Assembly: GCA_019090615.1 (NCBI GenBank)
Contig: JAHRVQ010000012.1
Location: 1 to 64,000, forward strand
Source of the DNA: Pseudomonadales bacterium
GTDB taxonomy: Bacteria; Pseudomonadota; Gammaproteobacteria; Pseudomonadales; Azotimanducaceae
Direction of reading: 5' to 3'
Length of the DNA: 64,000 bases
Positions within the stretch are counted from its first letter, which is position 1. Each line of letters starts with the position of its first letter. Position numbers and translations under genes: made by a program. Of the stretch, positions 1-64,000 are shown in pieces. Below the pieces are notes generated by a model, which was given only the letters and a program-made list of their open reading frames with translations, did not search any database and was not told the DNA's origin.

Positions 1-1531
1 ACAGTGGAATATCCGTGCGTTTCACATGACTATAAAAAATACCCAGCACACCCTGTATTAGTTCGTTAAGGGAAAACGGAATTTTTTCCAGGTTAAGCTT
101 TCCTGCTTCGATTTTGGAGAAATCAAGAATATCGTTGATGATACATAATAAAGATTCCGCTGACGATTGTACAAGGTTATTGTAGAACTGCTGTTTTTTC
201 TCCAATTGGGTTAAACCCATCAATTGTGACATACCGATAATGGCATTCATCGGGGTACGAATTTCATGACTCATCTGGGCCAGGAATTCACTTTTAACCC
301 TGGCCGAGGCACTGGCTTCAAAATTCTTCTGCGCCAGGGCATTTATACGTTCACCCAGCGCAAAGGAGAACAACAACGCTTCCAGTGCGAAAGCAATTAA
401 TATGGAATGATTAGTAAACACGGTGCGTTCAATTAGCCCCATGGCCTGAGCATCAAAAAAGGCTAAAAATACCGCCACCAACAGCCAGATCAGTAAAAAA
501 TACAACGCCAGTTGATCACCCCGTATTGCCGCCTTTAACGCCACACCCAGGACAAAGATAAGCGTGCCCCCCATAAAAATAAAATATAAGGTCGCTGGGA
601 TACTGGTATGTACATGGCCATAAAGACTAATAGCGAGAAAAATACACATTATCATCCCTAGCATGAATGGGTACAAACGGGGGTGTTTTTTCCTGAAGTC
701 CATATAGTTAAGAATAAAGAAATACATGCCCACAATACCAAAATATACTGCCACGCAGGTTCCAATCAGCAACAGTTGACGGGGATAGCTTGCATATAAT
801 TTATGATCCAGACCGTAATAAAACATAAAAAAACAACCGAACCCGAATTGCGCCAGGCTATACCATAAATGCGTTTCATCCCTGGTACGCAGCCCGATAA
901 AAAAGTTAAAAACTGACAAAGCGATGATGATACTAATTAAGAAACTAACAGCAGCTGTCAGGTTAAGCGTCTCAAGGGCATAATGTTCTGCTCGATAGAG
1001 TCGCACTGGCAACGATAATAACTGTGGTGCATGACCACGAAAAATTATGCTGCCTGTTTCAAACGGTTTAAGTTGCAACGACCAGGTATAAAATCGCTGC
1101 CGAGCATCCCGCTCAATTTTTATATATTCATCACCCGGTGCCGCACGATAGAACATATCCAGCGAAACAAAGGCGCCTTTTGACCAGTCAACTTCAAATA
1201 CCCACTGGGTATTTGAAGAATGGTTACTAACAGGGAATTTTATCCAGCCTATTCTGTCTTCAAACAAGAAGGTCGCCGGACCGGTTAACTTTTTCCAGTT
1301 AGTCTTTTTTTTATTTAGCCCTGCTGGGGTATAAACGTCATAATAGGAATTAAGCTGGTATTCAATCGGGGCGGTAATGTATCTACTGGTAAAACTTTCT
1401 TCAAGCAAAACAACTTGCTTGCTGTCTGCGTTAACCTGAATGCAGACACTTAAGAATAAAATCGCCGCCGCCGTCAGTAAAAAACATAATCGCAAAAAAA
1501 TTGTTTTTCCAGGGTAATATGGCATTGCCAT
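1..1531 (-). CDS. 7TMR-DISM sensor histidine kinase (C-terminus off the window)
   Basis: About 510 residues are visible; the 3' end lies beyond base 1. A hydrophobic N-terminal segment looks like a signal peptide. It is followed by a periplasmic 7TMR-DISMED2-like sensor domain, a block of seven or so membrane helices (about residues 190-390) and a HisKA domain whose H-box reads SHEIRTPMNAIIGMS, with the phospho-accepting His at about residue 422. The downstream 'NDILDFSKIEAGKL' is typical of hybrid kinases. The family senses extracellular, often carbohydrate-like ligands, but the ligand here is unknown. Its ATG overlaps the stop of the upstream paralogous kinase by one base (TGATG), so the two are probably translationally coupled. 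The ATPase and any receiver domain are outside the window. Confidence 0.88.
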   Translation of the reverse strand, partial: MAMPYYPGKTIFLRLCFLLTAAAILFLSVCIQVNADSKQVVLLEESFTSRYITAPIEYQLNSYYDVYTPAGLNKKKTNWKKLTGPATFLFEDRIGWIKFPVSNHSSNTQWVFEVDWSKGAFVSLDMFYRAAPGDEYIKIERDARQRFYTWSLQLKPFETGSIIFRGHAPQLLSLPVRLYRAEHYALETLNLTAAVSFLISIIIALSVFNFFIGLRTRDETHLWYSLAQFGFGCFFMFYYGLDHKLYASYPRQLLLIGTCVAVYFGIVGMYFFILNYMDFRKKHPRLYPFMLGMIMCIFLAISLYGHVHTSIPATLYFIFMGGTLIFVLGVALKAAIRGDQLALYFLLIWLLVAVFLAFFDAQAMGLIERTVFTNHSILIAFALEALLFSFALGERINALAQKNFEASASARVKSEFLAQMSHEIRTPMNAIIGMSQLMGLTQLEKKQQFYNNLVQSSAESLLCIINDILDFSKIEAGKLNLEKIPFSLNELIQGVLGIFYSHVKRTDIPL

Positions 1532-4440
1532 CAAATCCCACCTGAACTAATAACAGGCGAATCATTCTGCGATAAACCCTGCTTCTGGGCATTCATATTT
1601 GGCGCATTGATGTATTCGGCAAATTTGTTTTCCAGACCATTTAACGTAATGGGTTTCGTCAGATGATCATTCATACCGGCGTCAAAACATTTTTCTTTCT
1701 GCTCAGAAAAGCCGTGGGCTGTAATCGCTATAATAGGTATCGCCGGCCAACTGCTATCCTGCTCGAAACTACGGATACTACGCGTGGCTTCAAAACCATC
1801 CATCACTGGCATTTCACAGTCCATTAACAGCAAGTCATATTCATCTTCAGCGCCGGTGTAGGCATTAACTGCCTCTTCACCATTATTAGCCAGCACCAGC
1901 TGGTGGCCCAATTTTTTAACGAACCCCTTAATAACCAACTGATTAACGTTATTGTCCTCTGCACAAAGAATACGTAGCTTTTTATCCGGCGCAGCAAATT
2001 GTTTCGGCGGCTTTTCTACCATACTACTCAATTCACCCGTTAAATAATCATGGTATCGAGAGATTAAACCCCAGCGAGTCATTTCAGCCCAATCGGGTTT
2101 ATTGTTGATCAACTGGTCGGTGGTTTTGGCCGTTAGAAATAGCCATTTTAGTGGCTTGCCTTCCAGCTTCCTGGTTTGACGCGCCAGCGCTTCAATGCTT
2201 TGAAAACCCTGCTCATCAACATTAACCCTTTCAACCATAGCACCCAGATAGTTAACAGCGGTATTGCCCGCCATTAGTTCGAATAGTTCGGCCAAACTCT
2301 GTACTTCTACTACGCGGATATTAAAGTTAATCAGATGCTCCGCTAATAACGCAGGCAGCGCCCCCTGTAGCCAAAGCACCACCGTAGCGGCGGGCTGCAA
2401 CGTAGGGTTCGGTCGATCTATAGTTTTATCCTGTGGTAACACCGGCAGAGTAAAATAAAAGTTACTCCCATTACCCACGCTACTTTCGACCTTTAGTTCA
2501 CCGCCCATTAAAACCACCAGCTTTTGACATATAGCCAGGCCAAGACCGGTACCGCCATGTTTTCTAGTGGTTGATTCATCCACCTGGGTAAAGGCCAGAA
2601 ATAGCGTTTCGAGTGCCGACTGTGGAATACCACAACCGCTATCCTGAACAGAAAACTCAAGGCTGCGGCGTTCCAGGTTAAATAAAGAGACCGTCACCAA
2701 TACATATCCCTGCGGGGTAAATTTAATAGCGTTGGAAATTAAATTGATCAGTATTTGCCGGATACGGGTGGGGTCTCCTACGAGCCGCAATGGCACAATA
2801 GGATCCAGCTGGACATACAGTTGTATTTCACTATTTTTCACCGCACTATAAAAGCCGCTGACAATATCGCCAAGTAACGCCTTAATTGAAAATTCTATTA
2901 ACTCTACATCCATCTTATCAGCATCGATTTTCGAGAAATCCAGAATATCGTTGACGATGGTTAATAACGATTCACCTGAACTTCTAACAACCTTGTTATA
3001 GTGCAACTGCTGGTTAGACAGGGCCGTGCTCGCGAGCAACTCGGACATACCGATGATGCCATTCATAGGGGTTCTAATTTCATGGCTCATCTGCGATAAA
3101 AAGTCACTTTTAATTCGACTCGACGCCAGGATTTCAAAATTTTGCTGGCGTAATATATTCATCCGTTCGCCAAGCGCGAAAGAAAATAGCAGCGCCTCAA
3201 ACGCCGAGGCGAAGGCTGCGAGATGGGTGGTAATATAATTGCGCGGCATATATCCATAGGACATTGCCATATTGGCCAACGCGATCAGAATGATCAAAGT
3301 GAATATGGCCACATGATAACGCGCCATAGATGGGGTTTTATTCAGACAATAGAGCGCCGCCAAAAAATATACCAGATAGGACAGCAACATAAAAACCACC
3401 AACAAGGTCACCATTAGTTGACCCATAAAAATTGGCGTCATTATCATCAGCAGTAGCCAGGCATAGCAGATACGCCGAATCCATCGCGCATATTGCACCG
3501 CATATTTATCTAGCTGAAGAAAACTCACGGTAAATACGCCGTACCAAAAAGGCATTGCGGCAAGGGCAAAATAAATAATATATCGCGACCAGGACACCGA
3601 ATTTGGCCATATAAATTCACTACCAACGCCGTAGATCCCCATGACCATAAGTGCAATAGCGCTTTGGGTCGCGCTGTAGTAAATGTAAGTACGGTCTCTG
3701 GTCTTAAAACCAAGCAACAGGTTATACAGGCCCATTGCCAATAAGGTACCAACAACAAAACACATCACGATAATATGTTCATTATTCTCAGCATTAAACC
3801 AGAGCCCATGATATAACGTCAGCGGAATAAACATTCGGTCAGCCGAAGTCACGCGAAGAATTATATGGCCAGCGCTACCACTGGCGATATTAATTAGAAA
3901 CAGCGGAAAACGATGCCTGTCGAGCGTTGTAGCACGCTGGTAATCAGATGCTGACTCTGGGCGAAAAAATACTTTGATCGATCCATGCAGCGGCCAGGAA
4001 TATTCTAACCACCAATTGGCCGTAGCTGATTTATTCACAACCGGTATTCTTAGCCAAACCACTCTGTCCTCATAGCCAAAATTTAATGACTGACTAGTCT
4101 GAGGGGTCCAGTCAACATTGTTTTCCCATGCAAGTTCAGGTGTTTCCCTGCCGCGAGACGAATCGATGTAATATTCAATGGGGTGGGTCAACGAGATACT
4201 TCTAATGGACTCAGTTAACAGCAACCCCTTTTCTGCTGGGCTTGATTGAATAATTTCCGACTTTTTTTCGGCCAATAATTGAGCAGGGAATTTTAAGGAT
4301 AATTCGGAAGACGATTCTGCAGAAAAGGCACGTGGGTCAGGAATCTGTGAAGAACTAGCCTGTGAAAAAACAGCAACACTAACAGCAACACAACAGGTTA
4401 ATAAAAAGCTCCAGAATAGCAATGAACGCCGCACCATCAA
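1531..4440 (-). CDS. 7TMR-DISM hybrid histidine kinase with C-terminal receiver
   Basis: 969 aa. The order is: N-terminal signal or anchor (about 1-28), 7TMR-DISMED2-like sensor (about 80-210), seven-helix 7TMR-DISM_7TM block (about 220-410), and HisKA with H-box MSHEIRTPMNG and His at 453. The HATPase_c domain shows the N-box (NLISNAIKFTP), G1 (DSGCGIP) and G2 (GGTGLGLAI). A receiver domain has its phospho-Asp at 874 (LLMDCEMPVMDG) and the conserved Lys in 'HLTKPI'. The segment between ATPase and receiver (about 690-820) looks like a degenerate second receiver. This is a membrane-bound hybrid kinase. It is paralogous to the following kinase and coupled to it by a one-base stop/start overlap. 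Its own transcription unit probably starts in 4441-4594. No cognate transcription factor lies beside it. Confidence 0.93.
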   Translation of the reverse strand: MMVRRSLLFWSFLLTCCVAVSVAVFSQASSSQIPDPRAFSAESSSELSLKFPAQLLAEKKSEIIQSSPAEKGLLLTESIRSISLTHPIEYYIDSSRGRETPELAWENNVDWTPQTSQSLNFGYEDRVVWLRIPVVNKSATANWWLEYSWPLHGSIKVFFRPESASDYQRATTLDRHRFPLFLINIASGSAGHIILRVTSADRMFIPLTLYHGLWFNAENNEHIIVMCFVVGTLLAMGLYNLLLGFKTRDRTYIYYSATQSAIALMVMGIYGVGSEFIWPNSVSWSRYIIYFALAAMPFWYGVFTVSFLQLDKYAVQYARWIRRICYAWLLLMIMTPIFMGQLMVTLLVVFMLLSYLVYFLAALYCLNKTPSMARYHVAIFTLIILIALANMAMSYGYMPRNYITTHLAAFASAFEALLFSFALGERMNILRQQNFEILASSRIKSDFLSQMSHEIRTPMNGIIGMSELLASTALSNQQLHYNKVVRSSGESLLTIVNDILDFSKIDADKMDVELIEFSIKALLGDIVSGFYSAVKNSEIQLYVQLDPIVPLRLVGDPTRIRQILINLISNAIKFTPQGYVLVTVSLFNLERRSLEFSVQDSGCGIPQSALETLFLAFTQVDESTTRKHGGTGLGLAICQKLVVLMGGELKVESSVGNGSNFYFTLPVLPQDKTIDRPNPTLQPAATVVLWLQGALPALLAEHLINFNIRVVEVQSLAELFELMAGNTAVNYLGAMVERVNVDEQGFQSIEALARQTRKLEGKPLKWLFLTAKTTDQLINNKPDWAEMTRWGLISRYHDYLTGELSSMVEKPPKQFAAPDKKLRILCAEDNNVNQLVIKGFVKKLGHQLVLANNGEEAVNAYTGAEDEYDLLLMDCEMPVMDGFEATRSIRSFEQDSSWPAIPIIAITAHGFSEQKEKCFDAGMNDHLTKPITLNGLENKFAEYINAPNMNAQKQGLSQNDSPVISSGGI

Positions 4441-4552
4441 AAAGCCACCTAAATAGCATCATTTAGAGTCAATTTATTGGCACCAGTATGGATAACACTA
4501 GTGCTTTGCCCTTTTTCTACCGCTGCTTATATTCTAGTCAATATCTGAGCAA

Positions 4553-4584
4553 ATGGCGTAGCTGAATAATGGCATAGCTGAATA
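4553..4584. repeat. 16-bp tandem duplication
   Basis: Two consecutive copies of a 16-bp unit (ATGGCRTAGCTGAATA, one difference) lie just beyond the stop codon of the small membrane protein at 4595. This is one of many short spacer duplications in the window. Confidence 0.9.
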
Positions 4585-4594
4585 ATTAGGGTTT

Positions 4595-5023
4595 TCAATG
4601 ACCAGCTTGCTCTAGCTTCTGCGCCAATCGCCAGTGAATAAAAAACACCAGACCGGATACCATAAGCACTATCGCCATGCGAATAAGACTGTTAATTGAG
4701 TTATGCCGCGAATTATCCACTGCTTGTGCCAGGGCCTGTATTCTTAGCTCGGTGATCTGTGCATCGGTGAGTGGCTCTGGTGGTTTTTCTGAACCAGGCA
4801 TAGCTTGCGGATACCCCGCTCGATTAATCATTACTGCGCCCATACCAGGATAGGTGCCCTGACGAAACCGCTGGTTAGATTGTAATGATTCATAGTGATG
4901 CGCATTCATAGTAAATTCAGGAAAACTAATCTGCACCACATCGTACACTACAATGCCCGATGTTACTGTTAGGCAGATCATAGCGGAAAAACATACCGCC
5001 AGGGCATATATACGAGTGAACAT
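4595..5023 (-). CDS. small membrane protein, unknown function
   Basis: 142 aa, not assigned to a family. A hydrophobic helix sits near the N-terminus (about residues 5-30, including AVCFSAMICLTV) and another near the C-terminus (about 112-130, IAIVLMVSGLVFF-like). The central 80 residues are polar. The likely topology is two transmembrane helices with a periplasmic or cytoplasmic loop. Its position directly upstream of the two 7TMR-DISM kinases, on the same strand, makes an accessory sensory role possible, but nothing in the sequence proves this. It starts at an ATG preceded by AAGGACTTC-like purine-rich sequence. Confidence 0.6.
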   Translation of the reverse strand: MFTRIYALAVCFSAMICLTVTSGIVVYDVVQISFPEFTMNAHHYESLQSNQRFRQGTYPGMGAVMINRAGYPQAMPGSEKPPEPLTDAQITELRIQALAQAVDNSRHNSINSLIRMAIVLMVSGLVFFIHWRLAQKLEQAGH

Positions 5024-5142
5024 AAATCAGAAGTCCTTTACAAAAAATTTAGAAAAAACAGCCAAACTATCAATTAAGACCGTTACAGGGATAAGAGTCT
5101 TTCAATATAAATGGCTCCGCAAGCTGTGTTTAATAATACCCT

Positions 5143-5193
5143 ATGCTTCGACCATCCCAATGCTTCGACCACCCCAATGCTTCGACCACAATG
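5143..5193. repeat. 17-bp tandem repeat, three copies
   Basis: Three head-to-tail copies of a 17-bp unit starting ATGCTTCGACCA. The first two differ at one base and the third diverges at its end. The array is in the spacer upstream of the CoA-transferase fusion gene. No function is evident. Confidence 0.9.
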
Positions 5194-5250
5194 TACTCGC
5201 TGCAAATTGATCAACCTGAACGATCATGAAACCTACCTCCCACGCCATTT

Positions 5251-5440
5251 TTATTCGCTAGCAATGATCCGGTGTCGAATCTCATCAGCCACTATATCAA
5301 CCGGCTGGAACTCCTGCTCCAACCGATTGCAACGCATCGGTGGTGATAATTTTGCCCTGCCGCTCAACCACCAGACCCTTTCGAATCCATTGCTTTATGC
5401 TTCTCCTTCGGCTTTTCAAATAACGTACTTGCCACAATAT
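5251..5440 (-). pseudogene. frameshifted remnant of a small helix-turn-helix-type protein
   Basis: Read on the minus strand, one frame (5401 to 5324) gives a protein-like stretch containing SIKQWIRKGLVVERQGKII and ending TTDALQS. Coding sense then continues in another frame (5325 to 5251) as RLEQEFQPVDIVADEIRHRI followed by IASE and a stop. The junction at about 5325 is a one-base frame change. The first part resembles the 'xxxxWxKRGLVxxxDGRIDxxA' pattern of phage Nu1/terminase-small-subunit or MerR-like DNA-binding domains. Upstream the frame breaks again near 5405. I read this as a decayed gene and not a functional one; the family assignment is an inference. Confidence 0.4.
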
Positions 5441-5635
5441 TCGATTTTATGGGCAAAATTCACAATCCTTCAATATTGAAGTAAAGTAGCCCGCAAAACC
5501 CCCGTTTATATAGACAGCTTATACCGTTTTTCAGGCTCAGAATTCAGGCATTCAATAGTGCCTTCCGCCAGAGAGTACGGTACAGTAGCCACAAAAATTC
5601 AGGTATAAATTTCATCCCAGTTTGAGGAGTAAAAA

Positions 5636-8125
5636 ATGTCAGGTAACGATACCAAAGGTGCCCTAAATGGCGTGCGCGTGGTTGATTTTGCCAATATGCG
5701 AGCCGAAATGGCCGGTCGCATGCTTGCAGATATGGGCGCTGAAGTCATAAAGCTTGAGCCCCCTGAAGGTGCCGATGCCAGACAATATCCACCCTTTGAG
5801 AAGGGCAAAGAAAATGATCCAGACGGCTCCCTCTATTGGGCGGCAGTAGGACGCGGCAAAACTAGTCGTATTCTTGATCTCAAGCAACCCACTGAACAAC
5901 AAAAACTGAAGGACCTGCTGTTAACCGCAGATATATTTATCGAGTCTTTCGACCCCGGTTTTTTACCTGACCTGGGGCTTGGTTATGCGCAATTAAAAGA
6001 AATTAACCCCAGTCTAATTTATGTTTCCGTAACGCCTTTCGGCCAATCCGGCCCCGGCGCCAACGATCCAGCCAGCCAGTTAACCCTCGAAGCCGCCGGC
6101 GGCCTACTGGGCTTACAAGGTGATGGCGACCGACCACCGGTACCCATTAGCTATCCCCAACCCGCTTATCACGCTGGTGTACAAGCCGCAGCCGATGCGG
6201 TTATTGCCCTTAACGAGCGCGAAAACTCCGGTCTTGGGCAACATCTCGATGTATCAACCCAGGCTTGCATGGTCTGGTGTTTGATGAACGGCACAGGCTT
6301 TCCACCTAATGAAGGCCGGGATATACCAGGCACTGGCATCGAACGTACATTGCCAGAACCACCACGCCTTAAAGGTGTAGACGCAGGCTCTATTGTGAGC
6401 TGTGCAGATGGTTACGTGACCAATATGATGGGTTCCGTTGGCCCCACAGCGCGGGCCTTGGCCGAAGTGGTGCTTTGGGCGATTGAAGAACTGGGCCCAT
6501 TGCCAGACTCGATACCTGATATTGACTGGCCCAACTGGACCCCTATCTGGAAGGCCGGCACGTTAACCACAGAAATGTTAAATGAGGCGGTACAAATCGG
6601 CCTGGCATTTCTTAAAACAAAAACCAAAGCCGAAATAGCCGCCAGAGCAACCTCCCATGGGCTGCTAAATGTGCCCGTCGCTAGCACTGAAGATCTGCTT
6701 AAAGATACTCAGCTTAAAGCACGCGGTTATTGGGTAGATGTGGGGGGCAAAACCCATCCCGGCGCATTTGCGCAGTTATCCCGCAACAAAGTAGGCACAG
6801 TTGCCCCCGCCACTCGTTTTGCCGAAGCAAAGGATAATGCAAGCCTGCCGGCCTGGTCGAAATCACAAACGGCCGCCAAATCATCCGCCTCAAAAACCAG
6901 TGCTAACAGCCAAAAACGCTCACAACCCTTTGCTGGCCTAAAAGTAGCTGACTTTGCCTGGGTGGGTGTAGGGCCCATTATTAGTAAATTTTTGGCAGAC
7001 CACGGTGCAACTGTGGTGCGTATTGAATCAGCAAAACGTCCTGATGTACTGCGTCGCTCGCCACCCTTTAAAGATCGTAAATCTGACTATAACAACAGCC
7101 AGTTTATGGCCAACTTTAATAGTTCAAAAAGAAGCCTGGCATTAGATATGTCCACCGCAGAAGGCAAAAAAATCGCCTACCAAATGCTGCAATGGGCTGA
7201 TGTTGCCGTTGAAAGTTTCACCCCAGGTACGATGGATAAATTTGGCCTCGGTTGGGAAACCGTCAGTAAAGAACATCCAGGCCTGATAATGGTCAGCACC
7301 TGCCTGCGGGGCCAGACGGGCCCTGACCGAACATTGGGCGGGTTCGGCAATCAAGGTGCTGCACTGGCAGGCCTGCACGCCATAACTGGTTGGTCAGACC
7401 GAGTCCCTGCTGGCCCCTATGGCGCCTATACTGACTTTATTGCCCCTCGGTTTGGCGCCCTTTGCCTAACTTCTGCTTTATATGAGAAAAAGAAAAGCGG
7501 CCTTGGTCAACGTATTGACCTTTCGCAGGTTGAAGCCGGAATTCAGTTTATAGAACCTCTGGTACTGGACTATACCGTTAACGGCAATATCGCCCTCGCA
7601 GGTGGATTCGACTCATTATCTGAATGCCCGCACGGCGTATATGCTACCGGCGGGGTGGAAAGATATATTGCCATTTCAGCCACCAACACAGAACAGTGGC
7701 GGGCACTCGTTAAAGCCGCTGACCTTAAGCAGTTCACAGATAGCAAATTTGATCAATTTGAACAACGGCTGACAGCCAAGGCGGCAATTAATTCTGCACT
7801 GGAGCAATTCTGCGCCAACAAACCCCCGTTTGAGTTGGCCATTCAACTAAGAGCGGTGGGTATTCCTGCTTCTGTGGTGCTCAGGCCCAGTGACCTTTAT
7901 GAAGATGCGCACCTGCTGCATCGAGACTTTTTTGTCACCCTGGAGCATACCAAAATGGGGCCAACACCCTACGATGGTCCAGCCACAATCTATTCTGCAA
8001 CACCCCCCATTTTAAGCAAAGCAGCACCGCAAATTGGTGAAGATACAGACTTTGTACTGGCCGATATTTTAGGCATGGATGCGGCAGAAATAAACAGGCT
8101 TAAAGACACGGGTATCTTTGTCTGA
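5636..8125 (+). CDS. double-length family III (CaiB/BaiF) CoA-transferase, N-terminal half lacking the usual Asp
   Basis: 829 aa, about twice the usual 400. Two complete family III CoA-transferase modules are joined by an Ala/Ser/Lys-rich linker (about 400-425): residues 1-400 (GVRVVDFANMRAEMAGRML, then GAEVIKLEPPEGAD) and about 428-829 (GLKVADFAWVGVGPIISKFL). In this family the acyl-carrying Asp sits about 15 residues before the end of the following helix. The second half keeps it (TDFIAP, Asp600). At the equivalent place the first half reads SYPQPAYHAG (about 172-181) and has no Asp. I therefore infer one active and one structural half in a pseudo-homodimer. It moves CoA between acyl donors and acids; the substrate is unknown. 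It is followed by a CMD-family gene, probably co-transcribed. The start is set by GAGGAG 9 bases upstream. Confidence 0.9.
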   Translation: MSGNDTKGALNGVRVVDFANMRAEMAGRMLADMGAEVIKLEPPEGADARQYPPFEKGKENDPDGSLYWAAVGRGKTSRILDLKQPTEQQKLKDLLLTADIFIESFDPGFLPDLGLGYAQLKEINPSLIYVSVTPFGQSGPGANDPASQLTLEAAGGLLGLQGDGDRPPVPISYPQPAYHAGVQAAADAVIALNERENSGLGQHLDVSTQACMVWCLMNGTGFPPNEGRDIPGTGIERTLPEPPRLKGVDAGSIVSCADGYVTNMMGSVGPTARALAEVVLWAIEELGPLPDSIPDIDWPNWTPIWKAGTLTTEMLNEAVQIGLAFLKTKTKAEIAARATSHGLLNVPVASTEDLLKDTQLKARGYWVDVGGKTHPGAFAQLSRNKVGTVAPATRFAEAKDNASLPAWSKSQTAAKSSASKTSANSQKRSQPFAGLKVADFAWVGVGPIISKFLADHGATVVRIESAKRPDVLRRSPPFKDRKSDYNNSQFMANFNSSKRSLALDMSTAEGKKIAYQMLQWADVAVESFTPGTMDKFGLGWETVSKEHPGLIMVSTCLRGQTGPDRTLGGFGNQGAALAGLHAITGWSDRVPAGPYGAYTDFIAPRFGALCLTSALYEKKKSGLGQRIDLSQVEAGIQFIEPLVLDYTVNGNIALAGGFDSLSECPHGVYATGGVERYIAISATNTEQWRALVKAADLKQFTDSKFDQFEQRLTAKAAINSALEQFCANKPPFELAIQLRAVGIPASVVLRPSDLYEDAHLLHRDFFVTLEHTKMGPTPYDGPATIYSATPPILSKAAPQIGEDTDFVLADILGMDAAEINRLKDTGIFV

Positions 8126-8236
8126 TAAAGCAGGTGTTTAACGCCGGCCAATAAAATCGGTTGCGCTACCAATATTTATTTTATTACTTTAACTTTATAA
8201 CTTTAACTTGATCACTTTACTAAAATGGAGAACTTA

Positions 8237-8848
8237 ATGTCCGATATACAACCTACCCCTCGGGTACCTATGTTATCAAAAGAAGAAGCCGCCAAACGGG
8301 CAGCAGAGCTTGGTCTGCCGAAAGGCTTTTCCGGCCTGTCAGTATTCCGCCTGATGCTGCAACACCCAGTACTCGCTGGCAAGGTAGCAAATTTACTCTC
8401 GATGTTACTGGGCGAAGGTAACAAGCTGGATGCAAGACTGCGTGAACTCATTATTATGCGTATCGGCTGGACCCGCGGCTCAAATTACGAATGGACCGCA
8501 CATTGGGGTGTATGTATGAACCTTGAAATCCCTGCCGCCGACGTACTGGCAGTGCAAGGTGACTGGAAAGCTTATTCGGCCTATAGCGATGCTGACCGCG
8601 CTGTGCTGCAGGCAACGGATGACACCTTACAAAATGGCGCCATCTCTAGCTCAACCTGGGAAGAACTGAACAAGGTACTAACCACTGCAGAAGAGCGCAT
8701 TGAAATCGTCATTGCGATTGCCAACTGGAATATGTTTTCGCAGTTACTGTTAAGCCTCCAGGTACCGCTGGAAGAAGGAAAAACCTCCTGGCCACCTGAA
8801 GGCGAGGTCCCGCCTGCGGCGCAGAACCCAGTACATCTGGATCTATAA
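8237..8848 (+). CDS. carboxymuconolactone decarboxylase (CMD) family protein
   Basis: 203 aa using the ATG at 8237, which is preceded by GGAG at a good distance. An in-frame ATG four codons upstream has no ribosome-binding site. The core (LDARLRELIIMRIGWTRGS, then EWTAHW) is the AhpD/CMD-like all-helical fold seen in many proteins encoded in degradation clusters. The catalytic CxxC of true AhpD is absent. The function is probably decarboxylase-like or unknown. It follows the CoA-transferase fusion by about 110 bases and is likely in the same transcription unit. Confidence 0.82.
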   Translation: MSDIQPTPRVPMLSKEEAAKRAAELGLPKGFSGLSVFRLMLQHPVLAGKVANLLSMLLGEGNKLDARLRELIIMRIGWTRGSNYEWTAHWGVCMNLEIPAADVLAVQGDWKAYSAYSDADRAVLQATDDTLQNGAISSSTWEELNKVLTTAEERIEIVIAIANWNMFSQLLLSLQVPLEEGKTSWPPEGEVPPAAQNPVHLDL

Positions 8849-8880
8849 AATGACCAACGTAGAAATTTAGCCGAATCGCT

Positions 8881-8925
8881 AAAAAAAAGTTTAGCAGGAG
8901 CTTAATGGGCAAGCTCCTGCTAAAC
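8881..8925 (-). terminator. rho-independent terminator for the lipoprotein gene
   Basis: Perfect 15-bp stem (GTTTAGCAGGAGCTT and its complement) with a 7-base loop. On the minus strand it is followed by eight T, and on the plus strand by A. It therefore terminates transcription arriving from the minus-strand gene at 9006, and the stem may also slow plus-strand transcripts. Confidence 0.9.
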
Positions 8926-9005
8926 AAAAAATTACCACCCGTATAAACCAACCCACGCACCGATATTAACGCCAGGGCGCTGCTCGCGGCGAAAACATAA
9001 GCCCT

Positions 9006-10343
9006 TTAAAACAATAACAACCGATTCTGAAAGTCCTCGTTTTTCAAATCCTGAGACCATATTTCAACAACACTAAAGCGTTCAATAACCGCCGGCTGAC
9101 CCACATGAACGTCTAACCCCTGAATCCAGTCCAGGGTCTGATCAAACGCAAGCTGCGAGTCTGCAACACTAAATTCATCACTGGCACCATAATCCAGGCC
9201 CAACGAAATATCGGTAAAACGATTCGGCTCACCGGTAAAACTTGCCACTGTTTGGCAAACACTAAAGCTATTTAACGCCGCCTCCTGAACAATCGGAAAC
9301 ACACCCACTGTATCAGCGCCGTTGACACTAAGCCGTTCTGAACACCACCAGGCCGCAACACCAACACGCTTACTTTCAGCCACGTGATCCCAGAGATTCT
9401 GCCAAAGATCGGCCGAATTAAAAATTTCATGCACTTCAAAAGCGATAGGTGTAGTGGGAAACGCTGCTCGATACATATCCATTATTGTTTTATAGGCAGC
9501 GCTAAGAATTTCAGGCGTATAACCCGCAGCGGTATAGGCGACTTCATCGACTCGACAATGGCCTTCGGCACCATTGCCCGAACAGGCACCGGTAAAATAC
9601 ATCAAGGCCAGTGCCGGATGCGAATCGAACCGCTCGCCAAGGGCGCCGACTAATGCCTGCTTATGCGCAAGATAGTTAAGATCCCAGGCCAGGCACATTT
9701 CTGCCAGCTCACCACGTTTTTCATAGGCAAAGGTGACACAGCTATCTTTAACAAAATCAGGCGCGCTATCACCATCCATTATGATTAAATTGACCTGAAT
9801 AGCCGCGTCTGTTGCGGCATCAAGTTGTTGTTGTACCTGATCAAGCACACAATCAATATTGTCATCGGAAGCGCAGTCGTTCCAGTTAATACGCAGTAAC
9901 ACCCCTTTCAAAGCCGTTGAATCAGGTGCATTGCCAACCGGGTCGTTTATCCCAGCAGACTCAAAGACACCAAAGGGCAATGGCTTACAGGCATCAACGC
10001 CACACTCAGCAGCGAGCGCTTGTTCATCTTGAGCTGTATCTTGTGCTGCATCATCCACTGGCCCCGCATCAGGAATATCTTCAATCCCACCCTCTGATGC
10101 GTCACCAATCGTGTTATCAGAGCCAGACTGAGAATCTTCAGCAGCCTCAGCATTGTCGTCGTTAGCCTCTTCGCTACCAGCAGATTCATCAATAGAATCA
10201 ACTGAATCGTCCTGAAGCGCATCGCCTTGATCCACAACCTGGCTACTGGAACCGCCGCCACCCCCACTACCACAGGCGCTGATAATAAGGCTGAAAATAA
10301 CGATTAAACCAGGCCGCATAACCAGCTTATAAACTTCCATCAT
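9006..10343 (-). CDS. outer-surface lipoprotein with acidic linker and possible glycoside-hydrolase-like domain
   Basis: 445 aa. A lipoprotein signal peptide ends in a lipobox (LIISAC, Cys at about residue 24) followed by GSGGGGGSSS. A strongly acidic, low-complexity linker of about 80 residues (Asp/Glu/Ser/Gly-rich) leads to a globular C-terminal domain of about 320 residues. That domain has Cys pairs and stretches such as LLRINWNDC, NLIIMDGD, PALALMYFTGAC and TPIAFEVHEIF. The alternation resembles a TIM-barrel glycoside hydrolase, but I cannot name the family or its acid residues with confidence. It is likely anchored at the outer membrane. SD GGAG lies about 10 bases before the ATG. It ends at a strong terminator. 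Confidence 0.75.
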   Translation of the reverse strand: MMEVYKLVMRPGLIVIFSLIISACGSGGGGGSSSQVVDQGDALQDDSVDSIDESAGSEEANDDNAEAAEDSQSGSDNTIGDASEGGIEDIPDAGPVDDAAQDTAQDEQALAAECGVDACKPLPFGVFESAGINDPVGNAPDSTALKGVLLRINWNDCASDDNIDCVLDQVQQQLDAATDAAIQVNLIIMDGDSAPDFVKDSCVTFAYEKRGELAEMCLAWDLNYLAHKQALVGALGERFDSHPALALMYFTGACSGNGAEGHCRVDEVAYTAAGYTPEILSAAYKTIMDMYRAAFPTTPIAFEVHEIFNSADLWQNLWDHVAESKRVGVAAWWCSERLSVNGADTVGVFPIVQEAALNSFSVCQTVASFTGEPNRFTDISLGLDYGASDEFSVADSQLAFDQTLDWIQGLDVHVGQPAVIERFSVVEIWSQDLKNEDFQNRLLLF

Positions 10344-10679
10344 CTGTCTCTACTCCAACGCCTACCGGGCATTTAGCTAAGCAATTTATAACCGTACCTA
10401 ACAATAAGCGCTGCTCGACAGCGCAAACGCTTTAGCTGGCTGCAAACCAAGCTGGGCAGACGATTATTTTTTTGTTTGAGTATACCAACAGCACCTTAAC
10501 CAAAGCTGAACTCGGTTTAACATCGGCCCCATTTAAACGAGCAGTTAAACACCAGGGTTAAGCGTACAGTAGAGTAGACATATTGAAATCGACAGGAGGG
10601 ACGTAAAGGGCTCGCTCAAAATGGCAAGTTGGGGCCGAAGAAACTCAGAAAAATGTCCAGGTTTCTACGCCCCGTTTTT
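10344..10679. other. spacer, nothing recognised
   Basis: 336 bases between two minus-strand genes. It must hold the promoter of the lipoprotein gene. I see no gene, clear terminator or repeat beyond short AT-rich runs. Confidence 0.5.
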
Positions 10680-11885
10680 TTAACTAAAGTAAACACCGCC
10701 CTCGGTATTTCTAAGCTTATTGCGCGCAATCACCATGCGGTGTACTTCCGATGGGCCTTCACCAATACGTTTGATACGCAATTCTCGATACCACCGCTCT
10801 AAAGGCATCTCTTTAGCAACCCCCATGCCACCAAATATCTGAATGGCACGGTCAACAACCCGCCCCGCTGTTTCAGTACCATATAATTTACAGACTGAAG
10901 CATCAACTTTTACAATCTCACCAGCATCAGCCTTTGAAGCCGCATCGTAAACCAGTAGTCTTGCTGCCTGAAGCTCCACTTCTGAATCAGCAATCATCCA
11001 CTGGATAGCCTGCTTATCTTTTAATAACCCGCCGCGGGTCGGTCGTTGGTTAGCCCAACCACAGGCCATATCCAGGGCTTCCTGAGCGATGCCAATACAG
11101 CCTGCCGCATACGGAATCCTCGCATCAACCAACCAGGACTGGGCCACTGCAAATCCATAGCCTACTCGACCTAATACATTTTCTTCAGGTACTTCACAGT
11201 TTTCCAGCACAATTTCATAGGGCGATAAGGCGCGAATCACACCGATTTCATTAAATGTAATACCCGGGAAATCAGGCTCCACAATAAATGCAGTAATTTG
11301 TGGCGGCTCGCCTTCACGGCCATCATCACTTCGCGCAAAAACAACCCCATAGTCAGCCCCCGCTGCAGCGGTTATCCACATTTTCCTGCCGTTAAGCACC
11401 CAACGGTCGCCTTTTTTAACGGCCCGCGTCGTAATATTATTCCGCGGATCAGACCCCCCAGTCGGCTCGGTGATTGCTACAAAGGCGCGCTTTTTACCTT
11501 CAATACAGGGGATGCCATATTTTTCAATTTGCGCTTCGGTGCCACCCCATATTATATTTGGCGGACCACCGCCAAAAGCCCCTAGCGCGGGTGCATAAGC
11601 ACCTAAACGACATTTGGCAGATTCTTCGGCAATTATCACTCTGGTAAGTGCACTAACAGGGTTACCGCCGTATTCAGCCGGAATAGTCAAACCGGTCAAA
11701 CCCATGTCCTCAGCAATGCCTTTTAAATGTATCTTATCGGCTTTACTACAGCCAATAGCATCATAGGGAAGTTTATCTTCAATGGGCTTAACTTCTTCAC
11801 GCATAAAGCGCCTGACCTGTTCACGGAGCATCAAAAGCTCTTCCGGCAACTGAAACCCGTAATTAATATCGACTGTATCTGTCAT
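10680..11885 (-). CDS. acyl-CoA dehydrogenase (Glu376-type)
   Basis: 401 aa, full family length. The order is: N-terminal helical domain, beta domain with the FAD/substrate signature FVAITEPTGGSDPRNN (about 135-150) and WVLNGRKMWIT, then the C-terminal helical bundle with the arginine motif IKRIGEGPSEVHRMVIAR. The catalytic base is Glu376 in GEGPSE, in the standard position of short/medium-chain enzymes. It should catalyse FAD-dependent alpha,beta-desaturation of an acyl-CoA with electrons passed to ETF. It is the only acyl-CoA dehydrogenase in the window with the classical Glu; the others have Gly or are beta-type subunits. It appears monocistronic. Confidence 0.95.
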   Translation of the reverse strand: MTDTVDINYGFQLPEELLMLREQVRRFMREEVKPIEDKLPYDAIGCSKADKIHLKGIAEDMGLTGLTIPAEYGGNPVSALTRVIIAEESAKCRLGAYAPALGAFGGGPPNIIWGGTEAQIEKYGIPCIEGKKRAFVAITEPTGGSDPRNNITTRAVKKGDRWVLNGRKMWITAAAGADYGVVFARSDDGREGEPPQITAFIVEPDFPGITFNEIGVIRALSPYEIVLENCEVPEENVLGRVGYGFAVAQSWLVDARIPYAAGCIGIAQEALDMACGWANQRPTRGGLLKDKQAIQWMIADSEVELQAARLLVYDAASKADAGEIVKVDASVCKLYGTETAGRVVDRAIQIFGGMGVAKEMPLERWYRELRIKRIGEGPSEVHRMVIARNKLRNTEGGVYFS

Positions 11886-12598
11886 ACTATTCTCCTCACA
11901 TTTCCTTATTGTTAGGTTTATACTCAGCTATTTTTCATAATACTCTTTCATCTAACGAAGCTTTTTCCGGAAGGTGTTTCTACCACGACACATCGAATCG
12001 GCTTGCCTTTTGTGCCCCATAATAACTTCGTCGGCTATGATTCAGAATCAACCAAAAGTTAATTAAGCTGACCTGAAAGTATACCCAATAAAATACCATG
12101 GCCTGATGCGGGCCTGATTGGTAGTTACCCATCGGCTCATTCGAGCATCGTTAAGGGCCTTACAGTCTCATAAAAAACTGCTCAATAGCAAGCCGCGCGA
12201 TTCATACCAATCTCACCAGTACCGTTGCTCCTGCCCACAACTTCTGCGGCCCACAACATTGAGTAGGTTTTCATCTTAGTGATACTGCCAACCATTTTCG
12301 GGCATCTAAAGCCACTAATTGAAGAGAATGTTTTGATTTGACCGCAAAAAGTCCGTACATTTTAGGTTATTCACATTGTTGAGGTGTTAAAAACCGGCTT
12401 GTCAAAAATCAAAACAAACAAGACAGCTGAAAAAAGCGTTGAAGGTGTTGAAGGTAGAGTAGCAAGCCAATTTGCTCACATCCTAACTAACACCCTGATA
12501 AATCCACACGGTAAAACCAGAATCAAAAACTATAAAATAAAACCCATAAACTAAAACCATAAACTCAAACCACAAATGATAAAAACAGGAGCGTAGAT
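11886..12598. other. long spacer, possibly containing decayed sequence
   Basis: 713 bases between divergent genes. Short protein-like patches can be read on the minus strand near 11950-12036, but they are broken by stops and not assignable. The right part is AT-rich with imprecise short repeats (CCATAAACT-like near 12540-12575). Promoters for both neighbours are expected here. AGGAG is placed correctly before 12599. Confidence 0.5.
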
Positions 12599-13345
12599 AT
12601 GACCCAAGGACATGCTTTATTAACCGGTGCCCTCGGCGGATTGGGCACTGCCATGACCATCGCCATGAGCGAAGCTGGCATTCCAATTATTGCAACAGAC
12701 AGGCGCCAGGAAGACTATGAACCCTGGCGCGACGCACTACCTGCAGTAGCGCGAGACAATGTCAGTTTTTACCCCCTGGACGTAACCAGAGAAGAACAGG
12801 TAGACGAACTGGCAGCGGTTTTAAAATCTCAGGATATCCACATTTCTTATCTGGTCAACAATGCTGGCATACAAGGTGCCGCTCGACCCTGGGAGATGAC
12901 CACTAAAACCTGGGAACGTGTAATGCGTGTCAACATCAACGGTACGTTTTTCCTAACAAGAGCATTCAGTCAGGACATGTCCGTCGCTGGGTTCGGTAGA
13001 ATCGTCAATGTGGCCTCTTTATTCGCCTACCATCCAGGACGTGGCCAGGGGCCTTATGCCGCCGGAAAAGCCGCTATTACCGGATATACCCGCTCTACAG
13101 CGTTAGACCTAGCTGAATCTGGCGTTACAGTTAATGCCATCGCACCTGGGTATATTTGGCACCAACGCCTCGAGGAAGTTTTCCCAGGCGATAGCTCAGA
13201 CATAACCTTTGACGAAGTACCCATGAAACGATCCGGTAAACCTTCGGAAATCGCGGCCACACTGGCTTTTTTGCTATCTGAGGGCGCCGGCTACATTACT
13301 GGCCAAACAATTCATGTCAATGGCGGCCTGTATTTACCCGGCTAA
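12599..13345 (+). CDS. short-chain dehydrogenase/reductase (SDR)
   Basis: 248 aa classical SDR. The cofactor loop TGALGGLG is at 9-16. NNAG is present, and the catalytic Ser140, Tyr153 and Lys157 are in NVASLF and YAAGK. The C-terminal 'GYITGQTIHVNGGLYLPG' is typical of 3-oxoacyl reductase-like members. It probably oxidises or reduces a hydroxy/keto group with NAD(P). AGGAG lies 8-10 bases before the ATG. It ends in a hairpin terminator, so it looks monocistronic. The substrate is unknown. Confidence 0.92.
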   Translation: MTQGHALLTGALGGLGTAMTIAMSEAGIPIIATDRRQEDYEPWRDALPAVARDNVSFYPLDVTREEQVDELAAVLKSQDIHISYLVNNAGIQGAARPWEMTTKTWERVMRVNINGTFFLTRAFSQDMSVAGFGRIVNVASLFAYHPGRGQGPYAAGKAAITGYTRSTALDLAESGVTVNAIAPGYIWHQRLEEVFPGDSSDITFDEVPMKRSGKPSEIAATLAFLLSEGAGYITGQTIHVNGGLYLPG

Positions 13346-13363
13346 TCCTGAAACTTCAAGCAC

Positions 13364-13404
13364 AAAATCAGCGCCGCTACAGGACCGAGTGAGTCGCTGA
13401 TTTT
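13364..13404 (+). terminator. hairpin terminator after the SDR gene
   Basis: Perfect 10-bp inverted repeat AAAATCAGCG/CGCTGATTTT around a 21-base loop, starting 18 bases after the stop and ending in a T-run on the plus strand. Confidence 0.7.
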
Positions 13405-13718
13405 GGTCTAACTTCATCCTTGGATCATACGCTTTAGTTCGCTTTGCTGGTATCAATATTCGCATAGCTATGTTTCAATATTTAATATTAAAAATCATCA
13501 CGTACGGATCATACCGAGCAGTTCATAATATATAACAATGGCGAGCAAGAAAGATTAATAATGCTTGCAGCAGGACTTATATCAAACCTAAGTTAAAGCT
13601 AAGTTAAAGCTATCAAAGAAACACATCCCATTCGCCAACTAGCACGCAATCAACACCCTCTAATTACTATAACGATATTAAACCCACAAAACGCTCAAAC
13701 GAGCAAGGAAATCAAATT
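13405..13718. other. AT-rich spacer with 11-bp duplication
   Basis: A perfect tandem duplication of CTAAGTTAAAG lies at 13588-13609. No gene is seen. The promoter of the CMD gene at 13719 is expected here. Confidence 0.6.
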
Positions 13719-14108
13719 ATGGCAGATATAGAAAACGAAGAAAAACGCAAAAAAGGCATCGAATTTTTTAAAAAACTGGTCGCAGGCCAACCCAGAAACC
13801 CTTCTTCAAGCCGCTCATCAGTACCGGCAAATTTTTCTCGTTATACCATGGAACATCTGTTCGGTGACGTCTGGCAAGATGATGCATTAACGCTAGAAAC
13901 ACGCTCACTCATCACCTGTACAATATTGGTCGCACTTAACCGTGAAGCCGAACAAAGAATCCATTTTCCTGGCGCAAAAAACCTTGGCGTAGAACGCACG
14001 CAACTTGAGGCTATGATCACTCATGCCGCTCATTATGCCGGTTGGCCGGTCGCTGCAAGTGCTTTTCGCGTATTAGGCGAAGTTTGGCCCGAAGAAGAAG
14101 AGAAATAA
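13719..14108 (+). CDS. PcaC-like carboxymuconolactone decarboxylase family protein
   Basis: 129 aa, the length of gamma-carboxymuconolactone decarboxylase. The block TRSLITCTILVALNRE followed by QRIHF matches the conserved PcaC core (TRSLITxxxLVALNRE, then xxH), and 'HAAHYAGWPVAASAFRV' matches its C-terminal helix. True PcaC acts in protocatechuate catabolism, but no other pca genes are nearby, so the substrate may differ. AAGGAA precedes the ATG. It is followed 130 bases later by a MaoC hydratase on the same strand, so both may serve the same ring-degradation step. Confidence 0.85.
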   Translation: MADIENEEKRKKGIEFFKKLVAGQPRNPSSSRSSVPANFSRYTMEHLFGDVWQDDALTLETRSLITCTILVALNREAEQRIHFPGAKNLGVERTQLEAMITHAAHYAGWPVAASAFRVLGEVWPEEEEK

Positions 14109-14238
14109 AACGTCTAGTGATTATTAAATCCACCACAGTGCCATCAACACGGCCATCAAAAAACATGACCCTGTAAAGTAGCGCTGTAGAACTGCTAGCT
14201 AACACTTCACAACATTAACACCTGACCAGGAGATATCC

Positions 14239-14691
14239 ATGTCATCAACACTGGAAGAACTAGAACAACAAATTGGCAAAGAATCTAAGCCATCAGAATG
14301 GCTTACTATTGACCAGCAGAGAATCAATGATTTCGCAGAAGCAACTGGCGACCATCAATTTATTCATGTTGACCCAGAACGAGCAAAAGCGGGCCCTTTC
14401 GGCGGCACCATTGCCCACGGCTACCTTTCCCTGTCTTTGTTGCCCATGTTACAGAAAGATATTTCGATCAGCCCCAAGGGCGTCAAGATGGGCGTCAATT
14501 ATGGACTGGACAAACTAAGATTCCTTACCCCTGTTAAAGCCGGCAAAAAAGTGCGCTTAAAATCCACATTGATGTCAGTTACCGAAAAACAGCCAGGTCA
14601 ATTCTTAATGAAATCAGAAATAGTTATGGAAATTGATGGCGAATCCAAACCAGCACTAATAGCCGAAACCCTAGGACTTATCTTTACTTAG
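14239..14691 (+). CDS. MaoC-like (R)-specific enoyl-CoA hydratase
   Basis: 150 aa single hot-dog domain. The hydratase-2 motif is present: TGDHQFIHVDPERA with Asp38 and His43 (same D-x4-H spacing as in PhaJ-type enzymes), followed by FGGTIAHGYLSLSLLP. It adds water to a trans-2-enoyl-CoA, which fits the surrounding beta-oxidation genes. AGGAG lies 9 bases before the ATG. The stop codon is only 2 bases from the first of two 86-bp palindromic repeats. Confidence 0.92.
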   Translation: MSSTLEELEQQIGKESKPSEWLTIDQQRINDFAEATGDHQFIHVDPERAKAGPFGGTIAHGYLSLSLLPMLQKDISISPKGVKMGVNYGLDKLRFLTPVKAGKKVRLKSTLMSVTEKQPGQFLMKSEIVMEIDGESKPALIAETLGLIFT

Positions 14692-14693
14692 GG

Positions 14694-14873
14694 AACTTCT
14701 GATTAAGAGGATATTTTCGTTGTGGCAAGGAAGGCTTACCTGACACCGCCACAGCAAAAATAGACCTTAATCAGATGTTAACCAGGGAACTTCTGATTAA
14801 GAGGATATTTTCGTTGTGGCAAGGAAGGCTCGCCTGACACCGCCACAGCAAAAATAGACCTTAATCAGATGTT
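14694..14873. repeat. 86-bp palindromic MITE-like element in tandem duplicate
   Basis: Two 86-bp copies (14694-14779 and 14788-14873; period 94) are almost identical, with one two-base difference. Each begins AACTTCTGATTAAG and ends CTTAATCAGATGTT, i.e. a 14-bp terminal inverted repeat with one mismatch, and contains an inner inverted pair (TTGTGGC / GCCACAG). No coding capacity is seen. Structure and size fit a small non-autonomous element or a structured RNA/REP-like palindrome. It may also terminate transcription from the MaoC gene. Confidence 0.8.
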
Positions 14874-14996
14874 CTTTATTAGAACCGCTGAGGGCTCTTT
14901 ATTAGAACCGCTGAGGGCTCTAAATCAAGCCGAGGGCTCCACAAGAACCGCCGAGGGCTCTTTATTAGAGCCGCTGAGGGCTCTAAATCAAGCCGA
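14874..14996. repeat. imperfect 19-23-bp repeat array abutting the SDR 3' end
   Basis: Units share the core GCYGAGGGCT: 14874-14896, 14897-14919, 14920-14938, 14939-14959 and 14960-14982. The sequence CTAAATCAAGCCGA, which is the end and stop codon of the minus-strand SDR gene (14983-14996), recurs at 14920-14933. The array has therefore copied part of the gene's end. Confidence 0.85.
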
Positions 14997-15825
14997 TAGG
15001 CGTGATGTCGGTGCGGGCCAGTATGGCTTCGAATCGTTGCCGGACAACTTCATCCCATTCTCCATGGGGCAATATATATACCTGGTTATCCTTAATTGCC
15101 TGAAAAACTATATCAGCAATTTCAGCAGGTTGCTTACCTGCCTCTAACAATCCCTTAATCCTGTCAGCTTGCACTTTACTCTTCTCGGTATCATTTGCAC
15201 TAGCATCACCCAACCGATTACGCTCAGCATCATGAATATTGGTATTAACAAAACCAGGGCATAAAACCGAGGCACCAATATTAGCCTTATTGGCCTTTAA
15301 ATCTTGTACTAACCCCTCGGTCAGGGACAAAACACCATGTTTGCTTACCCCATAAGGGCCACCACTGGTCAACAAACCAGCTAACGATGCGGTATTAACA
15401 ATATGTGAATCCTCACCATGTTCCAGCATATGCGGCACAAAGGTTTGAATACCCGACAGCACGCCATCAAAATTCACACCCATAGTCCATTTCCAGTCAG
15501 CGTCAGGCACTTCCCATACACCCTTTGCCTGCGAGGCAAAACTTGCAACACCCGCATTGTTGCAAAGAATATGTACCTTGCCGAACTTCTCAACGGTTTT
15601 AGCCAACAGATTTTCAATGGAGTCCTTTTGCATGGTATTGGTAATTACCCCATGAACGGAATATTGTTTTTGCTCCATTTCCTGCACAGCTTTTTGTAGC
15701 GCCTCTTCTTCAATATCCGCCAGTACAACGTTCATTCGTTCACTAGCAAATTTTTCAGCCAAACCCCGACCGATACCACTGGCACCGCCGGTTATCACCA
15801 CTGTTTTTCCGTTAAAGTCCTTCAT
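14983..15825 (-). CDS. short-chain dehydrogenase/reductase (SDR)
   Basis: 280 aa. N-terminal TGGASGIG at 12-19; NNAG; catalytic Ser147 in NTASLAG and Tyr158/Lys162 in PYGVSKHG. The C-terminal extension of about 40 residues is typical of the large 'SDR family NAD(P)-dependent oxidoreductase' group found in degradation clusters. It is the last gene of the minus-strand Rieske/DUF35 run; the gap to the thiolase-like gene is under 100 bases. Its stop codon lies inside a repeat array. The substrate is unknown, probably a hydroxyacyl-CoA or cyclic alcohol. Confidence 0.92.
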   Translation of the reverse strand: MKDFNGKTVVITGGASGIGRGLAEKFASERMNVVLADIEEEALQKAVQEMEQKQYSVHGVITNTMQKDSIENLLAKTVEKFGKVHILCNNAGVASFASQAKGVWEVPDADWKWTMGVNFDGVLSGIQTFVPHMLEHGEDSHIVNTASLAGLLTSGGPYGVSKHGVLSLTEGLVQDLKANKANIGASVLCPGFVNTNIHDAERNRLGDASANDTEKSKVQADRIKGLLEAGKQPAEIADIVFQAIKDNQVYILPHGEWDEVVRQRFEAILARTDITPIGLI

Positions 15826-15912
15826 TCATCTCGCCCATCTAGTTAAATATAAAATTTAAATAAGGAATTTAAATATAGGTTGCTTGCCGCGCCTACAAAT
15901 CAACTGCCATCT

Positions 15913-17058
15913 TCAAACCGCCTGTAATAGATGCACCAGGCATACTGCACCTATCCCCACCATATGGGTAAGACCGGTTTTCGCATTGGGATGCTGCCTC
16001 AATCCTGCCTCACCTCTTAGTTGACGAGTGACTTCAACCACCTGCCCTGTGCCTGTTGGGCCAATTGGATGCCCCATAGCCAGTAACCCACCCGATGGAC
16101 TTAAAGCACAACGCCCGCCGATATCAAAAGCTCCTGCGGCAATCAGCTCAGCGGCTTCGCCTTCACCACATAAACCCATGGCTTCTGCGTATAATATTTC
16201 TTCAATGCTAAAAGCATCATGTAATTCAACCACGTCGATCTGATCCGCGCCAATGCCACTTTGCTCATAGGCTTTACCCACTGTGATCCTGGTCAGTTCA
16301 GAATCTATATCTGTGCCCGGCGGATAAAGTTGCTCAGAACCTGAAACTGACGCCATGACCTGAACCAAACGACTTTCATCAATATTGAATTTAGCAATAG
16401 CATCTTCTGATACAACGACGACTGCTGCTGCGCCTTCACCAACGGGGCAACACTGCAACCGAGTTAAGGGGCCCGCCATAAAAGGGGGCTCCAATACTTC
16501 TTGCATGGTTCTAACTTTTTGTCGTTGAGCGTAGGGATTCATAGCACCGTTACGATGATTTTTTACCGCAACTGATGCCAAATGTTCAGCCGTTATACCG
16601 CTTTGAGCCATATAACGGTTTGCCAACAAAGCAAAATGCGCCACCGGTGCAGTACCCCGCCCGACTAAATCTCTGGGTCCGCCGCCAGCACCACGCAACG
16701 GCGGGCCAGGCTTATCTACCCCCGCCGCCATCGAAACATCGGTCAGACCACAGGCAACATCAATAACCGCCTGACGGAAAGATGTAGAACCTGACGCTGA
16801 CGCGTTTTCAACCTGTGCGATCGGTATACCCGTGGTACCCAGATGTTTGATCATTGCCCGACCAGGTGCCATACCCAATAGCGCCGTGCCAAGATAAAAT
16901 GACTCAATATCCGGCCAGCCCAATTTCGCATCGTCCAGCGCCGCTCTAATAGCTGTCAGGCCTAATTCCACATAGGGCCGATCTGTCTTTCGTTGATATT
17001 GGTCCAGGCCAATGCCAACTACATATACTGGCCGCATATCTTTAATTGATTTAGTCAT
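15913..17058 (-). CDS. thiolase-superfamily, Ltp2-like aldolase or lipid-transfer protein (nucleophilic Cys replaced by Ser)
   Basis: 381 aa SCP2-thiolase-type fold: NHRNGAMNPYAQ, VVELHDAFSIEE and GGLLAMGHPIGPTGTGQ are all present. The position of the thiolase nucleophile (NNNCSTGST in SCPx) reads ENASASGSTS, so the Cys is Ser87. Standard thiolysis is then unlikely. Known members without the Cys include Ltp2-type retro-aldolases that cleave steroid side-chain beta-hydroxyacyl-CoAs in complex with a DUF35 protein. A DUF35 gene lies immediately upstream, which supports that reading. The aldolase role is inferred; a non-enzymatic carrier role is the alternative. Confidence 0.82.
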   Translation of the reverse strand: MTKSIKDMRPVYVVGIGLDQYQRKTDRPYVELGLTAIRAALDDAKLGWPDIESFYLGTALLGMAPGRAMIKHLGTTGIPIAQVENASASGSTSFRQAVIDVACGLTDVSMAAGVDKPGPPLRGAGGGPRDLVGRGTAPVAHFALLANRYMAQSGITAEHLASVAVKNHRNGAMNPYAQRQKVRTMQEVLEPPFMAGPLTRLQCCPVGEGAAAVVVVSEDAIAKFNIDESRLVQVMASVSGSEQLYPPGTDIDSELTRITVGKAYEQSGIGADQIDVVELHDAFSIEEILYAEAMGLCGEGEAAELIAAGAFDIGGRCALSPSGGLLAMGHPIGPTGTGQVVEVTRQLRGEAGLRQHPNAKTGLTHMVGIGAVCLVHLLQAV

Positions 17059-17224
17059 AGTTGATCTAACTTCCCCGTCTTATGGACATCAAACTGGCAG
17101 CAATATTTACTTTCGTATCTGTATTTTCGTATTGATATTTGAGTGTTGGTTTTTCGTATTTTATGGCTTTATAAACATTTGGCTTTAACCACCTGTTTAG
17201 AGATAATTGTTTACCGATAAGAGT

Positions 17225-17590
17225 TTAATCCGCATTAACATAAAACCTGACCACTGATTTATCATCCACAGTCTCTATCCGGCCCAGTACCGAGGCACCT
17301 ATTTTTAAAGGCGCTGATTCTGCAAGAATAGCTCTAATTGCCGGGCCATTTTCCAACTCAATTGTTGCAAGAGAAAAACCCTTTTCAGTACCCGGCAAAA
17401 CATCGGCGGCAGATAATAAGTGACCTTTCATCGCAAAGGCCCTGGAATTAAGCCCTTCACCATGAGTACCACACCGCTCACATCCAAGTGTGACCGCAGG
17501 AAACCAGGTATGTTGGCAGGCTCCACATTCGGTACCAATAATTACCGGCTCACCGTTTTCCAGTCTAAAGGGTTGTACTGTGTCTACCAT
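17225..17590 (-). CDS. DUF35 OB-fold/zinc-ribbon protein, likely partner of the thiolase-like protein
   Basis: 121 aa. The N-terminal zinc ribbon has two Cys pairs (CGAC at about 21-24 and CERC at about 36-39), followed by an OB-fold. This is the ChsH2-DUF35-like module that binds acyl-CoA and partners thiolase-fold proteins. It lies just upstream of the Ser87 thiolase-like gene on the same strand, the usual arrangement of such pairs. Confidence 0.88.
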   Translation of the reverse strand: MVDTVQPFRLENGEPVIIGTECGACQHTWFPAVTLGCERCGTHGEGLNSRAFAMKGHLLSAADVLPGTEKGFSLATIELENGPAIRAILAESAPLKIGASVLGRIETVDDKSVVRFYVNAD

Positions 17591-17667
17591 ATCCGTCCCC
17601 GTGATAGTTGACCTGATGTTGTGTGTTTGTTAGTTGCCGGTAGATGCCAAAGACGGCTGAGAATTCC

Positions 17668-18153
17668 CTAGATAAGAAATGCCAGATTGGCTATGGGTTC
17701 GTCGGCATCAACCAACATTATTTTTTTGTAAAAAAGGCGTAACTCGCCCTCAACCCGCCGCAAGCGATAGTTAATCGCCCCTCCCCATAGATTCATATCC
17801 CGAGTGGATTGAACCGCCAGCTCCATTAACATAAAGTTTGCCGCCACTTCATATTCGTGCTCATTCAAAGGGCTTATTTCAATATTTGATATTATCCGTC
17901 GCATCGGTGAACAAGGAGTCTGGCTATGACGAAAACCCGACTTCAACTGCCTGATACGGGTAGCAATGCGAGAACGATTATCAAAGATATGGGATATATC
18001 CACCTCCGTATCCGCATCAGGAGAGGTTGGCACCCAATATTTTGCGTCATCCTCCCACAAGGCTTCCCAGTCATCATAAGCCGATTCATCCGCATAACGC
18101 GCTTCTTTAAATATGAACGCTTCAACTTCGCGATATTCCTGCTCGCTAACCAT
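17668..18153 (-). CDS. ring-hydroxylating dioxygenase beta subunit
   Basis: 161 aa of NTF2/SnoaL-like fold with the beta-subunit hallmarks: YADESAYDDWEALWEDDA, then YWVP, DNRSRIATRIRQL and a C-terminal strand series ending LFYKKIMLV. I chose the ATG at 18153 (AAGGTG upstream) over the GTG one codon earlier. It is a structural partner of the Rieske alpha subunit encoded directly upstream (about 115 bases), and probably assembles as alpha3beta3. Confidence 0.9.
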   Translation of the reverse strand: MVSEQEYREVEAFIFKEARYADESAYDDWEALWEDDAKYWVPTSPDADTEVDISHIFDNRSRIATRIRQLKSGFRHSQTPCSPMRRIISNIEISPLNEHEYEVAANFMLMELAVQSTRDMNLWGGAINYRLRRVEGELRLFYKKIMLVDADEPIANLAFLI

Positions 18154-18267
18154 CACTCACCTTACTTCTTACATAACCACAAGTTTATATTCAAACACCT
18201 GCCTACTAGCGTATTTCAAGCAGCGTACAGGTTAACCAATTTCTAATAATTGCTCACCAGCCATAGC

Positions 18268-19554
18268 CTAACTGGCTGATTTAGCTTCAGACATCAACGT
18301 AAGATAATGACGCCAGAAGGCACGGTTGGTTGTCTCATCCGAAACTGCCGAGGTCAACAAGCCATTTTCCGCATCAACCGCCTCTCTGTCGAGCCCTCGC
18401 CTTAAATCAAGCCATTCTGGATATTGTGCTTCAAGCCCAAGTTGATTTCGTTCTGCCATTGCAGCATCTTCTGGCAATAAAAATGACCCCGGACCCATTG
18501 CACCTTCAGTTTGACGGATAGCGCGCTTATTCATTTCTGGCGCGCCTTTCAATAACAGGGGGGTATAGTACTGAATCACCTCATTTGGGCTGACCGGATA
18601 AAAATAAGTAATATTAAGTTCAGCAAGGAATAAATTAGGGAAAATAATGGCATGTGGCGGGCCATCAACAAACCGTTTGGCAGTTTCCTGTTTGCCATAG
18701 GCCGCTTCCATCGCTGCGACATAATTGGGCAGTTTCTCAGGCCGTGTGCCACCAAACCATTGAAAAGGTCGGCCAGATTCCCGATAGCGCGGCGCAAAAT
18801 CTAACTCTGTATGCCCACCGCCCCAATCTCGAATTACAGAAGGATCACCCATCTCCTCATTAAAAGCACCGGAATTAGCAACCCCTGTTGCTAACAACAT
18901 TGATAAATGCGTTGAGCCGACATGATAACCATCGGTATTGTTTTCTGGCAGCATTTTCCAATTGGCCTTAAATCGATGTTTAAGCCAACCAGCTGAGATA
19001 GTAATTTCTCCTTCTGGGGATAAATCAGCGGCACGATCAAGTAAAACTTTTGCATCGCCTAGATAATCATCAAAGGACATACCGTCCTTTGCCAGGCTAG
19101 CAAAAATAAACCCACGATGAATACCGACTCTTGGTACCTTAGCCAGGCCCATCTCAGATGGTTTGAAGGCATCGCCCATCGCTACTTTCATCGGCATACC
19201 TCGCATGCCACCATCTAAGCCAAAACTCCAGCCATGATAGGGACAAGTAAAAGTTGAAGCATTACCTGACGCCCGAGTACATAATAAATTGCCACGATGG
19301 CTGCATCGATTTAGCAGCAAATTGACGTTATCATCTCGATCGCGGGTTATAATTATTGGCTGTCGACCAATAAACCGACGGCTAAAGTCGCCAATATTGG
19401 GTACTTCACTGGTATGACCAACAAATACCCAGCCCTTATGGAAGATAGTATCCATCTCTTCCTGAAAGATCGCCGGGTCTGTGTACAGCGAACCATGTAC
19501 CTTTTCTTTAAAGATAAGATTTTCGTAGGCGGTTGCTTTGGGTCTACCAGTCAT
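18268..19554 (-). CDS. Rieske non-heme iron oxygenase alpha subunit
   Basis: 428 aa. The Rieske [2Fe-2S] ligands are Cys84-x-His86 (CSHRG) and Cys104-x2-His107 (CPYHGWSFG). The mononuclear iron site is in ENNTDGYHVGSTH (two His plus a later Asp). It should hydroxylate an aromatic or alicyclic ring using electrons from a ferredoxin/reductase, but neither is encoded in this window. The alpha-then-beta order and strand are normal. This subunit shares only the general fold with the second alpha subunit at 59146. Confidence 0.95.
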   Translation of the reverse strand: MTGRPKATAYENLIFKEKVHGSLYTDPAIFQEEMDTIFHKGWVFVGHTSEVPNIGDFSRRFIGRQPIIITRDRDDNVNLLLNRCSHRGNLLCTRASGNASTFTCPYHGWSFGLDGGMRGMPMKVAMGDAFKPSEMGLAKVPRVGIHRGFIFASLAKDGMSFDDYLGDAKVLLDRAADLSPEGEITISAGWLKHRFKANWKMLPENNTDGYHVGSTHLSMLLATGVANSGAFNEEMGDPSVIRDWGGGHTELDFAPRYRESGRPFQWFGGTRPEKLPNYVAAMEAAYGKQETAKRFVDGPPHAIIFPNLFLAELNITYFYPVSPNEVIQYYTPLLLKGAPEMNKRAIRQTEGAMGPGSFLLPEDAAMAERNQLGLEAQYPEWLDLRRGLDREAVDAENGLLTSAVSDETTNRAFWRHYLTLMSEAKSAS

Positions 19555-19819
19555 ATTATTCCCCGTCCTTTACTCGTTATTTACTCATCGGTTGGTGCAA
19601 AAATTAGTGATGAACTGAAACATTCTTTTTCAACTGCTAGCGTTATAGCAGCTGAGTTCTAGCAAACAAGCCTTTCTTTAAAGCAATATATTTACCCATG
19701 AAGTACCACCGATACCAAACGAACAACTTGCTATCGGTATATCTCATGCGCGCAATGCCAATTTAGCCAAATGCTAGATTCAGCCACTAGACTACCTGCA
19801 TTAAATGCGCTTTGCTACT

Positions 19820-20248
19820 TCAAGCCCATCCTTTGCTCAGCGGTACCATATGGAAAGTCTTGAAATCACGCGCAGCAAAACGCCATTTACCATCTACCTT
19901 GCGATAACTATCACTATACCAGCCTGCGGCCGTTACAGATTCGCCTTTCTGTACCATTCGAATTTCCACCGAACACCGGCCGCGCGCTTCAGTAGGGGTA
20001 TATTCATCAATCACATGATTTTGAATAAAGGGTATAGGCGGGTTTTCAATAATTCCGCCATAAAACTTGTCCAGCGCAGCACGCCCCTCAGTCTTGCGCT
20101 TATTCATCATAAAAGAGCCATCATCACAGAACAAAGCGGCTATCGCCTTACCTTCTCCTGCCGCCACCGAATGACAATATAATGCAGTTAGCTCGCGAAT
20201 TTCTTCCTTGTCCTCTATTGCCGTAATTCTATCCTCAATACTTGCCAT
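19820..20248 (-). CDS. SnoaL/NTF2-like protein
   Basis: 142 aa of the polyketide-cyclase/SnoaL-like fold: N-terminal IEDKEEIRELTALYCHSVAAG, then ALFCDDGSF, and a C-terminal WRFAARDF strand. Members include isomerases, dehydratases and ring-hydroxylase accessory proteins. It is the first gene of the minus-strand run leading into the Rieske genes. No catalytic role can be assigned. Confidence 0.85.
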   Translation of the reverse strand: MASIEDRITAIEDKEEIRELTALYCHSVAAGEGKAIAALFCDDGSFMMNKRKTEGRAALDKFYGGIIENPPIPFIQNHVIDEYTPTEARGRCSVEIRMVQKGESVTAAGWYSDSYRKVDGKWRFAARDFKTFHMVPLSKGWA

Positions 20249-20558
20249 GCCACTCTCCTTGACGTTCTGTTGTTAAATTGGCTAAATCTAGCCGATGTGC
20301 GATTCACAAAAGCTGTCGCATAGAATAGAAGAATCACAAGCAACAATACAAGCGCTCTGCAATACAAGTGTTATGCAGAGGTCGCGCAATGACAAAAAAC
20401 GCGACTATTTAAGCCCCTACAATAAGCGATAAAAACCAACATACTCCGCCTGTATAGGAATCAGCGCGGTAATATTTAAGCTTGTGCTATCCGCTTCTGG
20501 CGACAGGTTCGACTTCTCTAATATCGATGTCTATGCTTAATTTAATTATTGACCGATA
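20249..20558. other. divergent promoter region
   Basis: 310 bases between the SnoaL-like gene and the histidine kinase. It contains a 7-bp inverted repeat CTCTGCA/TGCAGAG (20355-20361, 20374-20380) and a degenerate repetition of CAATACAAG (near 20345-20370). These could be an operator, but no regulator is linked to them. Confidence 0.45.
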
Positions 20559-22082
20559 TTGCATGCTTATTGCCAAATCACCTGGATACGAGACCCATTG
20601 AAGGCGGTTGAGTACTTTATTTCAGACACCATCAAAGACTCGGTTAACGATTCATATCGAGGCCGATTTTTGGTGGTCTGCAGCTTTGTCACCATGCTAC
20701 TCGTCCTGTTTTTTGTCATTGTACGTGGCTTCTGGGACGGCTTCCTGCAACCCGGCAACAAAATTTTAATGCCCTGCATTTTTGTCCTAGGTTCTGCCCC
20801 TTTCATCATGAAACATACCGGCTCAATAGCCATTGCTGGCTTTTATTTGATGCTCGGCACAACCCTCACCCTCATCATTTATTCATATTATGACGGCGGG
20901 TTCCGCTCCACTTCCATTCCGTGGTTTCCCGTTCTGCCATTATTTAGTGTGTTTTTTTCCGGCGCCCGCTATGGGTTATTTATCGCCTGTATCTTAACCG
21001 TTGACCTACTATTTCTTACCTATGCCCATCACATTGGCATGGTGCCATCTGTGCGCCTGCAGGATGAACAATTGTTTATGCTCTACTCAGTCAGCACCAT
21101 CGCTGTGATGATTTTACTGTTGGTGTTAGCCTTCCTATACCTTACTTGGCAGTCCGGCATACAGGCGCAACTGCTCAAAGCCAGTGAGGCAAAAAGTGAA
21201 TTCCTATCAGGCGTATCTCACGAACTTAGATCACCATTAACCGCAATCCTCGGCTTTTCAGAAGTTTTATCCCACAACTACGTCGGTGAATTAAACAAGG
21301 AACAGGCTGAATATGTTGAGTTCATCCATAGTAGTGGCAATCATTTACTGTCGCTTGTAAACGACCTGCTGGATATAGCAAAAATTGAATCCGGTCAAAT
21401 GGAACTCGATAAAGAACCCGTACTAATACCCGCTCTGATCACTGAAGTAATAAAAATGCACGCGGACCTCGCGGACGCGAAGGCCATCCAGATAAAATGT
21501 TTCGCACAGCCTGACTTTAATGACAATAGCTTGGATAACATTAGCGCTGAAAACAATAGCGCTAAAAGCAATAGCTCTGAGCCCCAAAGCTTTAAACACA
21601 ATACTTCTGAACAGCTCACTTGCGAAAGCGATTCGCCTCTAAACACCGACATCGGCCATCAATGGGTGCTGGTGGATAAAAGAAAATTCAAACAAGTCCT
21701 GATTAATTTGATTTCCAATGCCATCAAATTCACCCCAGCAGAAGGCAAAGTATCTATCAGTACTAATTTACACAGCCAGCATATGTACATCGATATCCTC
21801 GACAACGGCCCTGGTATTTCCACGGAACATCACGAGGCGGTGTTTGAAAGGTTCTACCAGGTAAATCGAAGTAACGACAATAAAGACCCAGGTACTGGTC
21901 TTGGCCTTGCACTTAGCCGATTCTTCGTCGAAATGCATAATGGCACCCTGACGGTCGAACATGGGCCTAACGGGCAAGGTGCACGTTTCATCATACAATT
22001 ACCACATATAGCGGTACCGAACTCTACCAATACGCACCCAGCTCCCTGTCTCAGCAATCAACAGCTTGCGACAAGACCCTAA
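20559..22082 (+). CDS. membrane histidine kinase with repeat-expanded ATPase insert
   Basis: About 507 aa. Five or six N-terminal transmembrane helices (about 35-210) form an uncharacterised input domain. They are followed by HisKA with His221 (GVSHELRSPL) and HATPase_c (NLISNAIKFTP; DNGPGIS; GTGLGLAL). Between HisKA and the N-box there is an Asn/Ser/Glu-rich insert of about 45 residues (about 325-370) encoded by degenerate AAYAGC-type repeats. There is no in-frame ATG before residue 46. The start is probably TTG at 20559 or the TTG 13 codons later, both with poor ribosome-binding sites. A single-domain receiver gene follows and is the likely partner. Confidence 0.85.
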   Translation: MHAYCQITWIRDPLKAVEYFISDTIKDSVNDSYRGRFLVVCSFVTMLLVLFFVIVRGFWDGFLQPGNKILMPCIFVLGSAPFIMKHTGSIAIAGFYLMLGTTLTLIIYSYYDGGFRSTSIPWFPVLPLFSVFFSGARYGLFIACILTVDLLFLTYAHHIGMVPSVRLQDEQLFMLYSVSTIAVMILLLVLAFLYLTWQSGIQAQLLKASEAKSEFLSGVSHELRSPLTAILGFSEVLSHNYVGELNKEQAEYVEFIHSSGNHLLSLVNDLLDIAKIESGQMELDKEPVLIPALITEVIKMHADLADAKAIQIKCFAQPDFNDNSLDNISAENNSAKSNSSEPQSFKHNTSEQLTCESDSPLNTDIGHQWVLVDKRKFKQVLINLISNAIKFTPAEGKVSISTNLHSQHMYIDILDNGPGISTEHHEAVFERFYQVNRSNDNKDPGTGLGLALSRFFVEMHNGTLTVEHGPNGQGARFIIQLPHIAVPNSTNTHPAPCLSNQQLATRP

Positions 22083-22158
22083 GCCGCTACAAACCGAAAT
22101 ATAACGACAATTAATGCAACAGGCCGCTGAATAATGGGATTGAACAACGAGAATACCA

Positions 22159-22533
22159 ATGAAAAAAATTCAGATAATTGAGGATAACCTAGCCAACCAG
22201 GTGTTGCTGGATAAAATTTTATCGGCTAACGGCTATGAGACTAGCGCTGCGAATTCTGGTGAAGGCGGCGTTAAACTAGCCCAATCAAATTTACCTGATT
22301 TAATTCTTATGGACCTGCAAATGCCAGTAGTCGATGGCTACAAAGCACTAATCATGCTTCGTCAAGATAAAAAAACCAGGCATATACCGGTCATCGTAAT
22401 TACCGGTAACGCCATGCACCATGACAAACAAAGCATTAAAGCGGCGGGTTTCGATGCCTATATTTTTAAGCCCTACAAGATTGATGAACTGCTCCAGACA
22501 GTCAGCAAAACCCTGTCCAGATTTAACGATTAA
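22159..22533 (+). CDS. single-domain response regulator (CheY/DivK-like)
   Basis: 124 aa receiver only. Acid pocket near IIEDN, phospho-Asp52 in LILMDLQMP, Thr/Ser in VITGNA and Lys in IFKPYK. There is no output domain. It is 76 bases downstream of the histidine kinase and likely receives its phosphate, acting through protein contacts or as a relay. Confidence 0.93.
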   Translation: MKKIQIIEDNLANQVLLDKILSANGYETSAANSGEGGVKLAQSNLPDLILMDLQMPVVDGYKALIMLRQDKKTRHIPVIVITGNAMHHDKQSIKAAGFDAYIFKPYKIDELLQTVSKTLSRFND

Positions 22534-22597
22534 GTAATCGCCGACTTAGGACAATTTCCCGAGATGTTCAATCAGCGCTGCATCCTGTCAATGATTA

Positions 22598-24052
22598 CTA
22601 ATCCGTACATAACTCTGCAAACAACTGACGTACAGAGAAACCTTCAAGATTCATCACCAGGCGCCGAATTGACTCAGCTTTCTGCTCATCCACCATTAAA
22701 CCTGCATTACCCATAAACTTATCCACCACTTCAGCTTCACTGAGCGCCCGAGCACCCGCACCCCGATTAACCGCTTCATAAAGGCTATAGTCTTTGCCAG
22801 ATTTCATAAACACTTGCACCCCGCCTGAATAGCTTTGTGGGAACAGCGAATCCGGGTCAATCTGGTATTCCACCTTGGCCGCAGTACGCAAAATTTCGGC
22901 ATCCTGTAAACAGGCCTGGTCAAGCTCCGCCAAACCAAATTTCTGCCGATGTAACGAAGCCGCAACCACATATTGAACACTGAACTTACCGTCATAATCT
23001 GTTTTAGGGTGTTTTTTTGCGGCTTCCGGCTCAGCAACTACATCGACAGCACCTTCAGGTATAAGTACAACTATCTTTTCTATTTGATCAAGTTCAATCG
23101 AATATTTTGTCATTAAACCGAGCGCACAATCCGCCGCTGCATGGGTAAAATGACAAGCTGGAAAAGGTTTTACAGCTGACACTTCGGTTTCCCAAATTGT
23201 GCCTAATCCATCAGTCATATGTGTTAAATCATAGGCTGAATCATGTGAACCCAACAACGACCAGAACAAGCCGAAGCGCCCTTCATAAGGTAAGCGCGGT
23301 GCGATAAAACCATGTTCTGCCAGTTTCGCCGCAGTTAAACCAGCAACTCCAGCCCAGCCAGGATGGAAACGTTTATTCCAGGCCCCATCACCAACAAATT
23401 CCTGACTTGCCATCGCAGTACTACCAACAATACCCTGAGCGGCGGCAATTGCTTCGGAGCTGAGCCCAAAAAGTTTGGCCGCAGCAACCGCAGAAGAGAA
23501 ATGTCCTGCAACACCCGTTGCATGTAATCCATGATCATGAAAACCAAAATTGGCACTTTTACCAATTCGAATGGCGACCTCACTCGCTGCCAGATAGGCC
23601 GACAACATATCTGTACCGTTAGCATCAGTGGCCTCACCAACCGACATCGCAACTGGCAGAGATACTGCGGTCGCATGAACCACCGATTGCATGTGCGTAT
23701 CATCAAAGTCAAGCCCATGAACCAGCGCACCGTTGGCAACAATCGCATCCCTTATCGGTAATTTCTGACTAGAACCCAGCACGTGATAATCGCCCACTCC
23801 ACCATCAAGCGCTGCCAAATCGACTAGCCCCGCGTTAATCGTACTGGCAAATGGGTATCTATTAGCTGCCAGGCCAATACCAATGGCATCCAGAATCAGT
23901 AATTTTGCGCGAAGCTGGACAGAAGCAGGCACCTGTTGCCACTTGAGTTCATAGACAAATTGAGCAATTTGCTCACTGATACTTGTCTCCGCCAGACTGG
24001 ATTTCTCCTCTTTACTACTGATGTTGTTTTTATTTACAGGTACTTTTCTCAT
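22598..24052 (-). CDS. MmgE/PrpD family protein
   Basis: 484 aa, the usual size. It shows family blocks such as ALVHGLDFDDTHMQSVVHAT, HATGVAGHFSSAVAAAKLFG and the C-terminal dimer region. The family includes 2-methylcitrate dehydratase, cis-aconitate decarboxylase and iminodisuccinate epimerase, acting on tricarboxylates or similar. The next gene upstream on the same strand is a tricarballylate-dehydrogenase-like flavoprotein, which would supply an unsaturated acid. An acid hydratase, decarboxylase or isomerase step after desaturation is inferred. The N-terminal 25 residues are Ser/Lys-rich and probably disordered. Confidence 0.88.
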   Translation of the reverse strand: MRKVPVNKNNISSKEEKSSLAETSISEQIAQFVYELKWQQVPASVQLRAKLLILDAIGIGLAANRYPFASTINAGLVDLAALDGGVGDYHVLGSSQKLPIRDAIVANGALVHGLDFDDTHMQSVVHATAVSLPVAMSVGEATDANGTDMLSAYLAASEVAIRIGKSANFGFHDHGLHATGVAGHFSSAVAAAKLFGLSSEAIAAAQGIVGSTAMASQEFVGDGAWNKRFHPGWAGVAGLTAAKLAEHGFIAPRLPYEGRFGLFWSLLGSHDSAYDLTHMTDGLGTIWETEVSAVKPFPACHFTHAAADCALGLMTKYSIELDQIEKIVVLIPEGAVDVVAEPEAAKKHPKTDYDGKFSVQYVVAASLHRQKFGLAELDQACLQDAEILRTAAKVEYQIDPDSLFPQSYSGGVQVFMKSGKDYSLYEAVNRGAGARALSEAEVVDKFMGNAGLMVDEQKAESIRRLVMNLEGFSVRQLFAELCTD

Positions 24053-24108
24053 GTTTCCCTCAGATGGTTCTTCTTGCCGAACGAATAGACCTAACCAGCA
24101 CTACTTGC

Positions 24109-24122
24109 AGATTACAGATTAC
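24109..24122. repeat. 7-bp tandem duplication
   Basis: AGATTAC occurs twice head to tail, with a third partial copy, in the spacer between the PrpD-like and flavoprotein genes. Confidence 0.8.
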
Positions 24123-24209
24123 AGATTTGATCTTTAGGCTGGATGAATTTCATGGGCCGGCCAGTGCAAAATAATTAACACATACCTTATGCCAATTTAC
24201 CAACAGTAT

Positions 24210-25700
24210 TTATGTTTCTCGCGCATAAGAGGCAGCGAATTCCCCTGCTAACTTGCCAAAAACTGAACCTGACATAAGTCCGGTACCACCAGGGTAATTT
24301 TCGTAAAACAGCCCTCCCACCAGCTCCCCTGCAGCAAATAAGCCGGGGATCGATTGATAGGCAAGATCTTGAACTCTGTTTTGCTGGTCTATTTTCAACC
24401 CACCAAAGGTAAACGTAACCCCGGTTGTAGTAATAAAGGCTTCATAGGGCGGTTTATCAATGGGCAAAGCCCAGTTACTTTTAGCCGGCGTTATACCGCT
24501 AGTGGCAACACCGTCGAGGATCGCCGGGTTATAATCCCCGCCCTGGCAGGCATTATTATAAGCCTCAATAGTTGCATGTAATTTATCTGGATCAATCTCC
24601 AGCTTTATCGCTAACGCCTCAATCGTATCCGCCACTACCCGAGTCACTTCATGAATTCGATATTCGTCCCGCAACCGGTGAACGGTTTTTTGATCAAAGA
24701 TTTGCACCGCCGTACGCTGCGGTTGCGACATAATAGCTTTACCGAACCTGACATAAGTCAAGTTTCGATAGTCCTCACCTTCATCGACAAAACGTTCGCC
24801 ATCCAGGTTAACCATAATTCCTAAGGGGTAAGAATGCTTCTGAAAATTATCTAGCACCCAACGATCACCAAACGGCGGCGCCGATATATCCCAGCCAACA
24901 GAATGACAACCTGACCAATTACCAAACGGCAGCGCGCCAATATCCATCGCCATCTTTATGCCATCTCCGGTATTATGCCTAGTACCTCGAACTCGCGCCA
25001 GGTCCCAGCCCTGGCCAAGATATCGAACCCGCCATTCTGGATTTGATTCAAACCCACCACAGGCCAAAATAACTGCGCGACTTTCAATCTCAGCATAACC
25101 GCTCGGAGCACGTACTTTAACACCTCTAAGCTGATAATCCTGATGCTGTAGCAATTCATAAGCAGCAGTACCGTACCGAATTTCAATGTCGAGCTGAGCA
25201 CAACGGCTAACAAGTGATTCAACTAGGCCGGCGCCACCACCAACAGATTCAATATTGACCCCACCATAGAAATGATGCTTGCCTTCAACCTCATATGACT
25301 GCCTACCGTACATAGGAATAAAACGAATGCCATTGTCGGTTAACCAACCCATTGTTTCGCGCGACTTATCGATTAAAGTCGCCGCCAGGCCCTCATCACT
25401 TTGCCCTTGTGTTACCGCCATCAAAGTTTCATAAAAAAATTGCCGATCATGGCTAGGCAGGATCATCCCTGCGGCTTCCTCATCATTCATATCAGCAAGA
25501 ATATCCTGACGGATATCTTCTAACCCTGCATGCATAAACCGAAAACCACCTGCAGTAAAATACGAATTACCGCCTTTTTCTTCCTCCGTAGCTTTTTCAA
25601 GCACCAAGACCCGCGCCCCTGCCAAACGCGCTGAAATAGCCGCACACAATGCGGCGTTGCCCGCACCAACCACAACCACATCAAAAATATCTTTGCTCAT
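24210..25700 (-). CDS. FAD-dependent dehydrogenase, fumarate-reductase/TcuA-like
   Basis: 496 aa. The N-terminal Rossmann loop VVVGAGNAALCAAISA (about 8-23) and the GGNSYFTAGGFRF stretch match FAD-binding-2 proteins, especially tricarballylate dehydrogenase TcuA. The C-terminal 'GLFAAGELVGGLFYENYPGG' is the conserved FAD-binding end. Expected reaction: FAD-dependent introduction of a double bond into a carboxylate or ketone. Relatives also include 3-ketosteroid delta1-dehydrogenase, so steroid-type substrates cannot be excluded. It is upstream of the MmgE/PrpD gene on the same strand. Confidence 0.88.
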   Translation of the reverse strand: MSKDIFDVVVVGAGNAALCAAISARLAGARVLVLEKATEEEKGGNSYFTAGGFRFMHAGLEDIRQDILADMNDEEAAGMILPSHDRQFFYETLMAVTQGQSDEGLAATLIDKSRETMGWLTDNGIRFIPMYGRQSYEVEGKHHFYGGVNIESVGGGAGLVESLVSRCAQLDIEIRYGTAAYELLQHQDYQLRGVKVRAPSGYAEIESRAVILACGGFESNPEWRVRYLGQGWDLARVRGTRHNTGDGIKMAMDIGALPFGNWSGCHSVGWDISAPPFGDRWVLDNFQKHSYPLGIMVNLDGERFVDEGEDYRNLTYVRFGKAIMSQPQRTAVQIFDQKTVHRLRDEYRIHEVTRVVADTIEALAIKLEIDPDKLHATIEAYNNACQGGDYNPAILDGVATSGITPAKSNWALPIDKPPYEAFITTTGVTFTFGGLKIDQQNRVQDLAYQSIPGLFAAGELVGGLFYENYPGGTGLMSGSVFGKLAGEFAASYARET

Positions 25701-26016
25701 ATCACGTCCTTATTTCCCATATTGCGCAGCACGGCCCCGAACATTGATAACTAGACCCTGAAAACTAGACATCCATGTTCTTGGCAATCATGTCTTTAGC
25801 CCGCCTGATTAACACAATAACCAATTTATTTCACTTTACGCAATGCCTGAACATTTGACTAATCATGGGATTAGAGTAACGGATTTTCTATTGCAGAATC
25901 AATTTGATCGAAGCAAACAAAATAGTATTAAGGAACTGCTGAATGAATTCCATCCACACCATTATCGCGTTTAATCAGAAATTCACGCACCGTGAAAATA
26001 ATACTGAGGCAGCTTC
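25701..26016. other. spacer with degenerate palindromic element near the transposase 3' end
   Basis: 316 bases. At 25932-25986 a pair GGAACTGCTGAAT ... TTTAATCAGAAATTC loosely matches the ends of the 86-bp element at 14694, which suggests a decayed copy. A perfect 6-bp hairpin TTCACG-CAC-CGTGAA lies at 25982-25996. No gene is seen. Confidence 0.4.
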
Positions 26017-26940
26017 TCAAATGTGTTTTCTTGACGGATGGTTTCGCTTTTTGATCCAACGTTGACCTATTTTAGCAGCATAGTCCTTTAGGGTTTTTAA
26101 AGAGCCAATGGCCCGCTGCCAAAGTGGAATTACTGAAATATGATCCTGAAACCAATGATCTGGATTAATATGCTTGTTTTCAAGCCATACTGGCAGCGAC
26201 AGATTAACATTACTCTTCATCTCGAAATGGCGAGATGCAATCCAGGTTACCAATTCAATATAATCCACAACATTGATCACACCTAAAGGAGCATTTTGCG
26301 TAGATGAGTTAATAGCGCTCAACTGATCCGTATCCGCCTGGTGGTAGAGTCGATGCTGGATAGAAGTATAATCGCTGTCCTGCAAACTTTCCGCGATATT
26401 CGCCCGGACAGGGTTCAGATCCACATATGCCATGCATGCAAGCACTGCGGGTTCATCCAGTAAAATTTGCGACCTGAACCTTCCCTCCCAAAATCTACCC
26501 GTGCAATCGTCCTCTTTGTTAGCAAACCTCGCCAATGGTTCATTAATAAAGCGCATGAACCAGGATAATGATCTCAATCTACTGCGCAATAGTTCGAATT
26601 GATACAGCTTTTTATTCTTAGCATCTCGGCCCGGACATAATTTCAACCAACGTTCAGCAACCTCCACGTCAGACCAGTCCTCTATCTCAACATTCAGCAC
26701 AATATGATAATGATTATTCAAAATCGCATAGGCACAGATCGAAATTGAAAATATTTCTGACAATTCAAATATACGCGCCTCTATCCATTCCCGTCGGTGG
26801 GAAAAATCTTTCACCGTAAATGGATCTCTGCCGCATAAAAATGATCGCCTTACACAACGCGAATAAACATGATACGTGCCGATGCCGTCTGGTGAGATTA
26901 GGTGGCTTCCTGGATAGGTCATGCGCAAACGATAATTCAT
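26017..26940 (-). CDS. IS200/REP-associated-type HUH (Y1) transposase
   Basis: 307 aa. The HUH motif His77-Tyr78-His79 is in YAILNNHYHIVL, preceded by 'GTYHVYSRCVRRSFLCG' and followed by GRFWEGRFRSQ and YVDLNPVRANIAESL. These are all marks of the single-copy Y1_Tnp proteins related to RAYTs. Such proteins nick single-stranded DNA at palindromes and are thought to spread or maintain REP-type repeats. The C-terminal 70 residues are less conserved. It has no second ORF and no clear insertion-sequence ends. Both flanks carry hairpins and repeats. Confidence 0.9.
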   Translation of the reverse strand: MNYRLRMTYPGSHLISPDGIGTYHVYSRCVRRSFLCGRDPFTVKDFSHRREWIEARIFELSEIFSISICAYAILNNHYHIVLNVEIEDWSDVEVAERWLKLCPGRDAKNKKLYQFELLRSRLRSLSWFMRFINEPLARFANKEDDCTGRFWEGRFRSQILLDEPAVLACMAYVDLNPVRANIAESLQDSDYTSIQHRLYHQADTDQLSAINSSTQNAPLGVINVVDYIELVTWIASRHFEMKSNVNLSLPVWLENKHINPDHWFQDHISVIPLWQRAIGSLKTLKDYAAKIGQRWIKKRNHPSRKHI

Positions 26941-27378
26941 ACAAAACCCTTTTTCTGTAAGGCTTTGTCCATTGAAGTCGGCAGATTATCCCCTATTAGT
27001 TGCGCATAGTTGCGCATAGTTGCGCAACATTACCCAATCATGCCTTTAAACTAGAAACTAGCGCCACAGCCAAGCCGAATCCTCGTACAGAAACTCTTAA
27101 CAGGGCACTATCACAACAGCCGACTTTGACCAAACTGCAATGCGTGACCTGGAAACTCCACTACACGCCTGTCCTAGTCTTCAAACAATTAGATGGCTGT
27201 CTAGTTTTTTACGGCGTATATCAACATCTCAGAATAAAAGAACGTGGCTGTCCAGGTCTTTCAGGTCTTCCCAGAATAAAAAAAGTGGCAGCCCAATTCT
27301 TTAGGTAAGGACCATAAGAACGTGGCTGTCCTGGTCTTTATAAGGTACTCTCAGTAACATCATGCTTGGAGAATACGA
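26941..27378. repeat. repeat-rich region between transposase and acyl-CoA dehydrogenase
   Basis: Three copies of AGTTGCGCA(T) are tandemly arranged at 26998-27026. Further right (about 27160-27345) a GTGGCTGTCC-(A/T)GGTCTT motif recurs: 'ACGTGGCTGTCCAGGTCTT' near 27240, 'ACGTGGCTGTCCTGGTCTT' near 27320, and weaker copies near 27165, 27192 and 27280. An AGAATAAAA lead-in is shared by two of them. An imperfect hairpin is at 26941-26968. This may be the cognate repeat set of the adjacent HUH transposase. No gene is supported. Confidence 0.65.
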
Positions 27379-28590
27379 ATGGATTTTGATGACTCACCAG
27401 AAGAAGCGCAATTTCGGGTCGATGCCACAACCTGGCTCTCTGAAAACATTCCATCTGAGGAAGAATTAACAGGGCTTGATGAAATGGCGCAAGCCAGGCT
27501 TTGGCAAAAAAGGAAGGCAGATGACGGTTGGGCCTGTATTCGTTGGCCAAAGGAATATGGAGGCCGAGGTGCCACCGCTATCGAGCAGGTAATATTCGGC
27601 CAGGAAGAGGCCAAATTTAGTCCGCCCGACACCGGTATGTTTATGATCGGTCAGGGTATGGGTGCAACCACTATGATGACCTGGGCCACCGAGGAGCAAA
27701 AACAAAAACACGTGCCAAAAATTGCCAGCGGGGAAGAAATCTGGTGTCAATTATTCAGTGAACCAGCCGGTGGCTCTGACCTTGCCGCATTACGAACACG
27801 CGCAGAAAAAGATGGCGCTGAGTGGATAATAAACGGTCAAAAAATCTGGACTTCTGGTGCGCATTATTCTGATTATGGCATCATCGTACTACGCACCGAC
27901 CCCGATGTGCCTAAACATCAGGGGCTAAGCTATTTCTATATTGATATGAAATCCCCAGGGATAGAAATAAAACCAATCAAACAAATGTCCGGTGCTTCGG
28001 GTTTCAACGAGGTCTATTTTACCGACGTTCGGGTCCCAGACGCACAACGACTAGGCGAAGTAGGACAAGGCTGGCAAGTAGCGCTTACCACCTTAATGAA
28101 TGAACGTGCCTCCATAGGTCTCGGTCGTAGTTCAGCGAACTTCAAGTCCGCCTTAAAGTTGGCCCAGGACACATATATTGACGATCAACCAGCGATTACC
28201 AACGCTGCTGTTCGTGCTAAACTGGCTAATTGGTATGTACAGGAGGCCGGCCTTAAATATACCGGTATGCGCTCAATGACAGCACTATCCAGAGGCGAAA
28301 TACCTGGCCCAGAAAACAGTATCGGCAAGCTAGTATCTGCACCTAAAACCCAGGATCTATCTTCCTTCGCGATTGATTTGATGGAACAGGCAGGTATTAT
28401 TTGGCCGCCAGGCATAGAAGACGAAAACAATATGTTCCAGACAAGTTATATGGGCGTGCCTGGATTTAGAATCGCCGGTGGTACCGACGAGATTATGGCC
28501 AACATCATTGCTGAACGGGTCCTGGGTTTACCACAGGAACCGCGTATGGATAAAGGCATGCCTTTTACCGAAGTGCCTACAGCCCAATAG
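27379..28590 (+). CDS. acyl-CoA dehydrogenase, paralogue 1
   Basis: 403 aa. N-terminal helical domain from MDFDDSPEEAQFR; signature CQLFSEPAGGSDLAALRT (about 130-147); WIINGQKIWTSG; and a C-terminal FRIAGGTDEIMANIIAERV motif. At the place of the classical Glu376 this motif has Gly (GGTDE), so the base is presumably elsewhere, as in isovaleryl-, long-chain or alpha-subunit enzymes of steroid pathways. It desaturates an acyl-CoA. GGAG precedes the ATG. It is a close paralogue of the next gene, whose sequence runs colinear throughout. Confidence 0.93.
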   Translation: MDFDDSPEEAQFRVDATTWLSENIPSEEELTGLDEMAQARLWQKRKADDGWACIRWPKEYGGRGATAIEQVIFGQEEAKFSPPDTGMFMIGQGMGATTMMTWATEEQKQKHVPKIASGEEIWCQLFSEPAGGSDLAALRTRAEKDGAEWIINGQKIWTSGAHYSDYGIIVLRTDPDVPKHQGLSYFYIDMKSPGIEIKPIKQMSGASGFNEVYFTDVRVPDAQRLGEVGQGWQVALTTLMNERASIGLGRSSANFKSALKLAQDTYIDDQPAITNAAVRAKLANWYVQEAGLKYTGMRSMTALSRGEIPGPENSIGKLVSAPKTQDLSSFAIDLMEQAGIIWPPGIEDENNMFQTSYMGVPGFRIAGGTDEIMANIIAERVLGLPQEPRMDKGMPFTEVPTAQ

Positions 28591-28631
28591 AGTGCCTACA
28601 GCTAAATTAGGCTAAATAGAGTGCCTACAGC
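28572..28631. repeat. AGTGCCTACAGC repeat copied from the gene's 3' end
   Basis: The last codons of the acyl-CoA dehydrogenase (28572-28583) recur at 28591-28602 and 28620-28631 just past the stop, separated by TAAATTAGGCTAAATAG-like sequence that also repeats internally. Confidence 0.85.
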
Positions 28632-28766
28632 GATATAGAATACCTAAAACTAAAGACGCTAACAGCGAACGAAAACCGCCTATAGAAAAATAGTTATCTG
28701 CATTTTTCGCCAAACCAGCACCCTGCGCAGCAAAATGCTAATTTAGAAATTTAAGGAGATTTACCC

Positions 28767-29981
28767 ATCGACTTTGAAGACACCCCCGAAGAAGCCCAAT
28801 TTCGAACCGAAGTTGCCGGCTGGTTACAAGCAAACAAGCTCAGTGAAGCAGACAAGCAAGGACTCGATACCATGGCCCAGGCCAGGCTCTGGCAGAAAAG
28901 AAAAGCCGATGCCGGCTGGTCATGTATTCGTTGGCCGAAAAAATTTGGCGGCCGTGACGCCAGCGCAATTGAGCAGGTCATATGGGGCCAGGAAGAATCC
29001 AAAATTAGACCGCCAGCCACTATGTTATTTATGGTCGGCCAGGGTATGGGCGGCCCCACCATGATGACCTGGGCTACCGAGGAGCAGATGCTCAAACATG
29101 TCCCCAAAATGGCCAGCGGCGAAGAAATCTGGTGCCAATTATTCAGTGAGCCTGCCGGTGGTTCTGATCTTGCAGCATTAAGAACCAGCGCCGTAAAAGA
29201 CGGCGATGAATGGATCATTAATGGGCAAAAAATCTGGACCTCTATGGCTCAATATGCAGACTTCGGCATTTTAGTACTGCGAACAGATCCTACTGTACCT
29301 AAACACCAGGGGCTAACTTATTTTTATATTGATATGAAGTCTCCCGGTATCGAAATCAAACCCATTAAACAAATGTCTGGTGCTTCTGGTTTTAATGAGG
29401 TTTTTTTTACCGATGTCAGAGTACCCGACTCACAACGCCTCGGCGAAGTAGGCCAGGGTTGGCAGGTGGCCTTAACCACCTTGATGAACGAACGTGCTTC
29501 TATCGGTAGTGGGGGCAGCTCTGCTGGCTTCAAAACTGCCATGAAACTAGCAAATGATGTTTTTATCGATGACAAACCAGCCATTCAGGACCCTTCCGTC
29601 AGAGCCAAACTGGCTGATTGGTATGTACAGGAAGCTGGGCTGAAATATACCGGTATGCGATCCGTTACGGCACTATCACGGGGTGAAGCGCCAGGACCAG
29701 AAAATAGTATTGGCAAACTTGTAGCAGCGGCCAAAACACAGGACTTATCTTCTTTCGCCATCGACTTAATGGAACAGGCAGGCATAGCCTGGACACCCGG
29801 TCTTAACGACGCCGACAACATGTTCCAGTCAAGTTATATGAGCGTACCTGGTTTCCGTATTGCTGGAGGCACTGATGAGATCATGGCAAATATCATCGCC
29901 GAACGGGTATTGGGTATGCCGCAAGAGCCCAGAATGGACAAGGGTATGCCCTTCACTGAGGTGCCAACCTCCACTACCTAG
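28767..29981 (+). CDS. acyl-CoA dehydrogenase, paralogue 2, apparent ATC start
   Basis: 404 aa if started at ATC 28767. The reading frame is colinear with paralogue 1 from residue 2 (DFEDTPEEAQFR against DFDDSPEEAQFR), and an ideal AAGGAG (28753-28758) stands 8 bases before the ATC. An in-frame stop (TAA, 28752-28754) precedes it, and no ATG, GTG or TTG lies between. The first ATG, at 28872, would remove 35 conserved residues. Otherwise the enzyme is intact: CQLFSEPAGGSDLAALRT, WIINGQKIWTS and FRIAGGTDEIMANIIAERV, again with Gly at the Glu376 position. It is either initiated at a non-canonical codon, weakly expressed, or carries a point mutation or base-call error. Confidence 0.85.
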   Translation: MDFEDTPEEAQFRTEVAGWLQANKLSEADKQGLDTMAQARLWQKRKADAGWSCIRWPKKFGGRDASAIEQVIWGQEESKIRPPATMLFMVGQGMGGPTMMTWATEEQMLKHVPKMASGEEIWCQLFSEPAGGSDLAALRTSAVKDGDEWIINGQKIWTSMAQYADFGILVLRTDPTVPKHQGLTYFYIDMKSPGIEIKPIKQMSGASGFNEVFFTDVRVPDSQRLGEVGQGWQVALTTLMNERASIGSGGSSAGFKTAMKLANDVFIDDKPAIQDPSVRAKLADWYVQEAGLKYTGMRSVTALSRGEAPGPENSIGKLVAAAKTQDLSSFAIDLMEQAGIAWTPGLNDADNMFQSSYMSVPGFRIAGGTDEIMANIIAERVLGMPQEPRMDKGMPFTEVPTSTT

Positions 29982-30012
29982 CAGCTATTTTAATACTCAG
30001 GAAGCGCATTTT

Positions 30013-30047
30013 GGCCGACAGTGAAGCCAGTTGTTTCACCTTCGGCC
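30013..30047. terminator. possible bidirectional hairpin between convergent genes
   Basis: GGCCGA...TCGGCC with an inner TGAA/TTCA pair lies between the plus-strand dehydrogenase end (29981) and the minus-strand CoA-transferase end (30089). There is no T-tract. Confidence 0.4.
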
Positions 30048-30088
30048 GAATCAGCCAAAGTATTTGCCCAACTAAACAGTTTCACCAA

Positions 30089-31309
30089 CTAAGGGGTTTG
30101 AGCAACCACCGAGTTGTCGATAAGCAAGGCAATTTCCTTAGCTGAAAAACCAAATTCAGTTAACACCGCCTCACTATGCTGTCCCACCGCTGGCGGTGGC
30201 ATATCAACACTCGGTCCATCCACAGAAGCGTCGTAGGGCGCATTAAAACACCTGATCGAGTCTTCAAAACCATAAGGTGTTAATGGCCCACTCAAAAAAT
30301 CCCGATGCTGCAACTGTTCCTGAGCTAACGCCTGAGGCAGCGACAATACAGCACTGGCTGGCACTTTACATTCACCCAGATGTGCCTGCCACTCGAATGC
30401 TGAACGTTTGGCAAAAGCTGCAATCATCAATTCTCGCATCAGCTGTCGATTTTTTATTCGGTTTTTCTCATCAGCAAAACGTTCATCGGCCAACAGACCT
30501 TCAATGCCTATGCCTATGCACAATGCCCTGGCCTGGGCATCAGTAAAGGCGGAAATCTGAATATAACCATCCCCAGTAGGAAATACATCCACCGTTGGCA
30601 ATCGTAGTTGCGTCTGATTTCCCGTTAAAACCGGCTCTATACCGGTCCGGCTCAGCATCATAAAGTTCAACGACATCATCGACATGGCTGTATCTAACAT
30701 CGCCACATCCAGGAATTGGCCATTGCCAGTATGTGACCTGCGATACAGGGCGCCAGATATAGCGATCGCAGCGTATAACCCAGTGCCGATATCCACAGAG
30801 GCAAAACCTGTCCTTAAGGGCCCAGATTCTTCTGTGCCGGTTAAATGCATCATGCCGGATGAACCCTGCACCGCTGGATCATAAGCTGCAGCATTTGCCC
30901 GCGGGCCTTTCTGCCCGTAGCCGGATATAGAACAATAAATGAGTTTGGGATTCTGTTTCGACAGCGATTCATAACTAAAACCAAGCTTATCAATCACCCC
31001 AGCCTTAAAATTCTGCACCACTACATCCGCTTGCGCCGCTAGCCTATGCATCACTGTTTTAGCATCAGGATGTTTAAGATCGATAGCCAATGACCGCTTA
31101 CCAGCATTCACGGATAAAAAAATGGCCCCCATATTAGCCGGCGACGGATCCGCAGCGTGACGAATATGCCGGCCACTCTCACCTATACCAGGAGTTTCAA
31201 CCTTAACTACATCAGCACCCAAAAAGGCTAACTGCTGGGTCGCAACGGGGCCCGCCAGCACTTGCGTGAAATCAATAACTTTTAATCCTTCAAATGCCCT
31301 GGGCATCAT
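30089..31309 (-). CDS. family III (CaiB/BaiF) CoA-transferase
   Basis: 406 aa single module. N-terminal GLKVIDFTQVLAGPVATQQL and GADVVKVETPGIGE; NAGKRSLAIDLK; catalytic Asp173 in GFASVDIGTG; then GQFLDVAML. It transfers CoA between carboxylates and likely activates a pathway intermediate. AAGGAA lies before the paired ATGATG start. Downstream on the same strand towards higher coordinates are the LLM flavoenzyme and a beta-hydroxyacid dehydrogenase gene, which may form a loose operon (33495 to 30089). Confidence 0.93.
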   Translation of the reverse strand: MMPRAFEGLKVIDFTQVLAGPVATQQLAFLGADVVKVETPGIGESGRHIRHAADPSPANMGAIFLSVNAGKRSLAIDLKHPDAKTVMHRLAAQADVVVQNFKAGVIDKLGFSYESLSKQNPKLIYCSISGYGQKGPRANAAAYDPAVQGSSGMMHLTGTEESGPLRTGFASVDIGTGLYAAIAISGALYRRSHTGNGQFLDVAMLDTAMSMMSLNFMMLSRTGIEPVLTGNQTQLRLPTVDVFPTGDGYIQISAFTDAQARALCIGIGIEGLLADERFADEKNRIKNRQLMRELMIAAFAKRSAFEWQAHLGECKVPASAVLSLPQALAQEQLQHRDFLSGPLTPYGFEDSIRCFNAPYDASVDGPSVDMPPPAVGQHSEAVLTEFGFSAKEIALLIDNSVVAQTP

Positions 31310-31402
31310 AATTTCCTTATCTTAGTGGCTGCCAGATAGTCCACACAACAGCACAATATTCAAATTCAGCAACGCGCCAGAACAAGCATCGGCAGCGACC
31401 AG

Positions 31403-32266
31403 TTAATCCCGCACCACCTTAAAATATTCTTCAATTCGCCGCAGATACCCATCAACGTCAGTAGGCCCCGCATTATGCGTTGCCAGGGCCAGTTTAGTGG
31501 CACCTAAAGCCTGCCATTTTTCAGCATGGGTACGCCATTTGTCAGGGTTGCCCCCTGCATATTGGGCCTGTGCCATAATTTCGAACCCCTGCCAGGGCTT
31601 ACCACAGGCAGCACGCTCAGCCTTTAAAAAATCTATGGCCTTTTTGGCCGCAGAATTAGCTCCCATCAAAGGTAACCAGCCATCACCAATGCGCGCACAA
31701 CGCCTTAGCAATACTGGTGCAGTACCACCAAACCACACTGGCACAGGTGATGACGGCCTTGGTTTGATGCTGGCGCGGTTAACTCTATGGTATTTGCCGG
31801 TATAATCTAAGGAATCCTCCTGCCACAGAGCCCGCAACAGCGCTACCTGCTCCTCCTGGCGCTTACCTCGGCCGGCAAAATCCACATTTAACGCTTCGTA
31901 TTCAACGTCATTCCAGCCTGTACCAATCCCCAGCCTAAAACGATTGTTAGATAATATTGCCAGCTGTGCCACCTGCTTGGCTACCAATGCCGTTTGTCGC
32001 TGTGGCAAGATCAGTACCGCTGTAACCAGTTCAATAGTTTCCGTCACAGCAGCAATAAAAGAAAAGGTGGTAAAGGGTTCGTGAAAAGCAACATCTTTAT
32101 CATAGGGACCCTGGAACCCGCCAGGACGATCTGGGTCCGCACCTAACACATGATCGTAAATCAAAATCTGTTTAGCACCTAACGCCTCCGCACCTTGTGC
32201 AAAAGCTTTCATCGCCCCAGGATCAGTACCGATCTCATTATGAGGAAGAACTACGCCATATTCCAT
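31403..32266 (-). CDS. LLM-class (luciferase-like, F420-type) oxidoreductase
   Basis: 287 aa from ATG 32266, which has AAGGA 8 bases upstream. The in-frame extension by 21 codons has no ribosome-binding site and is not family-like. It begins MEYGVVLPHNEIGTD and shows ILIYDHVLG, FRLGIGTGWNDVEYEAL and PVWFGGTAPVLLRR, all typical of the LLM/TIGR03619-type flavin oxidoreductases. Annotation by homology is often 'F420-dependent', but F420 use in gammaproteobacteria is uncertain, so FMN is possible. The substrate is unknown. Confidence 0.87.
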   Translation of the reverse strand: MEYGVVLPHNEIGTDPGAMKAFAQGAEALGAKQILIYDHVLGADPDRPGGFQGPYDKDVAFHEPFTTFSFIAAVTETIELVTAVLILPQRQTALVAKQVAQLAILSNNRFRLGIGTGWNDVEYEALNVDFAGRGKRQEEQVALLRALWQEDSLDYTGKYHRVNRASIKPRPSSPVPVWFGGTAPVLLRRCARIGDGWLPLMGANSAAKKAIDFLKAERAACGKPWQGFEIMAQAQYAGGNPDKWRTHAEKWQALGATKLALATHNAGPTDVDGYLRRIEEYFKVVRD

Positions 32267-32661
32267 TATTGATGTCCTTAATATTGTTTGCAATCTGCCA
32301 TTCGAGCCATCTTTCAAGCGCTCATCCAAGCTAATATATACAGGGTTCTATCATGAACTAGTGATAAATATGCTTGATAGAGCCCATTTTAAGTATTCTT
32401 TCTAGCACCCTGTTGTCTCAATAGGACACGGCACAAAAAGTTTAATTAGCCATCCCGTTCGCCGCCTGCTTCAGGGTCAAATTAGCCGAGCAAACATGCA
32501 GCCGACTAGTTTTGTCTGACGGGCCGAGTTAACTTCAGCCTCACCATAAATATCACGGTGTCTGCCGTCAAGTGCCGCCCACCAATCAGAAACACAACAG
32601 TATCGTCGGGGATCAACGTAGTGAGTTGCGACCCAGTGAGCGAAAAAAAACCTGTATGGTA
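32267..32661. other. spacer, no gene seen
   Basis: 395 bases between two minus-strand genes. No repeat array and no clear terminator. The promoter of the LLM gene is expected at the left end. Confidence 0.5.
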
Positions 32662-33495
32662 TTATTTTTCTGGCCTGGCTCGATCCAGCGCATATTTGGT
32701 AAAGTCCACCGGTATCCCCAGCGACTGAGCAAATTTATACGCCAGTACAAGATCCTTACCGCCCATTCTTGCAGTACTCAGTCCGCCGTGCGTCGCCCTG
32801 GATATTAGTTCGCGCATCGGGCCAATATTTCTCACCGCCCAACTATCCCCAGTACTGACCTTAGCGATCTCAATCATCTGCTGCTCGTCAATACCCGCAG
32901 CTCTGGCCAGCGTCAAGGCTTCTTCAACGACCTGCACATTCACTAATGACATCAAGTTATTGCATAGTTTGGCCGCCTGCCCCATGCCAAGTTTTCCCAT
33001 ATGAAAAACTTCCTCACCGACAACATCAAAGATCGGCTTACAGCGCTCAACATCGTTGTTTTCACCGCCAACCAGCAACGTTAAGGTCCCATCAAGAGAG
33101 CGCTCTTCAGCGCCACTGACTGCCGCATCAACCACACCAACTCCCATTTCTTTAGCGGCTGCGCCGACGCGCTGGCAGGTTTCTGGTTGTACTGTACTAT
33201 GAATGACAATTAACGATCCTGGCGACATACTTGCCAACAACCCCGAACGCTCTTCAGTGCCCACAATCACGCCATCTACCTGTCGATCACTCATCACTAC
33301 AATTTCAACTACATCGCAATTACGCCCAAGATCATCAAGGGATGTCGCGACACTCGCCCCAGCCGCTTCCAACCCAGCCAAAGCGTCAGGGTTGAGATCA
33401 TAGACAATCGGCTTCTTACCTGCTCGGGCAAGGTTCATGGCCATTGGTTTCCCCATATTCCCCAGGCCAACAAATCCGTAACGATCAACCATCAT
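32662..33495 (-). CDS. beta-hydroxyacid dehydrogenase (3-hydroxyisobutyrate dehydrogenase-like)
   Basis: 277 aa. N-terminal NAD(P) loop GLGNMGKPMAMNLARAG (about 10-26), VDAAVSGAEERSLDGTLT in the substrate loop, and the catalytic-Lys segment GMGQAAKLCNNLM. The C-terminal helical domain ends AYKFAQSLGIPVDFTKYALD. It oxidises a beta-hydroxyacid or reduces the semialdehyde with NAD(P). AAGGAG precedes the start. Confidence 0.9.
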   Translation of the reverse strand: MMVDRYGFVGLGNMGKPMAMNLARAGKKPIVYDLNPDALAGLEAAGASVATSLDDLGRNCDVVEIVVMSDRQVDGVIVGTEERSGLLASMSPGSLIVIHSTVQPETCQRVGAAAKEMGVGVVDAAVSGAEERSLDGTLTLLVGGENNDVERCKPIFDVVGEEVFHMGKLGMGQAAKLCNNLMSLVNVQVVEEALTLARAAGIDEQQMIEIAKVSTGDSWAVRNIGPMRELISRATHGGLSTARMGGKDLVLAYKFAQSLGIPVDFTKYALDRARPEK

Positions 33496-33629
33496 TTTGC
33501 TCCTTTAATTTTTACCTAGCCTAGCAGCGAGCCTGACTTTTTAAAACCTGTTGGCATGATAAGACTTTTAATCACGGGCTAATCAGGACATTATTAGCCC
33601 AATATCAAACTCAATACCGGAGCTCTATT

Positions 33630-34769
33630 ATGAAATCAGTCATCTGCGATCTGTTAGGCGTAGAATTCCCCCTGGTTGCCTTTACCCACTGTCGTGACGT
33701 TGTCGTCGAAGTCAGCAAGGCTGGTGGATTTGGTGTCCTTGGTGCTGTCGGCCATACCCCTGAATCGCTGGAAATTGAGCTCAGCTGGATTGACGAGCAT
33801 ATTGAAGGTAAACCCTATGGCATTGACCTGATCGTGCCCACTAGCATGAGTGATAAAGGCGGCAGCATGACGCCCGAGGATATTCAGGCGCAGGTACCAG
33901 AAAGCCATAAACGGCATGTGGAACAAATTCTTGCCAGTCACGGGATTGATACCCACGGCTTATGGGATAGACGAATCAGCAAAAACTTTGGCAATAATAT
34001 GCGCGAGAGCGGTGCTGGATTAATTATGGATGTCGCCTTTGCTCATCCCATTAAGATGATTGTCAACGCGCTTGGCGTGCCGCCACAATCAATGCTCGAC
34101 CGGGCCCGGGAAAGCGGCGTGGTCACCGGCGCGCTCACTGGCGCGCGGGAACATGCGATTAAACATGCCGATGCTGGGGTAGATATTCTTATTGTTGCCG
34201 GCACCGAATCAGGCGGTCATTGTGGCGAAGTATCAACCCTGGTACTAGTACCTGAGGTGATAGAAAGTTTAAAAGAACATGGGGCAGATATACCCGTACT
34301 CGCAGCTGGCGGCATCGTTACCGGTCGTCAGATGGCAGCCTGCATGGCCATGGGCGCGGCCGGCGCCTGGACTGGGTCTGTCTGGCTGACCACAGCTGAA
34401 GCAGAAACAGATCCCGTTATTAAAGAAAAATACCTCGCTGCAAGTTCACGCCAAACCGTTAGATCACGCAGTCGTACCGGCAAATACACCCGTCAGTTAC
34501 GCTCCCCCTGGACCGATGCGTGGACAGAACCGGGCGCACCCGAGCCACTACCGATGCCTTTACAGGGGCTATTAAGCGGCCCTGCTTTAAACAGAGTTGA
34601 TAAGTTGGCCGCAACTGGTGATCCAGGGGCAAAAAAATTAGCCACTTTTTTTGTTGGCCAGGGTGTTGGTTTAATGAATACCACAGTGAGCGCACGTACG
34701 GTTGTGTTTGATTTTATGAAAGATTTTGCCGAAGCAAGTGAACACCTGGGCGGCATTCTGGAAGACTAA
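33630..34769 (+). CDS. nitronate monooxygenase / 2-nitropropane-dioxygenase-family flavoprotein
   Basis: 379 aa FMN TIM-barrel of the NMO family: FGVLGAVGHTPE, VAGTESGGHCGEVSTLVLVPEV and VLAAGGIVTGRQMAACMAMGA (phosphate-binding loop). The family includes enzymes annotated as 2-nitropropane dioxygenase that act as flavin dehydrogenases or reductases in catabolic clusters, for example IpdC of steroid ring degradation. Which applies here is unknown. It is transcribed divergently from the beta-hydroxyacid dehydrogenase. A strong hairpin follows the stop. Confidence 0.88.
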   Translation: MKSVICDLLGVEFPLVAFTHCRDVVVEVSKAGGFGVLGAVGHTPESLEIELSWIDEHIEGKPYGIDLIVPTSMSDKGGSMTPEDIQAQVPESHKRHVEQILASHGIDTHGLWDRRISKNFGNNMRESGAGLIMDVAFAHPIKMIVNALGVPPQSMLDRARESGVVTGALTGAREHAIKHADAGVDILIVAGTESGGHCGEVSTLVLVPEVIESLKEHGADIPVLAAGGIVTGRQMAACMAMGAAGAWTGSVWLTTAEAETDPVIKEKYLAASSRQTVRSRSRTGKYTRQLRSPWTDAWTEPGAPEPLPMPLQGLLSGPALNRVDKLAATGDPGAKKLATFFVGQGVGLMNTTVSARTVVFDFMKDFAEASEHLGGILED

Positions 34770-34793
34770 AAGCTTTATCAATTGTTACGAGAT

Positions 34794-34835
34794 CCCTGCA
34801 TTTACTTTTCTTGCAACAGAAAAGCAAATGCAGGG
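34794..34835. terminator. hairpin between convergent genes
   Basis: CCCTGCATTTACTTTTC and GAAAAGCAAATGCAGGG form a 16-pair stem with one mismatch and an 8-base loop, between the ends of the NMO gene (34769) and the ferritin-like gene (34853). A terminator or attenuation point is likely, although no T-run follows. Confidence 0.7.
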
Positions 34836-34852
34836 CCAGAGCATAGCTTATA

Positions 34853-35887
34853 TCAGGCAGCCTTAGCCACCGAAGATTGCAACGCATCAAACGCTGTTAC
34901 CAGCGCCTCTGAATCAGGCAACTTAGCTAGCTGACGCAGGATACTTTCACGGGATTCCTTACGGGCATTGTCATAGACAGTAGTGGTATGAAATTCCACC
35001 ATGCCGTTCCACACTGGATCAAGCAATTCATCGCCTTTAATCGTCCCACCATCGACCGTTTTAAAGGTCAATGTTCGCATCTCAGACAGGACCACCTGCA
35101 GATAACCAACGTGTATCGCTTCATCCTGACGAATACGCTCTACCATTTGTGTCGCCAGCTTTGCCTGTTCACGTCGATCTTTAAACATACTTGCATCACT
35201 AAAAAGTCTGCAGCAAAATGAAAACATCTTTTCTGCCCTGATTTCCACCATTAATATATTCATATAGATCAATAAAAACTCTTCCAGGGTTGCATCCACC
35301 TGGGGGAAAACACGGCCAATTTCTGGTCGGGTTATGTTCTCTGGGGCCTCAGCCAACGGATAGGCATCTTCACCAAAAAGAAGATCTCGAACCACAAACC
35401 ACATCACATCATGGGCACCTACATCACCGTCTTCAGTACCACCCTCATCTTGCCCGTGAGCATGATGCAGACCCTTATTTAAATGCCCGATACCAAGTTC
35501 ACTAATATCCTCAACAAAGAAGTCCTGAAATTCAGGCCCGACAATAGAGCTAAATATTTTACCCTTACCTTCAATAATGCCAGTAATAGTTAGTGAATCC
35601 CAAAGCGTTTTGCCAAGCCCATGTTCCAGCAAAAATTGCTGTTGCTCGTGATTAGGAAAGTTTTCTCGCTGCAACAAGGCCTGACTCGCATCTATCAATT
35701 CGGCATCTTTGTTTTTTAGCGCCTCAGCCCAGGCCGCTACTGCCGGACCCCGCTTCAACAACCGCGGTGTCATATAGGTGCCGTTTTCATCAAAACCGCC
35801 ATGCAGTTTTTTACCCATCACAATATGTTCTTCGGCATAGCTTTGGTCACTCATGATTTCATCATATGAAAAAACAAGTTGGGTCAT
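34853..35887 (-). CDS. helical ferritin-like protein of unknown function
   Basis: 344 aa, not recognised as a named family. It is mostly helical. A motif RQDEAIHVGYLQ (ExxH, typical of a diiron helix) and an earlier acidic helix with VEIRAEKMFSF suggest a ferritin-like or diiron-oxidase fold. A His/Asp-rich stretch (HHAHGQDEGGTEDGDVGAHD, about 140-160) could bind metal. It could be an oxygenase or a structural protein. It stands alone, with repeats upstream. Confidence 0.6.
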   Translation of the reverse strand: MTQLVFSYDEIMSDQSYAEEHIVMGKKLHGGFDENGTYMTPRLLKRGPAVAAWAEALKNKDAELIDASQALLQRENFPNHEQQQFLLEHGLGKTLWDSLTITGIIEGKGKIFSSIVGPEFQDFFVEDISELGIGHLNKGLHHAHGQDEGGTEDGDVGAHDVMWFVVRDLLFGEDAYPLAEAPENITRPEIGRVFPQVDATLEEFLLIYMNILMVEIRAEKMFSFCCRLFSDASMFKDRREQAKLATQMVERIRQDEAIHVGYLQVVLSEMRTLTFKTVDGGTIKGDELLDPVWNGMVEFHTTTVYDNARKESRESILRQLAKLPDSEALVTAFDALQSSVAKAA

Positions 35888-36319
35888 TTTTTTATCCTCG
35901 TTCAGTGGTTTGCAGCAGTACTATTTCAAGCAGTACTATTTCAAGCAGTACTATTTCAAGCAGTACTATTACCGCCTAAAAACCGCCTGCAAACATCATT
36001 AGTGATTAAAAATTTAACGACAGCCAATATTGAAAGTTGGTTCTATAGGCCAATTCATTCTCATACCAGCGCATCACGTTAGTTAAATATTGTTCCACAA
36101 ATGACAATTTGTCAATATTGAGCCGGTGCTGATCTTATGCGGGGTTAACGTTCTGCTCATATCCAGCTCAGATAACACCCGCCATAGACCCAGCCAGCAC
36201 TCGCCAAGGCAATAATTTGGCAAAAAAAAGGGTGCCTAAAGCACCCCCCATTTTCTTATAAACTAACATAAACTAACATAAACTAACCGTTTCACTTCCC
36301 AGACGGCTAATTCAAATAC
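35888..36319. repeat. spacer with 15-bp tandem array and other repeats
   Basis: Four copies, the last partial, of a 15-bp unit GCAGTACTATTTCAA lie at 35915-35970, immediately upstream of the ferritin-like gene, and a 10-bp unit TAAACTAACA is repeated three times at 36260-36288. A terminator of the SDR gene is at 36223-36247. No other gene is seen. Confidence 0.85.
36223..36247 (-). terminator. rho-independent terminator for the SDR gene
   Basis: GGGTGC/GCACCC stem with a 5-base loop. On the minus strand it is followed by eight T. It lies 72 bases beyond the SDR stop at 36320. Confidence 0.8.
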
Positions 36320-37243
36320 CTATTGCGGTAATAACCCCTCTGCTTTCATTTTATGGAATACCGCTCGACTGACCTGGCCTGCATGACGATAGGGCTTGGC
36401 CTCCGACATATCACTTATTGCATCCCAATTAGCCTGAACATCTTCAGGACTTGGCACATCGCCATTACCAAGAAAGACCCCTGCACCTTCAACAATCTGA
36501 ACCTTACTGAAATAGCCCATGCCACATTCCACGATTTGCCCTGATAAATCACATTCATCAGCGCACAAAAAAGCCACCATGGCACTGACAAATTCAGGCT
36601 GCATCATCGGCGCCAGTTTCGGCGACATCACTTCTTCTGTCATACGTGTTAGCGCCATTGGCGCAATGGAATTGACCAGCACATTTTTTCTTGAACCTTC
36701 CTGGATCAAGGCGTGCATAAAACCAACCAGCGATAACTTGGCACTGGCATAATTAGTATGCCCATGCGAGCCAAACAATCCGGCTGATGATGAAGTCATT
36801 ACAACTCGGCCAAATTGTTTTTCCAGCATCAACGGCCAGGCCGCTTTGGTACAATAAACCGCACCCATCAGATGCACATCCATTAGCGCGGTGAAATTAT
36901 CAAGATCCATTTTGGCAAAACTTTTATCCCGCACGTTGCCAGCATTATTGATTAGAATATCCACAGAACCAAAATTATCCACCGCCGTTTGGATAATATT
37001 TTGTCCGCCTTCCTGGCTTGCAACACTGTCATAATTGGCTACCGCTTCGCCTCCCGCCTGGATAATTTCCTCTACCACGTCATCAGCCGCACGACTGGAA
37101 CCGCCCTCCCCTGCAACGTTACCACCCAGATCATTAACTACAACTTTAACGCCTTTAGAGGCAAGTACTTTGGCATGACTACGGCCAAGCCCTGAACCTG
37201 CTCCAGTAACCACAGCCACCCTATCATCGTATGAAATACTCAT
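36320..37243 (-). CDS. SDR of the HSD17B4 (multifunctional enzyme type 2) type
   Basis: 307 aa. TGAGSGLGRSHAKVLASKG, 'VVVNDLGGNVAGEGGSSRAAD', NNAG and the Ser/Tyr/Lys site SSSAGLFGSHGHTNYASAKL are characteristic of the (3R)-hydroxyacyl-CoA dehydrogenase domain of peroxisomal MFE-2 and of bacterial hydroxysteroid dehydrogenases such as Hsd4B. It lacks the hydratase and SCP2 domains of the eukaryotic enzyme. It probably oxidises (3R)-hydroxyacyl-CoAs, and could work with the MaoC hydratase in this window. Confidence 0.92.
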   Translation of the reverse strand: MSISYDDRVAVVTGAGSGLGRSHAKVLASKGVKVVVNDLGGNVAGEGGSSRAADDVVEEIIQAGGEAVANYDSVASQEGGQNIIQTAVDNFGSVDILINNAGNVRDKSFAKMDLDNFTALMDVHLMGAVYCTKAAWPLMLEKQFGRVVMTSSSAGLFGSHGHTNYASAKLSLVGFMHALIQEGSRKNVLVNSIAPMALTRMTEEVMSPKLAPMMQPEFVSAMVAFLCADECDLSGQIVECGMGYFSKVQIVEGAGVFLGNGDVPSPEDVQANWDAISDMSEAKPYRHAGQVSRAVFHKMKAEGLLPQ

Positions 37244-37329
37244 ATTTTCTCCCTTATTTATTGCCTTAGAATAATTTCGCTTGATTATTTTCTGGTCTGT
37301 TTCCTGTTCTGTTCTTTTCTATACTCTTT

Positions 37330-37353
37330 TTATGCGACAACTTATGCGACAAC
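37330..37353. repeat. 12-bp tandem duplication
   Basis: TTATGCGACAAC occurs twice head to tail in the spacer between two minus-strand genes. Confidence 0.9.
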
Positions 37354-37398
37354 AGCACCTACTAACATAAATCAATTACAACGGGATTAACCGATGAT

Positions 37399-38511
37399 TT
37401 AACGTGCCCGGTGATCCTTACCCAGGCCAGGTTTTTTAGGATGCGCATAAGTATGCCGGGTACTTTTCTTTCGATATTCAACCTGGCGCATGCGCGCAAC
37501 CGCTTCTTTTTGAATACTGATCAACGCGTCTTCGGTCCCATACTGTAATGAGTCTTCGCGGCGACTAAAAATGCCATCATTATCTGGCTTATGTTTTAAC
37601 AACCACTCAACCGTTAAAGGTAATGCCTGTAGTGGTGCAACCTTATCGGTATAACCCAGTTCAGCCTTGATTCGAGCAATATCCATCATCTGATGATTTG
37701 CCGAGGTACCGATAGGAAAATACTCCCGCGCGGTACGAGCAACCTCATCAGGTACACTATATATATCAAATTCCCAATCCATAGCGCCGGCAATCACCTG
37801 TACCCACTGCGCCAGGGTCAATTGTTGCTCATCAGCACAATGGTATAGTTTCCCAGCAGAAATATCGGGTTGATCTACCGCCAGCAAAACCGCATGCGCC
37901 ATATTTTCAGCATATCCTCGCGACATCAGACTCAGCCCACCCTCGGGCAAAATAATTTCTCGACGTTTATCCTGAACCCGTTTCATAATGAGCCATTCAA
38001 AGGAGCTAATTTCATTCGGACCATAGACCAGCGGATAACGAAACATGGTCGCCGCATAATGCCCTTCCGTCTGGCCGCGCAGCACAGTGTCTTCGGTTTG
38101 CCGAATCAGATAACCAAAATCCAGTTCCTGTTTTGATTCGATACGCTGCGCCTGCTCACTCGCTGGCACCGGCATACCGGTCGGAAAATTTGCCGTAGGG
38201 TCCACCATACCGCGAATACTCGGCGTACCACCCACCGCCACCAGTCTGGGGGTTTTACCAATTAAGGCTTCCGCCACAATACGAATTCGTCCGTAGGTCG
38301 CCACCGCCAGGTCAAAGGTACGGCCCTTCAAACCTTCATCGAGCGTTTCCCGAAAATGCGGATCAACATGGATATGTTCTACCTGCGAGGGTATTTCTTC
38401 TAGCTCGTGACTGCCTCGATGAAGAATTGCAACTTCATAACCCCGCTCAATTAAGCCATTGACCAGATAAGGGCCAGTTGGCCCAGTACCACCTACAACT
38501 AATGCCTTCAT
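37399..38511 (-). CDS. extended/atypical SDR, NAD-dependent epimerase-like
   Basis: 370 aa. N-terminal GGTGPTGPYLVNGLIERG is an extended-type Rossmann loop, followed by VAILHRGSHELEE and a region AATMFRYPLVYGPNE. I find no clear YxxxK catalytic pair in the usual place, so it may be an atypical SDR acting as a reductase or NAD(P) sensor. The C-terminal tail is Arg/Lys-rich (SVEYRKKSTRHTY-like). Upstream it is divergent from the response-regulator gene. Confidence 0.75.
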   Translation of the reverse strand: MKALVVGGTGPTGPYLVNGLIERGYEVAILHRGSHELEEIPSQVEHIHVDPHFRETLDEGLKGRTFDLAVATYGRIRIVAEALIGKTPRLVAVGGTPSIRGMVDPTANFPTGMPVPASEQAQRIESKQELDFGYLIRQTEDTVLRGQTEGHYAATMFRYPLVYGPNEISSFEWLIMKRVQDKRREIILPEGGLSLMSRGYAENMAHAVLLAVDQPDISAGKLYHCADEQQLTLAQWVQVIAGAMDWEFDIYSVPDEVARTAREYFPIGTSANHQMMDIARIKAELGYTDKVAPLQALPLTVEWLLKHKPDNDGIFSRREDSLQYGTEDALISIQKEAVARMRQVEYRKKSTRHTYAHPKKPGLGKDHRAR

Positions 38512-38734
38512 GTATTGTTTACCGCTTATTGCTGTGATTTGATATTTAAAGCACAGAGTATAAGAGCAAATGATGCTGTTTTTCCAATTGCCTCGCTATC
38601 ACACCAACAAATGACGCAAAAAAACTCCAAACAATGACGATTCTCCATTTATTCAGCCGCTCATAAATTGGACTTGAAATAACTCAAATAACGACGACAC
38701 TTTATTGCAGCGACTCTAACTTTGGCTTCAATTT

Positions 38735-39838
38735 ATGACCACTCCCATCGTAATTTGTGATGATTCCAATATGGCCCGTAAGCAAATGAAACGTAGCTTA
38801 CCCAACCATTGGGATGTTGATATCACCTTTGCCGAAAATGGCGAAGAGGCTATCGTGGCGCTAGAAAAAGGCCTCGGCAAAGTACTTTTTCTTGATCTAA
38901 CCATGCCAGTGATGGATGGCTATGAAACCTTACAGATGATCCGTAAAAAAGACCTGGATACCATGGTCATTGTTGTTTCAGGTGACATTCAGGCTGAAGC
39001 ACATCGACGCGTAATCTCTCTTGGCGCTATGGATTTCATTAAAAAACCCGCCGCACCGGATACCGTTTCCAACATCCTGTCGTTATTCGGCATTCATCGT
39101 GATGGAGACTCTGACAATGAAACCGCTGGAGACCCTGACAATGAAACCGCTGCCGGTCATGACAGCAATGGTGACAATAGTAAAGTAGCCGAAGCTGATC
39201 TCGTGGTTAATGACATCGACAACGCTGATAACATCGATAATAAAGCCGAGCCTATTAGCGAAAATTCACATCAGGAGATCCAGTTTGATAGCTATCGTGA
39301 AATAACCAATGTCGCCATTGGACGAGCCGCCAGTGTACTCGCAGAACTCACCGGCGAGTTTGTTAACCTGCCTGTTCCCAAAGTCAGTCTACTCAACATC
39401 TGTGATCTCAACAAAACCATGCATTTTGCGGCAAAAGAAATAGTCTCAGGTGTCTGCCAGGGCTTTACCTCGCAGGGCATCACCGGCGAAGCGCTACTGG
39501 TTTTAAATGACGCCAATTTTACCGATATGGCACAACTGATAAAACACGACAACAGCACCAGCATCGAGGTACTCACGGACGTTTCAAGTATTTTAACTGG
39601 CTCCATCCTGAATGCCCTTGGTGACCAACTTTTACTCAATTTCTCAAGGTCGTGCCCCGTTGTTCTGGGAGTCGGCGTTAGCGCTGAAAATTTGATTAAC
39701 AACCAGTCCACACTTAGACAAAAATCGCTGACAATTGAAGTCAACTACGAAATTCCATCCAGAGCCATCAAGTTTGATATTTTGCTACTATTTACTGAAG
39801 AATCCATGCCACTCATAGACCAGCGGTTAGCCCAGTGA
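38735..39838 (+). CDS. response regulator with CheC/CheX-type domain
   Basis: 367 aa. Receiver domain 1-125 with phospho-Asp54 (VLFLDLTMPVMDG), Ser/Thr in VVSGD and Lys in IKKPAA. A highly acidic linker of about 55 residues (about 125-185) includes an in-frame 24-bp duplication (GDSDNETA/GDPDNETA). The C-terminal CheC/CheX-like domain (about 185-365) contains ELTGEFVNLPVPKVS and LTDVSSILTGSILNALGDQL. Such proteins dephosphorylate receivers. The usual ExxN catalytic pairs are not obvious here. It is co-oriented with a PAS protein 75 bases downstream. Confidence 0.82.
   Translation: MTTPIVICDDSNMARKQMKRSLPNHWDVDITFAENGEEAIVALEKGLGKVLFLDLTMPVMDGYETLQMIRKKDLDTMVIVVSGDIQAEAHRRVISLGAMDFIKKPAAPDTVSNILSLFGIHRDGDSDNETAGDPDNETAAGHDSNGDNSKVAEADLVVNDIDNADNIDNKAEPISENSHQEIQFDSYREITNVAIGRAASVLAELTGEFVNLPVPKVSLLNICDLNKTMHFAAKEIVSGVCQGFTSQGITGEALLVLNDANFTDMAQLIKHDNSTSIEVLTDVSSILTGSILNALGDQLLLNFSRSCPVVLGVGVSAENLINNQSTLRQKSLTIEVNYEIPSRAIKFDILLLFTEESMPLIDQRLAQ
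39104..39151. repeat. in-frame 24-bp duplication inside the response-regulator linker
   Basis: Two copies differing at one base, adding eight residues to the acidic linker. Evidence that the window's duplication process also hits coding linkers. Confidence 0.9.
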
Positions 39839-39913
39839 ATACAGTACGTCCCTGGCAACAGTGGACCAGCACGCAGTAATAGATTCATTTGCAAAACCTA
39901 CAGGAGCGCCTTT

Positions 39914-40387
39914 ATGAAACTAGATAATTTATATTGGATCATGGGCATATTACAGAATATGGCCAATGGACTGGTTGTAGTGGACCGAGAATATCGAGTC
40001 CATATGTGGAATAAATTTATGGAAAACCATAGCGGCATAGCTTTGGAAGCAATTACCGATGCCAATTTATTTACCGCCGTACCCAATCTGGAAGAACAAT
40101 GGTTTAAACAGAAAATTGATAGCGCTTTTTTGCTCGACAGCCCCGGTTACACCATTTGGGAAGAACGGCCACATATCTTTAAATTCGAAACTGCCCGGCC
40201 AATAACCGGCCATATCAAATATATGTACCAAAATAGTACCCTGATGCCGCTCAAGGCCGTGGATGCAGAAGTATCCCATGTTGCAATCCTTATAAATGAT
40301 GTCACGGCTATTGCAGTCAACAAAATGGGTCTCATCAAGGCCAACCAAAAACTGGCTAACAGGGTAAATCAAGCCGGCAGCGCCTAA
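39914..40387 (+). CDS. stand-alone PAS-domain protein
   Basis: 157 aa. One PAS fold: 'ILQNMANGLVVVDREYRVHMWNKFMENHSG' (about 12-41), then VPNLEEQWFKQKIDSAF and a C-terminal strand 'AEVSHVAILINDVTAIAV'. No output domain. It probably senses a ligand or redox state and works with the receiver-CheC protein encoded just upstream. A hairpin terminator follows. Confidence 0.82.
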   Translation: MKLDNLYWIMGILQNMANGLVVVDREYRVHMWNKFMENHSGIALEAITDANLFTAVPNLEEQWFKQKIDSAFLLDSPGYTIWEERPHIFKFETARPITGHIKYMYQNSTLMPLKAVDAEVSHVAILINDVTAIAVNKMGLIKANQKLANRVNQAGSA

Positions 40388-40725
40388 ATCCCCATAGCAC
40401 TTCAACCACAGTAGCCCAGCCCGCTCAAAGCACCTCAATAACCTGGTGCTGTTCCCGCTGGCACTTGCAGTTAAAGCTAACCAACGCAGAGTATCTTGTT
40501 CATTAATCAATACTCTGATTATTTTTCATGAGATTCGCCTAAATAAACTTCTGTACGTCCATTAAAGAAGCCCCGCAATAAAATAAAGAGCCCCGCAGTA
40601 GTTTTCTACATATCAGGTTTACTGCGACCCACGCGACAGTTTATCCTTACCCCCCATGCAAGGTTGTTTTGCTTGATCGCAACTACTCGATAAAACTGCC
40701 ACTTAGGCTATCGGAGCGCATAACA
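40388..40725. other. spacer before the first BVMO gene
   Basis: Holds the terminator at 40487-40526 and a loose repeat AAGCCCCGCA/GAGCCCCGCA near 40566-40600. A TTG-initiated extension of the BVMO begins at 40669 but has no ribosome-binding site. No gene is seen. Confidence 0.5.
40487..40526 (+). terminator. rho-independent terminator of the CheC-PAS operon
   Basis: CAGAGTA-TC-TTG paired with CAA-TACTCTG (9-base loop), then ATTATTTTT. About 100 bases past the PAS stop. Confidence 0.7.
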
Positions 40726-42408
40726 ATGTCTGAAAACCAGTCGACCCAAAATACATCATCAAGCACTGATAAGACCGCTGCTGATCTAAGCAGCATCGAC
40801 GCCGTGGTTATTGGCGCAGGCTTTGGTGGCATGTATGCCTTACATAGTTTGCGCGAAAGCGGCTTATCAGTCCGGGTCTTCGATGCAGCAGCCGGTATAG
40901 GCGGCACCTGGTGGTGGAACCGCTACCCTGGCGCGCGAGTGGATTTCCCAGGCGGGCCTTTTTATTGTTATACCTTTTCTGAACAACTAATACAGGAATG
41001 GGACTGGGCTGAAACGCAACCTGATCAGTCATCCGTACTAGCCTATCTAAATCATGTCGCTGACAAGTTTGATCTGCGCCGCAACATCCAACTAAATACC
41101 CATGTTGAGTCCGCAGTTTTCGATTCAACTAGTCAGCGTTGGACAATACAAACCAACCAGAGTGAAACGGTTAGCGCGCAATATTTAATTTGCGCACTAG
41201 GCACCTTGTCTGCGGCCAATAGGCCAGAAATACCGGGCATGGAAACTTTTACCGGTCAGTGTTATCACACTGGTCAATGGCCATCAGACCCCGTTGATTT
41301 TACTGGCAAGCGGGTCGGCATTATTGGCACAGGCTCATCGGGCATTCAGGCGATCCCGCTGATTGCTGAGGCCGCTGACCAGCTCACAGTATTCCAACGC
41401 ACACCACAATTTACTATTCCGTCAGGTAATCAACCGATCGATCCGGCGCTGGTTCAAGAAGCCAGACAAGACTGGCCCGCCATGCGCCAACGGATGATGA
41501 AATCTCCATTGGGCGCACCTTATACAGTCTCCAGCCTCTCTGCCAAGGATCATACAGCTGAACAACGTCAGGCCAAATACGAACAGCAATGGCGCAAAGG
41601 TAGCCTCGGCATTCTATTTGAAACCTACCACGACGTACTGACCAACAAGGAGAGCAATGCAGAACTGGCAGAATTTATACGCTGCAAAATACGTGAGACT
41701 GTACATGATCCACTTGTTGCCGAAAAATTATTGCCTAATTACCACCTTGGCACCAAAAGACAGGTATTAGATAATGATTATTACGCAACTTATAATCGCG
41801 ACAATGTTAATTTAATTGACCTGCGCACAAATCCCATTTTATCAATCAACCCTACCAGTATTAGTACAAAAAATAGCACCACAGATAGTCTCGACCAGCA
41901 TCCTCTCGACATGCTCATCCTGGCCACTGGATATGATGCCATCACCGGTGCTATCCAACGGTTGGACCCAAAAGGCCTCGACGGCATTAGTCTCAGCGCG
42001 CAATGGTCCGAGCGTTTCAGCACCTACCTTGGCATGACCATCCCAAATTTCCCTAATCTGTTTATGATTCATGGTCCGGAATCACCGTCGGTTTTATTTA
42101 ACATGCCGCTCGGCGCAGAATTACAGTCGGACTGGATCAGAGATTGCATTCAGCATCTCAAAGATAACCACCAAAACACGATCACCGCATCAGCCGATGC
42201 CGCTACCGCATGGAGCAAAGAAGTCGAAAATATCGCCAGCCAAACCCTCTACGCTGACACTGAATCCTGGTATACCGGTGCTAACATCCCCGGCAAACAT
42301 CGTCAGTTCGCTGTTTATCTTGGCGGACCTGCCTACTACAGCAAACTCGCTGATATAGCTGCTAATGATTATCCTGGGTTTGGTCTGCAACCGACTGACC
42401 TGAAATAA
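40726..42408 (+). CDS. Baeyer-Villiger-type flavin monooxygenase
   Basis: 560 aa from ATG 40726 (GGAG 13 bases upstream). FAD loop GAGFGGMYALHS from Gly30; the BVMO fingerprint FTGQCYHTGQWP at 175-186; NADPH loop IGTGSSGIQAIPLI. It inserts one oxygen next to a ketone to give an ester or lactone, consistent with opening an alicyclic ring. Typical length for cyclohexanone/steroid-type BVMOs. Close to a second BVMO and an acyl-CoA dehydrogenase operon, but separate in transcription. Confidence 0.94.
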   Translation: MSENQSTQNTSSSTDKTAADLSSIDAVVIGAGFGGMYALHSLRESGLSVRVFDAAAGIGGTWWWNRYPGARVDFPGGPFYCYTFSEQLIQEWDWAETQPDQSSVLAYLNHVADKFDLRRNIQLNTHVESAVFDSTSQRWTIQTNQSETVSAQYLICALGTLSAANRPEIPGMETFTGQCYHTGQWPSDPVDFTGKRVGIIGTGSSGIQAIPLIAEAADQLTVFQRTPQFTIPSGNQPIDPALVQEARQDWPAMRQRMMKSPLGAPYTVSSLSAKDHTAEQRQAKYEQQWRKGSLGILFETYHDVLTNKESNAELAEFIRCKIRETVHDPLVAEKLLPNYHLGTKRQVLDNDYYATYNRDNVNLIDLRTNPILSINPTSISTKNSTTDSLDQHPLDMLILATGYDAITGAIQRLDPKGLDGISLSAQWSERFSTYLGMTIPNFPNLFMIHGPESPSVLFNMPLGAELQSDWIRDCIQHLKDNHQNTITASADAATAWSKEVENIASQTLYADTESWYTGANIPGKHRQFAVYLGGPAYYSKLADIAANDYPGFGLQPTDLK

Positions 42409-42626
42409 ACAAATCTGCAGAAAAAATAGCCGTTAGCAATTACAATTGCCCAGGTTTCGCCAGGCATTGGTAGTAAAATTAACCTGCCAGGCGAATAATC
42501 AATTTATTCAAAATAATTCTCTCGAACACGCTTCATCTGAGCAACAATATTGGATTTGCAGTTGCTGCTAGCTTGTCGAATTGGTTTAATCTTTATCAAC
42601 ATCATTCTATTTAAAGGAGGTAATCT

Positions 42627-43817
42627 ATGGATCTTGCCTATAACGAAGAATACGTGGAATTCAGGGCTGAAGTACAGGCCTTCCTGAAAGCAAATAAAAG
42701 CAGCGCACCCAAAGGCCGAATGGGCTGGGGCCAGGCTGACGACAAGTCTCGCACCTGGCAGCAACTCCTCATTAAACATGGCTACGCCGCGCGTACTATA
42801 CCGAAAGAATATGGCGGTTTCGGCGCAGAACCTGACATCCTCAAAAACCATATCATCGCCGAAGAATTCGCCATTGCTGGGGTAAGGCCCGGCCATAGTG
42901 GCGACCCCCGTTTAGTACCTGTAGTCCTGGAACTAGGTACAGAAGAACAAAAACATGCCCTGGTAGGCCCAACCATTCGCGGTGATATGGTGTGGTGTCA
43001 GGGTTATTCAGAACCTGGGTCCGGCTCTGATCTCGCATCCCTGTCAACCAAAGCGGTACTTGAAGGTGATGAATGGGTCATTAACGGCCAAAAAATCTGG
43101 ACCTCTGGTGCCCAACACGCCGATATGATTTTTTGTCTGGTGCGAACAGAACCTGACGCGCCCAAACACCAGGGCATCAGTTATCTGATTTTCAAAATGG
43201 ATACCCCTGGGATCGAAGTACGCCCATTAGTCACTATGACTGGCGAGGCCATTTTTAATGAAACTTTCTTTACCGATGTACGCGTACCGAAAGATCAGAT
43301 CATCGGTCGCCGCGGCGAAGGCTGGTTTGTAGCCAACGCCACCTTAAAACACGAACGTGGCAGCCTTGGTGATCCCAATCAACTTGAAGGCCGGTTTCGG
43401 TCATTAGTTGAGATGCTGAAAAGTGAAAAAATTGATGGCAAACCGCTAATTGAATTTCCAATCTACCGCGATCGACTGTTAAAGCTGCAGGCACGGGTAT
43501 TGTCCATGAAATGTAACGGTATGCGTATTCTTACCGCAAATACCAAAAATGAAGAACCCGGTCTGGCACGCTGGATTGTCAAATTATTGGGTTGCGAACT
43601 TAATCATCAAATGGCCGCGCTAGCCATTGATGTAATGGGTGAACTCGGCGTTTTATACGAAGACAGTCCTTATCTTCGAAATTACGGTATGTGGCAGCGC
43701 AATTATATGCTGGACCTTGGACTGATAATCGGTGGCGGTACAGCCCAAATACAAAAAAATATGATTGGTGAACGGGCCCTCGGGTTACCTAAAGAACCAA
43801 AATACGACGCAATCTAA
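42627..43817 (+). CDS. acyl-CoA dehydrogenase, alpha-type subunit
   Basis: 396 aa. MDLAYNEEYVEFRAEVQAFL start; signature WCQGYSEPGSGSDLASLST; WVINGQKIWTSG; C-terminal IIGGGTAQIQKNMIGERALG, with Gly at the Glu376 place. The region resembles the alpha-type subunits (FadE26/ChsE4-like) that form hetero-oligomers with a following smaller subunit. It has one of the strongest ribosome-binding sites in the window (AAAGGAGGT). It is followed by the next gene after 11 bases. Confidence 0.93.
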   Translation: MDLAYNEEYVEFRAEVQAFLKANKSSAPKGRMGWGQADDKSRTWQQLLIKHGYAARTIPKEYGGFGAEPDILKNHIIAEEFAIAGVRPGHSGDPRLVPVVLELGTEEQKHALVGPTIRGDMVWCQGYSEPGSGSDLASLSTKAVLEGDEWVINGQKIWTSGAQHADMIFCLVRTEPDAPKHQGISYLIFKMDTPGIEVRPLVTMTGEAIFNETFFTDVRVPKDQIIGRRGEGWFVANATLKHERGSLGDPNQLEGRFRSLVEMLKSEKIDGKPLIEFPIYRDRLLKLQARVLSMKCNGMRILTANTKNEEPGLARWIVKLLGCELNHQMAALAIDVMGELGVLYEDSPYLRNYGMWQRNYMLDLGLIIGGGTAQIQKNMIGERALGLPKEPKYDAI

Positions 43818-43828
43818 GGGACATTATA

Positions 43829-44914
43829 ATGGAATTTGCATTAAGTGAAGAACAACGACTATTGCAAGATAGTATCTGTCGTTACCTTGAGAGCGAGTGT
43901 AATCTCGACCGGGTTAGAGAAGCGGCTGAAAACAATGTCACCCAACAGGCCGAAGTCTGGCAGGGTTTAAGTGAACTGGGCATCCAGGGCATCATTATCC
44001 CTGAAGAACAGGCCGGTGTTGGCCTGGGCTTTTTAGATGCTGCCCTGGTCGCCGAAGCACTGGGTCGCTCAGTGGCACCAGTACCTTTTATTGGTTCCTC
44101 AATTATGGCCCCCGTAGCATTGATGGCTGCGGGCAGCGATGATCAAAAAGAAGCCTGGCTACCTAAAATTGCTGCCGGCGATGTGGTCTTTGGGGTGGGT
44201 GTAACCGAACAGATTGCACAACGAGAAACTACCGGCATTAAATCTGATGGCGGCAAACTAACCGGCAAGGCCATGTTTGTTATTGATGGTGTTGACGCCA
44301 ATATGTTGATTATTGCTGACGACGATGGAGCGCTTTATCTGGTGGATGTTAACGCCGCTGGCGTCACCCGACAAAACCTCAAAACCATCGACAAAACCCG
44401 CGCCGTTGCTGAAATTGTACTTGAAGGTGCGGCGGCAGAAGTGCTACCCGGATCACAGAACGACCGCGAACCATTATTAAAAACCATCGATGCAGGCCGC
44501 CTGATGCTGGCCGCGGATACCCTCGGCGCAGCAGATATCATGCTGGAAAAAGCAGTTGCCTATGCGAAAGAACGTAAACAGTTCGATCGGGTTATCGGTT
44601 CTTTTCAGGCTGTTAAACATATGTGTGCTGAAATGGCCACAGAGCTTGAACCGTGCCGCTCTCTGATATGGTATGCCGCCCACGCTGTTTATGACATTCC
44701 AGACGAAGCCCGTCTGCTCACTTGTCATAGTAAGGCACATCTATCAGAGGTTGGACGTTTTGTCGCCAAAACTTCGACAGAAGTCCATGGCGGTATGGGT
44801 TTCACAGACCTGCTTGGATTGCACTATTGGTTTAAGCGTATTGGCCTTGACCGACAACTATTGGGCGCACCTGAGCTGATTAGAGAACAGGCCGCTGCTG
44901 TCCAGGGCTGGTAA
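43829..44914 (+). CDS. acyl-CoA dehydrogenase, beta-type subunit
   Basis: 361 aa, shorter and more divergent than the alpha-type subunit. Starts MEFALSEEQRLLQDSICRYL. The middle domain lacks the SEPAGGSD signature (VTEQIAQRETTGI instead) and the end lacks a classical catalytic Glu motif (STEVHGGMGFTDLLGLHYWFKR). This pattern fits FadE29/ChsE5-like partner subunits, in which FAD binds at the alpha-beta interface. The operon partner of the 42627 gene is 11 bases away, with AGGGA before the start. Confidence 0.9.
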   Translation: MEFALSEEQRLLQDSICRYLESECNLDRVREAAENNVTQQAEVWQGLSELGIQGIIIPEEQAGVGLGFLDAALVAEALGRSVAPVPFIGSSIMAPVALMAAGSDDQKEAWLPKIAAGDVVFGVGVTEQIAQRETTGIKSDGGKLTGKAMFVIDGVDANMLIIADDDGALYLVDVNAAGVTRQNLKTIDKTRAVAEIVLEGAAAEVLPGSQNDREPLLKTIDAGRLMLAADTLGAADIMLEKAVAYAKERKQFDRVIGSFQAVKHMCAEMATELEPCRSLIWYAAHAVYDIPDEARLLTCHSKAHLSEVGRFVAKTSTEVHGGMGFTDLLGLHYWFKRIGLDRQLLGAPELIREQAAAVQGW

Positions 44915-44927
44915 CTGCAGCAAAACT

Positions 44928-45085
44928 GCCTGCAACCGAACAATCTGGCTTCTGCTATGCAATTTAATGACCAGCAGATTCTATGACTATTAGGTTGCAG
45001 GCCTTCTCTTGTGAAGCGCTTATGCAAAACCCTTCTGAAGAGCCCTTATGCAGAGTCCTTGTGCAGAACCCTTATAAAGAACGCA
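44928..45085. repeat. inverted repeat plus degenerate tandem repeats
   Basis: GCCTGCAACC (44928-44937) and GGTTGCAGGC (44993-45002) form a 10-bp inverted repeat around 55 bases. Directly after it, CCCTTATGCAGAR-like units of about 20 bp recur three to four times with drift (about 45018-45085). Confidence 0.7.
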
Positions 45086-45169
45086 ATATCATTAGCCATG
45101 GTAATAGTCCTTTCTGATTCACCTTATCCATCACTCAACCCTGTCATAAACAACACCTGAGGAGCAACC

Positions 45170-47062
45170 ATGCAAACAGACGCCCAAAAATTTAACGACG
45201 CTGTTGCGGTAGCAAATATTCCCACCTTGTTAATGGTGTTAGTACAACTAACAGGCGAGATGGTATGGCTTGAAGCCCCCTACAGGCCTTCCCGCGCCAG
45301 TGGCATGGGTGATAACGATAGCGGTGGACTAGCGGATCACATCCAGCAAGAAATACGCACTGCAGCGCTCGATGCAATCCTCACCTGGCATAAAACCAAG
45401 AACGTCGCCATTGCCGACCCTTCTCCAGCCCTGCTGGTGAAGATGTTAAGCGCTGCGATGGGTGAACCGGTACCAGAGGAGTATGGCGAATTTACTGCCG
45501 CACAATTAGGCATGCATCCTGTGCCAACAGAACAAATACCGGTGCCGAAGAATTTCAAAGTACTTGTCGTAGGCGCAGGTGTTTCCGGAATTTGTGCCGC
45601 CATTAATTTAAAATCAGCCGGCATTGACTTTACGGTTATAGAGAAACACCATTCAGTAGGTGGTACATGGCTCGAAAACCATTACCCTGGTGCCGGTGTA
45701 GACACACCCAATCATCTTTATTCATTTTCTTTTGCCACCTACGACTGGAGTGCGTTCTTTGCCCTGCGAGATGAACTGTATGCCTATTTACAACATGTCA
45801 GCAGTAAATTCGAATTAAACCCCCATATCCAGTTTAATACCGAAGTACAGGCTGCCGCATATCAACCGGCAAGCCAGACCTGGGAAGTTAAACTACGCCA
45901 TGCAGACGGCACTATTGAAACCGTCAGCGCCAATATCGTAATCAGTGCCGTCGGTATTTTTAACCCGCTTGTTTATCCAGATATTGAAGGACTGGATTCT
46001 TTTGCTGGGCAGTCATTCCATACTGCCGACTGGCCCGATGAGGTTAATCTAAAAGATAAAAACGTCGCCATTATTGGCAACGGCGCTAGTTGTATGCAAC
46101 TTGGACCAGAAATTCAGGCACAAGTAAAATCACTCACCATATTCCAACGCTCACCCCACTGGGCCGCACCTTTTGAGCAATTTCGTCGACCAGTACCTGA
46201 TGCACTACGATTTCTGATGCAAGAAGTGCCAATTTATCAGGCCTGGTATCGTGTCCGACTGGGCTGGACTTTTAATGACCGAGTCTATTCATCACTACAA
46301 AAAGACCCCAGCTGGCAATTTCCCGAACGCTCATTAAACGCGACCAATGATGCGCACCGCGCCTACTATACCCGCTATATAGAAACTGAGCTTGGCGATA
46401 GACCCGACTTGTTAGATAAGGTACTGCCGTCCTATCCGCCCTTTGGCAAACGTATGTTAATGGACAACGGCTGGTATAAGATGTTACTTAAGGACAACGT
46501 TAACCTGGTAGATGATTCAGTCACAAGTATCAACTCAAATAGCATCAGCACCGAAACTGGCGACCAGTACCAGGCTGATATCCTGGTGCTTGCAACAGGT
46601 TTTGATGTACTGCGTTTTATGAGTTCATTTGAAGTCACAGGCAGATCGGGCAAGACCCTGACTGAAACCTGGGAGCAAGATAATGCCAAGGCCTATATCG
46701 GCACCAGCATCCCTGACTTCCCTAATTTTTACACCTTATACGGCCCTAACCTTCAACCTGGCCACGGTGGCAGCCTTATTTTCGTGGTAGAAATGCAGGT
46801 AAATTATATTATGGATATCATCAAAAAAATGGCCAGCCAGGACCTCGGCACAGTGGAATGTCGTACCGAAACCAACGAAAATTATAATGCCGAAGTGGAT
46901 TCGATCCATGAAAAAATGGTCTGGACTCATCAGGGCATGTCAAGCTACTATCGCAATGACCGAGGACGAATTGTTGTTAACTCTCCCTATCGTAACGTCG
47001 ACTTTTTCAACATGACCCGCAATGCCAACCTGGATGATTTTATTGTGGAAAATAAGCGCTAA
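45170..47062 (+). CDS. large Baeyer-Villiger monooxygenase with N-terminal extension (HAPMO-like)
   Basis: 630 aa. A helical N-terminal extension of about 128 residues precedes the FAD loop GAGVSGICAA (Gly135). The BVMO fingerprint FAGQSFHTADWP is at 278-289, and NADPH loop GNGASCMQLG follows. The extension and overall size match 4-hydroxyacetophenone-monooxygenase-type enzymes, where the N-terminal domain supports dimerisation. It probably oxidises a ketone to an ester. Preceded by GAGGAG. Distinct from the 560-aa BVMO in the same cluster. Confidence 0.93.
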   Translation: MQTDAQKFNDAVAVANIPTLLMVLVQLTGEMVWLEAPYRPSRASGMGDNDSGGLADHIQQEIRTAALDAILTWHKTKNVAIADPSPALLVKMLSAAMGEPVPEEYGEFTAAQLGMHPVPTEQIPVPKNFKVLVVGAGVSGICAAINLKSAGIDFTVIEKHHSVGGTWLENHYPGAGVDTPNHLYSFSFATYDWSAFFALRDELYAYLQHVSSKFELNPHIQFNTEVQAAAYQPASQTWEVKLRHADGTIETVSANIVISAVGIFNPLVYPDIEGLDSFAGQSFHTADWPDEVNLKDKNVAIIGNGASCMQLGPEIQAQVKSLTIFQRSPHWAAPFEQFRRPVPDALRFLMQEVPIYQAWYRVRLGWTFNDRVYSSLQKDPSWQFPERSLNATNDAHRAYYTRYIETELGDRPDLLDKVLPSYPPFGKRMLMDNGWYKMLLKDNVNLVDDSVTSINSNSISTETGDQYQADILVLATGFDVLRFMSSFEVTGRSGKTLTETWEQDNAKAYIGTSIPDFPNFYTLYGPNLQPGHGGSLIFVVEMQVNYIMDIIKKMASQDLGTVECRTETNENYNAEVDSIHEKMVWTHQGMSSYYRNDRGRIVVNSPYRNVDFFNMTRNANLDDFIVENKR

Positions 47063-47210
47063 CCTTCACCGCTACCTAATTGGATAAGCCTCAAATAAGA
47101 ACAGTATAAGTGCCGAGTAAAAACAGAATTAGAACAAAAATAAGTGAAGGACTGGCGTCGGATGAACATCGACTAATAACAAACCCTTCTTAACCGAGCC
47201 TATCAGAAAA

Positions 47211-47597
47211 ATGGCTAACAACAGACCGAATAAAAATATACTTATTTTTATTTTAAGCCTGATAATTGGCCTGCAAATAAGCCTGATGTTAATTTTGCCT
47301 GGTTGGGAAAAGCCCCAGGGCATGTTGGCAGGCTTCGTATGGGGTGGCATATTGACATTCACTTTAACCTCGGTAGCCAGCAGCGTCGCCCTGGCGTTCA
47401 TCGCCAGCCTGCTATTTGGATCGGCAAAAAGAGCATTGATCCTGATTGAAGCCACCCTCATTGCCGTTTTGTTTCTCGCAACCGTTATATTATGTTTTAT
47501 TTACGTACAACCCGCTAAAGACCCGCGTACCCTTGAGGCCGAAAAAGTGGCAACGGAACTCAGGTTAAAGCAGCAATACGAACACAATATCCGCTAA
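47211..47597 (+). CDS. small membrane protein
   Basis: 128 aa with three hydrophobic segments (about 10-30, 42-75 with two close helices, 82-105) and a charged tail ending in coiled-coil-like 'EKVATELRLKQQYEHNIR'. Family not recognised. The ribosome-binding site is weak. Convergent with the ThDP enzyme gene. Confidence 0.6.
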   Translation: MANNRPNKNILIFILSLIIGLQISLMLILPGWEKPQGMLAGFVWGGILTFTLTSVASSVALAFIASLLFGSAKRALILIEATLIAVLFLATVILCFIYVQPAKDPRTLEAEKVATELRLKQQYEHNIR

Positions 47598-47699
47598 CAA
47601 TTACCGCTTATTAGCAGATTACAACAACCCGTCGGCATCAACACTTCAAAGCAATAGATCCAATAAAATCCTTCAGAGCACGCCTTACCACACCCAGAG

Positions 47700-49364
47700 T
47701 TACTCTTTGCCCTCAACCAGAATATCCACCAGATAAGATCCTTTATTATTCAACGCATTGGCAATAGCGCCAGCAATAGCTCCTGGCTCCGATACCTGTT
47801 CGCCCTCAATGCCCATACCTTTGGCCATTTCCACAAAACCCAGGGTTGGGTTACTCAAATCCATATTTGGATAGGGCTTATCGGATTGAGCATTAAAGCG
47901 CTGACGATAAACATCCATATTATGTTTCAGCACTCGGTACTCTCTGTTAGACAGGATTATAAACACTATATCAAGATCATGATGAGCAGCGGTCCACAAC
48001 GCCTGAATGCTATACATTGCCGACCCATCACCCGAAATCGCTACTACAGTTTTATCCTTGTGCGCCACTTTAACACCAATTACACCCGCTAACCCCTGGC
48101 CAATACCACCGCCACGACCGGCATAAAATGAATGCGGCTTATCAAGATTAAAACTACTGGCTACGTCACTAATAGCGGTAATTGATTCATCAACAATAAT
48201 TACGTCATCCGGCAATGCCTTACCCAATTCAAAAAGTGCTCGGGCGGGCGACATAGGAGAATGATCCCATAAGGCCTGTAGCCTTTTCTCACTTTTTTCC
48301 GCAAATGCCTGCTTCTTACTGTTCAGCTCACTGGTTCGTTGTTCGATCATTTTCACATTAGTTGGCTGCAAACTCTTCTTCAGCAACGTATCAAGACCAC
48401 CAATGGATGTTGACAAGGCACCCACAATGCCCATATCGAGACTGAAATTATGTGCCAGTTGAGCGGCTGAATTTTCTATTTGAGTGACAATCGTACCGTC
48501 ACTAAAGGTCGGCCCTTCGGTAAACCAGACCTCTTCGAAAAATGGCCCACCTAACATTAATACAAAATCCCGATCTTCAAGCAGCTGATGAATTGCCGCA
48601 GCATCCAACGGAATACGACCCTGATAATGGGCATGGGATATTGGAAAAGAAATATGTTGTAACAGTCCCTCGGTCCAGACTGGCGCGCCCAGGGTTTCAG
48701 CCAGCGCGATCACCTGATTATAGGCCCCATGCCTGGCTACATCATCACCAACAATAATTGCCGGTTTTTTACTGCTCAGCGCCAGCGCTGCCAATGCTTC
48801 GAGACCATCCGGATTAGCCGCTGCCTGGCGATATAAAATTTCCCCAGCACGGGGCAGATTATCTGATTCCTGCTCCATAACGTTAATGGGCAGGCCAACA
48901 AAAACAGGGCCTGGAGGGCCGTCATTAGCTATTTTAAAAGCGCGACGTAGGATTGGCGCCATTTCATCAGCGGTTTCAACCTGTACAGCCCACTTTGTCA
49001 CCGGTGCCGCCATAGCAACCAGGTCATGACCTAGCAAAGGATCACGCAGACGCATCCGAGTATCTTGTTGGCCAGCAGTAACAATCAATGGTGAATTGGC
49101 TTTTAGCGCCCCATATATCATACCAATGGCATTACCTAGCCCGGGCGCAACATGCATATTAGCCACCGCAGTCTTACCACTTGCCTGCGCATAAAAACTG
49201 GCGGCCCCTACAGCCAGGCCTTCATGCAGCGCAACAATATACTCAATGCTGGGATAATCAATCAGGCTGTCTAATAACGGGCTTTCAGTGGTGCCTGGAT
49301 TGCCGAAAATATGCTCCACACCATGGACCATTAAACTTTCCATAAAAATTTGTCGACCGCGCAT
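47700..49364 (-). CDS. ThDP-dependent benzoylformate-decarboxylase-like enzyme
   Basis: 554 aa three-domain ThDP fold. N-terminal GNPGTTESPLL (Thr where benzoylformate decarboxylase has Ser26), cofactor-activating Glu48 in LHEGLAV, and His71 in NMHVAPGLGNAIG. ThDP/Mg motif GDG at 445-447 with Asn473 (GDG-x25-N). It decarboxylates or ligates a 2-oxoacid; similarity is closest to benzoylformate decarboxylase/acetolactate-type enzymes lacking FAD-site oxidase features. The Ser to Thr change suggests a different substrate. Possibly a carboligase acting on a pathway 2-oxoacid. Confidence 0.9.
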   Translation of the reverse strand: MRGRQIFMESLMVHGVEHIFGNPGTTESPLLDSLIDYPSIEYIVALHEGLAVGAASFYAQASGKTAVANMHVAPGLGNAIGMIYGALKANSPLIVTAGQQDTRMRLRDPLLGHDLVAMAAPVTKWAVQVETADEMAPILRRAFKIANDGPPGPVFVGLPINVMEQESDNLPRAGEILYRQAAANPDGLEALAALALSSKKPAIIVGDDVARHGAYNQVIALAETLGAPVWTEGLLQHISFPISHAHYQGRIPLDAAAIHQLLEDRDFVLMLGGPFFEEVWFTEGPTFSDGTIVTQIENSAAQLAHNFSLDMGIVGALSTSIGGLDTLLKKSLQPTNVKMIEQRTSELNSKKQAFAEKSEKRLQALWDHSPMSPARALFELGKALPDDVIIVDESITAISDVASSFNLDKPHSFYAGRGGGIGQGLAGVIGVKVAHKDKTVVAISGDGSAMYSIQALWTAAHHDLDIVFIILSNREYRVLKHNMDVYRQRFNAQSDKPYPNMDLSNPTLGFVEMAKGMGIEGEQVSEPGAIAGAIANALNNKGSYLVDILVEGKE

Positions 49365-49463
49365 GGCAACCCCTTCATGGTTATTATAAGAGTTGCCAGC
49401 CTATTAGAAATACGCTGCCGGATCAATATTCAAGGGCACGGATAACAAAACCCAAACCAGATA

Positions 49464-50420
49464 TTATCTTGCAGAAATACCCACATCCTCCAGTAAAGCC
49501 ATGTCATCTGCAAAAGAAGGGTTAGGGGTTACCAATAATTTATCGCCGCAGAAGATGGAATTTGCACCCGCTAAAAAGCACAAAGCCTGTGCCGCAACAT
49601 CCATGTCATTGCGCCCTGCGGATAACCTTACCACCGAATTTGGCATCATAATTCTCGCTAATGCGATGGTACGAACATATTCAAGGATATCCAACGGCTC
49701 TATATCTTCCATAGGTGTGCCCTTAACCCGCACCAGCATATTAATTGGCACAGACTCTGGGTGTTCCGCCAAATTTGCCAGCTGAATCAGCAAACCCACT
49801 CGGTCCCGATCCGATTCGCCCATGCCGACAATTCCACCACAACATAATTTAACACCTGACTGGCGCACATTAGCCAGGGTATCAAGACGATCCTGATAGG
49901 TGCGCGTTGAAATTATTTCGTTATAATATTCCGGCGAGGTATCAAGGTTATGGTTATAATAATCGAGCCCAGCAGCGGCCAACTTTTGTGCCTGCGATTC
50001 ATTTAACATGCCAAGCGTAACGCAGGTTTCCATACCTTCATCATTGACCGCCTTAACCATTTCGATAACCCGCTGTAGGTTTTTATCCGTAGGATTACGC
50101 CAGGCGGCGCCCATACAGAACCTGGATGCACCAGCCTGCTTAGCAATTTTGGCGGCCCCAACAACATCTTCAAGTGGCAACAGGCCATGCGCCTCAGTAC
50201 CTGTTTCATAATGCACACTCTGCGGACAATATTTACAGTCTTCAGGGCAATTTCCAGTCTTGATCGACATCAAGGTGCTGATCTGTACTTCATTCTCTGG
50301 AAAGGCAAGCCGATGAATCTGTTGCGCAGCATGAATTAAATCTGAAAAAGGTTGCCGATATATCTCCAGTGCCTTTTCCAGCACCCAGTCATGCTGAGTT
50401 TCTACATTTTTTTGGTTCAT
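49464..50420 (-). CDS. bioB: biotin synthase
   Basis: 318 aa. Radical-SAM cluster Cys58-x3-Cys62-x2-Cys65 ([11 protein letters not shown]) and conserved blocks [17 protein letters not shown] and RLSAGR. These identify BioB, which inserts sulfur into dethiobiotin. No other bio genes and no recognisable biotin-type operator are nearby. It lies isolated from the biotin operon, which is unusual but not rare. It may simply neighbour carboxylase-dependent metabolism. Confidence 0.98.
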
Positions 50421-50713
50421 AATAAAGTTTTAAATTTCTCATCTAATATAAGTTTAATTCATCAACAGGCCGTCTTGTGACGATCCCTGCTTACCAATAA
50501 AACAGCCCGATAGAGACAACAATCTGCCGCTGTTAATAATAATGCTATAGAAAATAGTTACTGTATTAGCAAACTATGTGACCAAACAGGAAACATCTGA
50601 GTTGCCAAGCTAGAAACACCTGGTTTATTCTTGCCTGTAGATTCTGGGCAGATGTTCGTGCCTGGGCCCACTATTGTATCATCAGGCGTCATGGCGCCGA
50701 TAGGAGTAGAAGC

Positions 50714-51916
50714 ATGACCGCACCGATGCAGGGACTACGCGTCCTAGAAGTAGCAAGTTGGTTGGCAGCGCCCAGTTGCGCAGCTTTAATGGCTGATATG
50801 GGCGCCGATGTCATTAAGGTTGAACCACCCAGCGGCGACACTTATCGTCAGTTATATGCATCTTTAATGGGGCAGGACTTCGTTCATCCGACTTTTGAAT
50901 TCGATAATCGCGGCAAACGTGGCGTAGTGATCGATTTTGAACAGGATGAAGGCCGGACTTTGTTATTGGAGCTGGCCAAAGACGTAGATATATTTATTAC
51001 CAACCTTACCATGCCCAGGCTTGAGCGCTACGGCCTGAGTTATGATGCAATTCGCGCCGTTGCACCTAAAAGCATCTACGCAGTGCTTTCGGCCTTTGGC
51101 ACAGAAGGTCCCGATTCAGAACGGCAAGGTTTCGATCAGTCAGCATTCTGGGCCCGTACCGGTGCTATGTCGGTTTCCGGTGACGCCACCAGCCCACCAT
51201 CACTTTGCCGCGGCGGATTTGGTGATCATACCAGCGCATTAAACCTACTTGCAGCTAGCCTGGCAGCACTGCGGGTACGAGACCAGACGGGTGAAAGTCA
51301 ATATGTCGAAGTAACCCTGCAACGCACCGGCATCTGGGCCCTGGCGGGTGATGTAACAACCACACTCTACTCAAGGGTACAACCACAACGACATGACCCT
51401 GACAGACCTTCTAATCCAGCCTGGAACTATTACCAGACTGCCGACGGTCGGTGGTTACTACTGGTGATGCCAATGGCAATGCCTTTTTGGCCCGCATTCA
51501 GCAAATTGATGGGTTACCCTGAATGGATTAAAGACGATCGATTTCAAAACATGACCGGACTACTTAATAACGGTCCAGAAATCGTCCCTATGGTAAGAGA
51601 AACCATCGCCACCGCGACGCTTGAAGACTGGTCTGAAAAACTAGATAACGCTGGGTTAATCTGGGCCCCAGTAGCAGAACTACCAGAAGTGGTAGAAGAC
51701 CCTGCACTACGGGCGGTGGGTGCCTTTGAAACTATCAACCATCCTCGTGCCGGCGCAATAGAAACCATTGCTGCACCCATGGAAATTCGAGGCGCAGATA
51801 TAGCCGTACGAGGTCCAGCGCCAGAATTAGGCCAACACTCGCGTGAAGTATTTACTGAACTTGGCCTAAAAGATGAACGCCTTGATGATCTATTCAAACG
51901 CGGTGTTCTTGTCTAA
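50714..51916 (+). CDS. family III CoA-transferase
   Basis: 400 aa single module. GLRVLEVASWLAAPSCAALMADMG and GADVIKVEPPSGDTYR; catalytic Asp171 in GFGDHTSALN; GESQYVEVTLQRTG. It activates an acid with CoA. Ribosome-binding site ATAGGAGTAG before the ATG. It ends in two hairpins shared with the convergent acetyl-CoA hydrolase gene. Confidence 0.93.
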   Translation: MTAPMQGLRVLEVASWLAAPSCAALMADMGADVIKVEPPSGDTYRQLYASLMGQDFVHPTFEFDNRGKRGVVIDFEQDEGRTLLLELAKDVDIFITNLTMPRLERYGLSYDAIRAVAPKSIYAVLSAFGTEGPDSERQGFDQSAFWARTGAMSVSGDATSPPSLCRGGFGDHTSALNLLAASLAALRVRDQTGESQYVEVTLQRTGIWALAGDVTTTLYSRVQPQRHDPDRPSNPAWNYYQTADGRWLLLVMPMAMPFWPAFSKLMGYPEWIKDDRFQNMTGLLNNGPEIVPMVRETIATATLEDWSEKLDNAGLIWAPVAELPEVVEDPALRAVGAFETINHPRAGAIETIAAPMEIRGADIAVRGPAPELGQHSREVFTELGLKDERLDDLFKRGVLV

Positions 51917-51964
51917 ATGCTCTAGCCTAAATGTTCGCGCCTAAGTACCAGGTTAGGTGTATCT

Positions 51965-52074
51965 GGTCAGGCAAACCTGACCCATAATATACTCTATTTC
52001 GGATCAGGTATTAGTAATGCAATGAGTGTGTAGCGTATTCTTCTGACCATGCTTTTAAACAAAGCTGGTCAGAA
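51965..52074. terminator. two hairpins between convergent genes
   Basis: GGTCAGG-CAAA-CCTGACC (51965-51982) and TTCTGACCATGCTTT/AAAGCTGGTCAGAA (52041-52074, one bulge). They share the GGTCAG core and probably terminate transcription from both sides. Upstream, CCTAAATG-like copies of the gene's stop region repeat at 51915-51945. Confidence 0.7.
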
Positions 52075-52081
52075 ACCACCA

Positions 52082-53422
52082 TCAGGCACCATATAATTTT
52101 TTCGCCTGCACTACTAATTCTTCGCGAAAATCAGGATGCGCGATTTCACATAAAGCCCGTGCTCGCTGTTGCACAGTTTTACCACGCAATTCAGCAATAC
52201 CAAACTCAGTGACCACATAGTCAATATACGTTCGCGGCACTGTGACCGGTGTACCACCCGTCAGGGTAGGGACAATCCGTGATACTCTCTGGCTGCTTCC
52301 TTTGGGCACAGAACTAGAGGGCAATACGCTCACTGATTTACCCCCGGGCGAATAAGCCCCTGCTACCATAAATACCGTTTGCCCACCGACACCCGTAAAC
52401 ATCCGATGATCAAAGGCCTCAGCGGATACCTGACCAGTAAGATCAACCACCATGGCATTATTCACAGCAACAAAATTTTCCTGGGTGATCAGCATCCTTA
52501 AATCATCGGTATAACCGAAATCATATAATTCAAATACCGGGTTTTCATTAATGCCATCTAACTCTTCCTGACTAAGCGCCACAATGGCACTGGCAACCAC
52601 CTTACCCTTATGCAGGGTTTTTCTCTGTCCAGTAATAACACCTTTATTAACCAGATCAACCAGGCCACCAGTAATAAGTTCTGCCTGAACACCCAGGTCA
52701 TTACGAAAATCAAGGAATTGTCCCAGCGATGCAGACACAGTACCCACACCCATTTGTATGGTGTCACCGTCATTAATCAACTCTACCCCAACTGTGGTAC
52801 AGATGGCTTCTACCTGTGATATTTCTTCTTCGCTTAATTCTTCAGCCTGCGCTGCTGCATCGGCGACAATTGAATGCGACTCGCCCTCGACAAAAAAATC
52901 AATTTCATCGACGTGCACATAGTTTTCTCCGTAGGTGCGGATAAACTCTTCTCGGACTTCAGCAATAACAATAGTTGCCCGTCTGACCAACCCTGGTGAC
53001 ATCCAGACGCCCTGACCAAAACTACAATAACCATGTTCGTTAGGCGGCGACACGGGCACCATTAATACGTCTGGGTTCGGCGCTAGACCTGCCGGCATTT
53101 CATATTGCTTCCACAGCCCAACGGGCAAATAATCGGTCTCTCCTGCATGGCATGCAGCTCTATTCAGCGGTGTAGAATAGTTATCCCGCAATCTGAATAT
53201 ATCCCGCAGTTCAGGTCCAGTCCATTGCACCGCCGAGCCCATATGATCGATCCGGACTTGTTTAAGTCCATTTTTTTTTGCTGATTCGATCAGTGCTTTA
53301 CATAAAGTAAAGGGCGTGGTTACCGAAGGCGTCACATTCACCGTATCGCCTGACTTAATATTTAATACCGCCTCTGAGGGTGACACTAACTTACGCCCCA
53401 GCATGTCTCGCCAATTTGCCAT
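52082..53422 (-). CDS. acetyl-CoA hydrolase / 4-hydroxybutyrate-type CoA-transferase
   Basis: 446 aa of the ACH/Cat1 family: N-terminal AVLNIKSGDTVNVTPSVTTPFTL, GGLVDLVNKGVITGQRKTLHKG-type middle, 'TGVGGQTVFMVAGAYSPGG' and C-terminal VTEFGIAELRGKTVQQRAR. Family I-type transferase with a catalytic Glu. It moves CoA between acetate/propionate and pathway acids. Convergent with the family III CoA-transferase. Confidence 0.9.
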   Translation of the reverse strand: MANWRDMLGRKLVSPSEAVLNIKSGDTVNVTPSVTTPFTLCKALIESAKKNGLKQVRIDHMGSAVQWTGPELRDIFRLRDNYSTPLNRAACHAGETDYLPVGLWKQYEMPAGLAPNPDVLMVPVSPPNEHGYCSFGQGVWMSPGLVRRATIVIAEVREEFIRTYGENYVHVDEIDFFVEGESHSIVADAAAQAEELSEEEISQVEAICTTVGVELINDGDTIQMGVGTVSASLGQFLDFRNDLGVQAELITGGLVDLVNKGVITGQRKTLHKGKVVASAIVALSQEELDGINENPVFELYDFGYTDDLRMLITQENFVAVNNAMVVDLTGQVSAEAFDHRMFTGVGGQTVFMVAGAYSPGGKSVSVLPSSSVPKGSSQRVSRIVPTLTGGTPVTVPRTYIDYVVTEFGIAELRGKTVQQRARALCEIAHPDFREELVVQAKKLYGA

Positions 53423-53520
53423 TATTATTTTCCCCCAATTTGTTTTTTTCGAGGATAACGCAAATCATTGATAGATGTCATGAAAAGGATCTCAACGATA
53501 ATATAAAGCCAGACCGCTGA

Positions 53521-53560
53521 ACCATATTTTATGTGCTTAAACCATATTTTATGTGCTTAA
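53521..53560. repeat. perfect 20-bp tandem duplication
   Basis: Two identical copies of ACCATATTTTATGTGCTTAA in the spacer upstream of the acetyl-CoA hydrolase gene. Confidence 0.95.
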
Positions 53561-53642
53561 ACATAGATAATTTGGCAAGGTCACGCAAAAATACAACGTT
53601 GCTGCGGCCCTGCACGAGGATGATTTTCTTCGGCTAGACAGC

Positions 53643-54881
53643 CTAAAGTTTCAATTTCAGCGCTTCTAACAGGAGTGGTTGCTGTTGCCGCAAGGCTTTA
53701 CGCAATATAATTTCCTGATCCGCCATAGCGGCCTGCCGCGCTTTCAACAACTGATGTACCAGACGGTAACTTGCTGCAGACGATTGATGATGCTGAGGCA
53801 AATCTTCTGCCAAAATGTGGATCAGGCCAGGTTCATTAATTAATATCCAGGCAGGAAATTCATCGACAACAGGCGCCTGATCCAGATCCAGTTCATCTTC
53901 AAGCGCACAATAGGCCTGCCATAGTGTCCTTATACCTGCATCAATCAATTTATCTGAATCCAGCCAAATTGACGCTTGATCACCGAATTGCCAACATAGG
54001 TGACACCATGCCATCAATTCTTCACCGCGGTTGTGTCGCCGACCACCGCATTCTGCCAGGCGTCGACATAATATAATTTCCTGGCGCCAATCTGGCTCTG
54101 CCAGGATGGCCGCACTCACTCCGCGCCAATCCTCCGCCTGGGCCAGGATATAACTATTATGCAAATCCGCTACTGCAGCAGAAAAACCTTTCTGTTTAAC
54201 CGCTTCGCTCAACCTACGCCATTGCCGCATCATGAAATCACGACTTTTATTTCGCAGTAATCGCTTCACATCAGGCAGCAGGTTTTGCAGTAAAGTTAGC
54301 TCAGCTGGCGGATCAAATACGGGCTCTGAAAATTGCCGAACTAAAACCAGTAGCTCGTCAAAAATTGCAAGATCCGCATAATTGGGTGCTTGTTGATAGA
54401 GTTGATCCAGATATTGCTGCGCATCCGCGGCAGCATAGTCCAGCAGTGCGTTAATGATATTATTACTTAATACCACCACCGGGTTATCAAAAAACATATC
54501 CATTTGTGGTGATGTTTGAACCGGTGCAAAACGCTGGCTAAGACGAGTGCTCCTGGCTCCGTCAGCGCTCATCTTTAGCGCTACCTGCTTGTCGGTGCGC
54601 TGCCAGGGCAAGTATTCTTCGATCTCCGAAACAAGTCCAATGGTTTCTGCGTAAGCGACTATAATGTCTAGCTCAGCAAATATACGCTCTGAATTACCCA
54701 GTAAATACTGATCCAGAAAATCGATTTGGCCCAAACGCCAACATTCATAATCCTCATAGGCTAGCCGACCACTGGTTAAAAGCCATTCCAATGGGGTAAA
54801 AACCCCCTGTTCCATTAGCTGACTATTAACCAGCGCATGCAGCACAAAATGTTCTGGCTTTATATTGTTTTGCGCTACCAT
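53643..54881 (-). CDS. uncharacterised 412-aa helical protein beside the SNF2 helicase
   Basis: No family recognised. Mostly alpha-helical with a Trp-rich opening (FTPLEWLLTSGRLAYEDYEC). No signal or membrane segment. No nuclease or ATPase motif is visible. It lies downstream of the SWIM/SNF2 helicase on the same strand, with only the repeat array between them, suggesting a functional pair, for example a helicase partner. Function unknown. Confidence 0.75.
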   Translation of the reverse strand: MVAQNNIKPEHFVLHALVNSQLMEQGVFTPLEWLLTSGRLAYEDYECWRLGQIDFLDQYLLGNSERIFAELDIIVAYAETIGLVSEIEEYLPWQRTDKQVALKMSADGARSTRLSQRFAPVQTSPQMDMFFDNPVVVLSNNIINALLDYAAADAQQYLDQLYQQAPNYADLAIFDELLVLVRQFSEPVFDPPAELTLLQNLLPDVKRLLRNKSRDFMMRQWRRLSEAVKQKGFSAAVADLHNSYILAQAEDWRGVSAAILAEPDWRQEIILCRRLAECGGRRHNRGEELMAWCHLCWQFGDQASIWLDSDKLIDAGIRTLWQAYCALEDELDLDQAPVVDEFPAWILINEPGLIHILAEDLPQHHQSSAASYRLVHQLLKARQAAMADQEIILRKALRQQQPLLLEALKLKL

Positions 54882-54929
54882 TTATTGTCCGTTAGAAATG
54901 CTGTTTATATAAGATCTGTCTGTTTAAAA

Positions 54930-55098
54930 GCAAGATCGGCTCAGGGCTGTCTGTTTTATAGCAAGAGCCGCTCAGGGCTGTATGTTTTAAAGCAAGAGCC
55001 GCTCAGGGCTGTATGTTTTAAAGCAAGAGCCGCTCAGGGCTGTATGTTTTAAAGCAAGAGCAGCTCAGGGCTGTTTATCAAGACCAGCTCAGGGCTGT
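54930..55098. repeat. 31-bp tandem repeat array derived from the helicase gene end
   Basis: Four full 31-bp units (54930-54960, 54961-54991, 54992-55022, 55023-55053) plus two shorter ones share GCAAGAGC(C/A)GCTCAGGGCT. The last unit contains the stop and final codons of the SNF2 gene (TCAGGGCTG, 55089-55097). So the array has copied the gene's 3' end outward. Confidence 0.95.
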
Positions 55099-58000
55099 AA
55101 AAGCCCCATCAGGTCGTTAGCGTTGAGTTTACCTGGGGCGCTGCTTTTTGCAGCATAAATACTTTCAGCCAGGCCCGCTTTATTTTTTTGCAGATCGAGT
55201 ATTTTTTCTTCCACACTGCCTTCAACAATCAGTTTATAAACAAACACCTGTTTATCCTGACCAATACGATAAGCGCGATCGGTGGCCTGGTTTTCAACCG
55301 CCGGGTTCCACCAGGGGTCATAATGTATTACTGTATCAGCAGCCGTAAGATTCAAACCAGTACCACCGGCCTTAAGACTAATCAGAAATAATGGCACTGC
55401 CTCATGCTGAAACTTTGCCACCACAGCATCACGGTTTTTGGTCTGCCCATCCAGCATCACATAACCAATATTACGCGCGCTCACAGCATCTGCAATCAAC
55501 CCTAACATCGAGGTAAACTGAGAAAACAATAAAATCCGCCTTCCTTCTCGCGTAAGTTCCGTAAGCATGTTCATTAACATTTCGAACTTGGCAGAGGTTG
55601 TCACGTCTTTGGAAATAGCCGATGGTAATAATCGAGGATCACAACAAACCTGACGCAACTTTAACAAGGCATCTAATACCGCTAACTGCACCTTACCAGC
55701 ACCTTGTTCGCGAATTATTTCCCTGACTTCCTTGTGCATTGTTAAACGTATACCATCATAAAGATCACGTTGTTTATCGCCCATCACAGCCCGTTGCACA
55801 ATTTCTGTTTTAGTTGGTAATTCCGGCGCAACTAACTGTTTTGTCCGCCGTAGAATAAAAGGTGCCAGGCGTTTTTTTAAACTATCCAGACGTAATTCAT
55901 TAGCCGCTACTTCGATGGGCTGTCGATAATGTTGGTCAAAATTCCTTTGACTACCCAATAGACCAGGCTGAAGAAAATCAAATAGCGCCCATAATTCACC
56001 AAGATGGTTCTCCATCGGCGTACCCGTTAGGCAGAGGCGGTACTCAGAATTTATTTGCCGTACTATTTGTGCCGCCTGGGTACGATGATTTTTAATATTC
56101 TGGGCTTCATCAAGAATCAAAACAGAATAATCTTGCTCAACCAGAACATCATAATCAAATTTCAGCAACGGATAACTGCTCAATATCACATCAGCATCGC
56201 CAAGTTGAGAAAACAGCTGACCTCGATTGGGCCCCTGTAAGGCCAGTACTTTGAGTTCCGGGCTAAAACGGCGCGCTTCATCTCGCCAGTTACCCAATAC
56301 GCTGGTCGGCGATAAAATCAACGCGGGTAGCACAAGACGTCCGCAGGATTTTTCCAGGGCCAGATGCGCCAGTGTCTGGACGGTTTTACCCAGCCCCATA
56401 TCATCAGCTAGAATACCGTTAAACTGGAATTCTCGCAGAAATTGCAGCCAGCCTAATCCCTCTTGTTGGTAGTTCCGCAATGTCGCCTTAAAGGTCTCAG
56501 GCGGCTGCAGCGGCTGGATGCGATCAAAATCAGCAAGCTTTTCCACCAACTGTTTTATTTCATGATCACCGAGCCACAATAAATCTTGCTCTGCAGCTGA
56601 AAAAACTTCTGTCGCTAACTGAACCATTCGTGTCATCTGATTAACAGGCAATACCAGGCCCTCATCAATTAAACTATTTTCTGTCAACAATTCACTCAAG
56701 ACTTCAAATATTTGCTGCACCCGCTCAACAGGCACCGGCAGGTATCGACCATCGGGTAAGTGCAAGAAAAACACCCTATCATTCTTTTCGGTTGGCTCAC
56801 CTTCTGTTGTTAAGCCTTTGGCTGGCAGCGTTAATTCATGCATGAAATCACTGTTAAGCAACTGCACCAATAACGGCAAAATATTAATCGGCTCATTGTT
56901 TACCATCATGCCCAATTCCAGACTAAACCAGTCCTGGGGTTTCTCGATGCCCTTCAAATTAGTTCGTTTTTGAATATTGGAATACCAGTCGCCTACCTCA
57001 GCAAGCTGGTATGGAAAGCTTTCCTCTATTTCAAATTCCCAACCGGACCGTTGTAGGTCAACGCGTTTATGCAGCATAAAATCGAGCCATGTAGCCCTAT
57101 CTGGCAAGCTAAGGCATACCTCATCACCAACAAACTCTTTAAGTTGAAAAGCAAGCCTGTTTTCGGCATCAATATCACGTTCAACCTGATAACAGGTTCC
57201 CTGCAGCCAATAGCGTAAACAAGGTACCGCTGAAGGTCGCAAAAAAGTATTTTCTGATTGCTCATTATAAATAAAAGACAGTTCAGCCCTGGCTGATTGA
57301 ACGTCCCCAAAGAGACGTAATTTAGCCCTTATACTACTTGTTGGCACCGGCTTAATCGAAACTTCCCTTGCTTGCGGCAAACCTTTATCCAGGACAAATT
57401 CAGCGTTTACCCCATCTACCTGCTCGGCAGTTAAAGCAGACCTTGTTGCCAGCTTTGCTAACGATTCTGCCCCGCAGGCCAGAATAAGCTCGCCAATCAA
57501 GCCTGCGTCTGGATTTATATATTGCACAGGAGTTAAAAATGGCAAAACATACTGCTCGTCAGGTATCCCAACATCCAGTTGCTGGTGAGTATTATCAAGC
57601 ATCAACCAGGCAAGGCTGCCTGGTTTACCATCGGCCTTGTTAAGTAACTGTTGCGAAGGCCTACGCCAATAACATCGCTCACTGGCTAAACATAAATTCA
57701 TCAAGGCCACACCTGTAACCCCCTGAAGCGAAAATTGGGTTGATATTGATGAGGTAGTTGATGAGGCCGTTGATGAGGTTGGGACAATATTCTGATTAAG
57801 TTTCGACAGAATAATTTTATCCTGCGGCTGGATATAACGTGGAAACCTGCCACTTCGATAACGTTGTAAAATATAGGGGGCAATATCCCCTGCTGCATTA
57901 TCAATCCACAGGCTCAAATTAAGCGACCGGCTATTTTTCACACAGCCATCAGCTATACCAATCATATCTTGTGCAGTTGTTACGCCCGTATCTGTCAGGC

Positions 58001-58493
58001 CTGACACAGTTTCAAGACAATAAACCAGCCTTTGATCCGCCACTGGTAAGGGCCTTGCGGATATAGCCTGATTATATGTAGGTCTCTGAATAGTGGATTG
58101 AGTAGGGCTATTAGACCTATCTTGCGACGCAGCCAGCTGTTCAGTTTGAACGCTAGTTGGATTGCCGGTTTGAATACTTGCCTTAACACTTTTCTGAACA
58201 GCTGCTTCAACAGCGGCAAATTGATTTGAAATCGTCTGAATAAGCACAGCGGCCACATGCTGACAATTAACGCCATGCTCGCAGGAACATTCACCATCAA
58301 TAGTGTTGTCCGCAATTCTGATAAAAACCCGCGCTACGCTGCTGTCATTCACCCGGCCAGTGACTGTGATGTCGGCGTCGCCTGCATCCACTTGCCTGAC
58401 CATAGCAACCTTACCCGCCTGCGTGAGTTGCTCGCCAGCGCTAAAACAGTCTTCGCCAAGAAATCGTTGCACAAATGCCAGGTCTGGAATCAT
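55089..58493 (-). CDS. SNF2-family helicase with SWIM zinc finger
   Basis: 1134 aa. SWIM zinc finger Cys69-x-Cys71-x5-Cys77-x-His79, a long middle region with SNF2_N-associated domain, Walker A GLGKT with Lys703, DEAQ box Asp795-Glu796, and helicase-C blocks (LISLKAGGTGLNLTAADTVI, TDRAYRIGQ). An ATP-dependent double-stranded-DNA translocase likely acting on protein-DNA complexes. Between 130 and 145 and near residues 240-260 it has low-complexity, repeat-like linkers. Its stop lies in the 31-bp repeat array. Confidence 0.95.
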   Translation of the reverse strand: MIPDLAFVQRFLGEDCFSAGEQLTQAGKVAMVRQVDAGDADITVTGRVNDSSVARVFIRIADNTIDGECSCEHGVNCQHVAAVLIQTISNQFAAVEAAVQKSVKASIQTGNPTSVQTEQLAASQDRSNSPTQSTIQRPTYNQAISARPLPVADQRLVYCLETVSGLTDTGVTTAQDMIGIADGCVKNSRSLNLSLWIDNAAGDIAPYILQRYRSGRFPRYIQPQDKIILSKLNQNIVPTSSTASSTTSSISTQFSLQGVTGVALMNLCLASERCYWRRPSQQLLNKADGKPGSLAWLMLDNTHQQLDVGIPDEQYVLPFLTPVQYINPDAGLIGELILACGAESLAKLATRSALTAEQVDGVNAEFVLDKGLPQAREVSIKPVPTSSIRAKLRLFGDVQSARAELSFIYNEQSENTFLRPSAVPCLRYWLQGTCYQVERDIDAENRLAFQLKEFVGDEVCLSLPDRATWLDFMLHKRVDLQRSGWEFEIEESFPYQLAEVGDWYSNIQKRTNLKGIEKPQDWFSLELGMMVNNEPINILPLLVQLLNSDFMHELTLPAKGLTTEGEPTEKNDRVFFLHLPDGRYLPVPVERVQQIFEVLSELLTENSLIDEGLVLPVNQMTRMVQLATEVFSAAEQDLLWLGDHEIKQLVEKLADFDRIQPLQPPETFKATLRNYQQEGLGWLQFLREFQFNGILADDMGLGKTVQTLAHLALEKSCGRLVLPALILSPTSVLGNWRDEARRFSPELKVLALQGPNRGQLFSQLGDADVILSSYPLLKFDYDVLVEQDYSVLILDEAQNIKNHRTQAAQIVRQINSEYRLCLTGTPMENHLGELWALFDFLQPGLLGSQRNFDQHYRQPIEVAANELRLDSLKKRLAPFILRRTKQLVAPELPTKTEIVQRAVMGDKQRDLYDGIRLTMHKEVREIIREQGAGKVQLAVLDALLKLRQVCCDPRLLPSAISKDVTTSAKFEMLMNMLTELTREGRRILLFSQFTSMLGLIADAVSARNIGYVMLDGQTKNRDAVVAKFQHEAVPLFLISLKAGGTGLNLTAADTVIHYDPWWNPAVENQATDRAYRIGQDKQVFVYKLIVEGSVEEKILDLQKNKAGLAESIYAAKSSAPGKLNANDLMGLLQP

Positions 58494-58612
58494 AATTTAG
58501 GGCGTTATTAATAGAAGACGCATACCATGCCCCAAAACAGGAAGTAGGTGTAATAACTGCTTCGACCTACAACCGTTATAGCCCTGAAAACAAAAATTCA
58601 GCAGCCCAAACT

Positions 58613-59146
58613 TTAAAAAATATTGCTCAGATTTTGCGACAATATGGTGGTTTGTTCCAGAAAGATATACCGCCTGGCCAACTTAAAACTATCACCGTCG
58701 CGCCGCAGGACATCTTCTCTTCGTCCGATCCAGCTATCTTCAACACTTTCCAGCCGGGTTCGATAAAGATGAATATTAGCTTTTATCTGAATATCATCAC
58801 CTTCAATCCCAACTACCTGAATGTTATTCACAAAATGTCGAGTCCGCGAAGGGGGGTCCTCCGACCAGGCATTACCAGCCGACATTTTCGCCACTCGCAT
58901 GCGAAGAAAATTAATATCATCGTCAAACAGTGCCATGGCACCAATTTTGGTAAATTCACTATCGACCTGCGCCAGCGTCGTAGTTCGTCTAATGGGCATC
59001 CAATAATGTATATCTTCAGTTAACAGGTTCAACCATTCATCGAACCGGCGCTCATCTAATATTTGCGCCTCGTGATATAGGAACTGCTCCACCTCAAAAT
59101 GCAGTAACATACGCGCTTTAACATCCATCTGGGCGAATTCTTCCAT
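58613..59146 (-). CDS. ring-hydroxylating dioxygenase beta subunit
   Basis: 177 aa, from the ATG that overlaps the alpha stop by one base (TGATG), with AGGAG 8 bases upstream; the TTG one codon earlier is not needed. Beta-subunit motifs: EQFLYHEAQILDERRFDEWL, IHYWMPI, ARLAKMSAG-like and a final strand FKLARRYIFLEQTTI. Partner of the Rieske alpha gene immediately upstream. Confidence 0.93.
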   Translation of the reverse strand: MEEFAQMDVKARMLLHFEVEQFLYHEAQILDERRFDEWLNLLTEDIHYWMPIRRTTTLAQVDSEFTKIGAMALFDDDINFLRMRVAKMSAGNAWSEDPPSRTRHFVNNIQVVGIEGDDIQIKANIHLYRTRLESVEDSWIGRREDVLRRDGDSFKLARRYIFLEQTTILSQNLSNIF

Positions 59147-60492
59147 CAAACATCTCCTGTTGGTGGGGCCGAATGGTTTTTTACCAAATCAGGCCAACTC
59201 TCTGCTTTCATCCATTCTTGCCAGGAACGATATAACCAGAGTTGCGCATGTTCATTCACCACGGTGTCTATATAACTTTGGCCTGAAGCATCATGGGTCA
59301 TTTTATCCTGACCAAGACCCATGGAAAAATTGATTGGTCGCTCACCAGTAACAGCACCTACCGACCCTCGGGTGGAATGCGACCAGTTTTCACCATCATC
59401 CTGCTCTAGTAGCCCCGACGGACCAAATACATGATTGGCTACCATCACCGCTGCGCGTCGTTCTTCGACAGTCTGATTTTTTTCAGCAAAAGTGAACCAC
59501 CATAATTCGGTCTCAAAAGGGCCCCGCGGAATCCTTAAACATAATTGTGGTGGCCCCGCTGCCGACACCCATAGATTCGGAAAAATATTAGGATGTCCTC
59601 CCGATCGCACACCGACCGGCCCCATGGCTTCCTCGGCTTTGTCCGTGGTTCGCCAGACTTGACCCTGAGCTGGCCCCTGAATATCACCACCCGCTGCAAC
59701 AACCTGTTTTAGCTGCGCCAAATTTTCTTCACCAATATCTGCGCCAGAGATACCGTGGCCATATTCACCCAACATCACCATTTGATTCATATACCGCAAA
59801 CCTTCTTCATCGATCATCCCAGCACGTACTGCTGAGCCGTGGCTCACTTTGGGATGATACCAGTCGTAAAGGTTATCAACTGCCAATTTCCAGTTGCACT
59901 GGATACGGTTTTTCTGGATGCCATCAATGACTTCCATATCACCCCGTTCAGCGATCAGATCAATGCCTACCTTGCCAACCCAACCAAGGTAAGTTTCCAA
60001 ATCAGGCGCATCGTCATCAAGACTGGCAAAAACAAAACCTTTATAGCTTTCGACCCTATTGGCCTTTTGTAGACCTAACTGCTCCTTATCAAGCTTTTCA
60101 CGATAGTAACTTTCGTACCCTGGTACAGCCACCAACTTACCATCCAGGTCAAAATTCCAACCATGATACGAGCAGAAAAACGACCGCGTTTTACCCTGGT
60201 CCGAACGACAAACCGTATTGCCTCGATGCGGGCAGGAGTTCAGCAAAACCTGCACTTCTCCCTGCCGGTCTCGTACCGCTATTACCTGATCCTCACCAAT
60301 ATAGCTGAGAAAAAAACAACCTGATTCTGGCAGTTGAGTTTCATGACAAATGAAATTCCAGCCACGAGCAAAAATACGTTTTAGCTCCTGCTGGTAAATT
60401 GCCTGATCAGAAAAGATTCGCCGATCAACCGTGCCTTTGTCAGCATCCACCCACGACTCTCGGGCAATAACTTCCGGCCTCGTATTAGACAT
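59146..60492 (-). CDS. Rieske non-heme iron oxygenase alpha subunit
   Basis: 448 aa. Rieske ligands Cys87-x-His89 (CPHRG) and Cys107-x2-His110 (CSYHGWNFD); mononuclear iron site in VDNLYDWYHPKVSHGS (Asp and two His). It oxygenates an aromatic or polycyclic ring. No ferredoxin or reductase is encoded nearby, so electron supply is from elsewhere. The AraC-type regulator immediately upstream on the same strand may control this operon. Confidence 0.95.
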   Translation of the reverse strand: MSNTRPEVIARESWVDADKGTVDRRIFSDQAIYQQELKRIFARGWNFICHETQLPESGCFFLSYIGEDQVIAVRDRQGEVQVLLNSCPHRGNTVCRSDQGKTRSFFCSYHGWNFDLDGKLVAVPGYESYYREKLDKEQLGLQKANRVESYKGFVFASLDDDAPDLETYLGWVGKVGIDLIAERGDMEVIDGIQKNRIQCNWKLAVDNLYDWYHPKVSHGSAVRAGMIDEEGLRYMNQMVMLGEYGHGISGADIGEENLAQLKQVVAAGGDIQGPAQGQVWRTTDKAEEAMGPVGVRSGGHPNIFPNLWVSAAGPPQLCLRIPRGPFETELWWFTFAEKNQTVEERRAAVMVANHVFGPSGLLEQDDGENWSHSTRGSVGAVTGERPINFSMGLGQDKMTHDASGQSYIDTVVNEHAQLWLYRSWQEWMKAESWPDLVKNHSAPPTGDV

Positions 60493-60741
60493 ATATACTC
60501 CTCAATTTTAAGCTGGCGATTAAACTCAGCTATTTAGCATGCCTTTAGCATAGCTTTCGCCTGATATCTGGCTTCTTTCTGGTCTAAATATAACCCAGCG
60601 GCAGAATTAAATAACCCCCCTGAAGTACAGCAAAATTGATCGAGCGTACAAACACAGGGTATTGAAATTGACCACCTGCCAATATTAAAAACCCCAAGGT
60701 ACTGTAAAACACAGAAATTAGTAAATAACATTGGCGCATGA

Positions 60742-61737
60742 TTAGGCTTTTTTTCGCCAGCGAGCGGGCGTCAAACCAAATTCTCGCTGAAAAGCACGAA
60801 TAAACGCTGCAGCCGAGCTATACCCACAGCGCTCGGCAATATCGGCAATAGAACGAGCACTTTTATCCAGCTCAAAAATGGATTTTGCCAGTCGAGCATG
60901 GCTAACAGATTTTAACGGCGTAATACCAATATTACGCTTAAAACTATTTGCAAATGCAGTTCTGGACATACCGGCCAAATTAGCCAGCGCTTCCACGCTC
61001 CAACGCGCAGTCGGATTACGCCCGATCTCCAGCATCACCCTGGAAATTCTTGGATCAACACTGATTTCTGGCACTGTAATTCCGTTTAATGCCGTCCCAT
61101 CACCACGACTGGCCTCGCCAAAACGCATTAAATTAACCACCAACGCCTCTGATAACAGGCGCACAGACTCGGTGGAGTATATTAACGGCTGCATCAGTTC
61201 ATCTTCAATAAGGGCAAAAATTGCACATAATTTGCGATGTAATTGTGGTGCTGCGGTCGGTGTTATCAACTGCATACCACTATAAGCACTGGCAAAAGCC
61301 AACGCATCGTTTTTGACTTCACCCACTATTAATTCAACTATAAGATCCGATTCAACGGCAGCGCCATTGGTGCTCGTATAATCGGATGAAGCACTTTGCG
61401 AAGCACTTTGCGAAGCACGTTGCGAAGCACGTTCTGGACCACGGGGCTGTACCGGTCTAATCAGGCCATTAAGGTCTGCGACTGTTTCAGGTGTACTGCC
61501 AATACTTTTTATTCTATGTGGCACCAGTCCACTAATCGAAACCACAGATTTCTCGGGCACTTCAATCTCATATATACCAGGCCGAGCCAATTCCAGCACC
61601 AGCCGACCCTTTTGCAACAAATAGCAATAGCAGCACTGAGCGATTTTGGCTTCTGTATTAAAAGCAGCGCCAAAGCCAACGAAGCCGTAGGTCACACCAT
61701 CCATCCTGACCTCAGGATATTCCTTCTCGATGGGCAT
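60742..61737 (-). CDS. AraC-family transcriptional regulator
   Basis: 331 aa from ATG 61737 (GGAAAG upstream); an 11-residue extension from a TTG exists but lacks support. The N-terminal cupin-type sensor domain is followed by a linker containing an in-frame 12-bp repeat that encodes ASQ(R/S) units. The C-terminal double helix-turn-helix is SVEALANLAGMSRTAFANSF and SIADIAERCGYSSAAAFIRA with FGLTPARWRKK. It likely controls the adjacent Rieske genes. Inducer unknown. Confidence 0.92.
   Translation of the reverse strand: MPIEKEYPEVRMDGVTYGFVGFGAAFNTEAKIAQCCYCYLLQKGRLVLELARPGIYEIEVPEKSVVSISGLVPHRIKSIGSTPETVADLNGLIRPVQPRGPERASQRASQSASQSASSDYTSTNGAAVESDLIVELIVGEVKNDALAFASAYSGMQLITPTAAPQLHRKLCAIFALIEDELMQPLIYSTESVRLLSEALVVNLMRFGEASRGDGTALNGITVPEISVDPRISRVMLEIGRNPTARWSVEALANLAGMSRTAFANSFKRNIGITPLKSVSHARLAKSIFELDKSARSIADIAERCGYSSAAAFIRAFQREFGLTPARWRKKA
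61388..61435. repeat. 12-bp in-frame repeat inside the AraC regulator
   Basis: Four copies of GAAGCAC(T/G)TTGC encode repeated Ala-Ser-Gln-(Arg/Ser) units in the linker between the sensor and DNA-binding domains. Confidence 0.9.
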
Positions 61738-62053
61738 TAAAATCTTTCCAGCTGATCGCATTAAATGCAACTATACCAGCCTGTCAACGGTCTAGGCTGG
61801 TATGATGAAGAATATAAATCGCACCCACTGTTATAATCAACAACGCAATCAACAACGCAATCAACCAATACAATATGCGATTCAATCTTCAACAAGTTCT
61901 TGAACACAATCCTTAACCAGGGTTTTAGTAAACATCCTGGTTTTAGTAAAATTTTTTTGCAGAATCAACCAAACAATTCTGTCGCGTATTCGCCCAGCGA
62001 ATTATTCGATTCAGATTAATCCAATTCGATACCAGTCAGCGAGTGTGCTAACA
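61738..62053. other. divergent promoter region with 12-bp duplication
   Basis: TCAACAACGCAA is tandemly duplicated at 61837-61860, and GGTTTTAGTAAA recurs near 61920-61950. Serves the AraC gene and arsM. No ArsR-type operator is apparent. Confidence 0.6.
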
Positions 62054-63112
62054 ATGCGAGAATCAGTCAAAGAATATTATGGCCAGGTACTTAAATCCTC
62101 CGACGACCTAAAAACGGATGCCTGCAGCACCGATGAAGTCATGCCACGATATATCAAAAACGCCTTATCTCGGGTCGCAGATGAAGTCATGGCCAAATAT
62201 TATGGCTGTGGACTTGTAGCGCCTGAAGTACTGGCTGGCCTGAACATTCTTGATCTCGGTAGTGGCTCTGGCCGTGATTGTTATGTACTGGCGCAACTAG
62301 TAGGGCCTAACGGCCGAGTAGTGGGCGTCGATATGACCGATGAGCAGCTGCAGGTCGCCAACGATTATAAAGATTTCCATGCAAATTCCTTTGGTTTCGC
62401 CAACGTAGAATTTATCAAAGGAGATATTGAACACCTCGACCAGCTCGGACTGGCTGACAGTTCATTTGATCTCATTGTCTCAAATTGCGTCATCAACCTG
62501 GTTGAAGATAAGGCAAGCGTACTAGCGCAGGCTCACAGATTGTTAAAACCAGGTGGCGAATTGTATTTTTCGGACGTTTATGCGAATAAACGTATCCCTC
62601 AGGCCCTGGCGAAAGATCCGGTACTCCATGGTGAGTGCCTGTCTGGCGCCCTCTATTGGAATGACTTTGAAAATCTCGCTAAACAGGCTGGTTTTTTAGA
62701 TCCACGGCTAGTCAAAGACCGCCCTCTGGGTATCAATAATGAAAAGGTACAGGCGCGCATTGGCCATATCGATTTTTATTCCGCCACCTACCGTCTTTTC
62801 AAAATAGCAGAATTAGAACCTGCTTGTGAAGACTACGGCCAGGCAGTCATATACAAGGGTGATATATATGAATGCGAACAGGCATTCCCGCTAGACAAAC
62901 ACCACTTCATTGAGGCCGGCAAGGTATTTCCTGTCTGCGGTAACACCTACCGAATGTTACATCAAAGCCGATTCAACCAGCATTTTGAATTCATCGGCAA
63001 CTGGGATCAACATTACGGTATCTTTGAAGGCTGCGGTAGTAGTCTTCCTTATGATGCGGGCTCGGTTGCAAGCGTTGCTGGCGACATCAACAATGAATCT
63101 GGATGCTGCTAA
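62054..63112 (+). CDS. arsM: arsenite S-adenosylmethionine methyltransferase
   Basis: 352 aa from ATG 62054 (a GTG three codons earlier is possible). SAM motif ILDLGSGSGRDCYVLAQLVG. Four conserved Cys at 24, 52, 145 and 195, with intervals of 28 (first pair) and 50 (last pair) as in characterised ArsM, place it in the As(III) methylation family; the tail ends in the common GCC. It converts As(III) to methylated and volatile forms. No arsR, arsB or arsC is adjacent. A hairpin follows. Confidence 0.95.
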   Translation: MRESVKEYYGQVLKSSDDLKTDACSTDEVMPRYIKNALSRVADEVMAKYYGCGLVAPEVLAGLNILDLGSGSGRDCYVLAQLVGPNGRVVGVDMTDEQLQVANDYKDFHANSFGFANVEFIKGDIEHLDQLGLADSSFDLIVSNCVINLVEDKASVLAQAHRLLKPGGELYFSDVYANKRIPQALAKDPVLHGECLSGALYWNDFENLAKQAGFLDPRLVKDRPLGINNEKVQARIGHIDFYSATYRLFKIAELEPACEDYGQAVIYKGDIYECEQAFPLDKHHFIEAGKVFPVCGNTYRMLHQSRFNQHFEFIGNWDQHYGIFEGCGSSLPYDAGSVASVAGDINNESGCC

Positions 63113-63140
63113 TCCCTGTAATATTTAACCCGTTTGTAAC

Positions 63141-63187
63141 CGAGATGCTCAGGAAACGAATCCGACCTATTCTATTTCCTGATCTCG
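63141..63187. terminator. imperfect hairpin after arsM
   Basis: CGAGAT-GCT-CAGGAAA pairs with TTTCCTG-ATCTCG (13 pairs, a 3-base bulge), 28 bases past the arsM stop. No T-run. Possible terminator. Confidence 0.5.
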
Positions 63188-63382
63188 ATTCAACTATTTA
63201 TCGACTATCAAACCTCTTATCAGACCTTCCTATCAAGAGAAGACCAGCCGTTATCAAACAGTTTGAGTATTTCAGTTTTCTTTATTTTATAGGCCGTGTA
63301 TTCTAAAGTAACATATGGGATATAACCATTTTTAGTATTCCTTAGTCATCAATATAATAATAATTGCATTGGGAATTCTGCC

Positions 63383-64000
63383 ATGAATACTGCCCTGGCA
63401 CGGTGCAAACCATCAGAAGATCGATGCGACTATGGGTGCTTGCCATCCAGGCTAATGAAGACCCGTGCAATAAACCCGCTGGCTATCTCCCCCACTGGCA
63501 AACACTGCTATGCAGCCATTTTGAACGCGCAACCAACACTAACATTCAACAGCATCACTATATTGCCTTTGAGCTCGTCCAGTCATGACGGGTTTCTCGA
63601 CGAAGTTGCCACCGAAGCGGTTCGTCGTATTGGCTATCAGATAAAAATCATCAACGTCCCAGGAGAAAGAAGTTTACGCAATGTCAATAGCGGCATGGTT
63701 GATGGCGAACTATTCCGCTTCAAAGGCATCGACAAATTATACCCCAACCTTATCCCTGTACCCGAGAAAATGCTCAATATAGAATTCTGGGTTTATTCAA
63801 GAGTGCCACTGGATCAATCCCTCGCTTGGCAGGCACTGGCCAATACCACCGTGGCCCATGTCAGGGGCTGGAAAATTCCCGAGCGAAATTTGCCAGCATC
63901 CGCAATTACAACAAAAACCAAAAATTCAACACAACTGTTCCAGCTGCTTGAAAAACAACGAGTTGAGGCGATTATTGCTGGCCGCTGGAGTTCAAATTAT
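63383..64000 (+). CDS. partial extracellular solute-binding protein, family 3-like
   Basis: 206 codons are open to the right edge from ATG 63383; another possible start is at 63455. From about residue 70 it reads as an SBP_bac_3/amino-acid-binding fold: GFLDEVATEAVRRIGYQIKI, NVPGERSLRNVNSGMVDGEL, then YPNLIPVPEKML and FWVYSRVPL. Such proteins bind small solutes in the periplasm. No signal peptide is visible in any start option. The first 60 residues are of unclear identity, so the 5' end may be altered. Continues beyond the window. Confidence 0.7.
   Translation, partial: MNTALARCKPSEDRCDYGCLPSRLMKTRAINPLAISPTGKHCYAAILNAQPTLTFNSITILPLSSSSHDGFLDEVATEAVRRIGYQIKIINVPGERSLRNVNSGMVDGELFRFKGIDKLYPNLIPVPEKMLNIEFWVYSRVPLDQSLAWQALANTTVAHVRGWKIPERNLPASAITTKTKNSTQLFQLLEKQRVEAIIAGRWSSNY

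Follow-up and report, generated by a model that had tools for sequence, protein, structure and literature searches.

A conserved ATC codon at the apparent start of an acyl-CoA dehydrogenase gene in a Pseudomonadales bacterium

Can a bacterial gene for a metabolic enzyme keep ATC, a very rare start codon, as its translation start, or does an ATC in the expected place of an ATG point to an error or a silenced gene? The question is raised by a 64,000-nucleotide stretch of Pseudomonadales DNA (hereafter the window), in which two acyl-CoA dehydrogenase genes stand in tandem and the second carries ATC where the first carries ATG. An earlier note on this DNA had described an AAGGAG followed 8 bases later by the ATC, a TAA in frame just upstream, and no ATG, GTG or TTG until 35 residues into the frame. 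Direct reading of the sequence confirmed these features (Table 1), and alignment with the paralogue placed the ATC in the column of its ATG, as had also been claimed. From stop to stop, the frame covers 28755-29981, with its own stop codon at 29979-29981. The note had set two readings side by side, namely that the ATC start is used or that a mutation or sequencing error has occurred. Comparison with orthologues makes it very probable, in our assessment, that translation of the dehydrogenase starts at AUC 28767.

Table 1. Features of the proposed ATC start and its surroundings, in window coordinates.
Feature	Position	Strand	Basis or remark
Acyl-CoA dehydrogenase coding sequence, read from ATC	28767..29981	+	404 codons plus stop; open frame, PF02771/PF02770/PF00441 matches, ATC in orthologues
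Proposed start codon ATC	28767..28769	+	ATC in 4/4 clade members found; lies within a CCATCGA block
Shine-Dalgarno sequence AAGGAG, 8 bases 5' of ATC	28753..28758	+	Duplex -9.2 kcal/mol
In-frame stop TAA	28752..28754	+	Closes the frame upstream; four codons between TAA and ATC
First standard in-frame start, ATG at codon 36, judged internal	28872..28874	+	Missing in G266, G022 and G057
Tandem paralogue with ATG start	27379..28590	+	81% identical; sister of the ATC clade

The 404-residue protein read from the ATC belongs to the acyl-CoA dehydrogenase family, with the N-terminal, middle and C-terminal domain models all above their curated cut-offs (PF02771, 52.9 against 22.9 bits; PF02770, 73.1 against 33.3; PF00441, 81.9 against 22.4). 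Its best NCBIfam match is the pimeloyl-CoA dehydrogenase large subunit (TIGR03204), though the score of 225 bits lies far below the equivalog cut-off of 623.85 and places the protein outside that group. An AlphaFold2 model of modest overall quality (mean pLDDT 73.9, pTM 0.63) predicts that residues 7-23 form a helix. Its mean pLDDT is 73 over residues 1-10 and lies at 91-95 in the three blocks that make up residues 11-40.

The arrangement at the start carries little weight when taken by itself. The pattern AAGGAGN5-10ATC occurs twice on the two strands of the window, against 2.44 occurrences expected from shuffled sequence; the motif alone is at chance level, and it is the comparison with orthologues that decides. 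The Shine-Dalgarno sequence is likewise good but ordinary: its duplex of -9.2 kcal/mol compares with a mean of -8.15 in 35 close ATG-started relatives. The window ATC rises above chance because ATC was found in all four members of its clade that we recovered.

Whole-genome searches covered 58 relatives, 206 genomes of the family, 390 of the order, 369 of the class and two of a second family, in sets that overlap and were searched at different thresholds. After the window gene itself, the nearest matches came from three genomes designated G266 (84% identity), G022 (84%) and G057 (82%), and all three carry ATC at the start column, so the orthologue comparison that the earlier note had proposed came out in favour of a used ATC start. 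G022 and the window genome are members of one family; G057 and G266 fall in a single genus of another family in the same order. Each ATC is preceded by a Shine-Dalgarno sequence at normal spacing (AAGGAG-8-ATC in G266, GAGGAG-7-ATC in G022 and AGGGAG-8-ATC in G057), giving a range of 7-8 bases and -8.4 to -9.3 kcal/mol across the four genes.

To place these genes among their homologues, we tallied the start column and built a tree. Among 118 distinct start regions from homologues of at least 49% identity, a count that omits lower-identity alignments, those not beginning at residue 1 (e.g., L082, L109 and L113), duplicates and regions too near a contig end, the column holds ATG in 109, ATC in 4, TTG in 4 and GTG in 1. 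TTG was seen at this column in four alphaproteobacterial homologues (L054, L055, L056 and L060) and GTG in a second paralogue of the window genome (L003); as these TTG and GTG rows show, weaker starts recur in the part of the family examined. In the tree, computed from 48 distinct proteins of at least 59% identity with the first residue removed, the four ATC genes cluster in a single clade (support 100/99), and the ATG-started paralogue of the window is its sister (96/90). Judged from these alignments, a non-standard codon at the putative start column is conserved in the orthologues, with ATC in four of the four clade members found, and the history of the clade is most simply read as a single origin of ATC followed by retention. 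The clade comprises four known genes, and those of G266 and G057 share a genus. No further members were found among plasmids at E 1e-100 (best match 50.6%) or, apart from the window gene, among the 369 sampled genomes of the class at E 1e-190. The matches listed in a GTDB contig scan, from which near genomes are possibly missing, likewise included none, the best listed standing at 75%.

These comparisons bear directly on whether the codon could be explained by an error in sequencing or assembly, or by a recent mutation of ATG to ATC that is silencing the gene in the window genome. ATC is one base away from the paralogue's ATG, the window genome is a draft of 92 contigs (all four genomes with an ATC gene are multi-contig drafts), and an ATG-to-ATC change of this sort appears in a disrupted Neisseria gene described in the cited part of PMC10210955. 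Against this stands the recurrence of the same ATC in three other genomes from two families, at a synonymous divergence near saturation and with low nonsynonymous change. Pooled over the four ATC genes, pS reaches 0.71 for codons 2-35 and 0.79 for the remainder of the gene; the G266-G057 pair is less diverged, at 0.53 and 0.71. Synonymous divergence of this order together with little nonsynonymous change indicates that the ATC genes are old and still under selection. An ATC shared over such a distance leaves error or recent mutation highly improbable, and the codon looks like a conserved feature of these genes.

We also asked how unusual the conservation of this one codon is. Isoleucine occupies 17 other columns in all four ATC genes, and at only one of the 17 is the codon ATC in all four; taken by itself, this comparison would speak weakly for a preference for ATC over ATT or ATA. 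More broadly, the same codon is kept at 37 of the 265 columns at which the four genes share a conserved degenerate residue. Around the start, the seven bases CCATCGA, which include the ATC, are identical in all four. The CC directly before the start, present in 4/4 ATC genes against 2/35 close ATG relatives, owes something to shared ancestry, which contributes to its presence in all four.

A second alternative is that initiation occurs further downstream, at the standard codons ATG36 (window gene) and TTG20 (the others), yielding an N-terminally shortened protein. The ATG at 28872 is in frame and, a point absent from the earlier note, is preceded nine bases upstream by AAGGA (28858-28862), whose duplex of -6.3 kcal/mol is weaker than the -9.2 kcal/mol before the ATC; moreover, ATC works as a start in E. 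coli at a reduced rate, as reported in the cited portion of PMC13068326. Yet no standard start within the first 75 codons is common to the four genes: ATG36 occurs in the window gene only, TTG20 only in G266, G022 and G057, and ATG68 and GTG71 in G057. In G266 and G057, the scan found no Shine-Dalgarno-like letters before TTG20. The codons that such a start would leave untranslated also behave as coding sequence. In codons 2-35, pN/pS is 0.24 among the ATC genes; three control sets, each made up of four standard-start relatives (12 hand-picked genes in all, 11 with ATG and one with GTG), gave higher values of 0.39, 0.35 and 0.29, and the stretch before Met36 is therefore constrained as protein, as it is in those relatives. 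With the ATC start, the PF02771 match runs from profile position 1, at residue 6, whereas with Met36 it begins only at position 37 of 113. Initiation at Met36 would thus drop the first 36 of the 113 positions of the N-terminal domain model, and would also drop the helix predicted at residues 7-23. A downstream start is very unlikely on these grounds, and we disfavoured ATG 28872 in particular, as it is missing in three orthologues and lies behind codons under purifying selection.

Could the ATC instead be an internal isoleucine codon, read from a start further upstream or from another frame by way of a frameshift? The G022 gene offers some room for this, as its frame is open for 63 codons 5' of the ATC and includes GTG at -12, TTG at -21 and TTG at -58. 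The duplexes before these codons are 0.6, -4.7 and 0.4 kcal/mol, respectively, versus -8.4 before the ATC. In the other three genes, four codons separate an in-frame stop from the ATC (TAA in the window gene and G266, TAG in G057), and across all four the leader shows no conservation beyond the Shine-Dalgarno region, having diverged upstream of it. A standard upstream start is possible in the G022 gene alone, going by its open frame; for the clade, an upstream or frameshifted start has hardly any likelihood.

Initiation at the ATC itself could, in principle, be served by a specialised initiator tRNA bearing the anticodon GAU, which would read AUC by full pairing and would account for ATC being kept rather than ATT. 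We searched for the initiator-tRNA pattern CGGGCTNATAACCCG and found five exact matches in the window genome (G000), G022, G057 and G266; all five carry CAT and were called tRNA-Met(cat) by ARAGORN. One-mismatch matches with GAT occur once in G004 and once in G266, and neither was called a tRNA, though a strongly divergent tRNA would escape the pattern. The pattern is absent from G001, a genome in which no ATC-started copy was found. With every exact match being CAT, no special decoder is indicated and AUC would be decoded despite a mismatch at its third base; the chance of a GAU initiator is extremely small.

The simplest mechanism for initiation at AUC 28767 is therefore mispaired and presumably IF3-sensitive. 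The Shine-Dalgarno sequence would place the 30S subunit at the AUC, and the ordinary CAU initiator tRNA would pair with its A and U and mispair at the third base; with this tRNA, the first residue would be methionine. Because IF3 acts against a mismatched third base, a low output is expected, one that increases as IF3 activity drops, in the manner of infC and sigR. In a reconstituted system, more IF3 gave a smaller full-length fraction for AUC/UAU, AUC/AAU and AUU/CAU (PMC10158994); AUC with CAU is absent from the mismatched pairs quoted from that study, and the IF3 sensitivity of dehydrogenase translation is probable by analogy, from the codon. In evolutionary terms, the ATC would most simply have arisen once, in the ancestor of the four-gene clade, a lineage that split from the ATG-started paralogue, and would have been kept since.

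IF3 brings in its own gene, infC, which starts with ATT in E. coli and ATC in Streptomyces, according to the cited part of PMC5472188. In the genomes studied here, with starts called from position and Shine-Dalgarno sequence, the apparent infC start is ATT in the window genome (locus L135) and G022 (L132) and ATC in G057 (L131) and G266 (L130); in G022, an ATG also lies in frame 14 codons past the apparent ATT start. The infC ATC of G266 and G057 is preceded by CC, like the dehydrogenase ATC. A further candidate for a non-standard start appeared in G022, where a small flavodoxin-like gene, named by eye (L153, G022:C191, 434-898, minus strand), has ATA at its start column. ATG occupies this column in two of the four homologues recovered, and the first in-frame standard start follows 19 codons after the ATA; the ATA, observed in a single genome, may be another non-standard start in G022.

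Whether the dehydrogenase ATC does more than permit initiation is a further question. It could be a retained regulatory device, placing the dehydrogenase under IF3 control so that it follows initiation-factor status along with infC, with CCATCGA tuned accordingly; we put this forward tentatively and regard it as rather doubtful. The Shine-Dalgarno sequences of the ATC genes are not significantly stronger than those of their ATG relatives (p 0.11), so there is no measurable compensation for the ATC, and we dropped the idea that a stronger Shine-Dalgarno sequence offsets it. Lower structure around the start of the ATC genes was also not significant (p 0.08).

The surroundings of the gene vary among the genomes. 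In the window, the ATC gene begins 176 bases after its ATG paralogue and is followed, on the other strand, by genes that look from their translations like a CoA-transferase and a luciferase-like monooxygenase. The ATC gene of G022 has neighbours on the opposite strand on both sides, and the next gene upstream in G266 is divergent; these orientations make coupling to an upstream gene unlikely as an explanation. A search for a sigma-70-type promoter in window positions 28400-30100 returned no match. Just before the tandem dehydrogenases, an open reading frame on the minus strand (26017-26940) resembles, by eye, a REP-associated (Y1) transposase. Close to the ATC gene, both the window (33630-34769) and G266 (L154, 7463-8617) have a similar gene that resembles, again by eye, a nitronate monooxygenase; in G057 (L155, 1595-2875) such a gene lies about 14 kb from the ATC gene, a trace of a shared neighbourhood.

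Our literature search found no paper on an acyl-CoA dehydrogenase with an ATC start. Conserved non-standard starts as such are already known, in infC, sigR and Listeria rnhC, and the dehydrogenase is unusual as a metabolic gene. The closest parallel is infC itself, in which, per the cited part of PMC5472188, an IF3-autoregulated AUU or AUC start likewise puts an isoleucine-type codon at a conserved position behind a Shine-Dalgarno sequence. There the gene encodes the regulator and here a metabolic enzyme, and infC is mixed in our four genomes (two ATT, two ATC) while the dehydrogenase has ATC in 4/4. Streptomyces sigR offers a conserved, C-ended non-standard start with a third-base mismatch outside infC: its GTC start is IF3-repressed and conserved in 32 of 34 Streptomyces (PMC5472188, in the part cited). 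It differs in codon and in encoding a stress sigma factor, and it was studied experimentally (PMC5472188), whereas the dehydrogenase start is proposed from sequence alone. The gene for ribosomal protein L12ae in the archaeon Staphylothermus marinus resembles our case in that its ATC was inferred by aligning homologues for want of a valid start, yet it is one gene in one genome, and cross-genome conservation is not described in the cited part of that report (PMC2678158). Within the window, the ATG paralogue is 81% identical and shares the domains and the N-terminal column, differing by its ATG start. The rnhC product is of the RNase H type. In Listeria, rnhC has a fixed ATC start, like the dehydrogenase, and that start is experimentally confirmed according to the part of the paper cited (PMC13068326); the protein is a different one and the host is Gram-positive.

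Together, these comparisons have a practical side. Annotation depends strongly on the assumption that only ATG, GTG and TTG can serve as starts (PMC5472188, in the part cited), and the start assigned to the ATC gene is therefore likely to be wrong, losing 35 residues in the window genome and, in the others, either losing 19 or extending the gene upstream. The adjoining ATG paralogue provides a natural control for the ATC gene. Few bacterial genes are known to keep an IF3-disfavoured start, and a conserved ATC start in an ordinary metabolic gene would add one to their number.
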